DNA of 64,000 nt. Origin: Pseudomonas sp. Teo4. Lineage in GTDB: Bacteria; Pseudomonadota; Gammaproteobacteria; Pseudomonadales; Pseudomonadaceae. Position 1 is the first letter of the stretch; every line of letters begins with the position of its first letter. A program made the translations under genes and the position numbers. The stretch covers positions 1,302,001 to 1,366,000 of the forward strand of contig NZ_JAXCIL010000001.1 in NCBI RefSeq assembly GCF_034387475.1, read 5' to 3'. The notes under the pieces are model-generated. The model searched no databases. It worked only from the letters and a program-made list of their open reading frames with translations, and was not told the origin of the DNA. Of this stretch, positions 1 through 64,000 are shown piece after piece.

Positions 1-447
1 GGCAGCCTGGACAACCAGATCGACACCACCACCGGCACCCTGAAGTTCAAGGGCCGTTTCGAGAACAAGGACCAAGCCCTGTTCCCCAACCAGTTCGTCA
101 ACGTGCGCCTGCTGGCCGACACCCTCAAGCAGGTGGTGCTGGCGCCGGCCGCGGCCATCCAGTTCGGCAACGACGGCACCTTTGCCTACGTCGTCAACGC
201 CGAGAACAAGGTCAATATCCGCAAACTCAAGGTGGGCGCCAGCGACGGCGAGCACAGCGTGATCCTCGAGGGCCTGGCCGCGGGTGACCGGCTGGTGCTC
301 GAAGGCACCGACCGCCTGCGCGAAGGCACCAAGGTGGACGTGGTGGAAGACAGCTCGCAGGTCCCCACCACCCCTGGCCAGCACCTGCAGGGCCAGGATG
401 CCAAAGGCTCGGCCCAGGCGGGTGAAGCAGGCAAGGCGGGCGCATGA
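1..447 (+). CDS. muxA: RND efflux periplasmic adaptor, 3' end (MuxA/MdtA type)
   Basis: Only the last 148 codons lie in the window; the frame is open from base 1 to the TGA at 445-447. The visible part is the beta-barrel and membrane-proximal end of an HlyD/MdtA-type adaptor ([14 protein letters not shown], then [14 protein letters not shown] and [20 protein letters not shown]). The tail is Gln/Ala/Gly-rich. Such adaptors are periplasmic, usually lipid-anchored, and join an RND pump to an outer-membrane channel. The stop overlaps the next start as ATGA, so it is translationally coupled to two RND pump genes and a channel gene. That four-gene order is the MuxABC-OpmB (MdtABC-like) arrangement. 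The symbol rests on this order and family resemblance. Confidence 0.85.
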
Positions 448-3400
448 ACCTCTCGCGCCTGTTCATCCTGCGCCCGGTCGCAACCACGCTGAGCATGCTG
501 GCCATTGTTCTGGCCGGCCTGATTGCCTACAAATTGCTGCCGGTCTCGGCGTTGCCCCAGGTTGATTACCCGACCATTCGGGTCATGACCCTGTACCCCG
601 GTGCCAGCCCCAGGTCATGACCAGTGCCGTCACCGCTCCGCTGGAGCGCCAGTTCGGCCAGATGCCGGGCCTTACCCAGATGGCCTCGACCAGTTCCGGC
701 GGCGCTTCGGTGCTGACCTTGCGCTTCAGCCTGGACATGAACATGGACGTCGCCGAGCAACAGGTGCAGGCCGCGATCAACGCCGCCAACAACTTGCTGC
801 CCAGCGACCTGCCGGCACCGCCGGTGTACAACAAGGTCAACCCCGCCGATACCCCGGTGCTGACCCTGGCCATCTCTTCCAAGACCATGCCGTTGCCCAA
901 GCTCAACGACCTGGTCGACACCCGCGTGGCGCAGAAAATCGCCCAGATCAGCGGCGTGGGCATGGTCAGCATCGCCGGTGGCCAGCGCCAGGCGGTGCGC
1001 ATCAAGGTCAATGTCGACGCTCTGGCCGCCAACGGCCTGAACCTCGAAGACGTGCGTACCCTGATCGGCGCCTCCAACGTCAACCAGCCCAAGGGCAACT
1101 TCGATGGCCCGACCCGGGTATCGATGCTCGACGCCAACGACCAGCTGCGTTCGCCCGAGGAGTACGCCAACCTCATCCTGGCCTACAACAACGGTGCGCC
1201 CCTGCGTCTGAAGGACGTCGCCGAGATCGTCGATGGCGCCGAGAACGAGCGCCTGGCCGCCTGGGCCAACGAGAACCAGGCCGTGCTGCTGAACATCCAG
1301 CGCCAGCCGGGCGCCAACGTCATCGAAGTGGTCGACCGGATCAAGCAGATGCTGCCATCGATCACCGACAACCTGCCCGCTGGCCTGGACGTTTCGGTGC
1401 TGACCGACCGCACCCAGACCATCCGTGCAGCGGTCAAGGACGTGCAGCATGAGCTGCTGATCGCCATCGTTCTGGTGGTGATGGTCACGTTCGTGTTCCT
1501 GCGTCGCGTCAGTGCAACCATCATTCCGTCGATCGCCGTGCCGCTGTCGCTGATCGGCACCTTCGGCGTCATGTACCTGGCCGGTTTCTCGATCAACAAC
1601 CTGACCCTGATGGCCCTGACCATCGCCACCGGTTTCGTGGTGGACGATGCCATCGTCATGCTGGAGAACATCTCCCGGCATATCGAAGAAGGCGAAACGC
1701 CCATGCAGGCGGCGCTCAAGGGCGCTCGGCAGATCGGCTTCACCCTGATCTCCCTGACCTTCTCGTTGATCGCGGTGCTGATTCCGCTGCTGTTCATGGC
1801 CGATGTGGTCGGCCGACTGTTCCGCGAGTTCGCCATCACCCTGGCGGTGGCCATTCTGATATCGCTGGTGGTGTCGCTGACCCTGACCCCGATGATGTGC
1901 GCGCGTCTGCTCAAGCGCGAACCCAAGGAAGAAGAGCAGGGCGCTTCTACCGTGCCAGCGGTGCCTGGATCGACTGGCTGATCGAGCACTATGGTCGTGG
2001 TCTGCAGTGGGTGCTCAAGCACCAGCCACTGACCCTGCTGGTGGCCGTGGCCAGTCTTGCGCTGACGGTGGTGCTGTACCTGGCCGTGCCCAAGGGCTTC
2101 TTCCCAGCCCAGGACACCGGGGTGATCAGGGTATTTCCGAGGCGCCGCAATCGACGTCGTTCGCCGCCATGAGCGAACGCCAGCAGGCCCTGAGCAAGGT
2201 GATCCTGCAAGACCCAGCGGTGCAGAGCCTGTCGTCCTACATTGGTGTGGACGGCGACAACGCCACGCTCAACAGCGGCCGCTTGCTGATCAACCTGAAA
2301 CCTCACGGCGAACGTGATGTCACTGCCGCCGAGGTCATCAGCCGCCTGCAGCCTCAGCTCGACAAGCTGGTGGGTATTCGCCTGTTCATGCAGCCGGTGC
2401 AGGACCTGAGCATCGAAGACCGGGTCAGCCGCACCCAGTACCAGTTCAGCCTGTCCTCGCCCGACGCCGAGCTGCTGGCGCAGTGGAGCGGCAAGCTGGT
2501 CCAGGCCCTGCAGCAGCGTCCAGAACTGCAGGACGTGGCCAGCGACCTGCAGGACAAGGGCCTGCAGGTATACCTGGTGATCGACCGCGACATGGCCAGC
2601 CGTCTTGGCATCAACGTGTCGCAAATAACCAATGCCTTGTACGACGCCTTCGGCCAACGGCAGATCTCGACCATCTACACCCAGGCCAGCCAGTACCGCG
2701 TGGTGCTGCAGTCCCAGACTGCGGCCAGCATCGGCCCGCAGGCGCTGGAGTCGATCCACGTCAAGCTCGCCACCGACGGCGGCCAGGTGCGGCTGTCGGC
2801 ACTGGCGCGCATCGAGCAGCGCCAGGCCCAGCTGGCGATTTCGCACATTGGCCAGTTCCCGGCGGTGATGATGTCGTTCAACCTGGCCCACGGCGCGTCC
2901 CTGGGCGAGGCGGTGAAGGTGATCGAGCAGGTGCAGCAGGAAATCGGCATGCCGATTGGCGTGCAGACCCGCTTCCAGGGCGCTGCCGAAGCGTTCCAGG
3001 CCTCGCTGTCGAGCACCTTGCTGCTGATTCTGGCCGCCGTGGTGACCATGTACATCGTGCTGGGCGTGCTCTACGAGAGCTATATTCACCCGGTGACCAT
3101 CCTATCGACCCTGCCGTCGGCGGCCGTAGGGGCCTTGCTGGCGCTGATCCTCAGCGGCAACGACCTAGGGATGATCGCCATCATCGGCATCATCCTGCTC
3201 ATCGGTATCGTCAAGAAGAACGCGATCATGATGATCGACTTCGCCCTTGAAGCCGAACGCAACCAGGGCATGGCGCCGCGTGACGCGATCTACCAGGCGG
3301 CGCTGCTGCGCTTCCGGCCGATCCTGATGACCACCCTGGCGGCGCTGTTCGGTGCCGTACCCTTGATGCTTGCGACCGGCTCCGGCGCCGAATTGCGCCA

Positions 3401-3541
3401 GCCCTGGGCCTGGTGATGGTTGGCGGCCTGCTGGTCAGCCAGGTGCTGACGCTGTTCACCACGCCGGTCATCTACCTGTACTTCGACCGCCTGGCACGCC
3501 GCTGGCGCCCGGCCACTGACGCGAAGCAGGTCGAGGCATGA
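444..3541 (+). CDS. muxB: RND efflux transporter, MuxB/MdtB type (4 frame breaks)
   Basis: Inner-membrane resistance-nodulation-division proton/drug antiporter, first of two non-identical pump subunits that form a heteromultimer in the MdtBC/MuxBC family. The start overlaps muxA (ATGA) and the protein opens with the family N terminus [22 protein letters not shown] landmarks are seen: [18 protein letters not shown], the TM4 proton-relay acidic pair in [19 protein letters not shown], and [19 protein letters not shown]. The frame is broken near 609, 1940, 2127 and 3403, each time by loss of one C in a C-rich stretch. Adding four bases gives 1033 residues, the usual family length. The stop overlaps muxC as ATGA. 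I infer sequencing errors, because the protein is conserved across each break. Confidence 0.9.
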
Positions 3542-6500
3542 ATCTGTCCGGACCTTTCATTCGCCGGCCGGTGGCGACCATGCTGCTGAGCCTGGCGATC
3601 ATGCTGCTCGGTGGCGTCAGCTTCGGCCTGCTGCCGGTATCGCCACTGCCACAGATGGACTTCCCGGTCATCGTGGTGCAGGCCAACCTGTCCGGTGCCA
3701 GCCCCGAGGTCATGGCGGCTACCGTCGCCACGCCGCTGGAGCGCAAGCTGGGCACCATCGCCGGCGTCACCACGCTCACCAGTAGTTCGAACCAGGGCTC
3801 GACCCGGGTGATCATCGGCTTCGAGCAGGGCCGCGACATCGATGGCGCGGCGCGCGAAGTGCAGGCGGCGATCAACGCCACCCGCAACCTGTTGCCCAGT
3901 GGCATGCGCAGCATGCCCACCTACAAGAAGATCAACCCGTCGCAAGCGCCGATCATGGTGCTGTCGCTGACCTCGGATGTGCTGCAGAAAGGCCAGCTGT
4001 ATGACCTGGCCGACACCATCCTGTCGCAGAGCCTGGCGCAGGTGAGCGGGGTAGGTGAGGTGCAGATCGGCGGCAGTTCGTTGCCGGCCGTGCGCATCGC
4101 GGTGGAGCCGCAACTGCTCAACCAGTACAGCCTGTCGTTGGACGAAGTGCGCACGGCAGTGGCCAATGCCAACCAGCGCCGACCCATGGGCTTCGTCGAG
4201 GATGCCGAACGCAACTGGCAGGTGCGGGCCAACGACCAGCTGGAAAAGGCCGCGGATTATGAGCCGATCGTGGTCCGGCAACAGAATGGCACCATTCTGC
4301 GCCTGTCCGACGTGGCAACCATCACCGATGGTGTGGAGAACCGCTACAACAGTGGCTTCTTCAACGACCAGAGCGCGGTGCTGCTGGTGGTCAACCGCCA
4401 GACCGGCGCCAACATCATCGAAACCGTCGACCAGATCAAGGCGCAACTGCCGGCCCTGGAGTCGCTGCTGCCAGCCAGCGTCAAGCTGAACGTGGCCATG
4501 GACCGTTCGCCGGTGATCAAGGCCACCCTCAAGGAGGCCGAGCACACCTTGCTGATTGCCGTGGTGCTGGTGATCCTGGTGGTCTACCTGTTCCTCGGCA
4601 GCCTGCGCGCTTCGCTGATTCCGACCCTGGCGGTGCCGGTGTCGCTGGTGGGCACCTTCGCGGTCATGTACCTGTGCGGGTTCTCACTCAACAACCTGTC
4701 GTTGATGGCGCTGATTCTGGCCACCGGCCTGGTGGTGGACGACGCCATCGTGGTGCTGGAGAACATCTCCCGGCATATCGAGGAGGGTGAGTCGCCGATG
4801 CGCGCCGCGTTCCTGGGCGCCAAGGAAGTGGGCTTCACCTTGCTGTCGATGAACGTCTCGCTGGTGGCGGTGTTCGTCTCGATCCTGTTCATGGGCGGCA
4901 TCGTGCGTAACCTGTTCCTGGAGTTCTCGGTCACGTTGGCGGCGGCGATCATCGTCTCGCTGGTGGTTTCGCTGACCTTGACTCCGATGCTCTGCGCCCG
5001 CTGGCTCAAGGCGCAGCACAGCGAAAAGACCCGTCTGCAAGGCTGGAGCGATCAACTCCACCAGCGCATGGTCAATGTCTATGATCGCAGCCTGGGCTGG
5101 GCGCTGCGTCACAAGCGCCTGACCCTGATCAGCCTGCTGGTGACCATCGGCGTCAACATCGCCCTGTATGTGGTGGTGCCCAAGACCCTCATGCCGCAGC
5201 AGGATACAGGCCAGCTGATGGGCTTCATCCGCGGTGACGACGGCCTGTCGTTCAGCGTGATGCAGCCGAAGATGGAGATCTACCGGCGCGCCTTGCTGGC
5301 CGACCCCGCGGTACAGAGCGTTGCCGGGTTCATCGGCGGCAACAGCGGTACCAACAATGCCATGGTGCTGGTGCGCCTGAAGCCGATCAGCGAACGCAAG
5401 CTCAATGCCCAGCGGGTGATCGAGCGTTTGCGCAAGGAAATGCCCAAGGTGCCGGGTGGCCGGCTGTACCTGATGGCTGACCAGGACCTGCAGTTGGGCG
5501 GCGGTGGCCGCGACCAGACGTCGTCGCAGTACCTCTACACCTTGCAGAGCGGAGACCTGGCGGCGCTGCGCGCATGGTTCCCGAAAGTCGTCGCAGCCAT
5601 GCGTGCACTGCCAGAACTGACCGCCATCGACGCCCGCGACGGCTCGGGCACCCAGCAGGTGACCCTGGTGGTCGACCGTGACCAGGCCAAGCGCCTGGGT
5701 ATCGATATGGACATGATTACCACGGTGCTCAACAACGCCTACAGCCAGCGGCAGATCTCGACCATCTACGACAGCCTCAACCAGTACCAGGTGGTGCTGG
5801 AGATCAACCCGAAATACGCCTGGGACCCGACCACGCTGGAGCAGGTACAGGTCATTACCACCGATGGTGCCCGGTACCGCTGTCGACCATTGCCCGGTAC
5901 GAGAACAGCCTGGCCAACGACCGGGTCAGCCATGAGGGGCAGTTCGCCTCTGAAGACATCGCCTTCGACGTCGCCGAAGGCTACAGCCCCGACCAGGCCA
6001 TGAGCGCGGTGGAGCGGGCGGTGGCCAAGGTCGGCCTGCCCGAAGAGGTGATCGCCAAGCTCGGCGGTACCGCCGATGCCTTTGCCAAGACTCAGGAAGG
6101 CCAACCGCTGATGATCCTCGGCGCTCTGGTGCTGGTGTACCTGGTGCTGGGCATTCTGTATGAAAGTTACATTCACCCGCTGACCATTCTCTCGACCTTG
6201 CCCTCGGCCGGCGTAGGTGCCTTGCTGGCGCTGTACGCCACCGGCGGCGAGTTCAGCCTGATCTCGCTGCTGGGGTTGTTCCTGCTGATCGGGGTGGTGA
6301 AGAAGAACGCCATCCTGATGATCGACCTGGCCTTGCAACTTGAGCGCAACCAGGGCCTAACGCCGGAAGAGTCCATTCGCCGTGCCTGCCTGCTGCGTCT
6401 GCGGCCGATCCTGATGACCACTCTGGCGGCCATCCTGGGGGCTTTGCCGCTGCTGCTCAGCCGCGCTGAAGGCGCCGAAATGCGCCAGCCCCTGGGCCTG

Positions 6501-6644
6501 ACCATCATCGGTGGCCTGGTATTCAGCCAGGTCCTGACCCTTTACACGACGCCGGTGGTCTACCTGTACCTCGACCGCCTGCGTCACCGTTTCAACCGTT
6601 GGCGCGGCGTGCGCACCGACGCCGCCCTGGAAACCCCGCTATGA
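3538..6644 (+). CDS. muxC: RND efflux transporter, MuxC/MdtC type (1 frame break)
   Basis: Second RND pump subunit, paralogous to the gene before it. It begins [20 protein letters not shown] and carries the TM4 motif [19 protein letters not shown], a periplasmic substrate-binding region and the late [19 protein letters not shown] motif. One frame break near 5871 (a G lost where [15 protein letters not shown] is expected) separates codons 1-778 from the rest; repair gives 1035 residues. The start overlaps the muxB stop, and the stop at 6642-6644 overlaps the next start. All four genes are therefore coupled and presumably co-transcribed from upstream of the window. Substrates cannot be read from sequence. 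Confidence 0.92.
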
Positions 6645-8126
6645 ACTTTGCCCAGACACCCCTTCACAGTGCCCTGCAATTGCTGACCCGTGGGCGGGCT
6701 CACGCCTGGTTGGCGCGGGGTTGTGCGCGGTGCTGCTCAGTGCCTGTACCTTGAGCCCCGACTACCACCGCCCTGAGCTGAGCACCCCGCCCAGTTCAAA
6801 CAGGCAGAAGGTTGGACCCAGGCCAAGCCGTCCGATGCCATCGCCCGCGGGGCATGGTGGGAAATTTATGGCGATGCTGGGCTTAACGCGCTGGTCGAGG
6901 AACTCAACCGCAGCAACCAGACTGTCGCCCAGTCCGCAGCCCAGTACCGCCAGGCCCAGGCCCTGGTTCGTAGCAGCCGTGCTTCGCTGTTCCCAAGCCT
7001 TGACCTGAGCACCAGCAAGAACCGCTCGGCGCAAGGTACCGGCAGCAGCAGTTCGAGCCTGTCCAACAACAGCAGCGGCATCCGCAACACCTACAATGCG
7101 CAGCTCGGGGTGAGCTGGGAGATCGACCTGTGGGGCAAGCTGCGGGAAACCCTCAATGCCAACGAGGCCAGCGCTGAAGCCAGTCTTGCCGACTTGGCGG
7201 CGATCCGCCTGAGCCAGCAATCGGAACTGGTGCAGAACTATCTGCAACTGCGGGTCATCGACGAGCAGAAACGTCTGCTGGAAGCCACGGTGGCCGCCTA
7301 TGAGCGGTCGTTGCGGATGAACGAAAACCAGTACCGCGCTGGCGTGGCCGGCCCCGATGCGGTGGCCCAGGCCCGTACCCAGCTCAAGAGTACCCAGGCC
7401 GACCTGATCGACCTGGCCTGGCAGCGCGCCCAATTCGAGAACGCCATCGCGGTGCTGATGGGCAAGGCCCCGGCCGAATTCAGTCTGGCGGACAGCAAGT
7501 CGATTCCGTCACTGCCGGACATTCCGGTATCGCTGCCCTCGCAATTGCTGGAGCGCCGCCCAGACATCGCTTCGGCCGAGCGCAATGTGATGGCGGCCAA
7601 CGCCAATATCGGCGTGTCCCGCGCGGCGTACTTCCCCGACCTGTCCTTGAGCATGAGCGGTGGCTACTCCAGCAGCAGCTTCAGCAACTGGATCGAGCTG
7701 CCCAACCGCTACTGGTCGGTAGGGCCATCGCTGGCCATGACCCTGTTCGATGCTGGCAAGCGCAGCGCCGAAGTGGACCGCACCGTGGCCGTGTACGACC
7801 AGACCGTGGCGCAGTATCGGCAGACCGTGCTCGATGGCTTCAAGGAGGTCGAGAACTACCTGGTACAGCTCAAGGTGTACGCCGACGAAGCGGTGGTGCG
7901 CCAGGAGGCACTGGATGCCGCGCGGGAGTCGCTGCGCCTGACCGAGAACCAGTACCGCGCCGGGCTGATCGGTTACCTGGACGTGGTCAACGTGCAGACC
8001 ACGGCGTTGAGCAACGAGCGCAGCGTACTCAACTTGCTGCAGGGGCGGTTGGTGGCGAGTGTGCAGTTGATTGCCGCGCTGGGCGGCGGCTGGAATGCCG
8101 ATGAGGCGTTCGCCCAGCAGGAGTGA
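6641..8126 (+). CDS. opmB: Outer-membrane efflux channel lipoprotein, OpmB/NodT type (2 frame breaks)
   Basis: TolC-like outer-membrane factor of the NodT/CusC family that completes the preceding RND pump. After a signal segment, the lipobox-like LLSAC precedes TLSPDYHRPEL, as in OprM-type lipoproteins. Two OEP repeats follow, with YLQLRVIDEQKRLLEATVAA in the first, then ELPNRYWSVGPSLAMTLFDA and the second-repeat RLTENQYRAGLIGYLDVVNV. Breaks near 6700 (between the ATG and the lipobox) and 6786 (STPAQFKQAEGW expected) are single-base losses; the repaired length is 495 residues. The first break is the less certain, since the signal-peptide region is poorly conserved. REP elements follow the stop. 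Confidence 0.87.
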
Positions 8127-8136
8127 CAGAGACCCC

Positions 8137-8314
8137 ATCGCCGGCAAGCCGGCTCCCACAGATATTGCAGGGATCTTGAGAGCGGTGCGGTCCATGTGGG
8201 GGATACTGGCTTGTGTTGGCTGTACCGGCCCCATCGCCGGCAAGCCGGCTCCTACAGGTACTGCAATGATCTTGAGAGCGGTGCGGTCCATGTGGGAGCC
8301 GGCTTGCCGGCGAT
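8137..8314. repeat. REP cluster with a repeated spacer
   Basis: Three copies of a Pseudomonas REP palindrome with core GCCGGCAAGCCGGC or its complement lie at 8137-8161, 8233-8257 and 8291-8314. The first two are in one orientation and the third is inverted, as in a BIME. The spacer after the first and second copies is also duplicated: ATCTTGAGAGCGGTGCGGTC recurs about 97 bp apart. The cluster sits between convergence-free genes, just after the efflux operon, and may act as a transcript 3'-end stabiliser or terminator. That role is inferred. Confidence 0.9.
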
Positions 8315-8414
8315 GAATGCACCGCGGATTTTGGATCCATTCTCACGCTCAAAAACCCCGTGCGTTTCGCCAACGCTTGAGTACAATTCTCAGTTTTTCG
8401 GGACATTCGTCCCG

Positions 8415-10572
8415 ATGCTGGAACTCCCAATGCTGACCGGTAGCTACTCCTCCTCGCTGGTGCTGATTTCGCTGTGCGTGGCGATTCTGGCGTCCTACAC
8501 CGCCCTTGACCTCACCGGACGCATCGCCACTGCGAAGGGGCGGGCAGTCCAACTGTGGATAGCCGGCGGGGCGCTGGCCATGGGTATCGGCATCTGGTCG
8601 ATGCATTTCATCGGCATGTTGGCGTTCAGCCTGCCCATCCAGCTGGGTTATGACTTCGGCCTCACCGCCTTCTCACTGTTGATCGCAGTACTGTCCTCCG
8701 CATTTGCCCTGTGGCTGGTCAGCCAGCCGAGCCTGCCATGGCCGCAGCTGGGGTTCGGCGCATTGATCATGGGCGCAGGCATCAGCTGCATGCACTACAC
8801 CGGCATGGGCGGCGCTGCGCATGCTCCCAGGCATCGATTACGACCCCACGCTGTTCGGCGCGTCCCTGATCATTGCCGTGAGCGCGTCGGCGGCGGCCTT
8901 GTGGATTGCCTTCAGGCTTCGCCAGCACACGCCGTATGTCCGGCACGTGCGTGGCCTGGCGGCGATCATCATGGGCTTTGCCATCGTTGGCATGCATTAC
9001 ACCGGCATGGCCGCCGCGAACTTCCCCGATGGCAGTTACTGCGGTGCGCTGGCCGAGGGCCTCAAGGGCGATGGCCTGGTCTACCTGGTGCTGATCACCA
9101 CGCTGGCGGTGCTGTCGGTGGCCTTGCTCACGTCGGTGCTCGATGCCCGTCTTGAGGCGCGCACCGCCGAGCTTGCCCAGTCATTGACGCTGGCCAACCA
9201 GGAACTGATTCAGCTGGCCTTGCACGACACCCTGACTGGCCTGCCAAACCGAACGCTGCTTTCCGACCGTATCGAGCAGGCCATCAGCAAGGTGGCAGAG
9301 CAGGGTGGTTGTTTTGCGCTGATGTTCATCGACCTTGACGGCTTCAAACCCGTCAATGACGCCTTCGGTCACCATGTGGGCGATCAGTTGCTCAAGGAAG
9401 TGGCGACGCGACTGCGTGGCCATCTGCACAGCCAGGACACCCTGGCACGCATTGGCGGCGACGAGTTCGTGCTGCTGGTGGAGTTGCAAGAGCCAGACGA
9501 TGCGATGGGCGTGGCGGTCAAGCAGGTCAACCTGATGTCGCGTCCCTTCCGTGTTGCCGAGCACGACCTGCAATTGTCGGCAAGCCTGGGAATCGTCCTT
9601 TACCCCGGCAACGGCCAGGACCAGCACGAACTGCTGCGCAATGCCGACGCCGCTATGTATCACGCCAAGAGCGCGGGCAAGAATGGCTACAGCTTCTTCG
9701 ACGTGTCGATGAACAGCAATGCCCGCCAGCAACTGCAATTGCTTCAGGACCTGCGAATGGCCCTTGAGCAACGCCAGTTCCGCCTGCACTACCAGCCCAA
9801 GTTCGACGCCCAGGCTTGCCGCCCCATTGGTGCGGAGGCCTTGTTGCGCTGGGAGCACCCGCAGCATGGGCTGCTGCTGCCGGACCGCTTCATTGGCTTG
9901 GCGGAAAAAACCGGTTTGATCATTCCCATTGGCGAGTGGGTGTTGCATGAAGCCTGCCGACAGATGCGTGCCTGGATGATGCAAGGGCACGAGGACTGGC
10001 GCATCGCGGTCAACCTTTCGGCTATTCAGTTCTGCCATGCCGGTCTGGTCGACAGCGTTGCCCGCGCCTTGCGCGAAAACAACCTGCCGGCCAACCGGTT
10101 GACCCTGGAAATCACCGAAACCACCGCCATGCATGACGCCGATGCCAGCCTCACGGTGCTGCAGCGTCTGTCCGATATGGGGGTGGATCTGTCCATCGAT
10201 GATTTCGGTACCGGCTATTCCAGCCTGATGTACCTCAAGCGCCTGCCAGCCAACGAACTGAAGATCGACCGAGGTTTCGTGCGCGACCTGGAACAGGACA
10301 GCGACGACGCGGCGATCGTTTCGGCAATCGTCGCGCTGGGTCAGGCCCTGGGCTTGCGGATTGTCGCCGAAGGTGTTGAAACCGACCGTCAGCAGGCTTT
10401 CCTGACACGCCTGGGCTGCGATTCGTTGCAGGGGTATCTGTTGGGGCAGCCTGTGCCGGGTGAGCAGTTCATGGCGGCACTTGGTACAGAGATCCGTGCC
10501 TCAGAGGGGCTACTAACTAGTATGATCCGGCTGCGGTCTGGGATGCTTTGGCTGCTCTGGAAACAATGCTGA
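8415..10572 (+). CDS. MHYT-GGDEF-EAL cyclic-di-GMP protein (1 frame break)
   Basis: Membrane sensor with both diguanylate-cyclase and phosphodiesterase domains. The N-terminal ~235 residues are a seven-helix MHYT sensor with the signature three times (MHFIGML, then MHYTGM twice), a family proposed to sense diatomic gases through bound metal. GGDEF (~260-420) keeps the catalytic RIGGDEF, but the inhibitory site reads HSQD instead of RxxD. EAL (~435-690) keeps EALLRWEHP, NLSAIQF, EITET, DDFGTGYSSLMYLKRL, KIDRGFV and EGVET, so phosphodiesterase activity looks possible. A single G appears inserted near 8807 (GGC ATG GCG expected); correcting it gives 718 residues. ATG at 8430 is an alternative start. 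It stands alone, so no target is indicated. Confidence 0.88.
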
Positions 10573-10658
10573 CTTAACTGGCCAAGGCCGCCCTGTCTTA
10601 CTTGAGCCCATTAGATTCAGTCCATGGTTGCATGGCGTTTCGCAATGGGAGTATCCAG

Positions 10659-11979
10659 ATGGGTAGCAAAGCTATAGTCGTTTCGTGTTGCTTTCTTATG
10701 AGCACATTAATCTCTGCGTCAGAGGATAGGCGGGCTCCAATATCAGGCAATGGGGCAACGCTCGACCCTTACTATTACGTCAGCGCCGAAACGTTGAGAC
10801 TGGGCAAACATGGCCAGCTCATCAAGTATAAAGAAATCGACCCACCAGCCGGCTTGGAGCAGGCCAGTCAAAACTTCCTGGCTATTTATAAATCTGCCAA
10901 AAATGACGCTACCAACTCGCCGGTGGCGGTATCGGCTGTAATAGCCCTGCCAAAAGGGAAGAAGCCTGCCGGGGGATGGCCGATCGTGAGTTGGGCGCAC
11001 GGTACTGTTGGAAGTGCAGACAAGTGCGCACCGTCGATGGACAACCATTTAATTGCCGATACACCCGCTCTGCGCCTGCACAAAGTCATCAATCGTTCGC
11101 CGCATGTCATGTTGAATGCTTTTTTGGACAACGGTTGGGCAGTGGTGATGACGGACTATGAAGGCTTGGGGACCGAAGGCCCTCACCCTTTCCTCAATGG
11201 TGCTTCGCAGGCGCGCTCGGTGCTCGACGCAGTTCGAACGGCGCGCCAGCTACCAGTCATCAAGGGGCGGGCACCTTTATTTTCTCGCAGCTTCGCAGTT
11301 GTTGGCCACTCTCAAGGGGGCAGGCGGCGTTGTTTGCCGGGCATCATCACGAGCGCTGGGCACCCGAACTTGATCTGGTGGGGGTTGCCGCCATTGCGCC
11401 CGCTTCCAGGTTGTTGGATCTGCGCTGGCTACCGGGTCTGGCATCTTCCAACGACAAGGCACGAGCAGCTCTGCCCTTTCTGGTACTTGCCACTCATGGT
11501 GTAAGGCGCGACGTGCCTGGGCTGGATTTGACGAAAGTGTATACACCAGCGGGTTCGCGATTATTCAATGAGACGGCGGACTCGCTGTGCCGGACAGAAC
11601 TCAGTAACTCACAGTGGACAGCCGAAGGAGCCGAACTGTTCAGGCAGCTGGATATGACGGAACTGAATGAGTCACTTGCTGCCATGCACCCGGATTTATC
11701 GATTGCTGTGCCGATTCGAATTTCACAGGCGGCTCATGACGAGCGGGTGACTGCGGTAAACACGAGGGCACTCGTGAAGGCGAGCTGGAACTCACGAATG
11801 CCAATACGCTCCATGACCGCGCCGTGTGTTACCAGGAGTATTCGCATGTTGCGTCAGCAGACGAGGCCGTGTTGGGCGATCATTTCGGCATTTTCAAGAC
11901 CGATATCAGTAATATGATCGATTGGCTTGAGATGCGCTTCGCCAAGCGAGTGCCGAGCCAATGCCAGGCATCCTCGTAA
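10659..11979 (+). CDS. Secreted lipase-family alpha/beta hydrolase (2 frame breaks)
   Basis: Resembles the secretory lipase (LIP) family of alpha/beta hydrolases. ATG 10659 is chosen because GGGAG lies 8-12 bases upstream and a signal peptide follows at once (MGSKAIVVSCCFLMSTLISA). The nucleophile elbow is GHSQGGQAALFAGHH (Ser expected as nucleophile), preceded by SWAHGTVGSADKCAPS and WAVVMTDYEGLGTEGPHPF, both typical of the family. Late motifs include VPIRISQAAHDERV, which holds a candidate catalytic Asp. Breaks near 11316 and 11780 are single G losses; the repaired length is 440 residues, ending TAA 11977-11979. Base composition is visibly lower in GC than its neighbours, so acquisition by transfer is possible. 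Substrate unknown. Confidence 0.78.
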
Positions 11980-12019
11980 AATGGCAATAGGATGTGATGC
12001 AGGTTGATACAGCCAAGTT

Positions 12020-12278
12020 CTAACCTGCCTGCTGCGTCGAACAGAAAGGCACGAAAGCCTCCATCTCGGCCTCGACGGCTTCGATGATTCGCTCAACGTC
12101 CGAGGCCGCCATGATGGCCGCACACGGGATGCCGGCGATGGCGAGCAGGGTTTGCCCGTGGCGCGGTCGAACAGGCGGGCGACCATGCTGCGCGGCGCAT
12201 CCATGCTGGCTTCGAAGCCCAGCGGTGGAAATGCCAACGCATCACCTGGCAGGCGTTGGGGAACGTCATCTTGTTCAT
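12020..12278 (-). CDS. Small DUF1652-family protein (2 frame breaks)
   Basis: An 86-residue protein after repair, matching the Pseudomonas DUF1652 pattern: MNKMTFPNACQVMRWHFH, LGFEASMDAPRSMVARLFD, then TLLAIAGIPCAAIMAA and a helical VERIIEAVEAEMEAF tail. The ATG at 12276-12278 has AGGAGG eight bases upstream, a strong ribosome binding site, which supports reality despite the small size. Breaks near 12225 and 12154 each lack one G on the plus strand. Function is unknown; the fold is a small alpha/beta protein as far as sequence suggests. It faces the neighbouring hydrolase tail to tail. Confidence in the family comes from recalled members, not a search. Confidence 0.72.
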
Positions 12279-12572
12279 GCCAGCCTCCTTGGCCCACTCC
12301 TGGGCGCGGTGATCGAGTGGCTGCGTGTGCGGTAACCGGGAACCTAAACATAGCACCTGGACCGCCATTGTCCCGTGCCATTCAAGACAAATGCATGAAT
12401 GCATGACGGCGGTCACAGATGTGTCATACGTGCCATTTGACAAAAAAGTTCAGGCAAACGTTTTCCTCCAAGGCCGGCCGCCAGTTGCGTGATGGCCTCT
12501 GCTATGTTTAACCACAGTCGGCGCACAGTGTTTTCGGACAAGCGGTGCGAGCTGGGCAGACAGGAGACAGTC
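12279..12572. other. Intergenic region between divergent DUF1652 and aminotransferase genes
   Basis: No credible gene is seen. It must hold promoters for both divergent genes. ATGCATGAATGCAT at 12391-12404 is a perfect inverted repeat of two ATGCAT halves around GA and could be a protein-binding site. The right end carries AGGAGA, the ribosome binding site for the ATG at 12573. Confidence 0.5.
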
Positions 12573-13776
12573 ATGCGCTATTCCACGCTCACGCAACGCA
12601 TCGCCGGCGACGCCGCCGCTGCCTGGGATATCCACTATCAGGCTCAAGCGTTGCGGCGGGAGGGTCGCGAAATCTTCCTGCTGTCGGTGGGCGATCCTGA
12701 TTTCGACACGCCCAAACCTATTGTCGAAGCGGCGGTGAGCAGCCTGCGCCGAGGCGAAACCCATTACAGTGACGTGCGTGGCAGCCTGGCACTGCGCCAG
12801 GCCATTGCCCGGCGCAGCGGCCCGCAGGTGACGGCGGACCAGGTGGTGGTGCTGGCGGGCGCGCAATGTGCCTTGTATGCCGTTGCCCAATGCCTGTTCG
12901 AGGCTGGTGACGAGGTGATCGTCGCCGAACCCATGTACGTCACTTATCACGCCGTGCTTGCCGCGTGTGGCGCCGTGCCGGTGCCGGTGTCGGTAAGCCC
13001 CGAGCTGGGATTTCGGCTCGATCCATTGGCCGTGGCCCGGGCCGTCACGCCCCGTACTCGCGGCTTGATGCTCAACACCCCGCACAACCCAACCGGCGCC
13101 GCCATCTCGGCGCAGGACATGGCGCAGCTTGCGCATGTCTGCCGTGAACATGATCTGTGGCTGGTGTGTGACCAGGTCTACAGCGGGCTGCTGTTCGAAG
13201 GCGAGGCGGTCGACCCGGCCAGCCTGCCGGGCATGGCCGAGCGCTGCGTGATCATCGACAGTTTGTCCAAGTCCCATGCCATGAGTGGCTGGCGGATCGG
13301 CTGGGTGGTCGGGCCGCTTCAGCTCGCGGCGCACTTGGCCAACCTGGCCATGGCCATGCTGTTCGGCTTGCCGGAGTTCGTCATGCAGGCGGCCTGTGTC
13401 GCGCTGGAGCAAGACTTGCCCGCCGTGCGGCAGATGCGCGAGGCGTACCGGCTGCGCCGTGACCGGGTGTGCGTGGCCTTGGCCGATTGCCCGGGCATAC
13501 GGGTTCATCGTCCGGCCGGTGGCATGTTCGTCATGCTCGATATCCGTGGAACCGGGCTCAGTGCCCAGGCGTTTGCCCAGCGCTTGCTGCTGGAGGAAGG
13601 TGTGTCGCTGTTGCCGGGGACGCCTTTGGCCCCAGTGCGGCGGGGCATGTGCGCATGGGGCTGGTGCTTGAGGCCGAGCGTCTGGAGGGGTTTGCCAGCG
13701 GATTTCCGCCTGTGTCCACCGCTTACTGGTTGAACATCGCCGTTTGAAGGCTGAATCTGAGAATCACTGGGTGTAA
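12573..13776 (+). CDS. PLP-dependent aminotransferase, class I/II (2 probable frame breaks)
   Basis: Fold-type I aminotransferase of the aspartate-aminotransferase superfamily. ATG 12573 follows AGGAGA. Seen in order: the N-terminal substrate loop SVGDPDFDTPKPIV, the cofactor-loop AGAQCALYAVAQ, LMLNTPHNPTGAAIS, VCDQVYSGLLF, and the Schiff-base lysine in IIDSLSKSHAMSGWRIGWVV. A break near 13619 loses a G (LLPGDAFGPSAAGHVRMGL expected). A second loss near 13688 would give the natural-looking tail VCQRISACVHRLLVEHRRL and a stop at 13774-13776, 401 residues; without it the frame closes at 13747. Amino donor and acceptor cannot be assigned. It stands alone downstream of a divergent small gene. Confidence 0.82.
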
Positions 13777-13799
13777 CACCGAACCTTCCACTGAAGCGT

Positions 13800-14730
13800 T
13801 CAACTGCCGCGTAGCCAATCCACCCAGGTTGCTGAAGCAGGAGGACTTTGGAAATTATGGAATGGTGAGTTTTGAGACCACCTTTGGATTAGTGCGAAAA
13901 GGTCGGGGAGGACGTCAGTGTAATAGGCATGGCGGAACGTATACACTTGTGCTCCAAGTACTAGGCCAATGAGTGAAAATGAAGATATTGGGTCAAGCAC
14001 ATTCATGGCTTGCTCGGTGTTCGGTTGTGGCGGGAGAAATGGAGGCGCTTGGTTATTTAAAGGTACAGCCAGTTGCTGAAGTTGCTCGTTGTGTTGCCCT
14101 GCTGGGTTATCATCTCTGTGTTGTCGAGCCTGCTGGCGGGCATTGGCGGGGCTTGGTTATTTCGTCTTCCGCGATTGGAAAGAGCAGGATGATTTCGTTT
14201 AGCGAGGCGAGTAGCGTTTGCTGCACCACTTTTAGCGAGAGCGTCCGGGGGCGCCTCTGCGCTGCAGAAAGCTTTCTGCTCTGTCCTGATGGGTCTTGAT
14301 AGTTGACTGGGTCGCCATGGCAGTATGCATAGCCATTACAGCCGCCTTTTCCAAAGGGAGACAGTGCATCCGGTTGGAAGAAACGCATTAACCCTGGATT
14401 GTAGAATCTTCGCCCATTACCCAGCGGGTAGGATTGTGTACACAGATCAAGCATTTGCCCAGTGAATCCAAGTGCGGAATTGATAGTGCCTGACTTATTA
14501 AAGCCATAAGGTAAATAACGCGCTGGTGAAATGGCGTTGGCAGTCCCCAGGATTGTATTGGCCTGGTCAGACCGATAAAGGAGATTGATGAATGCCCCTT
14601 CATGCGTCTGAGCTATGGTGATGGCGCCTGCCCAGATGAACCGATTCTTTCTTTCGCTTAATGCTGTTACTGGGCGATTATTTTGATAGTAAACCAGACT
14701 TTCTGATTTTCTAGCGTTTACGAGTTGCAT
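13800..14730 (-). CDS. Orphan RHS repeat-associated core protein with variable tail (2 frame breaks)
   Basis: Short RHS-core protein, about 310 residues after repair. The N-terminal part has YD-like strands (RSDQANTILGTANAISPARY) and the conserved core end LGFTGQMLDLCTQSYPLGNG, GLMRFFQPDALSPFGKGG and DPVNYQDPSG. Past the core the sequence is variable: an Ala/Asn/Arg-rich linker, a Gln/Pro-rich stretch (LNNQAPPFLPPQPN), then a hydrophobic segment ISSFSLIGLVLGAQVY and a polar end, WVDWLRGS. Breaks near 14250 and 14153 fit loss of a G and a C. In known RHS proteins the post-core region is a toxin or effector tip; here I recognise no toxin fold. No VgrG, PAAR or immunity-like gene is adjacent, and GC is lower than around it. 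Confidence 0.72.
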
Positions 14731-14811
14731 GGAGACACCTTCGCGGGATTGACCCGGTTGATTATCTCTGAGCGGAAAGGTCGTGGCCTACTGTCAAATA
14801 TATCAGGTGTA

Positions 14812-15484
14812 TCAGCCCAGCAACCCGGCGGCAATGTTGATCGTGAAGCCCAAAATAGCCGTATTGAACACGAAACCTACCAATGAATGTGCCAGCACCA
14901 CCCGTCGCAACGCCCGGCCAGCGACACCGACATCCGACGTTTGTACCGCCACATTGAGAGTGAACGAGAAGTAGTGGAAATCCCAGTAATCCGGGTTGCG
15001 TTCATCGTCCGCGAAGCGCAGTGGCGGCTCTTTTCCCTTGGCGGTGTAGAACAGGCGAGCGCGTAGTGCAGGCTGAAGATGCAGCCGATCATCAGCCAGG
15101 AGCCAGCAACAGTCAGCCCGGTGTAGAGGTAGTGCAGGGCCAGGTCGCTGCCGTGCAGCCCGCGGCTGGAAACCAGCTGCAGGGTCACCGCAGCCAGGCT
15201 GGCGATGGCCGCGATGCAGACGGTGAACAGCACCAGGCCGGCGTTCTCGTCTTCGATACGGGCAACCCGGCGCACGGTCTCGGGCTGGCTCGCCAGGTCA
15301 GCCACAGTACCAGCAGCAGGTACAGCCAGACGCCGAGGTTCCAGCCGATCAGTACGTGCTGGACGGTGTCGTCGGCAGGAATCAGCCAGGCACCGGCAAC
15401 CCCTGCAAGGGTGGCGATGCTCAGGCGCGGGTGGGTGCGGGTCAGTCGATGGAACGCCATGCGGCCTCGGCGATGGGGAGTCAT
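14812..15484 (-). CDS. DUF1345 integral membrane protein (2 frame breaks)
   Basis: About 224 residues after repair, with several membrane helices ([71 protein letters not shown] and the final [20 protein letters not shown]). The cytoplasmic-looking signature [20 protein letters not shown] followed by [20 protein letters not shown] is typical of DUF1345. The start is ATG at 15482-15484; GTG at 15493 is possible. Breaks lie near 15293 (a C lost, [16 protein letters not shown] expected) and 15056. Function unknown. It is divergent from the recombinase gene and faces the RHS gene with no shared operon. Confidence 0.82.
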
Positions 15485-15623
15485 GGCTACCACGATAGCC
15501 TATGGGGTACCATCACGGGCCGTGCCACCGTCAAAGCCCTTGAATATCAAGGTGATGGCATTGACTCGCTTCACGCCCGGCGTTGCGGTACACCGCCCCA
15601 GGCTTCGCTACAGGATTCACGTT

Positions 15624-16538
15624 TTGTCCGACCTCACGCAAAACCCGTTGCTGCAATACCTGGCCCGGCTGGCCCCTCCAGCCAACAGACCATGCGTTAC
15701 ATTCTTCAGGATGCCGCCGACCGGCTTGGCTTCGTCGACTGCGACATCGTCGATGTACCCTGGCACCGGCTCGAGCCCGGCCACGTCATCGCGCTGGTGG
15801 CCGCCTTGCGCGCCGACGGTTACGCGCCGAACAGCTCGTCGCTTTACGTCAATGCGGTGCGCGGGGTGATGAACGAGGCCTGGCGCCAGGGGTTGATCGA
15901 CCACGAGCGCTTGCTGCGCATCCGCGAGGTCAAACCGGACAGCGGCAGCCGTTTTGCCACCGGGGCGCAACCTGCGCCGCAGCCTGATCCGCGAACTGAT
16001 GGACGTGTGCGCGGCCGACCCGCGTCCCCAGGGCGTGCGTGATGCGGCGATCATCGCGCTGTTGTACGGCACCGGCATGCGCAAGTCCGAGTCGGTGGAC
16101 ATCGACCTGGCGCAGGTGGATTTTGCCGAACGCAGCTTGCAGGTGGTGGGCAAGGGCAACAAGCAACTGGTCAAGTACGCACCGGCCTGGGCCTTTGAAA
16201 AGCTCCAGGCCTGGCTTGATCTGCGTCGTCAGGATCTGCCAGCAGGGGTGTCCGATGACCCGTTCCTGTTCAATCGTATCCGCCGTGGCAATCACATCAC
16301 CCGGGCGCGCATCACCAAGCATGCGATCTACTACATCGCCCGTCAGCGGGGCGCCCAGGTTGGGGTGAAGATCATGCCCCACGATTTTCGCCGGGCATTC
16401 ATCACCCGGGTGATCGAAGAGCATGACCTGTCGATTGCCCAGAAGCTTGCGCACCATGCCAACATCCAGACCACCGCCAGCTATGACCGGCGCGATGACA
16501 ACGAACGGCGGCGGGCGGTCGACCGCTTCGATTACTGA
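15624..16538 (+). CDS. Tyrosine recombinase/integrase (2 frame breaks)
   Basis: Site-specific recombinase of the phage-integrase family, 304 residues after repair. TTG 15624 is chosen because AGGA lies upstream and LSDLTQNPLLQYLARLAP reads as a normal start; no ATG fits. The core-binding domain covers ~1-110. The catalytic set is complete: Arg in YGTGMRKSESVDI, Lys in VVGKGNKQLVKY, HDFR, His in LAHHANIQTT and Tyr in TASYDRRDDNER. Breaks are a C lost near 15677 and a G gained near 15960. No excisionase, att-like direct repeat, tRNA or cargo is seen, so it is either a solitary chromosomal recombinase or an element remnant. Its C terminus is 83 bp from the next gene. Confidence 0.85.
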
Positions 16539-16621
16539 AAAAGCGCCAGTCATCCCGGCATTCCCATGCGGTTGCTTTTCCCCTATTGTCGGTGGCTTCC
16601 AACCAGGCGATTGGCAGATCC

Positions 16622-17368
16622 ATGGACAACGTTATCGTCATCACCGGTGCCAGCCGTGGCATCGGCGCCGCCACTGCGTTGCTGGCGGCTCAGCAGGGTT
16701 ACCGCATCTGTATCAACTACCATGCCGATGATCGGGCCGCCGAAGGCGTTCTGGCCCAGGTCCGCGCGTTGGGTGCCGAAGCCATCGCCGTGCGTGCCGA
16801 TGCCAGCGTAGAGGACGAGGTGATCCAGTTGTTCCAGCGGGTCGACCACGAGCTGGGCCCGGTCACTGCGCTGGTCAACAACGCCGGCACCATCGCCCAG
16901 CAGAGCCGGGTCGAGGACATGTCGGAGTTTCGCTTGCTCAAGGTGATGAAAACCAACGTGGTCGGGCCGATGCTGTGCGCCAAGCACGCGCTGCGGCGCA
17001 TGTCCCGTCGCCATGGCGGGCAGGGCGGCGCCATCGTCAACGTGTCTTCGGTGGCGGCGCGCTTGGGCTCGCCCAACGAATACGTCGACTATGCCGCGTC
17101 CAAAGGGGCGCTCGACACCTTCACCATTGGCCTTGCCAAAGAGGTGGCCGGCGAGGGCGTGCGGGTCAATGGTGTGCGCCCGGGCTACATCCACACAGGC
17201 CTCCATGCCCTGTCCGGCGACCCGGAGCGGGTGGCCAAGCTCGAACCGGGCCTGCCCATGGGGCGGGGTGGGCGGCCAGAGGAAGTCGCCGAGGCGATTC
17301 TCTGGCTGTTATCGGACAAGGCGTCCTATTCCACTGGCAGTTTCATCGACCTGGGTGGCGGACGGTAA
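16622..17368 (+). CDS. Short-chain dehydrogenase/reductase
   Basis: Complete 248-residue classical SDR oxidoreductase. The NAD(P)-binding TGASRGIGAA sits at residues ~8-17, NNAG near 85, the catalytic Ser region IVNVSSVAAR near 140, and YVDYAASKGALD supplies the Tyr-x-x-x-Lys pair. The tail YSTGSFIDLGGGR is typical of the family. ATG 16622 starts directly before the nucleotide-binding strand; an in-frame upstream start at 16586 would add a non-conserved extension. Substrate is unknown; the closest general resemblance is to sugar or ketoacyl-type dehydrogenases. It converges on the histidine kinase gene nine bases beyond. One of the few intact frames in this part of the window. Confidence 0.9.
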   Translation: MDNVIVITGASRGIGAATALLAAQQGYRICINYHADDRAAEGVLAQVRALGAEAIAVRADASVEDEVIQLFQRVDHELGPVTALVNNAGTIAQQSRVEDMSEFRLLKVMKTNVVGPMLCAKHALRRMSRRHGGQGGAIVNVSSVAARLGSPNEYVDYAASKGALDTFTIGLAKEVAGEGVRVNGVRPGYIHTGLHALSGDPERVAKLEPGLPMGRGGRPEEVAEAILWLLSDKASYSTGSFIDLGGGR

Positions 17369-17377
17369 CGCCGCCTG

Positions 17378-19453
17378 TCAGGGCTGCTCGCCGTCAAGCA
17401 GCAGCCGCACCTGGTCGGCAAGTGCTTCGAGTGCGAAGGGCTTGGTCAACACGCGAGTCCCTTGAAGCAACTGACCATCGCTGAGTGCAGCGCTTTCGTC
17501 GTAACCGGTGATGAACAGTACGCTCAGGTCGGGATACTGCGTTCGGCAGCGCTCGGCCAGCTGGCGGCCGTTCAGTCCACCGGGCAAACCGATGTCACTG
17601 AGCAGCAGATCTGGCCGCTCGCTGGTTTGTAGATGGGCTAGCGCGGCCGGGCCGTTTTCGAACGCTTCGACCTGGTAACCCAGTTCCTGCAGCACTTCAC
17701 AGACCACCATGCGCAGCGCCGCTTGGTCCTCGACCAGCAGAACTCGCTGCCCAGTCGTGCGGGCTTTGTTCATTTGCAGGCGCTTGAGGCGCGGCGGCTG
17801 GCAGCGAGGGTTGCTCATGGTGGCGGGGCAGGTAGAGTTCCACCCGTGTGCCTTCGCCCACGGTCGAGCGCAGACGCAATTGCCCGCCAGACTGGCGCAC
17901 GAAACCGTAGGTCATCGATAACCCCAGCCCGTGCCTTGGCCCATGGGTTTGGTGGTGAAGAACGGGTCGACGGCGCGCGCCACGACGTGCTCGGGCATCC
18001 CTCGACCATTGTCGACCACCGCCAGGTACACATACTCGCCGGGCGGTACCTCCAACGGACGCGCCTGGTCGCCGTCCAGCACGATGTTCTGACCAAAGAT
18101 ATCGATGGTGCCCCCGTCGGGCAGGGCATCGCGGGCATTGATGCACAGGTTCAGCAATGCGCTTTCCAACTGGGGAGGGTCGATGAACGTGGGCCACAGT
18201 TGCGAGGTGAAGCGACTGCTCAAGGTGATGCCGGGGCCAATGGTGCGACGCACCAATTCCTCCATCTCCGTCACCAGCGTGGCCACCTGGGTAGCCCGCG
18301 GTTGCAGGGTCTGCTGCCGGGAGAACGCGAGGAGGCGGTGGACCAGCGAAGAGGCTCGCTGCGCCGAACCACTGGACAGTTCGAGCAGCGGTGCGAGGTC
18401 GTCGAAGCGTGCCTGCTCCAGACGTTGGCGCATCAGTGCCTGGGTGCCGAGGATGCTCCCCAGCAAGTTGTTGAAGTCGTGGGCGATGCCGCCACCGAGC
18501 TGGCCAACCGCTTCCATTTTCTGTGACTGGCGCAACGCCTCTTCGGCCTTGATGCGGCGCTGTTGCTCCTGGATTCGCTCGCTGATGTCGTAGGCGAACA
18601 GGTAGGCCCCTTGAACCGCTCCACCATGGTCACGCAAGGCATTGAAGCGTAATTCGTAGTGACGAACGTTCGGCTCGGCGCCAAAGGCGCCAATTTCAGT
18701 GAATTGCTCGCCCGCCAGGGGCGCGCTGCCACAGCGGCAGGATCAATGTGCGGTCGCTGTCCTTGTCACCCATCAATTCGGGCAGGTAGTCGCCCACTTC
18801 CGGTGTGCGGCCGTACAGATTATGGAATTCCTCCTTGGCCTGTCGATTGACGGCCAGCCAGTGCATGCCTTTGTCGATCACATGCACGTTGACCACGCTG
18901 TGCTCCACCAATTCGGCGAACAGCCTGCGCTCGGCCAGTGCCTCGCTGACCCGTTGTTCGAGCTCTTCGTTGAGCTGCTGCAGAGCCAGCTCGGCCTGAC
19001 GGCGTTCGGTCACGTCCTTGAACAGCACCGCGACCTGGCGTTTTTCCGGGGTTCGATACGAAATGTGGTCACCGAAAGCACATGGCCGGTGGCGACCAGT
19101 TCCTGCTCGAAGTGCAGCGGTTCGCCGGTGCGCAGGACGGCGCCATAGCGTGCCACCCAGTCGTCGGCTTCGTCCGGGACCATCTCGCGCAGCTTTTGCC
19201 CCACCACGTTGGGAATGCCGGCGTGCTTGGCGTAGGCGGCGTTGGCCAGCACATGCACGTAGTCGCTCAGCGGGCCGTGCGGGCCATCGAAGAACTCGAT
19301 GATGCAGAAGCCTTCGTCCATGGTGTCGAACAGGAAGCGATAAAGGCCATCATCCAGCGCCTGTTGCTGCGCCAATGTGCTTTCAAGTTCGCGGTTGCGC
19401 TGTTGCAGTGCTTCGAGTTGCTGGCGCAAGTGGTGCAGTTCTCGGTGGGGCAT
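17378..19453 (-). CDS. Hybrid sensor histidine kinase with PAS domains and receiver (4 frame breaks)
   Basis: About 691 residues after repair and without a membrane segment, so probably a cytoplasmic sensor. Order: N-terminal coiled coil (LRQQLEALQQRNRELESTLA), PAS (~50-155), short coiled coil, PAS (~185-300), HisKA with phospho-acceptor His ~325 in GGGIAHDFNNLLGSI, HATPase with NARDALP, VDNGRGMPE and GTGLGLSMTYGF, then a receiver (RVLLVEDQ, phospho-Asp in LLLSDIGLPGG, Lys in VLTKPFALE). Breaks: a base lost near 19038, gained near 18712, lost near 17931, gained near 17769. ATG 19453 is preferred; TTG 19483 would extend it. No partner response regulator is adjacent. Domain layout matches the two hybrid kinases at 58-62 kb. 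Confidence 0.87.
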
Positions 19454-19509
19454 GCAGGCGTCCGACAGTAGGGCATTGACCAACTTTAGCCTGCCCGCCC
19501 CGGTGGCGG

Positions 19510-20914
19510 CTAGAACGATCGCACGATGCGCCCCAGTGTTTCCATGGCCTGTTCGGCACCGTCATGCCAAGGGCTGCCGTAGTTCAGGCGAATGCAGTTG
19601 CCGAAGCGGCGGGTCGGCGAAAAGATCGGCCCGGGGCGATGCTGATGCCCTGGGCCAGCGCCATGTGGAATAGTTTGAGAGCGTCCATCTGCTCGGGCAG
19701 TTCCAGCCACAGGAAGTAGCCCCGGAAGGCTGGCTGACCCGTGTCTGCGCCGGGAAGTAGCGGGCAATGGCGGCCAGCATGTTGGCCTGCTGGCCTTCCA
19801 GGGCATAGCGCAGCTTGCGCAGGTGGCGGTCGTAGCCGCCGTGCTGCAGGTAGTCGGCGATGGCGGCCTGGGCGGGCATGGAGGCACAAAGCGAGGTCAT
19901 CAGTTTCAGGCGTTCGACCTTCTGGGCAAAGCGTCCGGCGGCGACCCAGCCGATCCGGTAGCCGGGGCCAAGCTTTTGGCGAACGAGCCGCAGTGCATCA
20001 CCAGGCCTTCGGTGTCGAAGGCCTTGGCGGGTTTTGGCGCTTGCTGGGCGTAGTACAGCTCGGCGTAGACATCGTCTTCGATAAGCGGCACCTGGTGGCG
20101 GCGCAGCAACTCGACCAAGGCCTGCTTCTTGGCTTCGGCATGCTGGCGCCGATGGGGTTCTGGAAGTTGGTCATGCACCACACCGCTTTGACCGGGTGCT
20201 TGTCCAAGGTCTGCGCCAGTACCCCCAGGTCCATGCCTTCGCGAGGGTGTACCGGAATCTCCACTGCCTTGAGCTTGAGCCGCTCCAGCACCTGCAGGCA
20301 GGCATAGAAGGCGGGGGCTTCGATGGCCACCAGGTCGCCGGGTTCGGTGACAGCCTGCAGGCACAGGTTCAGCGCTTCCAGCGCGCCATTGGTGATCAGC
20401 AGCTCCTCCATTGGCAGCATCAACCCGCTGACCATGTAGCGCAGGGCAATTTGCCGGCGCAATTGCGGGTTGCCGGGGAAAGGTCGGTGACCACCATGCG
20501 CGGGTCCATGGTTCGGCTGGCACTGGCCAGCGATCGCGACAGGCGTTGCAGCGGGAACAGCTCGGGGCTGGGGAAGGCCGAGCCGAACGGCACGGTGTTG
20601 GGGTCCTTGATCGATTCGAGAATCGAGAACACCAGCGCGCTGACATCCACCTCGGTGGATTCGCTGATCGGCGGCAGCGATTGCGGCTCGCTGAACGGGC
20701 GCGGTGCGTGGGCGTTGACGAAATACCCCGAGCGTGGCCGGGCGCGGATCAGCCCGCGGCGCTCAAGCAGGTAATAGGCCTGGAACACCGTGGACGGGCT
20801 GACGCCGTGCGTTTGGCTGGCGTAGCGCACCGAAGGTACGCGCTGGCCGGGGCCGAGCACGCCGGTGCGGATCAGTTCGGCTATGTCGTCGGCAAATCGT
20901 TCGTAACGTTTCAT
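19510..20914 (-). CDS. MocR/PdxR-type GntR regulator with aminotransferase domain (5 frame breaks)
   Basis: GntR-family winged helix fused to a fold-type I aminotransferase domain, 469 residues after repair. The helix-turn-helix occupies ~1-70 (MKRYERFADDIAELIRTGVL, then VSPSTVFQAYYLLERRGLIR). The enzyme-like domain follows: ELLITNGALEALNLCLQA, CMTNFQNPIGA, LIEDDVYAELYY, and the cofactor lysine in GSFAKSLAPGYRIGWVAAGR. Breaks near 20473, 20150, 19968, 19730 and 19640 are all consistent with one-base losses. Such regulators sense vitamin B6 or an amine and usually act on a neighbouring gene; neither flanking gene (histidine kinase, ccoG) is an obvious target. Both neighbours are on the same strand. 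Confidence 0.87.
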
Positions 20915-20953
20915 CGTGGATAACTGTCGTGGCCTTGGTGGCAGTGTAAGGGA

Positions 20954-22354
20954 TCAGCGGTTCATCGGCGCTACGAAGCGGCTTTGCGCGACACTGCGCA
21001 CCTCAGGCTCGTCAGTGTCTTCAATCACGAAGCTCAGTGTTTGCGAGCTACTGCTCGGACGCTCGGCCAGCATCGCGACCGATACCGGAAGTTCGCTCAT
21101 TTCTCCTGCGGCGACGATCAGCTCACCCGGGCCATGCAGTTCGAAGCCTTCGGCATCGTCCAGGCGCAGCTGATAGCGCTGGGTCTGTTCGGTCTTGTTG
21201 ATGACTTTGAGCAGGTAGATGTTCTCGATTTGCCCCAGGGCGTTCTCACGGAACAGGCCACGGTCCTTGATCACGTCCAGCGATACCATCGGGCGCATCT
21301 GCAGGGCCACCACCAGCGCGCCTATCATCACCAACAGGGCGGCGGCATAGCCCAGCAGGCGCGGGCGCAACCAGTGGGTGGTGCCACCTTGCAGGCTGTG
21401 TTCGGACTTGTAGCCGATCAGCCCGCGCGGGTAGCCCATCTTGTCCATCACCCCGTCGCAGGCATCGATACAGGCGGCGCAGCCGATGCAGGCCATCTGC
21501 AGGCCGTCGCGGATGTCGATGCCGGTGGGGCAGACCTGCACGCACAGGGTGCAATCGATGCAATCGCCCAGGCCCTGGGCGCGGGCGTCGCTGCCTTTCT
21601 TGCGCGCCCGCGGGCCTCGCCGCGACGCGGGTCGTAGGCCACGGCCAGGGTGTCCTTGTCGAACATCACGCTCTGGAAGCGCGCATACGGGCACATGTGC
21701 AGGCACACCGCCTCGCGCAGCCAGCCGGCGTTGATGTAGGTGGCGGCGGTGAAGAACAGCACCCAGAACAGCGCCACGCCGCCCAGTTGCAAGGTGAACA
21801 GCTCGGCCGCCAGGGGGCGGATCGGTGAAGTAGCCCACGAAGGTGAGTCCGGTCAGTACACCGATTGCCAGCCATAGGCTGTGCTTGAGCGTGCGGCGTG
21901 CCACCTTCGCCAGGCTCCAGGGCGCGGCGGCAAGCTTGATGCGCTGGTTGCGGTCACCCTCGGCGACTTTTTCGCACCACATGAACAGCCAGGTCCAGGT
22001 GCTCTGCGGGCAGCTGTAGCCGCACCACACCCGGCCGGCGTAGACGGTGATGGCGAACAGGCCGAAGGCACAGATGATCAGCAGGGCCGAGAGCAGGATG
22101 AAGTCCTGCGGCCAGAACGTGGCGCCAAAGATGTGGAACTTGCTGCTGGACAGGTCCCACAGCACGGCCTGACGGCCATTCCAGTTCAGCCACGCGGTAC
22201 CGAAGAACAGCACGAACAGGGCGCCGGCGAAGGCTATTCGCAGGTTGCGGTACAGGCCGGTGAAGCTGCGGGTGTGGATGCCCGTGTCGGCCTGGTGGTT
22301 GCGGGGCTTGGCCTCGGACGGGGCGATCTCGATGACAGGAATGCGTTGGTTCAT
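20954..22354 (-). CDS. ccoG: Cytochrome cbb3 oxidase accessory ferredoxin CcoG/RdxA type (2 compensating frame breaks)
   Basis: Membrane iron-sulfur protein, about 467 residues, implicated in copper handling for cbb3-type oxidase assembly. An N-terminal helix pair is followed by CGYSCPQSTWTWLFMWCEK, further helices, HMCPYARFQSVMFDKDT, and a dicluster ferredoxin: CIDCTLCVQVCP and CIGCAACIDACD supply eight cysteines. The C-terminal ~150 residues form the immunoglobulin-like FixG domain (YLLKVINKTEQTQRYQLRLD). Between about 21822 and 21605 the frame is shifted, by loss of two bases (or a gain of one) and then a loss of one; the alternative frame there restores the conserved text. ccoG normally sits behind the ccoNOQP genes; no oxidase genes are here, so this is probably a paralogue. 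Confidence 0.88.
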   Translation of the reverse strand: MNQRIPVIEIAPSEAKPRNHQADTGIHTRSFTGLYRNLRIAFAGALFVLFFGTAWLNWNGRQAVLWDLSSSKFHIFGATFWPQDFILLSALLIICAFGLFAITVYAGRVWCGYSCPQSTWTWLFMWCEKVAEGDRNQRIKLAAAPWSLAKVARRTLKHSLWLAIGVLTGLTFVGYFTDPPPGGRAVHLATGRRGAVLGAVLHRRHLHQRRLAARGGVPAHVPVCALPERDVRQGHPGRGLRPASRRGPRARKKGSDARAQGLGDCIDCTLCVQVCPTGIDIRDGLQMACIGCAACIDACDGVMDKMGYPRGLIGYKSEHSLQGGTTHWLRPRLLGYAAALLVMIGALVVALQMRPMVSLDVIKDRGLFRENALGQIENIYLLKVINKTEQTQRYQLRLDDAEGFELHGPGELIVAAGEMSELPVSVAMLAERPSSSSQTLSFVIEDTDEPEVRSVAQSRFVAPMNR

Positions 22355-22599
22355 GGCTCGGTGCTCATCAGGCCTGGATCAGGCAAGAGCACTATGGCCC
22401 TCGAGCTGTTTTCAGCACAGGCTCAGATTTACCGATAAAAACCATATCAGATAGCATCGTCAGCCCGATGAGGTCACGAATTACGGGGCTTGTGACGTTG
22501 TCGGTCAGATACCTGCGGCGTTCCACCGCACCTGGCATTTGAGTTGGGCATTGGTGTTGGGCATTGGTATTGGGGGGAGGGGGGGATGAAGCTGGAGGG

Positions 22600-22967
22600 G
22601 AAAGCCAGGAAGCACTGAGGGGAGCCGAAGCTCCCCTCAAAGCGTTGTTGCCTGCTCTTTTTATTATTGAAGACTGGCTTTTTGTTGTTTTTGTTGGCCT
22701 GTCTTGATGTCGCGGGCGACCCCATTCGGGGTCAAGAGCAAACGTATTTTTTTGAGCGCTGACCTGCTTTCATCATGACTGACCCGATGCTGACTGCCGC
22801 TACCTGAAGGTAGTTTTATTGTTCTGTGTCAGACCGCGGGGCGAACCCCTGAAAAGCTTGCCTACTCCAAAAAAATCTGCTTGCTACGCCTCTGCCGTGT
22901 TGTTTTTGTTATGTCAGAGCCGTTACCTGTTGTTTTTATTGGGTGTCACGTTTTTGTTCTTGTTATG
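22600..22967 (-). ncRNA. crcY: CrcY-type Hfq-titrating small RNA
   Basis: On the minus strand this non-coding stretch is rich in A-C-A motifs typical of CrcZ/CrcY/CrcX RNAs, which sequester Hfq (with Crc) and relieve catabolite repression. Motifs: AACAAGAACAAAAACG just after the start, AATAAAAACAACAGG (~22928-22942), ATAACAAAAACAACACGG (~22895-22913), CAACAAAAACAACAAA (~22681-22697) and TTCAATAATAAAAAG (~22657-22671). A GC-rich hairpin, GAGGGGAGC with its complement around a TTCG loop, closes the 3' end at 22616-22639. A near-perfect sigma-54 promoter lies upstream. The neighbour mvaB is also the neighbour of crcY in P. putida KT2440, as I recall. Ends are approximate. The 245 bp on to ccoG hold no gene, only a G-rich tract near 22571-22588. 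Confidence 0.85.
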
Positions 22968-22978
22968 CCAAAGATATA

Positions 22979-22995
22979 GCAGGTGCCGTGCCAAC
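22979..22995 (-). promoter_or_regulatory. Sigma-54 (-24/-12) promoter of crcY
   Basis: The minus strand reads TTGGCACGGCACCTGCT, with GG and GC exactly ten bases apart, as sigma-54 requires. The predicted start is about 12 bases beyond, near 22967. In Pseudomonas the Crc RNAs are activated by the two-component regulator CbrB from sigma-54 promoters, so CbrB control is the expected reading; the activator site was not identified. Confidence 0.85.
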
Positions 22996-23094
22996 TTTTT
23001 AAAAGCCTTTAAAATCAATGGCTTGGCATTTTGGTCGTCGTCGGGCGACCTGAAATTCTGTCGATTTGTTTCCCTGTTACCCGATTTTTTTCTG

Positions 23095-23127
23095 AAAATT
23101 GTGTGGGCGGTAACACTCCGCCCACAC
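23095..23127 (-). terminator. Intrinsic terminator after mvaB
   Basis: A ten-base-pair stem (GTGTGGGCGG at 23101-23110 with CCGCCCACAC at 23118-23127) is followed on the minus strand by AATTTTC. It lies 21 bp beyond the mvaB stop and separates that gene from crcY. Confidence 0.75.
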
Positions 23128-23147
23128 ACATGTGACACCCGTGTGAC

Positions 23148-24049
23148 TCAGCACACGCTGCTGCGTGCCCGTGCTACCCGCGAACCGTTGGCACGGCCCA
23201 GCACATCGCTGATGCGCTGCCCAGCGGCAATCAGCCGGTCAAGGTCAATGCCGGTGTCGATGCCCAGCCCTTGCAGCAGATACAGCACGTCTTCGGTCGC
23301 GATGTTGCCGGTGGCGCCCTTGGCGTAGGGGCAGCCCCCAGGCCTGCGACCGAGCTGTCGAACACGCTGATGCCTTCGAGCAGGCTGGCATAGACGTTGG
23401 CCAGGGCCTGGCCGTAGGTGTCATGGAAGTGCCCGGCCAGCTGTTCGCGTGGCACCTGGGCCGACACCACTTCGAACAGGCGTCGGGTATCGCCAGCGGT
23501 GCCGGTACCGATGGTGTCGCCCAGCGAAACCTCGTAGCAGCCCATCTCATGCAGGGCGCGGGCGACCGGTGCGACCTGTTCGGCGCTGACCTTGCCTTCA
23601 TAGGGGCAGCCGAGCACGCAGGACACATAGCCGCGCACTCGCACGCCGTGGTTGCGTGCCGCTTCCATGATCGGTTCGAAGCGCTTGAGGCTTTCGCTGA
23701 TCGAGCAGTTGATGTTGCGTTGGGAGAAGGCCTCGGAGGCGGCGGCGAATACCGCGACTTCCTTCACGCCCGCCGCCAGCGCGTCTTCGAACCCGCGCAG
23801 GTTGGGCGCCAGGGCGGCGTAGGTAACACCAGGGCGCTGCTTGATGCCTGCGAACACCTCGGCCGAGCCCGCCATCTGCGGCACCCATTTGGGCGAAACG
23901 AAACTGCCGACTTCGATGTAGCTCAGCCCCGCCTCGGTGAGGTCGTCCACCAGGCGCACCTTGTCGGCAACGCTGATGGGCTGGGCTTCGTTCTGCAGGC
24001 CGTCGCGCGGGCCAACTTCGACCAGGCGAACGTGTTTGGGCAAGGACAT
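23148..24049 (-). CDS. mvaB: Hydroxymethylglutaryl-CoA lyase (1 frame break)
   Basis: Cleaves 3-hydroxy-3-methylglutaryl-CoA to acetyl-CoA and acetoacetate, the last step of leucine breakdown. A 300-residue HMGL-like TIM barrel after repair: VEVGPRDGLQNE at residues ~8-19, SFVSPKWVPQMA, the family signature SLGDTIGTGTAGD, metal-site HFHDTYGQALANVYAS, and the catalytic-loop Cys in GLGGCPYAKGATGN. That last motif is where the frame breaks (near 23335, a G lost). ATG 24049 has AGGAA upstream. The gene starts 20 bp after the MerR-family regulator on the same strand, which suggests co-transcription and control by leucine-pathway intermediates. Confidence 0.93.
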
Positions 24050-24069
24050 GGCAGGGTTCCTGTGGCGGG

Positions 24070-24468
24070 TCAACGGTGGTCGTTCTTGTTCAAGGTGGCG
24101 GCCAGGGCCTGCTCGCAGCGCTCCTGGGCGGTGTCCAGTTCCAGTTGCATCTGGTGGATGTCGAGCATCTGCTGCTCCAGCTGGGCGCGCCGTTCGGCGA
24201 TTTTCGCCAGCATGCTGTTGAGCTGCTTGAGGTTGCCGCTGGTGGGGTCGTACAGCTCGATCAGTTCACGGCATTCTGCCAGCGAGAAGCCGATGCGCTT
24301 GCCCCGCAGGATGAGCTTGAGGCTGACCTTGTCACGGGCCGAATAGATGCGCTCCAGGCCGCGGCGCTCCGGGCTCAGCAGGCCCTGTTCCTCATAGAAG
24401 CGGATGGCGCGGGTGGTGATGTCCAGCTCGCGGGACAGGTCGGAAATGCTGTAGGTCTGGCTGCTCAT
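24070..24468 (-). CDS. liuR: MerR-family regulator, LiuR-like
   Basis: Intact 132-residue MerR regulator. The winged helix occupies ~1-75 (YSISDLSRELDITTRAIRFY, then EEQGLLSPERRGLERIYSA), followed by a long dimerising coiled coil (QLNSMLAKIAERRAQLEQQM). No cysteine cluster typical of metal sensors is seen. MerR proteins of this type (LiuR) repress leucine/isovalerate utilisation genes in gamma-proteobacteria, and the gene lies directly upstream of mvaB, whose product acts in that pathway. The symbol is inferred from this context and general resemblance. Confidence 0.82.
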   Translation of the reverse strand: MSSQTYSISDLSRELDITTRAIRFYEEQGLLSPERRGLERIYSARDKVSLKLILRGKRIGFSLAECRELIELYDPTSGNLKQLNSMLAKIAERRAQLEQQMLDIHQMQLELDTAQERCEQALAATLNKNDHR

Positions 24469-24522
24469 GCTCGGGCTCGCAGGAAGGTATGTGGCTAACC
24501 TAATGGCAGGTTGACGTATACG

Positions 24523-26764
<2,242 letters not shown>

Positions 26765-26777
26765 GTCGCGGCCTACC

Positions 26778-26921
26778 CTGTGGGAGCCGGCTTGCCGGCG
26801 ATGCAGACAACGAGGTGTATGGCACCGGCTCTGCCGGTGATCGCCGGCAAGCCGGCTCCCACATGGACTGCGCCAATCGTAAGACCACTGCAGAACCTGT
26901 AGGAGCCGGCTTGCCGGCGAT
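26778..26921. repeat. REP cluster after pobA
   Basis: Three REP palindromes with GCCGGCTTGCCGGC cores lie at 26778-26802, 26840-26864 (inverted) and 26897-26921. The middle spacer holds a shortened REP-like CACCGGCTCTGCCGGTG. Confidence 0.9.
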
Positions 26922-27251
26922 AAGGCCGGTACTGGCCATACAAGGCAGCCGCTCCCCCAGTTACAGCACCCGTAAGCGTCGGCTTGTCTGCAATGGCCAG
27001 CAAACCAGGTCCTGCAAATCGGCGGCCCAAAACAGGGCCAAACGCCGCCCCCGTTTGTGCGCCATGGCCCTGCATGCCCGATGCCAGAGCAGTCGCCGCA
27101 CATGTTTCATTTTCCTTCACCTGCGTAGTTGGCCCGCAACCTGCTATATCCAGCCAAAGAATTTGATCGAGTGGTCAGGCAGGCAACCCACCGCGGTGCC
27201 GCGCCGAACCCTCTCAACGGCCGCCAGGCCACGGATATCAGGGGCCGCAGG
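26922..27251. other. Unassigned stretch before ureD
   Basis: No gene is convincing here. On the minus strand a GTG at 27120 opens a frame with a Gly/Ala-rich start (GMQGHGAQTGAAFGPVLGRR, then LTGAVTGGAAALYGQ) that runs into the REP elements and stops at 26773. Its third-position GC is unlike a typical gene of this genome. The ureD promoter should lie here, but no clear box is seen. Confidence 0.3.
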
Positions 27252-28085
27252 ATGTCGCTCGCGGAGCAGATCGAACACACGCAACAGGATGCCGGCTGGA
27301 GCGCGCACTTGCAGCTGCGCTTCGTCGAGCGCGACGGCGTGACCCGCCTTGGTGCGCGCCGGCATTTCGGACCTCTTTTGGTGCAGCGCCCGTTCTACCC
27401 GGAAGGTGCACCGTGCCACGTCTATGTGCTGCACCCACCCGGTGGCATCGTCGCCGGTGACCGCCTTGAACTGGACATTCATCTGGAACCGGGCAGCCAT
27501 GCGCTGCTGACCATGCCTGGGGCCAGCAAGTTCTACCGCAGCATCGGCCCCACCGCCCGGTTGCACCAGCGCTTTCACCTGCAAGCAGGCAGCACCCTGG
27601 AATGGCTGCCGCAGGACAGCATCTTCTTCTCCGGCGCCCGGGCGAGCCTCGACAGCCGCTTCACCCTTGAGCCCGGCGCGCGCCTGCTGGCGTGGGAAAC
27701 CCTGTGCCTGGGCCGACCGGTGATGAACGAACGTTTCGACCAAGGCGCACTGGACAGCCGCCTGCGCATCGACATGCCCGGCGACCCGGGCCTGCACGAG
27801 CGCCTGCGCATCGAAGGCGGGCGCCTGGACAAGGTCGCCGGCCACCCATTGCTCGCCACCTTCTGCGCCGCACCTGCTGACCAAACGCTGCTGGAGCAGG
27901 TGCGGCCAATGCTCGAAGAGCTGGGCATTCCTGCCGGTGCCACGCTGCTGGGGCAACTGCTGGTGATTCGCCTGCTCGACCACGACAACCAACATCTGCA
28001 ACGCACCCTGCAGCGCCTCTGGCATGTGCTGCGGCCGGCCGTTCTCGGCCTGCCAGCCTGCCCGCCGCGCATCTGGGCCACTTGA
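27252..28085 (+). CDS. ureD: Urease accessory protein UreD
   Basis: Intact 277-residue chaperone that with UreF and UreG helps insert nickel into apo-urease. Family landmarks: RHFGPLLVQRPFYPEGAPCH, HPPGGIVAGDRLELD, TMPGASKFYRS, LEWLPQDSIFFSGAR and WETLCLGRPVMNERF. ATG 27252 is chosen over in-frame upstream starts because homology begins there and AGGGG lies ten bases before it. First gene of the urease operon, 9 bp before ureA. Confidence 0.92.
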   Translation: MSLAEQIEHTQQDAGWSAHLQLRFVERDGVTRLGARRHFGPLLVQRPFYPEGAPCHVYVLHPPGGIVAGDRLELDIHLEPGSHALLTMPGASKFYRSIGPTARLHQRFHLQAGSTLEWLPQDSIFFSGARASLDSRFTLEPGARLLAWETLCLGRPVMNERFDQGALDSRLRIDMPGDPGLHERLRIEGGRLDKVAGHPLLATFCAAPADQTLLEQVRPMLEELGIPAGATLLGQLLVIRLLDHDNQHLQRTLQRLWHVLRPAVLGLPACPPRIWAT

Positions 28086-28094
28086 GAACACGCC

Positions 28095-28397
28095 ATGGAA
28101 TTGACCCCAAGAGAGAAAGACAAACTGCTGCTGTTCACCGCCGCGCTGCTGGCGGAACGGCGTCTGGCCCGTGGCCTGAAGCTCAACTACCCGGAAGCGG
28201 TGGCGTTGATCAGCGCCGCGGTGCTCGAAGGCGCCCGCGATGGTCGCACGGTGGCCGAACTGATGAGCCTGGGCCGCGAGGTGTTGGGCCGTGACCAGGT
28301 CATGGCGGGCGTCGCCGAGATGATCCATGACGTGCAGGTTGAAGCCACCTTCCCGGACGGCACCAAGCTGGTGACCGTGCATGACCCCATCGTCTGA
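28095..28397 (+). CDS. ureA: Urease gamma subunit
   Basis: Intact 100-residue structural subunit: [40 protein letters not shown], then [20 protein letters not shown]. Length and ends match bacterial UreA. Assembles with UreB and UreC into the urea amidohydrolase that yields ammonia and carbamate. Confidence 0.96.
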
Positions 28398-28407
28398 GGA
28401 GCCGCAC

Positions 28408-28725
28408 ATGATTCCCGGAGAAATCCAGGTCGCCAATGGCGACATCGAACTCAATGTTGGCCGCGCCACCGTCAGCGTCAGCGTGGCCAACCATGGCGAC
28501 CGGCCGGTGCAGGTGGGGTCGCACTATCACTTCTACGAGGTCAACGACGCGCTGGTGTTCGAGCGTGAACCCGCCCGTGGCTTTCGCCTGGACATTCCGG
28601 CCGGCACCGCCGTGCGCTTCGAACCGGGCCAGTCACGCACCGTGCAGCTGGTGGCCTACGCCGGCAAGCGCGAAGTGTATGGCTTTCAGGGCAAGCTGAT
28701 GGGCGCGCTGGAGGAGCAGGCATGA
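28408..28725 (+). CDS. ureB: Urease beta subunit
   Basis: Intact 105-residue subunit: [19 protein letters not shown] at the start, [38 protein letters not shown], and [16 protein letters not shown] at the end. ATG 28408 follows GAGGAG; the longer in-frame start at 28381 lies inside ureA and is rejected. The stop overlaps the ureC start as ATGA. Confidence 0.96.
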
Positions 28726-30445
28726 GCCGTATTTCCCGTCGGGCCTACGCCGACATGTTCGGCCCCACTGTCGGCGACCGCGTGCGCCTGGCCGACACGG
28801 CCTTGTGGGTGGAGGTGGAGAAGGACTTCACCATCTATGGCGAAGAGGTCAAGTTCGGCGGTGGCAAGGTCATTCGTGACGGCATGGGCCAAGGCCAGAT
28901 GCTGGCGGCCGAGGCCATGGACCTGGTGCTGACCAACGCGCTGATCATCGACCACTGGGGCATTGTCAAGGCCGATATCGGCGTCAAGCACGGCCGCATC
29001 GCCGCCATCGGCAAGGCCGGCAACCCCGACGTGCAGCCGGGCGTGACCGTACCGGTCGGGCCAGGCACCGAAGTGATCGCCGCCGAAGGAAAGATCGTCA
29101 CCGCAGGCGGCATCGATTCGCACATCCACTTCATCTGCCCGCAGCAGGTGGAGGAGGCGCTGACCAGTGGTGTCACCACCTTCGTCGGCGGCGGCACCGG
29201 GCCAGCCACCGGCACCAACGCCACCACCTGCACGCCAGGCCCTGGTACTGGTACCTGGCGCGCATGCTCCAGGCCGCCGATTGCCTGCCGATCAACATCG
29301 GCCTGCTGGGCAAGGGCAACGCCTCGCAACCTGAAGCACTGCGTGAGCAGATTACCGCTGGCGCAGTGGGCCTGAAACTGCACGAGGACTGGGGTCGACC
29401 CCTGCGGCCATCGACTGCTGCCTGGGCGTGGCGGAGGAAATGGACATCCAGGTGGCGATCCACACCGACACCCTCAACGAGTCCGGCTGCATCGAGGACA
29501 CCCTGGCTGCCATCGGCGATCGCACCATCCACACCTTCCACACCGAAGGCGCGGGCGGTGGCCACGCGCCGGACATCATCCGCGCGGCAGGGCAGGCCAA
29601 CGTGCTGCCGTCCTCGACCAACCCGACCCTGCCGTACACGGTCAACACCGTCGACGAGCACCTGGACATGCTCATGGTCTGCCACCACCTGGACCCAAGC
29701 ATCGCCGAGGACGTGGCCTTCGCCGAGTCGCGCATTCGCCGCGAAACCATCGCCGCCGAAGACATCCTCCACGACATGGGCGCCTTCGCCATGACCTCGT
29801 CCGACTCCCAGGCCATGGGCCGGGTCGGCGAAGTGGTGCTGCGCACCTGGCAGGTGGCGCACCAGATGAAACTGCGGCGCGGCCCGCTGGCCCCGGACAC
29901 TGCCTACAGCGACAACTTCCGGGTCAAGCGCTACATCGCCAAGTACACCATCAACCCGGCGCTGACCCATGGCATCGCCCCATGAAGTCGGCTCGGTGGA
30001 AGTGGGCAAGCTGGCTGACCTGGTGCTGTGGGCGCCAGCCTTCTTCGCAGTCAAACCGGCCCTGGTGATCAAGGGCGGCATGATCGCCACCGCGCCCATG
30101 GGCGATATCAACGGCTCGATCCCGACGCCGCAGCCAGTGCACTACCGGCCGATGTTCGGCGCCCTTGGCGCGGCACGCCATGCCACGCGCATGACCTTCC
30201 TGTCGCAGGCCGCCATGGACCGTGGCCTGGCCGAGGAACTGGGGCTGTGCAGCCTGATCGGCGTGGCCCACGGCTGCCGCCAGGTGCGCAAGGCCGACAT
30301 GGTGCACAACACCCTGCAACCGGTGATCGAAGTCGATTCGCAAACCTACCAGGTGCGCGCCGACGGCGAACTGCTGGTGTGCGAGCCGGCCAGCGAGCTG
30401 CCGCTGGCCCAGCGTTATTTCCTGTTCTGGAAGGAGCCAACATGA
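28722..30445 (+). CDS. ureC: Urease alpha (catalytic) subunit (3 frame breaks)
   Basis: Catalytic subunit with the dinuclear nickel site, about 570 residues after repair. Seen: [20 protein letters not shown], the nickel-binding HIHFICPQQ, the carbamylated lysine in [36 protein letters not shown], the flap region, and [14 protein letters not shown] with the metal Asp. The C-terminal half has [18 protein letters not shown]. Breaks: near 29246 (a C lost; [12 protein letters not shown] expected), near 29393 (a G lost) and near 29983 (a C gained; [16 protein letters not shown] expected). All active-site residues are present, so the enzyme is expected to be functional once errors are removed. Four bases overlap both ureB and ureE. 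Confidence 0.94.
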
Positions 30446-30923
30446 TTGTCCTGACCCGCCGGATTTCTGCATCCGACACTGTTACCGGCACCGTCACCCT
30501 GGATGTGGACAGCCGCATCAAGAGCCGCCTGCGCGTCACCCTCGACGACGGTCGGGAGGCCGGGCTGATGCTCGAACGCGGTCACCTGCTGCGCGGTGGC
30601 GAGCTGCTCGGCGATGCCGACGGCAGCCAGGTGATTCGCGTGCTGGCCGCGCCGGAAGCGGTGTCCACGGTGCGCTGCGCCGACCCACACCTGCTGGCTC
30701 GCGCCGCCTACCACCTGGGCAACCGCCATGTGCCACTGCAGATCGAGCCGGGCCTGCTGCGTTTCCAGCACGATCACGTGCTGGACGACATGCTGCGCGG
30801 CCTGGGCCTGACGGTGGAAGCCGAACAGGCCCGTTCGAGCCGGAAGCCGGCGCCTACCAAAGCGCACCGCATAGCCACAGCCACAGCGACCATTTGTTCG
30901 TGCGCCTGCCTGCCCATTCCTGA
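30442..30923 (+). CDS. ureE: Urease nickel metallochaperone UreE (1 frame break)
   Basis: Nickel-delivery chaperone, about 160 residues. N-terminal beta domain ([20 protein letters not shown]), then the peptide-binding/nickel domain [20 protein letters not shown] with the conserved metal His in [18 protein letters not shown] one-C loss near 30830 breaks the frame; repair gives a short His-rich tail, [20 protein letters not shown], typical of nickel-storing UreE. ATG 30442 overlaps the ureC end and has AAGGAG upstream. Confidence 0.92.
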
Positions 30924-30941
30924 AGCCCTTTGGAGCCAACC

Positions 30942-31487
30942 ATGAAAAAAACGATTGCCCTTGCCTTGCTGATGGTGGCCTTGCCGGCCTTCGCCCACCC
31001 AGGCCATGACGCCAACCCGCTGCACGACGGCCTGCTGCACCCGCTGACCGGCCTCGACCACCTGCTGATGCTGCTGGGCACCGGCGTGCTCGCCGCGCTG
31101 ACCCGCCGCAACCTGACCCTGCCGTTGGCCACCCTGGCGGCAATGTTCGGTGGCGCTGTGTGCGGCCACTTGTTCGGTGACGTACTGGGCATGGAAACCA
31201 TGATCACCGCGTCGCTGCTGGTTGCCGCTGGCGCGATGCTGCTGCCCAGCCGTCAGGTGTTGCTGGCCCTGGCCATGCCGGTGTTCGCGCTGTTCCACGG
31301 CTGGGCCCACGGCGTCGAGGCCACCCCTAGCGCCTTCTGGCTGTTCAGCGCCGGCTTCGTCACCGTCAGCGGTTTGCTGCTGGTGGTCGGGTTCGCCGTC
31401 GGTTGCCTGCTGCGTCGCCACAGCGGCCTGCAAAAAGCCTTCGGTGGCGGCCTGCTGGCTGGCGCCGCCGTGGTGCTGGCCGGCTGA
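30942..31487 (+). CDS. ureJ: HupE/UreJ nickel-permease-like membrane protein
   Basis: Intact 181-residue membrane protein with a cleavable-looking signal (MKKTIALALLMVALPAFA) and the family signature HPGHDANPLHDGLLHPLTGL leading to DHLLMLLGTG. HGWAHGVE lies near 120. About six helices. HupE/UreJ proteins are nickel or cobalt importers linked to urease or hydrogenase. The His/Asp residues in the first loop fit outer metal binding. The stop overlaps the ureF start (TGATG). Confidence 0.9.
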   Translation: MKKTIALALLMVALPAFAHPGHDANPLHDGLLHPLTGLDHLLMLLGTGVLAALTRRNLTLPLATLAAMFGGAVCGHLFGDVLGMETMITASLLVAAGAMLLPSRQVLLALAMPVFALFHGWAHGVEATPSAFWLFSAGFVTVSGLLLVVGFAVGCLLRRHSGLQKAFGGGLLAGAAVVLAG

Positions 31488-32158
31488 TGAACAGCGACCT
31501 GGCACTGCTACGCCTGCTGCAACTGGCCAGCCCCGGCCTGCCAGTGGGCGGGTTTACCTATTCGCAAGGGCTGGAGTGGGCCGTCGAGGCGGGCTGGGTG
31601 CGCGACATCGCCAGCTTCAGCGCCTGGCAGCGTGAACAGTTGCACGACACCCTCGGCTACCTCGACTGGCCAGTGCTGGCGCGCCTGTATCGCGCCAGCC
31701 AGGCCCGCGATGCCGAGGCGTTCGGCCACTGGAGCCGGTTCTTGCTGGCCAACCGCGAAACCGCCGAACTGCGCCTTGAAGAGCAGCAGCGGCGCGGCGC
31801 TGACACGCATGCTCGACGGTTGGCAACTGGGCCAGGACCCGGCCTGGCGTGCCAGCCTGGAACTCAGCCAGCTGGGCGGCATGGCCTGGCTTGGCGCCCA
31901 TTGGTCGATCCCGCTGCGCCAGTTGGCCTGGGCCATGGTTTTGCCTGGCTGGAAGGCGCGGTGATGGCCGGGGTCAAGTTGGTGCCGTTTGGCCAACAGG
32001 CCGCCCAGACGCTGCTGCGCGACCTGGGCGAAGAACTTTCCAGCGTGCTCGATCACGCCTTGGCGCTGGACGACGACCAGCTCGGCGGCGGCCTGCCGCT
32101 GCTGGCGATCGCCTCGTCACGCCACGAAACCCAATACACCCGTTTGTTCCGTTCTTGA
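31487..32158 (+). CDS. ureF: Urease accessory protein UreF (2 compensating frame breaks)
   Basis: GTPase-regulating chaperone of urease maturation, 223 residues after repair. [20 protein letters not shown] and [12 protein letters not shown] form the conserved N terminus; [20 protein letters not shown] lies near the end. The frame leaves near 31796 (an extra base; [13 protein letters not shown] expected) and returns near 31935 (a G lost). Both ends are in one frame, so a naive call would give a full-length protein with about 46 wrong residues in the middle. Confidence 0.9.
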
Positions 32159-32169
32159 GGACTGCCTAC

Positions 32170-32794
32170 ATGCAAACTTATCAGCAACCCCTGCGCGTCG
32201 GTGTCGGCGGCCCGGTCGGTTCGGGCAAGACCGCCTTGCTCGAAGCCCTGTGCAAGGCCATGCGCGACCACTACCAGATCGCCGTGGTCACCAACGACAT
32301 CTACACCAAGGAAGACCAACGCATCCTCACCGAGGCCGGCGCCCTGGAACCCGAACGCATTGTCGGCGTTGAAACCGGTGGTTGCCCGCACACCGCCATC
32401 CGCGAGGATGCCTCGATGAACCTGGCCGCCGTGGAAGCCCTGGCGCGCGCAAGTTCGGCAACCTCGAAGTGATCTTCGTGGAAAGCGGCGGCGACAACCT
32501 CAGCGCCACCTTCAGCCCCGAATTGGCCGACCTGACCATCTACGTGATCGACGTGGCCGAAGGCGAGAAGATTCCGCGCAAGGGTGGGCCAGGCATTACC
32601 AAATCCGACTTCCTGGTGATCAACAAGACCGACCTGGCGCCCTATGTCGGTGCTTCGCTGGAAGTGATGGAGCGTGATACCCAACGCATGCGCCCGCAGC
32701 GGCCGTGGACGTTCAGCAACCTGAAGAAAGGCGAGGGGTTGCAGGCGGTGATCGACTTCATCGTTGAGCGGGGATGCTGGGCGTGCGGGGTTGA
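32170..32794 (+). CDS. ureG: Urease accessory GTPase UreG (2 frame breaks)
   Basis: SIMIBI-class GTPase that powers nickel insertion. P-loop [20 protein letters not shown] near residue 11, the metal-binding Cys-Pro-His in [39 protein letters not shown], and the base-recognition motif [12 protein letters not shown]. Breaks: near 32447 (one base lost before [13 protein letters not shown]) and near 32773 (a G lost; ERGMLGVRG then stop). About 208 residues after repair. Its end overlaps the convergent diguanylate cyclase gene by about 37 bp. Confidence 0.93.
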
Positions 32795-34359
32795 GGCCCA
32801 GCACTTCCACTCGGTTGCGGCCATTCTGCTTGGCCCTGTACAGCTGCTCATCTGCCTGCTTGAGCAAGGTTTCGGCCTGTTCGGTGTCCGCCTGCCGACA
32901 GGCCACGCCGATGGACAATGTAAGCCGGCCGACATAAGGCGTGTCGGCCTCGACAGTTCGACGGCCTCGCGGATACGTTCGGCGATGCGCCTGGCATCGG
33001 CTACGCCAGTGCCAGGCAGCAGCATGATGAACTCTTCACCGCCGACTCGGCAGGGCAGGTCTTGCTGGCGTGAGCTGTGTCGCAAAAGATCGGCAAGATG
33101 TTTGAGCACATCATCGCCTGCGTCATGGCCGTACGTGTCGTTTACTCGCTTGAAGTGGTCGATATCCAGTGCCAGCACGGCGAACATCTCACCGCTGATC
33201 ATCAGGGTGTCCAGCGCCAACTGTAGCGCCCGGCGGTTGGGCAGGCCTGTCAAGGCGTCGTTCTGCGCCTGATCGCGCAATGTGCGGAACTTGTCCTGCA
33301 GTAACTGCCCGCCTGTGAGCAATGCACGGCTGATGGCGGCAGCTTCGGTGTACCAGGCATCGATGCGATGCAGTTGCTCGCTGGTTTCGTTGGCCGAAAG
33401 TTGGGTCGCGCTCTGGGCCAGTTGGCGCAGGGGTTTGGTCAGACGGTGAGCCATCCACAAGATCAGCAGCAGGCCAATGACGGCGGTGGGCATGCTGTAC
33501 AACAGCACCTTTCGCATCATCTCGCGCAGCGGGCGAGGGCGATTTCCCGTGGCTGTTGGGCCACCACCGCCCAGTGTGTCTGCGCAACCGGGGCAAAGCC
33601 GGCGAGCATGGGTACGCCGACGTAGTTGGGGGCATCCAGAATGCCGCCTTCGCCGCGTAACGCCGCATCCAGGGTCGGGCTGCCGTCGATCTGGGTGCCA
33701 ATCAGTTCAGGGTTGGTATGGTAGAGCAGCTGCCGCTTGGTGTCCCCGACGAAGACAATGGTGCCGTCGAGCTGAAAGTGCGAACCGATGGTCGTGTGCA
33801 GTGCACTTTCCTTCTTGAGGAATACCGAGCCACCCACGATGCCCAGGTAGCTGCCGTCGGCAGCGAAGATCGGCTCGGAAATGAAGATCACCAGGTTACC
33901 GCCACGGGAGATGAAGGCGGAGCTCACGAAACGCTTCCGAGCCGCCAGGGCCTGCTGGATTTCCGGTGAGTGACGCGGGTGACTGGTGGCTTGGCGGATA
34001 TCGGGGTAGGCCTCAAGCACCTCGCCGTCGGCGTTGGCGATGATGATGGAATTGAAGTCTTGGTCCTGTAGCCGCAGACGCCGCACCTCGGCGTTGAGCA
34101 GTGCTGTGTCGCCAAGGCCCCCGCTCAGTTGGCGAGCGCTGTAGTGCAAGTGGCTGTGGGCCGACTGCAGGAACTCGCTGATGCTGGAAGCCACTTTACG
34201 GGCATAGGCCTGGTTGGCGTGAAGGGTAAAGCCGACCAGGGCGTTTTGCTGTACCTGATAGGCCACGAAAAGCGTGTTGCCCAAGGTCGCCAGGCAGGCC
34301 AGTACCACCATGCCGAGCACGAGGTTACGCAGGTCGAGGCGAAGTCGGCGTCTGGGCAT
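32758..34359 (-). CDS. Membrane diguanylate cyclase with periplasmic sensor (3 probable frame breaks)
   Basis: About 534 residues. N-terminal helix ([20 protein letters not shown]), a periplasmic Cache-type sensor of ~240 residues ([38 protein letters not shown]), a second helix ([17 protein letters not shown]) with a HAMP-like stretch, then [32 protein letters not shown] and catalytic [11 protein letters not shown]. The inhibitory site RQQD is intact five residues before GGEEF, so product inhibition is expected. Breaks near 33532 (a C lost), near 32953, and probably near 32780, where one added C gives the tail [13 protein letters not shown] and a stop at 32758. Without the last repair the frame runs on antisense through ureG. 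Confidence 0.82.
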
Positions 34360-34423
34360 GGTGGGCCTGTGGGGCGGGGCGATGCGCTCAAGTATGGCCG
34401 GTTTCCGGGCAAATACAGGCGCA

Positions 34424-35152
34424 CTATTGATGGCAGCAGTGTGGGCTGCCCGGGTTCTCCTCGTAGCGGTCATGGTGGCGCACCCAGTCCATGGTGCCGG
34501 CCTCGTTGCGCCCCAGGGGCGCGATGTCGAGGAAGTTGTAGGTGTTGACCAGGATGTCGAGCCCGCGGGCGTAGGTGGAATAGGTGTGGTAGACCGTGCC
34601 GTCCTGGTCGCGCAAGAACGCGCTCAAGCCTGGCAGTTCGCTTTCGTTGCCCGTGTAGGGCTCATAGTTGTACTGGCGTTGGCCCTGGCTGCCCACGCTT
34701 ACGCCGAAGTCTTCGTTGAAGCTGCTGGCGTGGGACGAGTACCACGGGAAGCGCCAGCCCATGCGTTGGCGGAATGCCTGGAACTCGGAGTAGGGCGCCC
34801 GCGAGACGGCGACCAGCGACACATCGTGGTGCGCCAGGTGCAGGTTGGCGCCATCGAAATGGTCGGCGAGGAAGGAACAGCCTGGGCAGCCTTCAGTCCA
34901 GCCTTCGGCGAACATGAAGTGGTAGAGCAGCAGTTGGCTGCGCCCGGCGAACAGGTCGGCCAAGGTCAGGTCGCCGTTGGGGCCGTGGAAGCGGTAGGGC
35001 TTCTCGACCTTGACCCAGGGCAGGGCGCGGCGGGCGGCGGCCAGCTCGTCGCGTTGGTGGGTGAGGGCCTTTTCGTGCAGCCACAGTTGCTGGCGGGCGG
35101 CCAGCCATTGGTCGCGTGAGACCACTGCGTGCTTGGGTTCGGGGGTGCTCAT
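34424..35152 (-). CDS. DUF899 thioredoxin-like protein
   Basis: Intact 242-residue DUF899 protein, a family with a thioredoxin-like fold and unknown function. Conserved stretches: SRDQWLAARQQLWLHEKALT, ELAAARRALPWVKVEKPYRF, LLLYHFMFAEGWTEGCPGCS with a CxxC pair, SLVAVSRAPYSEFQAFRQRM, GWRFPWYSSHASSFNEDFGV, and TYSTYARGLDILVNTYNFLD. It lies upstream of, and on the same strand as, the diguanylate cyclase; the 64-bp gap allows an operon but does not require one. Confidence 0.88.
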   Translation of the reverse strand: MSTPEPKHAVVSRDQWLAARQQLWLHEKALTHQRDELAAARRALPWVKVEKPYRFHGPNGDLTLADLFAGRSQLLLYHFMFAEGWTEGCPGCSFLADHFDGANLHLAHHDVSLVAVSRAPYSEFQAFRQRMGWRFPWYSSHASSFNEDFGVSVGSQGQRQYNYEPYTGNESELPGLSAFLRDQDGTVYHTYSTYARGLDILVNTYNFLDIAPLGRNEAGTMDWVRHHDRYEENPGSPHCCHQ

Positions 35153-35286
35153 GGTACTGACTCCGCGCAGGGGGATTCAGTAATGGTCGTGTGGGGTGGG
35201 GTGGGATTCGACTGGGGAATCGAGAGGGCGACGAATGGTGGGTTGGTCAGTGGTAGGTGCTTGCCGGGGGAGCTGCAGCGCTCTTG

Positions 35287-35511
35287 AGATCGAGCGCCGC
35301 CCGCGCGGCGCATCGCAGGCTTCGCCAGCTCCCACATCTGTTTCGGGCCAATTAATCCTGTGGGAATAGCGCGCGATCCCTTTGGCGCATGGCTCGATAT
35401 CGCGTCGTACAAACAAGGCGGTCGCGCGCGAACCTCACAGGCATAACTGGCCCGAAACAGATGTGGGAGCTGGCGAAGCCTGCGATGCGCCGCGCGGGCG
35501 GCGCTCGATCT
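35287..35511. repeat. Large inverted-repeat element, copy 1
   Basis: Two perfect 64-bp arms, 35287-35350 and 35448-35511, face each other around a 97-bp centre. The outer part of each arm (AGATCGAGCGCCGCCCGCGC and onward) and the inner GTTTCGGGCCA recur in copy 2 at 63.4 kb. The middle of the arm is a REP-like CAGGCTTCGCCAGCTCCCAC that differs from copy 2. The centre also pairs weakly (CCTGTG, CGCGCGA). No ORF is convincing inside. It sits between convergence-free genes and is nearly all of the gap from 35153 to 35550. Confidence 0.9.
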
Positions 35512-35550
35512 CTCAGGCGCCACACCTCGTGCGCCATGCACCAGAAAGCC

Positions 35551-36207
35551 TCACCCCAGCATCCGCTCGATCACGCCCCACAACCGCGGATCATCGAAAT
35601 CATCCACCACCAACTGCGCCCCGCAGCCAGCAGTCGCTCTGGCGTCTGGGTCGTGGCGATCCCCACGGTGAAGATCCCCGCCCGCTGGCCGCCTGCACCC
35701 CCGGCAGCGAATCCTCGAACGCCAGCGCCTGCCGGGCCTCAGCCCCAGGCAGCGCAGCCCGGTAAGGTAGGGCAGTGGATCGGGCTTGGCCCGCTCCAGC
35801 TCTTCGGCCACCAGCACATGCTCGAAGCGCTCGCCCAGGCCCATGGCGGTGAGCATGTGCTCGGCATTGAGCCGCGGCGCATTGGTTACCACGCACATGC
35901 CGATGCCATGGGCCTGGGCATGCTCCAGCAGACGCAGCAGCCCAGGCATGGGTTCGAGCGCCGGGGCCAGTTCGCGGAACAGCGCCTCCTTGCGATCAGC
36001 CAGTGCCTGGCACTGCGCGGTTGTGGCCTGGGGAAACAGGTCGGCAAACAATTCGCCATTGGCCCGGCCACTGACCTGGCTGTCGAACTGCGCCTGGGTC
36101 AGTTCGCGGCCGTCATGCTCACGCAGCAGTTGGCGAAAGGCCTGCAGGTGCAGGGTGTCGGTGTCGGTAAGGGTTCCATCGAGATCGAACAGCAGGGCGG
36201 TCAGCAT
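35551..36207 (-). CDS. HAD-superfamily phosphatase (3 frame breaks)
   Basis: HAD subfamily I hydrolase, about 219 residues after repair, resembling phosphoglycolate or beta-phosphoglucomutase-like phosphatases. Motif I LLFDLDGTLTDTDTLHL at residue ~5, a helical cap (~16-85), motif II MCVVTNAPR, motif III lysine in ELERAKPDPLPYL, and motif IV ALAFEDSLPGVQAA. Breaks near 35757, 35688 and 35632 are each a lost G; the frame returns to the original by the end (QLVVDDFDDPRLWGVIERML). Long open frame upstream of the ATG is a shadow of lexA2. Substrate unknown. Confidence 0.87.
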   Translation of the reverse strand: MLTALLFDLDGTLTDTDTLHLQAFRQLLREHDGRELTQAQFDSQVSGRANGELFADLFPQATTAQCQALADRKEALFRELAPALEPMPGLLRLLEHAQAHGIGMCVVTNAPRLNAEHMLTAMGLGERFEHVLVAEELERAKPDPLPYLTGLRCLGLRPGRRWRSRIRCRGCRRPAGGDLHRGDRHDPDARATAGCGAQLVVDDFDDPRLWGVIERMLG

Positions 36208-36294
36208 CGGGCATCCAGGCATTGAAAAAACATACGCCCGGGGATGATAACCAAACCTGACGACGAGGGGGCTGTTCAGTGTGCTCCGAAAAGA

Positions 36295-36306
36295 GTACAA
36301 ATGTAC
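36295..36306. promoter_or_regulatory. Candidate LexA2 operator
   Basis: GTACAAATGTAC is a palindromic GTAC-N4-GTAC placed directly before the lexA2 coding start. The second LexA of P. putida is described as binding GTAC-N4-GTGC, so this is the expected type with one changed base. It would give autoregulation and SOS control of the whole mutagenesis operon. Confidence 0.7.
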
Positions 36307-36309
36307 TCC

Positions 36310-36918
36310 ATGGACAACTTGACCCCCAAACGCCGCGCAATCCTCGACTTCATCCGTGAACGCATCGCCGACCACGGTCAGCCGCCGAGCCTTGCCGACA
36401 TCGCCACACGCTTCGGCTTCGCCTCGCGCAGCGTGGCGCGCAAGCACATCACCGCGCTGTGCCAGGCCGGCTACATCGACGTCACGCCCAACCAGGCGCG
36501 GGGTATTCGCCTGGCCGAACCCCTGCGTCGCCCGGAAATCCTCGAAGTGCCGGTGCTCGGCCGCGTCGCGGCGGGTGCGCCCATCGGCCCCGACCTGGAC
36601 ATCCACGAGCAGTTGCTGCTCGACCCCAGCCTGTTCCGCCGCACCCCGGATTACCTGCTCAAGGTGCGCGGCGACTCGATGGTCGACGACGGCATCTTCG
36701 ACGGTGACCTGGTGGGCATCCGCCAACAGGGCGATGCCCGCGACGGTGAAATCGTGGTGGCGCGCCTGGACGGCGAAGTCACCATCAAGCGCCTGCAACG
36801 CCAGCCCGGTGGCTACCGGTTGGTGCCGCGCAACCCGGCCTATGCGCCGATCGATGTGGGGCCCGAGCATGAGTTCTTCATCGAAGGCGTGTTCTGCGGC
36901 CTGCTGAGGCGTGACTGA
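36310..36918 (+). CDS. lexA2: LexA2-type SOS repressor
   Basis: Intact repressor, 202 residues from ATG 36310 (205 from ATG 36301, which overlaps the operator). Winged helix-turn-helix ~1-65 (LTPKRRAILDFIRERIADHG, then FASRSVARKHITALCQAGYI). The self-cleavage Ala-Gly is seen in GRVAAGAPIGP, the nucleophilic Ser in VRGDSMVDDGIFDGDLVGI, and the base Lys in GEVTIKRLQR. Being first in an imuA-imuB-dnaE2 operon identifies it as the second LexA of pseudomonads rather than the main one (normally beside sulA). The stop overlaps or abuts imuA (TGATG). Confidence 0.92.
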   Translation: MDNLTPKRRAILDFIRERIADHGQPPSLADIATRFGFASRSVARKHITALCQAGYIDVTPNQARGIRLAEPLRRPEILEVPVLGRVAAGAPIGPDLDIHEQLLLDPSLFRRTPDYLLKVRGDSMVDDGIFDGDLVGIRQQGDARDGEIVVARLDGEVTIKRLQRQPGGYRLVPRNPAYAPIDVGPEHEFFIEGVFCGLLRRD

Positions 36919-37537
36919 TGGGCGCGGTGGTCGAACTCGACAGGCTGCTCGACCAGCGCCAGGTGTGGCGCGGGCGGCAGGCCCAGGTGCGCCCGCTCGG
37001 GTTGCAGCCCACCGGCCACGATGCCCTTGACCAGCGCCTGCCCGATGGCGGCTGGCCCGCCGCCGCGCTGACCGAACTGCTGCTGGCCAGCCCTGGTTGC
37101 GGTGAGCTGCAACTGCTGTGGCCCTCCTGGCGCGTCTGAGCGCCGAGGGCGGGCGGGTGGTGCTGGTGGCGCCGCCTTTCATCCCCTATGCGCCGGCCTG
37201 GCAGGCGGCCGGGGTCGACCTGCGCTGGCTGGCCCAAGTTGAAGCGGAGCCGGCGGATGCCCTATGGGCTGCGGAACAGTGCCTGCGTTCCGGCAGTTGC
37301 GCCGCCGTGCTGTGCTGGCCGCAGCGGGCCGACGACCGTGCCCTGCGGCGCCTGCAAGTGGCCGCCGAGACAGGGCAGGCCCTGGCTTTCGCCTGTCGGC
37401 CCCAGCACGCCGCGCACAACCCTTCGCCGGCTGCGTTGCGCATTGCCGTCGACACCCGCCCAGCGCAATGGCGGGTGCTCAAGTGCCGGGGCGGCCTGCC
37501 ACCAGCGGTTCCTATCGCCTGTCCGGGGCGGGGCTGA
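36918..37537 (+). CDS. imuA: ImuA, SOS mutagenesis recombinase-like protein (1 frame break)
   Basis: RecA-like/SulA-like member of the ImuA-ImuB-DnaE2 translesion complex, 206 residues after repair. VVELDRLLDQRQVWRGRQAQ, ALDQRLPDGGWPAAALTELL, then ELQLLWPLLARLSAEGGRVV and LVAPPFIPYAPAWQAAGVD. The break near 37122 is a lost C. The C terminus is less certain: the frame as given ends LKCRGGLPPAVPIACPGRG at 37535-37537, but a lost C near 37505 would give PPSGSYRLSGAG and need another repair to stop. Starts at ATG 36918, coupled to lexA2, and ends 6 bp before imuB. Confidence 0.86.
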
Positions 37538-37543
37538 TGCGCC

Positions 37544-38960
37544 ATGCTCTGGGCCTGCATTCTTCTGCCACAGCTGGCGCTGGATTCGGTCCTGCGCGAG
37601 CGGGACGACAGCGATACGCCGCTGGTGTTGATCGGTGGCCCGACCCAGCGCCGCGTGTTGCAGGCGGTCAGCCCGGCCGCAGCGGCGCTCGGCCTGCGTG
37701 CCGGGCAGACGCTCACTGCCGCGCGGGCCCTGGCCGATGGCTTTACCTGCGTTGAGGTCGACCCGACGCGCATCGAGCAGTTGCAACAGTTGCTGGCCGC
37801 CTGGGCCTACCGTTTCAGTGCCCAGGTGAGCCTGCATTACCCTCGGGCCTTGCTGTTGGAAGTGGGCTCCAGCCTGCAACTATTCGGCCCATGGCCCGCG
37901 TTCGAGGCCCGCTTGCGTCAGGAACTGGGCGAACTGGGGCTGCGCCAGCGTATCGTCCTGGCCAGCAACCCGGTGGCGGCCCGCATGCTTGCCAACGGCC
38001 ACGATGGCTTGGCCGTGGCGTGCACCGAAGACACCCGCGCGGCGCTCGCACGCCTGCCCATCGACCGGGTAGGCCTGCCCCGTGACGCCGCCGAGGCCTT
38101 TGCCCGCATGGGCCTGCGCCAGCTGGGGCAGGTCCTGGCCTTGCCTCGTGATGCCCTGGCCAAGCGCTTTCCCGCCCAGGTGCAGTTGCACCTGGACCAG
38201 CTGCTGGCCTGCGCAAGCTGGCGCTGGATTTCTATCTGCCGCCCGACCGCTTCGAGACGCGGCTGGAACTCAATTTCGACGTCGAGTCGCACCAGGCCCT
38301 GCTGTTTCCACTACGGCGCATGCTGAACGACCTGGCCGCGTTCCTGGCTGGCCGGGACTGTGGCGTGCAGCGCTTCAGCCTGCACCTGGAGCATGCCGAG
38401 GGGCCGGACACCCTGCTCAAGGTCGGCCTGCTGGCCGCCGAGCGCGACGCTGGCATGCTGTTCGAGTTGGCCCGTGGGCGCTTGGAGCCGCTGCGCATTC
38501 CTGCGCCGGTGCGCAACCTGCGCCTGGTCGCCGATGACCTGCCGCCATTCGTGCCCCAGCACCAGGCCCTGTTTGACGCCCGCCCCCAGCAGGCGCAACC
38601 CTGGGAGCAGCTGCGCGAACGCCTGCGCGCGCGCCTGGGCGATGAAGCCGTGAAGGGCCTGCGCGCCGAGGCGGACCACCGCCCCGAGTGCGCCTGGCAG
38701 CGGGCAGAGCAGGGCGCTCAGGGCAGCCTGCCGGTGGCGCCGGGCAGCCGTCCCGGATGGCTGCTTGCGACCCCCTGGCGTTGGACGAGGTCGGCCACCG
38801 CTTGCTCGGGCATGCCGAACGGATCGAGTCGGGCTGGTGGGACGGTGGCGACGTGCGCCGCGACTATTACCGCATCGAAACCCGCGAAGGCCTGCGCGGC
38901 TGGGCTTACCGCGACCTGGCCCAGCCCGGTCCGCTGTGGCTTCAGGGGTGGTTCGCATGA
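37544..38960 (+). CDS. imuB: ImuB, inactive Y-family polymerase homologue (2 frame breaks)
   Basis: Non-catalytic Y-family protein that links ImuA, DnaE2 and the beta clamp during damage-induced mutagenesis; 472 residues after repair. [20 protein letters not shown] replaces the acidic catalytic start of true Y-family enzymes, consistent with loss of catalysis. [58 protein letters not shown] and [20 protein letters not shown] follow. Breaks near 38206 (a G lost) and 38778 (a C lost). The stop overlaps the dnaE2 start as ATGA. Confidence 0.9.
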
Positions 38961-41900
38961 GCACTCCGAGTTACGCCGAGCTGCATTGCCTGTCGAACTT
39001 CAGCTTCCAGCGCGGTGCGTCGAGTGCCGACGAGCTGTTCCGCCGTGCCCGCGAGCAGGGCTATCAGGCCCTGGCGATCACCGATGAATGCACCTTGGCG
39101 GGCATCGTGCGCGCCTGGCAGGCGGCCAAGGCCCACCAACTGCGGCTGATCGTCGGCAGTGAGGTGCGCCTGCAGGACGGGCCGAAACTGGTACTGCTGG
39201 TGGAGAACCTCACGGGTTACCAGAGCCTCTGTGCGCTGATCACCCGGGCCCGGCGACGGGCGCAAAAGGGCGCCTACCAGTTGCTGGGCGAAGACCTGCA
39301 GCAACACCACCAAGGGTTGCTGGCGCTGTGGGTGCCCGATGACCTGGACGACCCAGCCCCCGGCCAATGGCTGCAAGCGCTGTTCGGCGAGCGCCTGTGG
39401 CTGGCGGTGCACCTGCACCGGGGCAGCGATGACGAGGCCCGCTTGGCCCGCCTGCGAGCCTTGGCGGCGGGTTTGGGTATCCACGCAGTGGCTTGTGGCG
39501 ATGTGCACATGCACAACCGTCGCCGTCGCGCCCTGCAGGATTGCATGGTCGCCATACGCGAGCATTGCAGCGTTTCAGAAGCCGGGCGCCACTTGTTCGC
39601 CAATGGCGAGCGGCACCTGCGCACGCTGGCGCAAGTGGCCGAGCTGTACCCCGCCGACCTGCTGGGCGAAACCCTGGCCATTGCCGAACGCTGCCAGTTC
39701 GAGCTGAGCGAGGTGAAGTATCAATACCCGCAAGAACTGGTGCCCGAAGGGCATTCCCCGGCGAGCTGGCTGCGTGAACTGTGCGAGCGCGGCCTGCCCA
39801 TGCGTTGGCCGCAAGGCCCCAGCGACAAGGTGCGCACGGTGCTGGCCAGGGAATTGGCGCTGATCGCCGAGCTGGGTTACGAAAGCTACTTCCTGACCGT
39901 GCACGATATCGTCGCCTTCGCCCGCAGCCAGGGCATCCTCTGCCAGGGGCGGGGTCGGCGGCCAACTCGGTGGTGTGTTTCGTGCTGGGTATCACCGAAC
40001 TCGACCCCATGGTGCACCGCCTGCTGTTCGAGCGTTTCCTGTCCCGTGAGCGCAACGAGCCGCCCGATATCGACGTGGATTTCGAACACGACCGCCGCGA
40101 AGAGGTGATCCAGTACATTTTCCGCCGTTACGGGCGGCACCGGGCGGCGCTCACTGCCGTGGTCAGCACCTATCACGCCGCGGGGCGGTACGGGATGTGG
40201 CACGGGTGCTGGGGCTGCCGGCCGATCAGGTGGATGCCCTGGCCAAGTGTTGTGGCCGCTGGAGCGACCGCATCCCCGATGCGCCGCGGTTGGCCGAGGC
40301 TGGTTTCGACGCCGCCAGCCCTTCACTGCGGCGCATCCTGGTGCTGGCCGGCGAGCTGATCGGTTTCCCCGGCACTTGTCGCAGCACCCAGGCGGTTTCG
40401 TCATTTCTCAGCAGCCGCTCGACCAGCTGGTGCCGTGGAAAACGCCGCGATGCCCGAGCGCACGGTCATCCAGTGGGACAAGGACGACTTGGACATGCTA
40501 GGCCTGCTCAAGGTCGATGTGCTGGCGCTGGGCATGCTCAGTGCCTTGCGCCGCTGTTTCGACCTGCTGCAGCGCCACCGGGGTCGACACCTGACCCTGG
40601 CGACCATCCCCGCCGAGGATGCCGCCACCTACGAGATGATCGGCCGCGCCGAGACCATGGGCGTGTTCCAGATCGAGTCGCGGGCGCAGATGGCCATGCT
40701 GCCCAGGCTCAAGCCCTGCAACTTCTATGACTTGGTGATCGAGGTGGCCATCGTGCGCCCGGGGCCGATCCAGGGCGACATGGTGCACCCCTATTTGCGC
40801 CGACGTCTGAAGCAAGAGCCGGTCAGCTACCCATCGCCGGCACTTGAAGAGGTGTTCAAGCGCACTTTGGGTGTGCCGTTGTTCCAGGAACAGGTCATGG
40901 AACTGGCCATGGTCGCCGCCGACTACAGCCCCGGTGAGGCCGACCAGCTGCGTCGCAGCATGGCTGCCTGGAAGCGTCACGGCGGGCTGGAGCCGCACCG
41001 AGAACGGTTGGTGCAAGGCATGCTGCGCAATGGCTATGAGCTGGCCTTTGCCGAGCGCATCTTCGAGCAGATCAAAGGCTTCGGCAGTTACGGTTTCCCT
41101 GAATCACACGCCGCCAGTTTCGCCTTGCTGTGCTATGCCAGCAGCTGGCTCAAGTGCCATGAACCGGCGGTTTTCACCTGTGCGTTGGTCAATAGCTGGC
41201 CCATGGGTTTCTACAGCCCCGACCAGTTGCTGCAGGACGCACGGCGCCAGGGGATCGAAGTCAGGCCGGTGGATGTATTTCATAGCGAATGGGACTGCAC
41301 GTTGGAACCTGTGGCCGAGGATGCCTTGGCCATTCGTCTTGGGCTGCGGCAGATCCGAGGCTTTGCCGAAGGCGATGCCCGACGCCTGGTGCGGGCGAGG
41401 GCTGAGCGGCCATGGCGCGATGTCGAGGACCTGTGCCTGCGCGCCGGCCTCAACAGCCAGGCCCGCGCCCGCCTGGCCGATGCCGGCGCGCTACGGGCCT
41501 TGGCCCACAACCGTCACCAGGCGCGCTGGCAGGTAGCGGCGGTGCAGCCACAGTTACCGCTGTTCGCTGATGTGCAGGGCGCCCCTGAAACTGAAGTGGT
41601 GCTGCCTGCGCCAACGGTCGGGGAGGACCTGTTCGCCGATTACCGGGCCCTGGGCACTACCCTCGGCCCTCATCCACTGACGCTGCTGCGAGCCCGCTTG
41701 CGGGCATTGGGCTGTCGCAGTTCAAGCGAACTGGCAGATGTGGAGCATGGCGACAACATCGCCGTGGCGGGGCTGGTGGTCGGGCGGCAACGGCCACAAA
41801 CCGCCAGTGGCGTGACCTTCGTAACCCTTGAGGATGAAGCGGGCATGGTCAATGTGGTGGTCTGGCGCGACCTGGCCGAGCGGCAGCGGCGGGCACTGGT

Positions 41901-42033
41901 GGGGTCACAGCTGCTCAAGGTCAGCGGGCGGCTGGAGCAGGAGAGCGGGGTGCGGCATCTGATTGCCCGGCGGCTGGAGGATATCAGCCCGTTGCTGCAA
42001 GGGCTGGATGTGCGCAGCCGGGACTTTCATTGA
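38957..42033 (+). CDS. dnaE2: Error-prone DNA polymerase III alpha subunit DnaE2 (4 frame breaks)
   Basis: C-family translesion polymerase (ImuC), 1026 residues after repair. PHP domain at the N terminus ([40 protein letters not shown]); polymerase core with [17 protein letters not shown] and the active-site [20 protein letters not shown], which holds the Asp pair; then [40 protein letters not shown], a helix-hairpin-helix region and an OB fold ([20 protein letters not shown]). Breaks near 39952, 40187 and 40438 lose a G; near 40372 a C. Last gene of the lexA2 operon. Confidence 0.93.
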
Positions 42034-42045
42034 CTTCACTGGCCT

Positions 42046-42128
42046 CTTCGCGGGTAAACCTGCTCCCACAGGGAGTTCACTGCCCTTGAGCGCGAAGAGT
42101 ACCTGTGGGAGCGGGTTTACCCGCGAAG
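42046..42128. repeat. REP pair (CGCGGGTAAAC type)
   Basis: Inverted pair CTTCGCGGGTAAACCTGCTC at 42046 and its near complement ending at 42128, each flanked by the CCCACAG tail. It lies between the convergent dnaE2 and aldo/keto reductase genes and can fold as a long hairpin, probably ending both transcripts. Confidence 0.88.
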
Positions 42129-42145
42129 GGGTTGACCACAATCGC

Positions 42146-42966
42146 TCAAACCATCGCCAGAGGCTGCTTGCGCGTCGGCGCCGCAAACGCCCGGTCGATC
42201 GCCCGCAGGTCTTCGCTGGTCAAGCTCAACACCCCGGCCGCCGCATTCAACCGCACATGCTCCGGCGCCACTGCCTTGGGAATGGCAATGACCCCATCAT
42301 TGCGCGTTACCCACGCCAGGCTGACCTGGGCCGGCGTCGCGCCATGCCGTTCGGCGATCTCGCTCAACACCGGGTGGTGCAACAACCGCCCGGCCTGGGC
42401 CAGCGGGCAGTAGGCCATGGTCGGCAAGCCACGCTTCTGGCTCCACGGCAACAGGTCGAACTCGATGCCGCGCTGCGCCGGGTTGTACAGCACCTGGTTG
42501 GTCGCGCAGTCGGCATTGTCCAGTTCGCGCAGGTCATCGACATCGAAGTTGGATACCCCCAACGGCGAATCTTGCCCTGCTCGCGCAGCCGCTCGAACGC
42601 CTCGACGGTTTCCTCCAGCGGGTACTGGCCGCGCCAGTGCAGCAGGTACAGGTCGATGCAGTCGGTGCCCAGGCGCTTGAGGCTGCGCTCGCAGGCGGCC
42701 GGCACACCGCGCTGGCTGGCGTTGTGCGGGTAGACCTTGCTCACCAGAAACACCTGGTCACGGCGCCCCGCGATGGCCTGGCCGACCACTTCCTCCGCAC
42801 CGCCCTCGGCGTACATTTCTGCGGTGTCGATCAGGGTCAACCCCAGGTCGATACCCTGCTGCAGGGCCGCCACCTCGGCAGCCTTGCGACCAGGGTCTTC
42901 GCCCATGTACCAGGTGCCCTGGCCAATGGCCGGAACGCTGGAACCTGCCAGTTTCACGTAACGCAT
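42146..42966 (-). CDS. Aldo/keto reductase (1 frame break)
   Basis: NADPH-dependent reductase of the aldo/keto reductase family, 273 residues after repair. [20 protein letters not shown], the catalytic Asp/Tyr motif [20 protein letters not shown], Lys in [16 protein letters not shown], His in [30 protein letters not shown] and cofactor-binding [19 protein letters not shown]. The break near 42556 loses a base in a G run. GGAGGTGAC precedes ATG 42966; that site lies in the end of the LysR gene, one base away, so the two are coupled. Substrate unknown. Confidence 0.92.
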
Positions 42967-42967
42967 G

Positions 42968-43858
42968 TCACCTCCGGGGCTGAGTGTGGGAAAGCAGAAC
43001 CTCAAGCAGCGCTTGCGCTGCGGTGGACAGTTTGTGGTCACTCAAGGCGATCACGCCAATGCGCCGTTCGACGATGGGGTCAACGAGGGTCACGCAGCGT
43101 GCGCCAAGTTCCTGCATCTGGTTGATGCACAGCGCCGGCACCGCGCTGACGCCCAGCCCACTGGCCACCATGCGGCCGATGGTCGACAGCTGGTGGCTCT
43201 CGAACGCTACCGCCAGCTTGCCGTGCCGTGCCGCCACGTTGTGTTCGAGCAGCAGGCGAACCGCCGAAGGGCGTTGCAAGGCAATGAAGTCTTCGGCCAG
43301 CAGCTGCTCCCAGGTGGCCTGCGGTTGCCCGGCCAGTGCCGAGTCGGCGGGCACCACGGCGACGAAGCGGTCAAGGTAGAGCGGGTAGAAGTCCAGCCCC
43401 TCGCTGTTGTCTGGCTCGAAACCGATGCCCAGTTCGACACGCCGATGACGCACCAGCTCCAGCACTTGCTCGTTGATCACATCATGCACCGTGACGTTGA
43501 CCTTGGGGTAACGCTGGCGGAACACCTTGAGCGAGTGCGGTAGCAGGTTACCGGCGAAGGCGGGTATGGCAGCCACCGAAACCCGTCCCAGTTGCAGGGT
43601 GAAGCGCTGACGCAGCATCTCCTCGGTGTCGTCCCAGTCGGCCAGCAGGCGCCGGGCCATGGGCAGCAGCACTTCGCCTTCGGCGGTCAGGCTGACGCTG
43701 CGGGTGGTGCGGGTGAGCAGGGCGCCACCGAGGTTGTCCTCAAGCGCCTTGATGGTCAGGCTCAAGGCCGGTTGCGACACATGCAGGTGTTCGCCGGCCT
43801 GGGCGAAGCTCTGGTACTTGGCCACGGTGACGAAGGCGCGCAGTTGCTTGACGTTCAT
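42968..43858 (-). CDS. LysR-family regulator
   Basis: Intact 296-residue LysR regulator. Winged helix-turn-helix: [40 protein letters not shown], and [20 protein letters not shown]. The effector domain follows, with [23 protein letters not shown] 43858 is preferred over an in-frame start at 43894 because homology begins there. It is divergent from the CoA-transferase operon across 141 bp, so that operon is its likely target, while the aldo/keto reductase is co-transcribed with it. Confidence 0.9.
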
Positions 43859-43999
43859 GGCAGGGTTCGGCCTTTGTTTTGGAAATATTATCAATCGATG
43901 ATGAAAACAAAATTAACAAATCAGTCGCCAGCGGTGAAGATGCCTGCACACGCTCACCGACAGCCTCGTCGGTTCAACAACTACAAAAGGCGGATCAGC

Positions 44000-44697
44000 A
44001 TGGCCGGACTGGACAAGCGCGTAGCAACCTATGAACAGGCACTCGAAGGCCTGACCGACAACATGACGGTACTGGCCGGCGGCTTCGGCCTGTGCGGCAT
44101 CCCGGAAAACCTCATTGCCGAAATCAAGCGCCGTGGCGTCAAGGGCCTGACCGTGGTTTCCAACAACTGTGGCGTCGATGGCTTCGGCCTGGGCGTGCTG
44201 CTGGAAGAGCGGCAGATCCGCAAGATGGTCGCGTCCTATGTGGGCGAGAACGCCGAGTTCGAACGCCAACTGCTGAGCGGTGAACTGGAAGTGGAACTCA
44301 CCCCACAAGGCACCCTGGCAGAAAAAATGCGTGCCGGCGGCGCGGGCATCCCGGCGTTCTACACCGCCACCGGCTACGGCACCCCGGTGGCCGACGGCAA
44401 GGAAGTGCGCGAGTTCAACGGCCGCAAGTTCATCCTTGAAGAGTCCATCACCGGCGACTTCGCCATCGTCAAGGGCTGGAAGGCTGACCACTACGGCAAC
44501 GTGGTTTACCGCAACACCGCGCAAAACTTCAACCCGCTGGCCGCCACCGCCGGCAAGATCACCGTGGTCGAAGTGGAAGAGATTGTCGAGCTGGCGTATT
44601 GCTGCCCAGCGAAATCCACACCCCGGGCATCTATGTCGACCGCGTGATCGTCGGCACCTTCGAGAAGCGAATCGAAAAGCGCACCGTCAAGGCCTGA
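44000..44697 (+). CDS. 3-oxoacid CoA-transferase subunit A (1 frame break)
   Basis: Family I CoA-transferase alpha subunit (AtoD/ScoA type), 232 residues after repair. [20 protein letters not shown] near the start, [60 protein letters not shown] and [20 protein letters not shown]. Near 44592 a C is lost ([18 protein letters not shown] expected). Transfers CoA from succinyl-CoA or acetyl-CoA to acetoacetate or short-chain acids. With the next two genes it forms an operon for short-chain acid or ketone-body use. Confidence 0.9.
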
Positions 44698-44732
44698 GCG
44701 CCGTCCTACAGAACAACAAAGAGATCCTGACC

Positions 44733-45388
44733 ATGGCACTGACCCGCGAACAGATGGCGCAACGCGTCGCCCGTGAACTGAAGGACGGCTACTACGTCAA
44801 CCTTGGCATTGGCATTCCGACCCTGGTGGCCAACTACGTGCCCGCCGACATGGACGTGATGCTGCAGTCGGAAAACGGCCTGCTGGGCATGGGCGAATTC
44901 CCCACCGAAGGCACCATCGATGCCGACATGATCAACGCCGGCAAGCAGACCGTCACCGCCCGCCGAGGCGCGTCGATCTTCGACTCGGCCCAGTCGTTCG
45001 CCATGATCCGTGGCGGCCATGTCGACCTCACCGTGCTGGGTGCTTTCGAGGTGGACGTGGAGGGCAACATTGCCTCGTGGATGATCCAGGCAAGCTGGTC
45101 AAGGGCATGGGCGGCGCCATGGACCTGGTGGCCGGTGCCGAGAACATCATCGTCACCATGACCCACGCCTCCAAGGACGGCGAGTCCAAGCTGCTGCCGC
45201 GTTGCAGCCTGCCGCTGACCGGCGCGGGCTGCATTCGCAAGGTGCTCACCGACCTGGCCTACCTGGAAATTGAAAATGGCGCCTTCATCCTGCGCGAGAC
45301 AGCGCCGGGGGTGAGCGTCGAAGAGATCATCGAGAAGACCGCCGGCAAGCTGATCGTGCCGGACGATGTGAAGGAAATGACCTTCTAA
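44733..45388 (+). CDS. 3-oxoacid CoA-transferase subunit B (1 frame break)
   Basis: Beta subunit (AtoA/ScoB type) carrying the catalytic Glu in the signature [17 protein letters not shown]; 218 residues after repair. [55 protein letters not shown], and [20 protein letters not shown]. The break near 45088 loses a C ([13 protein letters not shown] expected). 35 bp after subunit A. Confidence 0.92.
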
Positions 45389-45405
45389 AGGGGCCATACC
45401 TAGCC

Positions 45406-45479
45406 CTGTGGGAGCGGGTTTACCCGCGAATGCGTCGGTGAGTCGACTGTCGCATTCGCTGGTGAACCCGCTCCCACAG
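45406..45479. repeat. REP pair between CoA-transferase and atoE
   Basis: CTGTGGGAGCGGGTTTACCC at 45406 faces AACCCGCTCCCACAG ending at 45479, an inverted REP pair able to form a hairpin. It sits inside a presumed operon and could attenuate or process the transcript. Confidence 0.85.
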
Positions 45480-45541
45480 GGTTTTTGCGTTTCCGGCAGA
45501 TTTACCGCAACAACCGATAAAACCAATAAAAGGAAGTTACC

Positions 45542-46959
45542 GTGGCCGCTGAAATCCAAGACAGCCGCTCCGCCCGCTTTGCCCTGCGTTGCTCCAACTG
45601 GGCCGAACGCTGGTTCCCCGACTCCTGGGTGTTCGCCGCCCTGGCGGTGATGCTGGTGTGCATCGGCGCCCTGACCATGGGCGCCAAGCCCACCGACACC
45701 GCCAAGGCCTTTGGCGATGGCTTCTGGAGCCTGATCCCCTTCACCATGCAAATGGCCTTCGTGGTCATCGGCGGCTATGTGGTCGCCAGCTCGCCACCTG
45801 CTGCACGGTTGATCGACCGCCTGGCACGCCTGCCCAAGAACGGCCGTTCGGCGGTGTGCTGGGTGGCGTTGATCTCGATGCTGGCCTCGTTGCTGAACTG
45901 GGGCCTGTCCCTGGTGTTCGGCGGCCTGCTGGTGCGTGCGCTGGCCCGTCGCACCGACCTGAAGATGGACTACCGCGCCGCCGGTGCCGCCGCCTACCTG
46001 GGCCTGGGCGCGGTATGGGCGCTGGGGCTGTCGTCTTCGGCTGCGCAGTTGCAGGCCAACCCGGCCAGCCTGCCGCCCTCGATTCTTGCCATCACGGGCG
46101 TGATTCCGTTCACCGAAACCATCTTCCTCTGGCAGTCCGGCGTGATGTTGGCCGCCCTGGTGGTCGTTTCGCTGATCGTCGCCTACGCCACCGCGCCCGG
46201 CCCGAACAGCGCACGCAGTGCCGAAGATTGCGGGGTCGACCCAAGCTTCACCGCGCCGCCTTCGCCGCAGCGCACGCGCCGGGCGAATGGCTGGAATACA
46301 GCCCGATCCTGATCCTGATGCTGGTGGCCCTGGCCGGTGGCTGGTTGTACCAGGAGTTCGCCACCAAGCCGGCGATTACCGCCATTTCCGGGCTCAACAC
46401 CTACAACCTGCTGTTCATCATGCTCGGCGCCTTGCTGCACTGGCGCCCGCGCAGCTTCCTCGACGCCGTGGCCCGTGCGGTGCCGACCACCACCGGGGTA
46501 CTGATTCAGTTTCCGCTGTATGGCTCGATCGCGGCCATTCTGACCCAGGTGAAGGGCGTTGACGGCGAGACGTTGGCCCACCACATTTCGCTGTTCTTCA
46601 CCCAGATCGCCACCCACGACACCTACGCGTTGCTGATGGGTGTGTACTCGGCGGTGCTGGGCTTCTTCATTCCGTCCGGTGGCGGCAAGTGGATCATCGA
46701 AGCACCCTACGTGATGCTGGTGGCCAACGACCTGCAGTACCACCTGGGCTGGGCGGTGCAGATCTACAACGCCGCCGAGGCGCTGCCGAACCTGATCAAC
46801 CCGTTCTACATGCTGCCGCTGCTGGGTGTGCTGGGGCTGAAGGCGCGGGACCTGATTGGTTTCTCGTTCGTGCAGTTGCTGGTGCATGTTCCGCTGGTGC
46901 TGGTGTTGCTGTGGGCATTGGGGACCACCTTGCAGTATGTGCCGCCGGTGATGCCTTGA
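45542..46959 (+). CDS. atoE: Short-chain fatty acid transporter AtoE family (1 frame break)
   Basis: Membrane permease of the AtoE/TIGR00366 family, 472 residues after repair. GTG 45542 is used with AAGGAAG seven bases upstream. Helices throughout: VFAALAVMLVCIGALTMGA, FTMQMAFVVIGGYVVASSPP, WVALISMLASLLNWGLSLVF, GLNTYNLLFIMLGALLHWRP, and the conserved GFFIPSGGGKWIIEAPYVML. The break near 46276 loses a C (RPGEWLEYSP expected) and is the last frame error in the window. It lies downstream of the CoA-transferase genes, which would activate the imported acid. A REP pair separates them. Confidence 0.92.
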
Positions 46960-46985
46960 AGTAATGGGCTGTCGCTGACGGCCTC

Positions 46986-47065
46986 ATCGCCGGCAAGCCG
47001 GCTCACATGGACCGCGCAGATCTTGAGATCACTGCCGTACCTGTGGGAGCCGGCTTGCCGGCGAT
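46986..47065. repeat. REP pair after atoE
   Basis: Inverted REP palindromes with the GCCGGCAAGCCGGC core at 46986-47008 and 47041-47065, with an ATCTTGAGA spacer like that at 8.2 kb. Confidence 0.88.
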
Positions 47066-47110
47066 GAGGCCGGTACGAACACCGCAATCTTTACGTTCAG
47101 ATGACATATC

Positions 47111-47126
47111 GATAACGATTCTTATC
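47111..47126. promoter_or_regulatory. Candidate Fur box before the TonB receptor
   Basis: GATAACGATTCTTATC has GATAA/TTATC dyad ends and close similarity to the Fur consensus (GATAATGATAATCATTATC). It lies about 77 bp before the receptor start, where iron-Fur would repress transcription. Confidence 0.7.
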
Positions 47127-47202
47127 CGAGATTCGTTTTCATGTAACTGCCGCCAAACGGCAGCCATGGATCTTCATCGAATGTACAAGGAGTAAGGCAG
47201 CG

Positions 47203-49425
47203 ATGTTCGCGCCCATCAGCCGTTCCATGACCCTCACCCTGGGTCTGTGCACCACCTTCCTCAGCCCTGCCGCACTGGCAGAAGACAACCAACCACGGGC
47301 AGAAGAGGGGGTACTGGAACTCGGCTCCACGGAAATTCTTGCCCAAAGCCTGGGCAGCACCACCGAAAACAGCGGCTCCTATACCACCGGCAGCATGAGC
47401 GCGGCCACGCGTCTGAACCTGTCGATCAAGGAAACCCCGCAGTCGGTCTCGGTCATCACCCGTCAGCAGCTCGACGACTTCCAGCTCAACACCCTGTCCG
47501 AGGCCATGTCACATGTCACGGGCGTCACGGTGCAGCGCAACGACTCGGAGCGACCGACCTATTATTCCCGCGGCTATGCGATCAACAACTTCCAGATCGA
47601 CGGGATGCTCAACACCTTCTCCGGGCTCAAGTCGGATTCGGACACCATCATCTACGACCGCATCGAGGTGGTGCGTGGCGCTACTGGCCTGACCACCGGT
47701 GCCGGCGACCCGTCCGGCACCATCGCCATGGTGCGCAAACGCCCGACCCATGAGCTAGCGGTCAAGAGCGGTGTCAGCGCCGGCAGCTACGACAACTACT
47801 ACAGCTACCTGGATGTCGGCGGCCCGCTGGGGTGGGAAGGGCGCCTGCGTGGTCGCACGGTGCTGGCCTACCGCGACAGCAAGTCATTCATGGACAAGTA
47901 CGCCACCCAACGCGAGGTAGCGTACGGCATTCTTGAGGCGGACCTGACCGACAGCACCGTGCTGGCGGTGGGCTATGACTATCAGAACAAACATGTACAA
48001 GGTGCGTCCTGGGGTACGGTGCCGTACTGGAACGCCGATGGCGGCAAGGCCGACCTGCCACGCTCGACCAACCTGGCCGCGCCCTGGTCCTCTTGGCCAC
48101 TGAAGGACCAGACCCTGTTCGCCACCCTGGACCAGCGCCTGGGCAATGACTGGCTGCTCAAGGCGGCCTACACCCATCGCCAGACCGACAGCGACGGCAA
48201 GGTGTATTACGGCGGCAATGGCTTCCCCGAGGCCGACCGCAGCGGCATGAAGGCCTGGGCCAGGCACATGTCGGGCCAGGAAAAGATGGACGCAATCGAC
48301 TTCAACCTGGCAGGCCCGTACCAGCTGTTCGGGCGCAGCCACGACTTCATGGTCGGTTATGGCGAATCCGAGCGGCGCAACAGCTCGCCCTACCTGATCG
48401 CGCTTTCGCTGCCTGATGGCTACACCAGTATTCCCGACTGGAAGTACATGGGCTCGATACCCAAGTTCTACGACATCGACACCGGCCTGGATTCTTCACG
48501 CAGCTACATCCGCCAGAAAGCCGGTTACATTGCCACACGCCTGAACCCCACGGACCGCCTGCATGTGGTGCTGGGCAGCCGTTACGGCAGCTGGCAGACC
48601 AAAAGCCGCGACTGGACCTATGACGATGCGCTCAACGCCACCGAAACCCAGAGCAAGCAGACCCAGAACGACCAGTGGACACCCTATGCCGGCGTGCTCT
48701 ACGACCTAACCGAGCAGTACACGGCGTACGTCAGCTACACCGACATTTTCAACCCGCAGACAGTTCGTGACGTCAATAAGCAGTACCTCGAACCCATCGT
48801 CGGCAAGGTGTACGAAGTGGGCCTCAAGGGCAGCCTGTACGACGATCGCCTCAACCTGAGCACGGCGGTGTTCCGCAGTAAGCAAGACAACGTCGCCGAA
48901 CAGGACGACTCGGTGCCGCCGGGGCCGGACGGCGAAATCTATTACAAGTCTGGCGGCAAGGGCGTGGTGGTCGAAGGCTTCGAAGCCGAGATCGCCGGTG
49001 AGGTGATGCCCGACTGGCAAATGAGCCTGGGCTACAGCTACACCCATGCCGCCACGGGCGACAAGCAGCGCAAGAACACCGAGCAGCCGCTGAACCTGGT
49101 ACGTTTCTCCACCACCTACAAGCTGACCCCGGCCTTGACCGTGGGTGGCAACCTGGACTGGCAGAGCGACAACTACAAGGCAGCCAACCGCCCGGTAGGG
49201 CGTAACACCGACGGCTCGATCATCACGGTCAAGGACACCATCAGCCAGAAGGCCTTCTCGGTGGTGGGGCTGATGGCGCGTTATCAGTTCGATGAGCATC
49301 TGTCAGCGTCGTTGAACGTGAAGAACCTGTTCGACGAGCATTACTACAATAACCTCGGGTTCTATAACGGGGTTTATCATGGCGAACCAAGGACGATGAT
49401 GGTTAGTCTTGACTGGAAACTGTAA
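47203..49425 (+). CDS. TonB-dependent siderophore receptor
   Basis: Intact 740-residue outer-membrane receptor. Signal peptide ~1-26 (ending PAALA), a TonB-box-like ELGSTEILA near 40, plug domain with ETPQSVSVITRQQLDDFQLN and the ring motif RGYAINNFQIDGML, then IYDRIEVVRGATGLTTGAGD and PSGTIAMVRKRPT. The 22-strand barrel ends in DEHYYNNLGFYNGVYHGEPR and an aromatic-poor final strand, TMMVSLDWKL. The layout is FpvA/FhuE-like but lacks the N-terminal signalling (STN) domain, and no sigma/anti-sigma pair is nearby. AAGGAG precedes ATG 47203; a Fur box lies upstream. The ligand cannot be named. Transcribed toward an AraC regulator 17 bp on. Confidence 0.93.
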   Translation: MFAPISRSMTLTLGLCTTFLSPAALAEDNQPRAEEGVLELGSTEILAQSLGSTTENSGSYTTGSMSAATRLNLSIKETPQSVSVITRQQLDDFQLNTLSEAMSHVTGVTVQRNDSERPTYYSRGYAINNFQIDGMLNTFSGLKSDSDTIIYDRIEVVRGATGLTTGAGDPSGTIAMVRKRPTHELAVKSGVSAGSYDNYYSYLDVGGPLGWEGRLRGRTVLAYRDSKSFMDKYATQREVAYGILEADLTDSTVLAVGYDYQNKHVQGASWGTVPYWNADGGKADLPRSTNLAAPWSSWPLKDQTLFATLDQRLGNDWLLKAAYTHRQTDSDGKVYYGGNGFPEADRSGMKAWARHMSGQEKMDAIDFNLAGPYQLFGRSHDFMVGYGESERRNSSPYLIALSLPDGYTSIPDWKYMGSIPKFYDIDTGLDSSRSYIRQKAGYIATRLNPTDRLHVVLGSRYGSWQTKSRDWTYDDALNATETQSKQTQNDQWTPYAGVLYDLTEQYTAYVSYTDIFNPQTVRDVNKQYLEPIVGKVYEVGLKGSLYDDRLNLSTAVFRSKQDNVAEQDDSVPPGPDGEIYYKSGGKGVVVEGFEAEIAGEVMPDWQMSLGYSYTHAATGDKQRKNTEQPLNLVRFSTTYKLTPALTVGGNLDWQSDNYKAANRPVGRNTDGSIITVKDTISQKAFSVVGLMARYQFDEHLSASLNVKNLFDEHYYNNLGFYNGVYHGEPRTMMVSLDWKL

Positions 49426-49442
49426 CGGGTGAGGAGCGCTCG

Positions 49443-50219
49443 ATGATCGAAGTGTCGCGGTTTTGGCGGGATCCGGCCTTGCCATTCGTCGAAGCGCGAC
49501 GGGTAGGGGATGGGCGCAAGGTGTGTTATGCCGCCCATTCCCACGAGAGCTTTTCCATCGGTGTGATCACCGGCGGGCGCAGCCATTACCTGACCGGTGA
49601 CAACCAGGTCGAAGTCAGCGCTGGTACCACGGTGCTGATGAACCCTGGCGTGGTGCACACCTGCAACCCGATTGAAGGGGATGCATGGTCTTACCTGATG
49701 CTGTTCGTCGACCTGCCGTGGTTGCGGGCGCTGGGGTTCGAACTGCCTGTGCAGACCTGTAGCACCTCGCCGAGGCTGTATGGCCGGCTACTGGAGGTTT
49801 TTGCCAGCCTGTTCGACGACGATGAGCCTCACCGCGAGACGCTGCTATCGGCGTTTTTCATGGACCTGCCAGGCTATTTGGGGCCGCCTTCGAGCGTTAC
49901 CGCATCAGGCCATCCGCGGTTGGAAACGGCCGCTGCCTTCATCCGCGCGCACCGCACCGACCCGCTGAGCTTAGAGGATATCTGCGCTGCTGCCGGGCTT
50001 TCGCGGGCCTATCTGATCCGCGCATTCCGACAACGCTTCGGCCTCACGCCCCATGGATACTTGGTTGATCAGCGGGTACAGCATGCCCGGGCGCAATTGC
50101 GCCAGGGCAGGGCGATCGCCGAAGTGGCAGTGGAGTCGGGGTTCGCGGACCAGGCGCATCTGCAGCGGGTGTTCAAGCAGCATCTGGCGGCCACGCCTGG
50201 GCATTATCGTGATGCCTGA
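49443..50219 (+). CDS. AraC-family regulator with cupin sensor
   Basis: Intact 258-residue regulator. The AraC-type cupin ~1-140 contains AHSHESFSIGVITGGRSHYL and LMNPGVVHTCNPIEGDAWSY. Two helix-turn-helix motifs follow: LSLEDICAAAGLSRAYLIRA and IAEVAVESGFADQAHLQRVF. The gene is close behind the TonB receptor and converges on a LysE-family exporter. AraC plus LysE pairs are common in Pseudomonas, so the exporter is as likely a target as the receptor. Confidence 0.9.
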   Translation: MIEVSRFWRDPALPFVEARRVGDGRKVCYAAHSHESFSIGVITGGRSHYLTGDNQVEVSAGTTVLMNPGVVHTCNPIEGDAWSYLMLFVDLPWLRALGFELPVQTCSTSPRLYGRLLEVFASLFDDDEPHRETLLSAFFMDLPGYLGPPSSVTASGHPRLETAAAFIRAHRTDPLSLEDICAAAGLSRAYLIRAFRQRFGLTPHGYLVDQRVQHARAQLRQGRAIAEVAVESGFADQAHLQRVFKQHLAATPGHYRDA

Positions 50220-50246
50220 TGTTGGTAATGGTCATCACTGGCCCTA

Positions 50247-50828
50247 TCAAGCCATCAGATACCCCGCACTGGCCACCAGCAATGCCGCCAACCCCCGATT
50301 GAACGCCCGCACATGCCGAGGATTACCCAGATACCGCCGAATCACACTGCCAGCCCAGGCCCAGCCGGCCACCGACACGAAACAGATCGGGCCGTAGATC
50401 CAGGTAAACAACCACAGCAAGTGTTGCTCTCCACCGGTGTAGGCACCGACGCCGGCCACCGCCGCCAGCCAGGCTTTCGGATTGAGCCATTGCATGACTG
50501 CGCCATGCCAGGCGGACGGGGCGCTTTGGTGCTGTTCACTGTTCAGCCGGCCATCATCCATGGCCAGTTTCCACGCCATGTACAGCAAGAACGCCACGCC
50601 TCCCCAGTGCAACAGCACGCCCATCACAGGCCAACGCAAAAGAAGCTCGTGTAGCCCGAACCCGACCAGCAGCAACAACGCACAAAATCCGAGTGTGGCG
50701 CCCGCTACGTGGCTCAGGCTGGCCCGCAGGCCATGGCGGGCACCGCTGCCCAAGGCAACGATGTTTACCGGGCCGGGCGAAATTGAAGCTGCCAGCGCAA
50801 AGGCAGCCATGGAAAGTGCAAGCGTCAT
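50247..50828 (-). CDS. LysE/RhtB-family amino-acid exporter
   Basis: Intact 193-residue membrane exporter with the signature SISPGPVNIVALGSGARHGL at the first loop and about six helices (LGFCALLLLVGFGLHELLL, VLLHWGGVAFLLYMAWKLAM). VMQWLNPKAWLAAVAGVGAY is the second family landmark. ATG 50828 follows AGGAA. Substrate unknown; the family exports amino acids and homoserine lactones. Convergent with the AraC gene. Confidence 0.9.
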   Translation of the reverse strand: MTLALSMAAFALAASISPGPVNIVALGSGARHGLRASLSHVAGATLGFCALLLLVGFGLHELLLRWPVMGVLLHWGGVAFLLYMAWKLAMDDGRLNSEQHQSAPSAWHGAVMQWLNPKAWLAAVAGVGAYTGGEQHLLWLFTWIYGPICFVSVAGWAWAGSVIRRYLGNPRHVRAFNRGLAALLVASAGYLMA

Positions 50829-51087
50829 GGGGGCATTCCTGTTGTGGACGATGCCCGCAATCCTGAAGTGGCAGGCGGGTGACGTATTGAAGAAAAGTCC
50901 CCTGGAACGGTTGTTACAGCTTTTGTAATAGTTTCGCGCTGTTGGAAAAACCCGCAGTGGATGTAGGATCACCTTCCCATTTTTTGATCAAGGTACGTAT
51001 GAGCACCTTCGCGGAGCCCCCCAGTCCCCGGCCTTCCTGGCCATCCTTCCCCCGTCCTTGTGACGCATCCCTTGTGAGTACCCGCTA

Positions 51088-52659
51088 ATGGAATGGCTAG
51101 CCGACCCTACGGCCTGGCTGGGCCTGCTGACGCTTATCGTCCTCGAGCTGGTGCTGGGTATCGACAACCTGGTGTTCATCGCCATCCTGGCCGACAAGCT
51201 ACCGCCCCATCAGCGCGACCGCGCACGGGTGATTGGCCTGAGCCTGGCGTTGATCATGCGCCTGGGCCTGTTGGCCAGTATCTCGTGGATGGTCACCCTG
51301 ACCGCACCGTTGTTCGAAGTGTTCGACAAGAGCTTCTCCGGCCGTGACCTGATCATGTTGTTCGGTGGTGTGTTCCTGTTGTTCAAGGCCACCATGGAAC
51401 TGCACGAACGACTGGAAGGGCACGTCGCCCAATCCAGCGGCCCGGCACGCCATGCCGCGTTCTGGCCTATCGTGGCGCAGATCGTGGTGTTGGATGCGGT
51501 GTTCTCGCTGGATGCGGTGATCACGGCCGTGGGCATGGTCGAGCAGCTGTCGGTGATGATGATCGCGGTGATCTTCTCGATCGGCATCATGATCGTGGCC
51601 AGCAAGCCTTTGACCCGCTTCGTCAACGCCCACCCCACGGTGATCATGCTGTGCCTGGGCTTCTTGATGATGATCGGCTTCAGCCTCACCGCCGAAGGCC
51701 TGGGCTTCCACATCCCCAAAGGCTACCTGTACGCGGCCATCGGCTTCTCGCTGCTGATCGAGCTGTTCAACCAGCTGGCCCGTGCCCGCCGCAAGCGCAG
51801 CCTGCAGCAGCACAGGCCGCTGCGTGACCGTACCGCCCATGCCGTGTTGCGCCTGTTGGGCGGGCGGCGGGTGGAAGCCGACGAGGTGGGCGAGGAAATT
51901 GCCGACCTGGTCGAAGGTGGCGAGGAGCAGGTGCTGTTCGACCGCCGTGAACGGGTCATGATCAGCGGCGTGCTGAACCTGGCCGAGCGGCCGATTCGCA
52001 CGGTGATGACGGTGCGTGCCGAAGTCGATGCCATCGATCTGGCGCAGCCCGCCGAAGCCATCACTCAGGCCCTGGCCCATTCGCCGTATTCGCGCCTGCC
52101 GCTGATTCGCGATGGCCGAATCGATGAACCGCTGGGCTTCATGCACAAGAAGGAGCTGCTCAACGAGCTATTGTCCGGCAACCAGCCTGACCTGGAGCGC
52201 ATGGCGCGGGCGCCGTTGAACCTGCTGGAGAGCTTCAGCATTCTCAACGCGTTGGAACAGATGCGCAGCCAGTCGACCCACATCGCCTTCGTGGTCAACG
52301 AGTTTGGTGACTTCACCGGCCTGCTGACCATGACCGACATCCTCGAGTCGATTGCAGGCGAGTTGCCCGATGCCAGTGAAGTGGAGGGGCCGGGCGTGGT
52401 CGAAGACAACGATGGCTTCGTGGTCAGCGGCGCCCTGAACCTCAGCCAGGTGCAGGCTCGGACTGGTTTCAGCGCCCGCGCCACCGAGGACTACCAGACC
52501 CTCGCGGGCCTGGTGATGAGCTTGCTGGACCGTCTGCCAGTGGTGGGTGACCGACTGGCCTGGAATGGCTGGAGCATGACGGTGGTGGCCGTGGAAGAGC
52601 GCCGGGTACGCCAGGTGCGGCTTAAACCGAACGCCGACGTTGGCGAAGCAGGTGCTTGA
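51088..52659 (+). CDS. TerC-family membrane protein with CBS and CorC domains
   Basis: Intact 523-residue protein. TerC helices ~1-235 ([40 protein letters not shown]) with intramembrane Asp residues typical of metal-ion exporters; CBS pair ~300-425 ([39 protein letters not shown]); and a C-terminal CorC/HlyC domain ([20 protein letters not shown]). The family acts in manganese or other metal efflux, or tellurite resistance. No yybP-ykoY riboswitch was recognised in the 259-bp leader. The 3' end overlaps rarD by 38 bp. Confidence 0.92.
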
Positions 52660-53509
52660 TACCCTCGAGCACCAACACCAGCACCGCGGCCCAGATCGGC
52701 AGGTAGGTAAGCCACTGCTCTGGGCCGATGGTCTCGCCCAGCAGCAGCGCCACGCCCACCAGCAGCACCGGTTCGACGTAGCTGAGCAGGCCGAACAGGC
52801 TGAAGGGCAACAAGCGGCTGGCCAGTACATAGGCGATCAGGGCACAGGCACTGATCGCCCCCAGCAGTGGAATCAACCCATACAGGGCCGGATGTTGGAG
52901 CAGGTCGTTGGCGTTCAACGGCCCTTGGGTCACGAAATATACGGCCCAGGGCAGCAACAGGCACATGTCGCACCACAGCCCGCCCAGGTGGTCGGTGCGG
53001 CAGCGTCGACGCAGCACGAAGTAAATGGGGTAGCCGATGGTCACCACCAGGGTTTCCCAGGCAAAGCTGCCGTTCTGGTAAAGCTCGTGGCCCACGCCCA
53101 GCGCGGCGCAGGCCACGGCCACTTTCTGCAGCCGGGACAGGCGCTCGCCATAGACCACGCGCCCTGTCAGGACCATCGCCAGCGGTAGCAGGAAATACCC
53201 CATCGACACTTCCAGGCTGCGCCCGTGCAGGGGCGCCCAGAGGAACAGCCACAACTGCACGCCCATCAGCCACGACGTGCCAACCATGCCCAGCAACAGG
53301 AGCGGGTTTTGCCGTACCCGGGCGAGCAGGCCGCCGACCAGCTTGATGTCCTTGGTCACCAGCATGAACAGGGTGAGGCAGGGGAGGGTCAGCAGTGTGC
53401 GCCAGCCAAAGATTTCTTCGCCATCGAGCGGCGAGAGCAAAGAGGTATAGAAGTACATCACAGCGAACAGACAGGACGCCATGACCGACGAAAGAATGCC
53501 TTTTGACAC
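52622..53509 (-). CDS. rarD: EamA-family transporter RarD
   Basis: Intact 295-residue drug/metabolite-superfamily transporter with about ten helices. It starts [20 protein letters not shown], with [40 protein letters not shown] and the final [20 protein letters not shown]. RarD proteins were named from chloramphenicol sensitivity in E. coli, but natural substrates are unknown. Convergent and overlapping with the TerC gene. Confidence 0.88.
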
Positions 53510-53545
53510 GAATGCCTCGAATAGGGGGGGAGTTAAGCCGGTGGA

Positions 53546-55132
53546 TCAGCCGCGCATGATCTCAGGGGGCGCTTCCTGCGGCAACTGCGTGATGCCTGGG
53601 CGGGCAGCCAGTGCCTGGAGAAACTGTGCCGCGGGCATGGGCTTGGCGAACAGGTAGCCCTGCTGATAGTCCACATGGTGTTTCGCCAGGTAGTCGCGTT
53701 GGGCAGTGGTTTCCACGCCCTCGGCGACGATGCCCAGCTCAAGCTTGCCCGACAGTTCGATAATGCTGTCGAGAATGTGCTGCGACAGTGCATCGCCACC
53801 GATCATCGCAACGAAACTTTGGTCGATCTTCAGGTAGTCGACCTTGAACTGGCGCAGGTAGTTGAGGCTCGACTGGCCGGTGCCAAAGTCGTCCAGGGCA
53901 ATCATTACCCCCATCTCATGAAGCTTTTCGAACAACTCCAGCGTCACTGGTGTGGGCTCGATGAGTTTACGTTCGGTCAGCTCCAGGGTCAGGATCACCC
54001 GGCCTGGCGGGAAGTGCTGAAGGAAGGTCCGGCAGTCGTCGAGTAAACGCAGATCGCGGCAATGATCGGCGGTGATGTTGATGCCGATATGGAAGCCGTC
54101 CTCGATCAGCGCGCTATAGGGCGCCAGGGTCTGGGCGGTATGAACCATAAGGGCGCGGGTCATGGCGACGATCTGCCCGCTGTGTTCAGCATACGGAATG
54201 AACAGGTCAGGGCGCACCAGCCCTTCACGGGGATGGTTCCAGCGCATCAGCACCTCGGCCCCTGCCCAACGGTAGTCGTCCTTGCGCACCACCGGCTGGA
54301 AGTACGGCAGGAACTCGTCCGCCTCCAGGGCGCGTCTGAGTTCATTGCGTGGCGATGAAGCGCGGCGGATCTGCCAGTGGCACGCGGCTCCGGCCACCGC
54401 GCCAATGAACAGCAACAAGCTGAGCAGTGCCGGATAATGACTACGCAGCAGTGCGCCCTGTTTGCCGGCCTCATACCCGCCGTGGACGCTGAAGGGGTAA
54501 CGGGTCGAACTTCGCACCACGTCGGCGCTGGCGGCGGTTGGTGGCGTGCCCTGGCGTACCACGCCATCCTTGCCCATCCAGTTGTCGCCGACACGGATCT
54601 GCAACACTTCATCCGGGCCAATCAGGCGCAGCGCCGTGAGCAGGTGCTCGCCGTCGACCGTGGTAATGGCGCCTCGGTCGCCCTCGCTGGCGCGGTACAC
54701 CAGCAATGGATGACCGGGAGTCACCGAGTTGCCGTCCATCAGCCACAGTTTGCCCTCGGTATAATCGCGGGCATCGACCGGCTCGTCGAATTCGCCGAAC
54801 AACGAAGTGCAATACAGCGTGTTGTGCTGGAACAGGTTGGTCGAGCGCACGAACGCGTTACGGGTCACCTGGCTGCGCAGGTTGAGCTTGATCTGCTCGC
54901 ATGGGCTGCCGGCCAGCGGCAACAAGGCCTGGGCGGCGCCTGACAGGTTATCGAGTATGCGCTCGACATGGGCGACAACCTGAACCGTGGTGGCCAGGCT
55001 GTTGGCGCGCAGCTCACGTTGGGTTTGCCAGTCTATGACCACCAAGCCGCATGCCAGTGGCAACACGCCAACGGCCCAGGGGAGCAGGGCGCGCCAGCTC
55101 CAGCGGGCAGGACGTTTAACCGTGAGGGGCAT
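53546..55132 (-). CDS. CSS-motif EAL phosphodiesterase
   Basis: Intact 528-residue membrane c-di-GMP phosphodiesterase of the CSS-EAL class. Helix ~18-35, periplasmic CSS-type sensor ~36-235 with LPLAGSPC and the redox motif as YCTSLFG (CTS instead of CSS), second helix ALLSLLLFIGAVAGAACHW, then EAL ~265-515: EVLMRWNHPREGLV (EVL instead of EAL), NITADHC, LELTERKL, IALDDFGTGQSSLNYLRQF, KIDQSFVAMIGG and VAEGVETTAQ. Catalytic residues are present. In this class a periplasmic cysteine pair controls proteolysis and activity. The downstream neighbour beyond hpd is a sensor-only paralogue. Confidence 0.92.
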   Translation of the reverse strand: MPLTVKRPARWSWRALLPWAVGVLPLACGLVVIDWQTQRELRANSLATTVQVVAHVERILDNLSGAAQALLPLAGSPCEQIKLNLRSQVTRNAFVRSTNLFQHNTLYCTSLFGEFDEPVDARDYTEGKLWLMDGNSVTPGHPLLVYRASEGDRGAITTVDGEHLLTALRLIGPDEVLQIRVGDNWMGKDGVVRQGTPPTAASADVVRSSTRYPFSVHGGYEAGKQGALLRSHYPALLSLLLFIGAVAGAACHWQIRRASSPRNELRRALEADEFLPYFQPVVRKDDYRWAGAEVLMRWNHPREGLVRPDLFIPYAEHSGQIVAMTRALMVHTAQTLAPYSALIEDGFHIGINITADHCRDLRLLDDCRTFLQHFPPGRVILTLELTERKLIEPTPVTLELFEKLHEMGVMIALDDFGTGQSSLNYLRQFKVDYLKIDQSFVAMIGGDALSQHILDSIIELSGKLELGIVAEGVETTAQRDYLAKHHVDYQQGYLFAKPMPAAQFLQALAARPGITQLPQEAPPEIMRG

Positions 55133-55433
55133 GCTGGCCTAATCTTGTAGAGGAAGACCTGCACAGGATAGCCGCTCGTCGGGGTGCAGTGCTAACAAAA
55201 GCGCGACAAAGGAATTTACGCAATGTAGAATCGATTTACGAATACAACAATAAGGTTCTCCACCTCCGGAGGATCAAGCCCGCCGAGAATGGGTCCATAT
55301 GACATACCATGGGTTCAAGCTGATCATTGGTGACTTCCTCGCCCGCAGCGTGCGGGGTATCCCGTGCTCACCGCCATTTACGTCCCACATCACAAGCAAT
55401 TGATCATTTTTCGCTGCAGATGAGGACACGAAC
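55133..55433. other. Intergenic region between CSS-EAL gene and hpd
   Basis: This 301-bp gap holds divergent promoters. A perfect ten-base palindrome CCTCCGGAGG lies at 55263-55272. A 14-codon frame, ATG 55289 to TGA 55331-55333, encodes a Trp/Tyr-containing peptide but has no well-placed ribosome site. No operator was recognised. GAGGA before ATG 55434 is the hpd ribosome site. Confidence 0.4.
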
Positions 55434-56510
55434 ATGGCTGATATCTTCGACAATCCAATGGGCCTGATGGGCTTCGAATTCATTGAACTGGCGTCCCCGA
55501 CGCCTGGCGTGCTGGAACCTGTGTTCCAGATACTGGGCTTCACCAAGGTGGCGACCCACCGCTCCAAGGATGTGCACCTGTACCGTCAGGGTGGCATCAA
55601 CCTGATCCTGAACAACGAACCGAAAAGCATGGCGTCCTACTTCGCGGCCGAACATGGCCCGTCGGTGTGTGGCATGGCGTTTCGCGTGCGCAACTCCCAT
55701 GAAGCCTATGCTCGCGCCCTGGAGCTGGGTGCCCAGCCGGTGGAAATCGAAACCGGCCCGATGGAGCTGCGCCTGCCGGCGATCAAGGGCATCGGTGGTG
55801 CCCCGCTGTACCTGATCGACCGTTTCGAGGAAGGTAGCTCGATCTACGACATCGACTTCAACTTCATCGACGGGGTTGACCGCAACCCGGTCGGCGCTGG
55901 CCTGAAGATCATCGACCACCTGACCCACAACGTCTATCGCGGGCGCATGGCCTACTGGGCCGGCTTCTATGAGAAGCTGTTCAACTTCCGCGAGATTCGT
56001 TACTTCGACATCAAGGGTGAGTACACCGGCCTGACTTCGCGCGCCATGACTGCGCCCGACGGCATGATCCGCATCCCGCTGAACGAGGAATCGTCCAAAG
56101 GGGCGGGGCAGATCGAAGAGTTCCTGATGCAGTTCAACGGTGAGGGCATCCAGCATGTGGCCTTCCTCACAGACGACCTGCTCAAGACCTGGGATGCCCT
56201 CAAGGGCTTCGGCATGCGCTTCATGACCGCGCCGCCGCAGACTTACTACGAGATGCTCGAAGAGCGCCTGCCGGGGCATGGCGAGCCGGTGGATCAGCTG
56301 CAGGCCCGTGGCATTCTGCTCGATGGTGCTTCCGAAGCCGGTGACAAGCGCCTGTTGCTGCAGATTTTCTCGGAAACCCTGCTGGGGCCGGTGTTCTTCG
56401 AGTTCATCCAGCGCAAAGGTGACGACGGCTTCGGTGAAGGTAACTTCAAGGCCTTGTTCGAGTCGATCGAGCGTGATCAGGTGCGCCGCGGCGTGCTGAA
56501 CGTCGATTGA
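55434..56510 (+). CDS. hpd: 4-hydroxyphenylpyruvate dioxygenase
   Basis: Intact 358-residue non-heme iron dioxygenase converting 4-hydroxyphenylpyruvate to homogentisate in tyrosine and phenylalanine breakdown. Two vicinal-oxygen-chelate domains; iron ligands are His in [15 protein letters not shown] (~162), His in [15 protein letters not shown] (~240) and Glu in [20 protein letters not shown] (~322). [20 protein letters not shown] is the usual Pseudomonas start. GAGGA precedes ATG 55434. Flanked on both sides by CSS-domain genes, so it is probably monocistronic; a hairpin terminator follows. Confidence 0.97.
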
Positions 56511-56518
56511 CGACACTC

Positions 56519-56562
56519 GGGTGCCGCCGTCATGACTTGCAGGCGGTGGCACCCAACTTTTT
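56519..56562 (+). terminator. Intrinsic terminator after hpd
   Basis: GGGTGCCGCCG (56519-56529) pairs with CGGTGGCACCC (56544-56554), one mismatch, followed by AACTTTTT. It lies partly inside the 3' end of the convergent CSS gene. Confidence 0.75.
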
Positions 56563-57336
56563 ACGCCCCATCCTCACTATCCCCCAGTAGACGATCGAGC
56601 CGGTCAGTATCCCCACCAAGGCGAGGGAAGGCATTATCTGAAGGAGCGACTGGCGGGCTTCTCGAGCCGTAAAGCCTTCTTCGTAGCCGCCTTTTACGGT
56701 GTAGCCATACTTCATTGAGTGCGCTGTTTCAAAGTACTCCGATTGTGACGGCCGCGCCGCGTCACGGCTATCACCATCACTCCATATATAATGTTCACCA
56801 AACTCCAGAAGCAGTGTCAGACCGTCCTGAAAACTGCGCAGCTCCTTGCTTAGCTCCAAGCCGTAAGTTGAAGCATAAACGCTCAGGTTATCGCGCCTGA
56901 GCTGGTACACGACCAACACTGAATTAGGTGCGGTAGGTGGGTCGAACACCAACATTACTGGCTTGTCCTGGTCGATGTACAAGCTTTCGTGCGACAGTTT
57001 TCCACTCGTCGAAGAGCAATAAGTCTTGCCATCTTGCGCCAATGTCAGCGAGCGAAGGTGTTGCATCCCCTGTACCAAGTCCACAAGCTTGCCCTTGGCC
57101 CGCGAACAGGGTTGGCCTGCCAAGGGCAGCACCAGTTTTGCCGACCCTTGCAATCGATCCAGCGCGATATCGATGGCGTAGACGGCTTCCTGAACGGATA
57201 CGCGAGCATTTTCTTCAAGCCTGCGCTCCATTTGGTAGAGCATCACCAAAAGCCCGCTGGCAACAGGCATCAAACTGGTCGTAATGGCCAGCATGGGTGC
57301 CAACATGAAGCGCCCGAGTTGAGTGAGTTTCGACAT
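56530..57336 (-). CDS. CSS-motif periplasmic sensor lacking an EAL domain
   Basis: Intact 268-residue membrane protein. Helix ~11-33 (MLAPMLAITTSLMPVASGLL), periplasmic CSS domain with LVLPLAGQPCSRAK and the canonical YCSSTSG, VKGGYEEGFT as in the CSS-EAL paralogue (HGGYEAGKQG), second helix IMPSLALVGILTGSIVYWGI, then it stops within ~15 residues (RMGRKKLGATACKS), just where an EAL domain should start. ATG 57336 is preferred over 57345 for spacing from AAGGGGA. Either a natural sensor-only protein or an old truncation of a CSS-EAL gene; this stretch shows no frame errors elsewhere, so an assembly cause is unlikely. Confidence 0.85.
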   Translation of the reverse strand: MSKLTQLGRFMLAPMLAITTSLMPVASGLLVMLYQMERRLEENARVSVQEAVYAIDIALDRLQGSAKLVLPLAGQPCSRAKGKLVDLVQGMQHLRSLTLAQDGKTYCSSTSGKLSHESLYIDQDKPVMLVFDPPTAPNSVLVVYQLRRDNLSVYASTYGLELSKELRSFQDGLTLLLEFGEHYIWSDGDSRDAARPSQSEYFETAHSMKYGYTVKGGYEEGFTAREARQSLLQIMPSLALVGILTGSIVYWGIVRMGRKKLGATACKS

Positions 57337-57466
57337 ACCATGCATTCCCCTTCGCTCAGATCTGCCGGGTGGGCAAACGAAGGGTGAGCCTAAGAAAGCT
57401 GCATTAGGCCGGCTGTAAGTCGCAAACTGTACATGCGCTGGGAATACGGGAAATCCGTTGTAGGTG

Positions 57467-58153
57467 TTATCGTCCCTTGAGCTTTGCGAGCACCTTTTCC
57501 GCCAATTCGCCAGTAGAGGCGGGGTTCTGGCCCGTGATGAGCCTGCCGTCCTCAACTACGAAGGGTTGCCAAGGGTCCTCATGCTTCGAGTACTGGCCAC
57601 CGCGTGCTGTCAGCTCGTTCTCGGTCAAGAACGGAACCTCTTTTTCCAGTTCAGCCAATTCTTCTTCTGTATTTGAAAAGCCGGTCACTTGGCGGTCTTT
57701 CAGCAACAGGCTGTTGTCACTGAGTTTTATGTTCAGCAAACCCGCGACACCGTGGCAGACGGCGGCTACAACGCCTTTGCTTTCATAGATGCTTCGAGCC
57801 AACTCCTGCAGGCCGTGGCTATCGGGGAAGTCGTACATCACCCCGTGCCCGCCCGTATAGTAAATGGCACAGTAATCGCTCACCTTGACCTGGGCAGGGC
57901 TCAGTGTGCTGCCAAGCCGGTTCATGAACGCTTTGTCGTTGTACCACTGCCAATCCAGCTCTGGCGCCAGTTGCAAGCTATGGGGGTCGATGGGTACATA
58001 GCCGCCAGCGGGGCTGACATAGTCGACCGAGTAGCCCGCTTTCTCGACTTTCTCAATGAAGTGGACCGCTTCGCCCAGCCACAATCCGGTGGCCCGCTTG
58101 CGCTTCGGGTACTTGGCTGTATTGGTCAGCACAACCAGAATCTTCTTGCTCAT
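57467..58153 (-). CDS. DJ-1/PfpI-family protein, Hsp31-like
   Basis: Intact 228-residue class I glutamine-amidotransferase-like protein. ILVVLTNTAKYPKRKRATGL at the start, GLWLGEAVHFIEKVEKAGYS with a conserved Glu, YYTGGHGVMYDFPDSHGLQ, the nucleophile Cys in GVVAAVCHGVAGLLNIK, and ITGQNPASTGELAEKVL near the end. The layout fits Hsp31-type chaperone or glyoxalase III enzymes. ATG 58153 begins the first strand. The upstream 248-bp gap holds promoters of this gene and the divergent histidine kinase; no box is clear. Confidence 0.92.
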   Translation of the reverse strand: MSKKILVVLTNTAKYPKRKRATGLWLGEAVHFIEKVEKAGYSVDYVSPAGGYVPIDPHSLQLAPELDWQWYNDKAFMNRLGSTLSPAQVKVSDYCAIYYTGGHGVMYDFPDSHGLQELARSIYESKGVVAAVCHGVAGLLNIKLSDNSLLLKDRQVTGFSNTEEELAELEKEVPFLTENELTARGGQYSKHEDPWQPFVVEDGRLITGQNPASTGELAEKVLAKLKGR

Positions 58154-58401
58154 GACCAGACTCCATTGGCAGCAAAGGGATAAAGCATCAGGTGGCAGCT
58201 GAGGCCTAATCAGCATAGCTGGGGATTGCAGTCGTGCCATTTGGCTGGTGGCGTTGTGCTACGTTGATGATCAGGAGGGCGTGACGCATCGCCTGCGGTA
58301 AACGTGTAATGGTTAACATTACAAAGTATTGCAGGAGCGCCCGTTCGCGCAGATGATGCAGACAATCCTTTCTTTCTCACGTTGACACTGGAATCAGCCT
58401 T

Positions 58402-60465
58402 TTGGGGAACCCTACGCCACAGCAACCTGCTCAGCAGACCGTCGCCCTGGTACCCGGCGCTGATGTTGCGGGCGCCATGGGCGAACGCATCGCGCGGTTC
58501 GACTGGGGGCGTACCGCATTGGGGCCTTTGCCTCGCTGGCCAGCCACGTTGCGCATTGCGGTCGACATGGTGCTCAATGCCCCGTTCCCCAGCGCCTTGG
58601 TCTGGGGGGCAGACCTTGTCGTGATTCACAACGAGGCTTACCAGGCGTTACATCCGGTTCAGCAGAATGCGCTGGGTAAAAGCTTTGACTTGCTGTGGCG
58701 TGACGTCTGGGGCGAGGTGGGGCCATGGGTGTTCGAGGCGTTGGAGGGGCGCGCAAACTTCGTTGGTGACAAACCCATACGGGTAGGTTTCGGCGCACAA
58801 GGTGCGCAAGCGTCCTTCGTTTTTTGCTACGCCCCCGTGCGTGATGATCAAGGGGTTGTAGCAGGTTTCCTGCATACGGTCATCGAGACCACGGCAGGCG
58901 CCGAATTGCAGCAGGCGTGGCAGGAGCAGGCCCAGGCGTTCGGGGCGCAGATCCATAAGTACACACAGGAACGCGAGCACCTCTGGGTACTGTCGCGCGA
59001 TGCCATGGTTACAGTCACGCCTGAGCTTGTGTTGAAGGATGCCAACCCTACCTGGTATCGCGTTCTGGGCTGGAGTGAAGCCCAGGTACGCGACCATTCG
59101 CTGCTTGAGTTGATCCATCCGGCGGACCGCACCGAAGTGCAGGTGGCGATGGTCGATTTCGTTCACGGCAAGAGCGGTGATACGTTCGAGACCCGTCTGC
59201 GCCATCAGGATGGGCATTATCGATGGTTTCGCTGGAGCGCCAGGTTCGACGGCTCGCTGCTGACGGCCGTGGGCCGCGACATCACCGACGATCGTGACGA
59301 GATCACGCGCCAGTCCGAAGCGCTATTGCGCAACAGCCAGAGGCTCGAGGCCGTTGGCCAGTTGGCAGGTGGTATGGCCCATGAAATGAACAATTTGTTG
59401 TCCGGTATCGGGGGTAGCCTCGAGTTGTTGCAGCGGCGTCTGCATCAGGGGCGTACGGATCGCCTGGATGACTACGTCGACGTGGCCCGTGATGCTGTAC
59501 AGCGAGCCATGAACCTCACCCATCGGTTGCTGGCGTTTTCCCGCAGCCAACCGCTCAAGCCTGTCCCCCTGGACCTCAACCGTCAGTTGACAGCACTCCA
59601 ACCGGTGTTGCTTCAGACCCTGGGCGCCGAGATGCGCCTGCAATGGCAACTGGATATCGAACCCTGGACCGTCTGCCTGGATCTGACGCAGTTCGAGACC
59701 GCACTGATCAACCTGTGCAGTAACGCTCGTGAAGCCTGCCTGGAGACCGGCAGCGTGACCATTCGCTGTGCCAACGAACGGCTTGCCACCGCGTTCCCCA
59801 ATGACACGGGCTTGCCGCCAGGGGACTACGTGGCTGTTCACGTCGAAGACGACGGCCATGGTATGTCCGAAGTCGAGAAGGGCCGGGCCTTTGAGCCTTT
59901 TTTCACCAGCAAGGCTCTGGGGCGCGGTGCCGGGCTTGGGCTTGCGATGGTCTACGGCTTCGTTCGCCAGTCGGGGGGATACGTGTGGATCAGTTCGGCA
60001 CCCGCAGAGGGGGCCAGGATTTCGATGTTGTTCCCACGCTGCCACCACTCGCTACCTGCTGAGCCGCCCGCGCCGATGCCAGTGACCGAACAGGCTCGTG
60101 GGCAGCGGCTGTTGCTGGTGGATGATGAGTTGAACCTGCGCGAGCTGATGCGTGAGTATCTGAATGAATGCGGCTTCGACGTTTACCAGGCCGGTGATGC
60201 CAATGAAGCACTGCTGCGGTTTCAGATGGATGGCCCGTTTGACCTTGTCATCACCGATATAGGCTTGCCGGGTGGATTCAGCGGGCGGCAGTTGGCAAAG
60301 GCGATGCGTCAGCTCGTGCCTGCGCAGAGGGTTCTGTTCATAACAGGGTTTGTCGAGCCTGCGATACACGCCCAACTGCTCGCAAAGCCGGGTACGGCGC
60401 TGATGCTCAAACCCTTCGAGTTTGACGGCTTGTTGAGCCAGGTCTTGCGAATGCTGGCCGATTGA
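58402..60465 (+). CDS. Hybrid sensor histidine kinase with PAS and receiver
   Basis: Intact 687-residue protein from TTG 58402 (ATG 58477 is the alternative, with less support from the conserved N terminus). No membrane helix. An N-terminal PAS/GAF-like sensor ~30-165 (RFDWGRTALGPLPRWPATLR), PAS ~195-305 (RWFRWSARFDGSLLTAVGRD), HisKA with phospho-acceptor His ~327 in GGMAHEMNNLLSGIGGSLEL, HATPase (LCSNAREACLE, EDDGHGMSE, GAGLGLAMVYGFVRQSGG), and receiver ~570-687 (LLLVDDELNLRELM, Asp in VITDIGLPGG, Lys in LMLKPFEFD). Tail to tail with a paralogue, six bases apart. Confidence 0.92.
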   Translation: MGNPTPQQPAQQTVALVPGADVAGAMGERIARFDWGRTALGPLPRWPATLRIAVDMVLNAPFPSALVWGADLVVIHNEAYQALHPVQQNALGKSFDLLWRDVWGEVGPWVFEALEGRANFVGDKPIRVGFGAQGAQASFVFCYAPVRDDQGVVAGFLHTVIETTAGAELQQAWQEQAQAFGAQIHKYTQEREHLWVLSRDAMVTVTPELVLKDANPTWYRVLGWSEAQVRDHSLLELIHPADRTEVQVAMVDFVHGKSGDTFETRLRHQDGHYRWFRWSARFDGSLLTAVGRDITDDRDEITRQSEALLRNSQRLEAVGQLAGGMAHEMNNLLSGIGGSLELLQRRLHQGRTDRLDDYVDVARDAVQRAMNLTHRLLAFSRSQPLKPVPLDLNRQLTALQPVLLQTLGAEMRLQWQLDIEPWTVCLDLTQFETALINLCSNAREACLETGSVTIRCANERLATAFPNDTGLPPGDYVAVHVEDDGHGMSEVEKGRAFEPFFTSKALGRGAGLGLAMVYGFVRQSGGYVWISSAPAEGARISMLFPRCHHSLPAEPPAPMPVTEQARGQRLLLVDDELNLRELMREYLNECGFDVYQAGDANEALLRFQMDGPFDLVITDIGLPGGFSGRQLAKAMRQLVPAQRVLFITGFVEPAIHAQLLAKPGTALMLKPFEFDGLLSQVLRMLAD

Positions 60466-60471
60466 GCAGGC

Positions 60472-62076
60472 TCAAGGTTTACCCAGCATCTGTGTGACCT
60501 GTTGCTGCAGCGCCTTGAGCTCGAACGGCTTGCAGATCAATTGCATGCCAGGCGCAAGGAAACCCTCGCGGGTCATGGCCGTCTCGGCATAGCCGGTGAT
60601 GAACAGCACCGCCAGCCCTGGCCGCAGGGTGCGTGCGATTTCCGCCAGTTGCCGGCCGTTCATGCCAGGCAGGCCGACATCACTGATCAGCAGGTCGATA
60701 TTCTGCGCAGAGCGCAACACCTTGAGCGCGTCGTCGGCATTGCCAGCGCTCTGGCAGGTGAACCCTTCTTCCTGCAGCGTCTGGCACAACAAGCGGCGCA
60801 CGTGCAGGTCGTCCTCGACCACCAGCACGTCATGACCGCCTGCGTGAAGCGCCAATGGGTCCGTTGCTGGCTCGGTCTGCCCTGGCCCGCTGTGGCGCGG
60901 CAGGTACAGGTCCACCCGGGTACCCTGGCCGATATGGCTATGCAGGGCAACGTGACCACGGGACTGTTTACTGAAACCGTACACCATCGACAGGCCAAGG
61001 CCGATACCTTGGCCAACCGGCTTGGTGCTGAAAAAGGGTTCGAAGGCATGCTCCAGGGTGGTTTGCGACATACCCTGGCCGTCGTCGATGATGCTCAGGC
61101 GCAGGTACTCGCCGTCGGCAAGGCCGTCGCTGCGGCCTGGGTCGGCGTCGATCTGCTGGTTGCTCGCCTCGATGCACAGCGCCCCACCGCTGGGCATGGC
61201 TTCGCAGGCGTTTAGCAGCAGGTTGTCGAGGGCTTCCTGCAGCTGCACGCCGTCGGCCTCGACGGCCCAGAGGTCGCTGGGTAGCCGTACTTCGAGCGTG
61301 ACCGAGTCGTTGAGGGCGCCCTGCAGCCGTTGCACCTGCAACAGTGGGCGCAGGTCAATGCGCTGGCTGTTCAGCGATTGTCGGCAGGAAAACGCCAGCA
61401 GACGGTGGGTGAGTCGGGCAGCACGGGTGACCGCCTCTCGGCCCATGCGCAGAACGCCGTCGAGGCCCTCGCTGCGGCCTTGCTTCAAGCGGCGGTCGAT
61501 CAGTTCGAAACTGCCACCTATGCTGGTCAGCAGGTTGTTGAAATCATGTGCCACACCCCCGGCCAATTGGCCGATAGCCTCCATCTTGCGCGCCTGGTAC
61601 AGGGCCAGATCCTGTGTCCGCTGTGCCTGGCTGCGGGCGTCGAGCTGTAGTTGCAGCCCCTGCAACTGTTCGCGTGCCAGGTATTGGCGACGACGGTTGC
61701 GCAGCGCGATGCGGGCCAACTGCAAGAGCTGTCCGTCCTCGAATGGAGAGGCTAGAAGGGTCAGATTTCCCAAGGGGTGCTCAGAGGTGTCGGTGAGCAG
61801 CGAGCATGGCTCGGTGAGCAGTACGATGGGCAGGTCCGACCAGCTGGGCTGGTCATTGATGAACCCTTGCAACAAGGCGTTTTTCTCGCTGTTCAGCGTT
61901 TTCTCGGCGATGATCGCCATGCCGGCTCCCTCCATCAAGCGGGCCTGCAAATGGGCGACATCGTGCGCGCAAAGGCAGTTGATACCGGCTGTTGCCAGCA
62001 GCTTGGAGGTGGTTGCGGCGAGCTGAGCGGGGGCCAGTATCAGGGCGCGCTCATCCAGCGACAAAGAACTGGCCAA
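60472..62076 (-). CDS. Hybrid sensor histidine kinase with N-terminal receiver-like domain
   Basis: Intact 534-residue kinase. TTG 62076 is the start: GGGAGAG lies seven to nine bases upstream and no ATG fits. Residues ~1-130 form a receiver-like fold (RALILAPAQLAATTSKLLAT) without a clear phospho-Asp motif. A coiled coil (LQGLQLQLDARSQAQRTQDL) leads to HisKA with His ~176 in GGVAHDFNNLLTSIGGSFEL, HATPase (NLLLNACEAMPSGG, IDDGQGMSQ, GIGLGLSMVYGFSKQ) and a C-terminal receiver (VLVVEDDLHVRR, LLISDVGLPGMNG, ICKPFELK). Same core as the kinase it converges on and the one at 17-19 kb. Confidence 0.9.
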   Translation of the reverse strand: MASSLSLDERALILAPAQLAATTSKLLATAGINCLCAHDVAHLQARLMEGAGMAIIAEKTLNSEKNALLQGFINDQPSWSDLPIVLLTEPCSLLTDTSEHPLGNLTLLASPFEDGQLLQLARIALRNRRRQYLAREQLQGLQLQLDARSQAQRTQDLALYQARKMEAIGQLAGGVAHDFNNLLTSIGGSFELIDRRLKQGRSEGLDGVLRMGREAVTRAARLTHRLLAFSCRQSLNSQRIDLRPLLQVQRLQGALNDSVTLEVRLPSDLWAVEADGVQLQEALDNLLLNACEAMPSGGALCIEASNQQIDADPGRSDGLADGEYLRLSIIDDGQGMSQTTLEHAFEPFFSTKPVGQGIGLGLSMVYGFSKQSRGHVALHSHIGQGTRVDLYLPRHSGPGQTEPATDPLALHAGGHDVLVVEDDLHVRRLLCQTLQEEGFTCQSAGNADDALKVLRSAQNIDLLISDVGLPGMNGRQLAEIARTLRPGLAVLFITGYAETAMTREGFLAPGMQLICKPFELKALQQQVTQMLGKP

Positions 62077-62188
62077 GACGACTCTCCCGTGTCAAAGGGC
62101 AGCGCCAGTCGTGGCCCTGCCGCCAGTGGTCCGATAACCTCTGGACCACAGCGCATCGTCAAGGGTTCAACGCAAGTTACCGGCTTCG

Positions 62189-63256
62189 TTACAGCCCTTG
62201 TTGCAGTGCCGGGTCGTCGGGGTTCTGCCGCTCCAGTTCGGCCAGCAGTACCTGCACGTTCTGCAACTGGCCGGTCTCCTTCCAGTACTGGATCAGCAAC
62301 AACCTGGCCCGGCGATTGGCCGGTTGGCGGCTGAGCAGGGTTTCCAGTTGCTTCTGGGCCGCATCACCTTGTTCCAGGTCGTGCAAGGTCACCGCCAGGG
62401 CATAGCGGTAATCGGTGTTGTCGGGCTCCAGCTCGACGGCGCGGGCCAGGGCCAGCAATGCGTACTCACGTTGCTCGTGACGGTTGAGCCATAGGCCCAG
62501 CTCGTTTTGCAGAAAAGCCGAGTCCGGGCGCAGGGCCAGGGCCTTGGCCAGCACCTGGCGCGATTCGTCATGTTTACCCTGGCGTTCCAGCAGGCGTACC
62601 TGGGTGGCCAGGGCGTCGAGGCCGTCCGGGTCCACCGCCAGACTGCGCTGCAGGGCGGCGGCGGCCTGGTCGTAGTCGTTTTCATGCAAGTAAAGACGCG
62701 CCAGGTGGACTTGCGCTGCAGCATCTTCGGGCTGTTTTTCCAGTGCCTGCTGGTATTGCTCGAGTGTGGTTTGCAGCGGCCCGAAATACAGGCCGATGGC
62801 ATCCGGGTCCAGCCCCAGCAAGGCATCCACCGCGGCAAAACGCACGCTCTGGTCATCGTCGTCCAGCAACGGCCCGAGCACCAGGCTGCGCTGCGCCGCA
62901 GGCAGCAGACGACGGACACCGGCGATGGCGGCGCGGCGTACCAACGGGTCAGCATGCTCCAGGTCCTGCTGCGCAAGCTTCAGCGCCTGTGGCGAGGGGT
63001 AGTTGGGCAGTTCGGCGTAGAGGGCGGCGCGGCGAATCGGCGTGAGGTCGTCGCGTTGCAACTGCTGGTACAGCACCCGCGCAGCACCCGGCAGGCCATC
63101 ATGGGCCTGGCGCAATGCCTTGGCATAGCTGTGCGGGGGCAAGGTCGGCGGGGCGGGTTGATCATCGCGGCGCAGAAAGACCAACGCCGACGACGCCAGG
63201 ATCACAGCCAGCAAGGCGATCAGGTAGCGGTGGCGTCTGGGCATTATGCGGTCCAT
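62189..63256 (-). CDS. TPR/HEAT-repeat membrane-anchored protein
   Basis: Intact protein, 355 residues from ATG 63256 (351 from ATG 63244; neither has a strong ribosome site). One N-terminal helix (YLIALLAVILASSALVFL) anchors a long periplasmic or cytoplasmic helical domain. HEAT-like repeats at ~90-155 (HADPLVRRAAIAGVRRLLPA, DDDDQSVRFAAVDALLGLDP) precede TPR units at ~165-350 (EDAAAQVHLARLYLHENDYD, QAAAALQRSLAVDPDGLDAL, YALLALARAVELEPDNTDYR). Such proteins are scaffolds; no enzyme motif is seen. It faces away from the TolC-type gene. Confidence 0.85.
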   Translation of the reverse strand: MDRIMPRRHRYLIALLAVILASSALVFLRRDDQPAPPTLPPHSYAKALRQAHDGLPGAARVLYQQLQRDDLTPIRRAALYAELPNYPSPQALKLAQQDLEHADPLVRRAAIAGVRRLLPAAQRSLVLGPLLDDDDQSVRFAAVDALLGLDPDAIGLYFGPLQTTLEQYQQALEKQPEDAAAQVHLARLYLHENDYDQAAAALQRSLAVDPDGLDALATQVRLLERQGKHDESRQVLAKALALRPDSAFLQNELGLWLNRHEQREYALLALARAVELEPDNTDYRYALAVTLHDLEQGDAAQKQLETLLSRQPANRRARLLLIQYWKETGQLQNVQVLLAELERQNPDDPALQQGL

Positions 63257-63365
63257 GGCGGTGGGAAGGCAGAGCTTGGGGCAGAACGCCCCGGTCTGCA
63301 AGCAGCGCAAGATTGGGAATGGGTGGCTGCGATGTGCTTGTCTTGGGTTTTGGGGTGGTGCGTAT

Positions 63366-63587
63366 ATCGAGCGCCGCCCGCGCGGCGCATCGCGAGCAAG
63401 GCTCGCTCCTACGTTTGTATCGGGCCAGTCATGCCTGTGATAGTCGCGCGCGACCGCCTTGTTTGTACGACTCGATATTGAGCCGTGCGTCCAAAGCGGT
63501 CGCGCGCATTTCTCACAGGACTCATTGGCCCGAAACAAACGTAGGAGCGAGCCTTGCTCGCGATGCGCCGCGCGGGCGGCGCTCGAT
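63366..63587. repeat. Large inverted-repeat element, copy 2
   Basis: Arms of 62 bp (63366-63427 and 63526-63587) pair with one mismatch around a 98-bp centre. The outer ATCGAGCGCCGCCCGCGCGG and inner TCGGGCCA match copy 1 at 35.3 kb; the arm middle is GAGCAAGGCTCGCTCCTACG, unlike copy 1 but matched between its own two arms. The rest of the gap from 63257 to 63694 holds no gene apart from a terminator. Confidence 0.9.
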
Positions 63588-63622
63588 CTGACAAACCCCG
63601 AATATATTGTGGCAAACCCAAT

Positions 63623-63655
63623 AAAAAAGCCCCGCAGGCACAAGGCCTGCGGGGC
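63623..63655 (-). terminator. Intrinsic terminator after the TolC-type gene
   Basis: An 11-bp GC stem (GCCCCGCAGGC at 63629-63639 with GCCTGCGGGGC at 63645-63655, loop about five bases) is followed on the minus strand by six T. It lies about 40 bp beyond the stop at 63695. Confidence 0.9.
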
Positions 63656-63694
63656 AAACGGTTGGGGGAGGATCCAACCAAAGGAGTCGTTGAA

Positions 63695-64000
63695 TCAGTG
63701 GGCGCTGGCGACCGTCTCAGGCTGCCAGCCGCCACCCAGGGCCTTGTAGATCGAGACGATGCCGCGGTACAGCTCGACCTCGCCTTGGGCTTGGGCGTCT
63801 TCTGCACTCAGACGCTCGCGTTCGGCATCCAGCAGCACCAGATAGTCCACCGTGCCCTCGCGGTAGCGCACCGACGCCAGGTCGGCGGCCTTGCGGCTGG
63901 CCTCGCTTTGACGTATCAGCGACAGCAGACGCTGCTGACGCTTGCCGTAGTCGCTGAACGCGTTGGCGGACTCTTCCAGTGCCAGCAGCACCTGTTGCTC
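63695..64000 (-). CDS. Outer-membrane efflux protein, 3' end (NodT/TolC type)
   Basis: The last 101 codons of a TolC-family channel; the start lies beyond the window. Visible: a helical LRQ-rich stretch (LLSLIRQSEASRKAADLASV), the second-repeat signature RYREGTVDYLVLLDAERERL, and a C-terminal GEVELYRGIVSIYKALGGGW. It is transcribed in from outside the window and is presumably the last gene of another tripartite efflux operon, ending at a strong terminator. Confidence 0.87.
   Translation of the reverse strand, partial: EQQVLLALEESANAFSDYGKRQQRLLSLIRQSEASRKAADLASVRYREGTVDYLVLLDAERERLSAEDAQAQGEVELYRGIVSIYKALGGGWQPETVASAH

Follow-up and report, generated by a model that had tools for sequence, protein, structure and literature searches.

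A capped, REPIN-like inverted-repeat element of Pseudomonas whose arms carry the REP classes of two RAYT genes

REPINs, as described for strain SBW25 in the passages cited here from Bertels and Rainey (2011, PMC3116915), have ends of 16 invariant bases, their REPs being spaced 71 or 110 bases apart, and compensatory changes in their spacer are called common. As regards the REP-associated tyrosine transposases (RAYTs), the cited parts of Nunvar (2010, PMC2817692; 2013, PMC3686654) report that each RAYT is flanked by its own REP class, that the REPs carried by RAYTs in the same syntenic position may differ, and that hybrid BIMEs with the REPs of two RAYTs occur in Stenotrophomonas. Besides, the TIRs found beside RAYT genes are presented in the cited text of Di Nocera (2013, PMC3733652) as a degenerate GTAG-1 unit combined with an unrelated stem-loop, with such 'bizarre structures' numbering in the hundreds in P. 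putida and P. fluorescens, and with some REP dimers elsewhere lying in longer palindromes. Finally, the R0, R1, R2 and R6 repeats of P. fluorescens are depicted, in the section cited from Silby (2009, PMC2718517), as identical inverted repeats of 24-43 bases around a variable core.

The element studied here occurs twice in the window, that is, in the whole stretch of 64,000 nucleotides that was analysed (C1:1302001-1366000 of a 6.5 Mb genome in 10 contigs), and the positions of its parts are collected in Table 1. The initial annotation had placed the first copy at 35287-35511 with arms identical at 64 of 64 positions, and both statements are borne out, as the outer 64 bases of this 225-base element pair without mismatch. 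In the second copy (63366-63587), for which 61 of 62 matching positions had been given, 53 bases pair, one mismatch follows and pairing resumes up to base 62; the shared outer 20 bases, the inner pieces and the differing arm middles also match their description. Each arm is built of an outermost cap hairpin (GCGCCGC-loop-GCGGCGC) followed inward by a REP whose GTAG or GTGG tag is directed toward the element centre, both REPs facing inward; a short neck and, beyond it, a core of about 110 bases lie further in. With a cap hairpin and a REP in each arm, the structure goes, as had been proposed, beyond a simple REP pair. The consensus of 96 aligned full copies has 221 bases and is predicted to fold as one hairpin (-180 kcal/mol), the two inverted REPs forming a hairpin as in REPINs. 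Outside each cap lies a weakly conserved stretch of about 38 bases; the 192 flanks compared resemble each other when read inward and cluster into three subtypes (inward consensus GGTGCTTGCCTTGAG..GAGATCGAG), and the inserted unit therefore seems to measure about 300 bases, outer flanks included.

Table 1. Parts of the two element copies, in window coordinates.
Feature	Position	Strand	Basis
Copy 1 left outer flank	35249..35288	.	flank consensus; approximate inferred bounds; weakly conserved extension of about 38 bases
Copy 1 left cap hairpin	35289..35311	+	arm pairing, genome-wide outer-arm matches
Copy 1 left REP, class REP-B (REP beside RAYT-2)	35312..35335	-	match to GTGGGAGCTGGCGAAGCCTGCGAT
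Copy 1 neck and variable core	35336..35462	.	alignment of 96 copies
Copy 1 right REP, class REP-B	35463..35486	+	REP-B match, arm pairing
Copy 1 right cap hairpin	35487..35509	-	outer-arm matches, arm pairing
Copy 1 right outer flank	35510..35549	.	flank consensus; approximate inferred bounds
Copy 2 left outer flank	63326..63365	.	flank consensus; approximate inferred bounds
Copy 2 left cap hairpin	63366..63388	+	arm pairing
Copy 2 left REP, class REP-A (REP flanking RAYT-1)	63389..63412	-	match to GTAGGAGCGAGCCTTGCTCGCGAT
Copy 2 neck and variable core	63413..63540	.	alignment of 96 copies
Copy 2 right REP, class REP-A	63541..63564	+	REP-A match, arm pairing
Copy 2 right cap hairpin	63565..63587	-	outer-arm matches, arm pairing
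Copy 2 right outer flank	63588..63627	.	flank consensus; approximate inferred bounds

Among Rfam models, MIR1437 (RF04159) scores 107.7 bits (E 2e-20) on the minus strand of window positions 35286-35512, against a gathering score of 168; long GC-rich hairpins of any kind seem to score well with this microRNA model, which may alternatively derive from bacterial sequence. The matches to MIR1437 and MIR1144, below their gathering scores, and a weak score of CRISPR-DR28 on the hairpin were all set aside as long-hairpin or GC artefacts.

Genome-wide, the 28-base outer arm is found, at up to three mismatches, 90 times forward and 95 times reverse (control 0/0), and a core motif 92 times (control 0/0), with no strand preference of this motif (47 forward, 45 reverse). 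Merging of the two sets of matches gives at least 98 places, and the alignment of 96 full copies leaves aside a deletion copy (in L104) and a truncated one (L084). The element is intergenic: the 91 copies with parsed neighbours, five being unparsed, lie in 43 tandem, 39 convergent and 9 divergent gaps. Neither the plasmid nor the phage collections that were searched contain a match to the element.

The statement that arms differ between copies applies to six of the 96 full copies; the other 90 carry the REP-A hairpin. Five of the six, copy 1 included, are of class REP-B, and the remaining one (L008) is of a further type. A longer REP form, with about 15 extra hairpin bases, occupies both arms of L008 and of L197, and is present in one arm of L169, L209, L215, L224, L239 and L253.

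The transposase searches, which covered Y1 transposases (PF01797), identified two RAYT genes in the genome. RAYT-1 (C1:106223, 151 codons) reaches 160 bits with the NCBIfam model NF047646, 'REP-associated tyrosine transposase' (cut-off 80), and, among proteins of solved structure, its sequence matches one, TnpArep 4er8 (E 5e-8); RAYT-2 likewise matches the NCBIfam 'REP-associated tyrosine transposase'. RAYT-1 has an S1-domain gene on one side and a bacterial DNA-binding (HU/IHF-type) domain gene on the other, which we take to be rpsA and ihfB, and is flanked on both sides by complete REP-A elements. RAYT-2 has a REP-B pair on one side, with no capped element adjoining it. Each of the two REP classes in the arm middles belongs to just one RAYT locus. 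The linked RAYT that the initial annotation had advised to look for is present, and its idea of modular REP swapping inside a larger unit is strengthened, the arm middles being the REP classes of the two RAYTs. In this genome, element and RAYT gene share a GTAG/GTGG-tagged REP, as in REPINs. Close to RAYT-1, the S1-domain and HU/IHF-type frames (L113 1-1097 and 2437-2721) look broken by single-base indels, as judged by eye, which suggests assembly indel errors; some gap-type arm differences may therefore be assembly errors.

Allowing one mismatch, REP-A is present at 92 + 91 = 183 places, about twice the count of REP-A elements, and it appears to be confined to capped elements, because these occurrences are about the expected number, as judged by the total and not place by place. 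REP-B is found at 134 places (67 + 67), only about ten of them within the capped element, and elsewhere it forms many short pairs among the matches listed. Since REP-B is abundant outside the element and stands beside RAYT-2, we infer that the REP-B capped copies are chimeras of two families, with the scaffold of the RAYT-1 family and the REP of RAYT-2 in both arms. In a midpoint-rooted core tree, the six REP-B and L008 copies fall into a 10-tip group (support 0.94) that also holds the REP-A copy L010 and three relatives.

In the genus-wide search, 245 of 398 genomes match at E 0.001, many of them weakly. An exact cap search in named genomes gave at least 120 stretches, and 76 of the 80 matches listed bear Pseudomonas names, presumably mostly of the putida group; conservation of the cap across named species is partly built in, because the cap served as query. 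The 94 elements parsed (102 pairs minus 2 for length and 6 unparsed; 93 from relatives plus the own copy L114, with repeated genomes and at least one locus present twice, L119 = L232) contain 41 sequence variants of the REP segment beneath the cap; this segment is identical in both arms of 71 elements, compared with a mean of 5.8 and at most 16 in 2,000 shufflings of the right arms. Because shuffling across species overstates the concordance of arms, shuffling within genomes was added, on pairs read by eye among the matches listed: the arms match in 13 of 13 pairs in G308 (shuffle mean 6.5), 8 of 10 in G145 (2.5) and 6 of 8 in G311 (1.6), values reached in fewer than 1 in 1,000 shuffles. In G065, 10 of 16 match against a shuffle mean of 9.9, and 6 in 10 shuffles reach that number.

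A RAYT hit was obtained in 24 of the 26 relatives searched; G323 and G227 carry elements with no RAYT hit that could share their REP. A tree was built from 48 of 52 RAYT loci (50 of 60 hits plus the two own genes), the four unparsed loci outside it being L266, with caps nearby, L279, without them, L296 and L304. One clade (support 0.99) has a cap in the fetched surroundings of 12 of its 13 members, compared with 0 of 35 RAYTs outside it; capless loci on cut contigs are L271 inside the clade and L274 and L290 outside, so one cap-linked RAYT among these 35 could be missed. The REP beside the clade's RAYTs broadly follows subclades, with CTTG in L113 and L269, GGAT..ATCC in L265 and L270, GGGC in L283 and mostly GCGCAG otherwise, and a clade RAYT is syntenic with RAYT-1 in at least seven genomes by both flanks and in an eighth by one, as read from 40 of the 43 two-flank pairs. 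However, in G311 a single RAYT hit goes with at least three kinds of capped REP, which counts against a simple one-to-one link between REP and RAYT.

As for the chimeric arrangement, a search of 398 genomes for cap plus REP-B, two mismatches being allowed, first gave four candidates. In G364 and G190, REP-B lies beside other hairpins, with no cap, and these were discarded; the pattern is confirmed in two genomes, G000 and G346, the latter with cap and REP-B in both arms of two elements, and both carry a RAYT of the RAYT-2 clade. An inside-out arrangement, with REP tags outside and caps inside over spans of 222-249 bases, was seen in G117 (C20:50202-50423, C35:17553-17784, C39:53470-53701, C43:218636-218867) and G311 (C80:135643-135891).

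The element is probably a large capped REPIN, multiplied by a RAYT and subject to later recombination between its arms. It would be a non-autonomous unit of two inverted REPs, each capped on its outside by a second hairpin, the whole sitting in a longer, decayed palindrome of about 300 bases. The RAYT, a transposase of HUH/Y1 type, would recognise the REP hairpin as single-stranded DNA and copy the unit to new sites, a role suggested by the linkage of RAYT and REP class, and multiplication would largely be limited to units whose two arms both hold the cognate REP, so that arms would match within a copy and arm types would come as subfamilies. After insertion, the near-identical arms would recombine or template-switch with each other, which would copy changes between arms and invert the core. 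We infer two sources for the matching arms, first the birth of subfamilies with a single REP and second recombination between arms in place. That one scaffold has changed its REP class is real, and this may have come about either in place or via rare chimeras that then multiplied. Several observations weigh against the overall reading: no capped element adjoins RAYT-2, G323 and G227 have elements but no RAYT hit, G311 combines several REP kinds with one RAYT hit, and the arms of G065 match at chance level.

Over 55 bases and 96 copies, arm identity is 0.981 within and 0.956 between copies, with both arms fully identical in 40 copies; when the 90 REP-A copies are taken by themselves, the values become 0.981 and 0.977. 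In these 90 copies, double changes that pair were compared with permutations. They number 2 in the REP (permutation mean 0.1, maximum 1), 5 in the neck (mean 0.7, maximum 4) and 5 in the cap (mean 1.4, with permutations up to 7), while the core shows no excess (15 against 18.5 in permutations; paired fraction 0.854 against 0.855). Arm concordance is confined to the arms of about 55 bases. In all, 12 paired events in the three arm zones (cap, REP and neck) make up the correction signal, and eight of these fall on positions 5 and 50; changes in one arm outnumber changes in both (48 cap, 3 REP and 24 neck cells). Since the four carriers of the both-arm change at position 50 have unrelated cores (similarity 0.71-0.84, compared with a mean of 0.84), these changes look like separate events; at position 5, two of the four carriers are close (core 0.92) and the others are not. 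The effect of arm-to-arm correction is modest.

These results bear unequally on what the initial annotation had offered as causes. Gene conversion gains from the paired excess in REP and neck and from the inverted cores described below, and is weakly backed in the cap, where permutations reach 7. By contrast, covariation keeping the whole long hairpin is not supported, as the core shows no excess of paired changes. It had also been stated that copies whose two arms differ from each other as much as from other copies would speak against the proposal: part of this was found, one-arm changes being common, arms of the same REP hardly more alike within than between copies, and those of G065 matching at chance level.

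The most serious competitor, which we hold to be quite possible if somewhat short of an even chance, is that arms match by descent alone, from subfamilies born with identical arms and purifying selection on the REP, with no copying from arm to arm. The concordance of REP types in G000, G308, G145 and G311 is compatible with subfamily descent, and both G065 and the narrow margin among same-REP arms agree with it. However, both-arm changes occur in copies with unrelated cores and between insertions common to two species, and inverted cores are seen at such sites, all of which argue against descent alone.

The zones of the element are unequally conserved. Among the 90 REP-A copies, mean pairwise divergence rises from the REP (0.004) through the cap (0.028) and the neck (0.052) to the core (0.160), giving the conserved ends and less conserved spacer known from REPINs. 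The REP deviates at 9 of 4,500 sites and the core at 1,015 of 9,990; within one set of copies, the constancy of the REP thus exceeds that of the core some 40-50 times, which is new here. When the count is restricted to the quarter of copies whose cores have diverged furthest, 3 of 1,250 REP sites still are the only ones to deviate. Simple decay since insertion therefore does not fit, as REP and core should decay alike. Either selection at some ninety dispersed sites or repair of arms from each other or from other copies would account for the constancy of the REP.

Insertion sites were compared across species by joining the flanks of own sites and searching 18 relatives, with at least 30 loci and 12 further stretches read. 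For copy 1, an empty site was sought, and the relatives proved too distant (G007, 75-78 percent on two flanks). The site L105 shows filled, bare-cap and empty states across species: the own gap measures 301 bases, outer flanks counted, against 15 in G081 and G364, where it is nearly empty. It is filled in G065, G368 and G323, with mutually similar outer flanks (0.67-0.72); their REP loops read TGC/TGC, TAC/TAC and TAC/TGC, respectively, and the tag of G323 is unlike that of G368 in both arms. G145 has there a bare cap palindrome with outer flanks of the G368 type, and G289 a bare cap whose left flank is like that of the G065/G368/G323/G145 group. Other insertions occupy the site in the own genome, G342 and G311, and another REP pair in G057. 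In G045 (L342), G227 (L347) and G163 (L348), the gap spans 898-922 bases and contains neither cap nor REP. The outer flanks are missing from the empty sites, and seem to arrive together with the element; the flanks of empty and filled sites are too diverged for delimiting a target site duplication.

Elements in the same gap were rejected as proof of REP change in place, the outer flanks being mostly unshared (0.59 for 31 same-site pairs, 0.55 for 1,080 unrelated ones); such pairs with unshared flanks were therefore counted as separate insertions, and the in-place comparison was restricted to L007, L023, L044 and the G065/G368/G323/G145 group at L105. Outer flanks are shared by descent between L007 and G065 (0.85, 0.70), L023 and G342 (0.71, 0.88), and L044 and G323 (0.72, 0.85), the best other own copy giving 0.69 at the L023 site and 0.73 at the L044 site. 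In all three cases the core is inverted relative to the genes in comparison with the relative's copy, and both arms differ from the relative, in the REP loop at L007 and L044 and at neck base 50 at L023. Core inversion, likewise new here, would be the expected trace of arm-arm recombination, to which it points. The L007 core is recognisably the same as that of its relative (0.955, rank 1 among the 86 own copies parsed), whereas the same-site cores rank 68th (L023) and 65th (L044) of 86, most other own copies being closer; core similarity is nonetheless a blunt measure, L007 being the own copy closest to many relatives. For L023 and L044, replacement by another copy is an alternative to inversion.

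Such replacement is central to two further readings, both of which we regard as doubtful. One supposes a resident outer palindrome in which REP-core-REP cassettes are replaced by ectopic recombination between copies. The shared flanks and poorly ranked cores at L023 and L044 speak for it, and so does G145, whose bare cap at the L105 site keeps the same outer flanks; the absence of these flanks at empty L105 sites, the core kept at the L007 site and the bluntness of the core measure argue against it. The other, a wider and rather speculative view, is that REPIN populations evolve in concert: arms at fixed intergenic sites would recombine mutually and with other copies, inverting and replacing cores, a new REP would reach both arms, and the family would switch REP class with the RAYT of its host without new insertions, the cap providing the constant homology that enables this and bare caps being deletion products.

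Bare cap palindromes lacking REP and core were noticed at seven loci (L351 1740, L276 1930, L280 1367, L233 4694, L246 1291, L255 5569 and L141 1326), L276 and L280 adjoining RAYT genes, and they look like products of deletion between short repeats of the two caps. In addition, the same gene gaps hold, in other species, different REPIN families, bare hairpins and even a RAYT gene (L029/L287, L090/L191, L033); certain gaps are hot spots, whatever the REP family.

It is improbable that the element is a long RNA or DNA hairpin kept by compensatory changes for a structural function, for instance bidirectional termination. The consensus does fold as one hairpin and 39 of 91 parsed copies lie between convergent genes, but the core is devoid of compensatory excess, no Rfam match reaches its gathering score, and some relatives have empty sites. 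Least credible of all is a MITE, which would be a miniature derived from a DDE-type insertion sequence and bounded by long terminal inverted repeats: although such repeats, many intergenic copies and both filled and empty sites are present, the gene between two copies is a RAYT and not a DDE transposase, and the arms hold the REPs of two RAYTs.

The element offers a test bed for how a REP population keeps its uniformity and tracks its RAYT over species time: a genome holds about 100 copies, a single scaffold carries two REP classes, and some insertions are common to several species.

Compared, by description, with the repeats in the cited section of Silby (2009, PMC2718517), the element has in common with R0, R1, R2 and R6 the identical inverted repeats around a variable core and the tail-to-tail bias, but theirs are shorter-armed, the arms of the 177-base R6 measuring 34 bases. 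Among open-licence papers, a text search with an 18-base piece of the cap found none. On the basis of the text description cited from Di Nocera (2013, PMC3733652), the cap and REP on both sides of RAYT-1 are like the TIRs reported there, and the two may be the same or sister architectures, although the REPs are intact here and degenerate in the TIRs; because of this possible sister structure, the element is not claimed as undescribed. As in the systems of Nunvar (PMC2817692, PMC3686654), each RAYT has its own REP class, REPs differ at syntenic places and hybrids of two RAYTs exist, and the GGATTCATCC REP beside capped RAYTs here is the palindrome of the Pent1 REP of P. entomophila given in the parts of these papers cited; those parts treat the REP alone, whereas here both REPs differ on a shared scaffold of cap and core. 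Finally, set against the REPIN as it appears in the cited passages of Bertels and Rainey (PMC3116915), the element is larger (about 225 bases), its perfect arms measure about 55 bases, each REP has a cap hairpin on its outer side, the two REP starts of copy 1 lie 151 bases apart, and there are an outer decayed palindrome and a spacer without compensatory excess (15 against 18.5). It shares with the REPIN two inverted REPs whose conserved ends enclose a less conserved spacer, and is likewise palindromic, extragenic and RAYT-linked.
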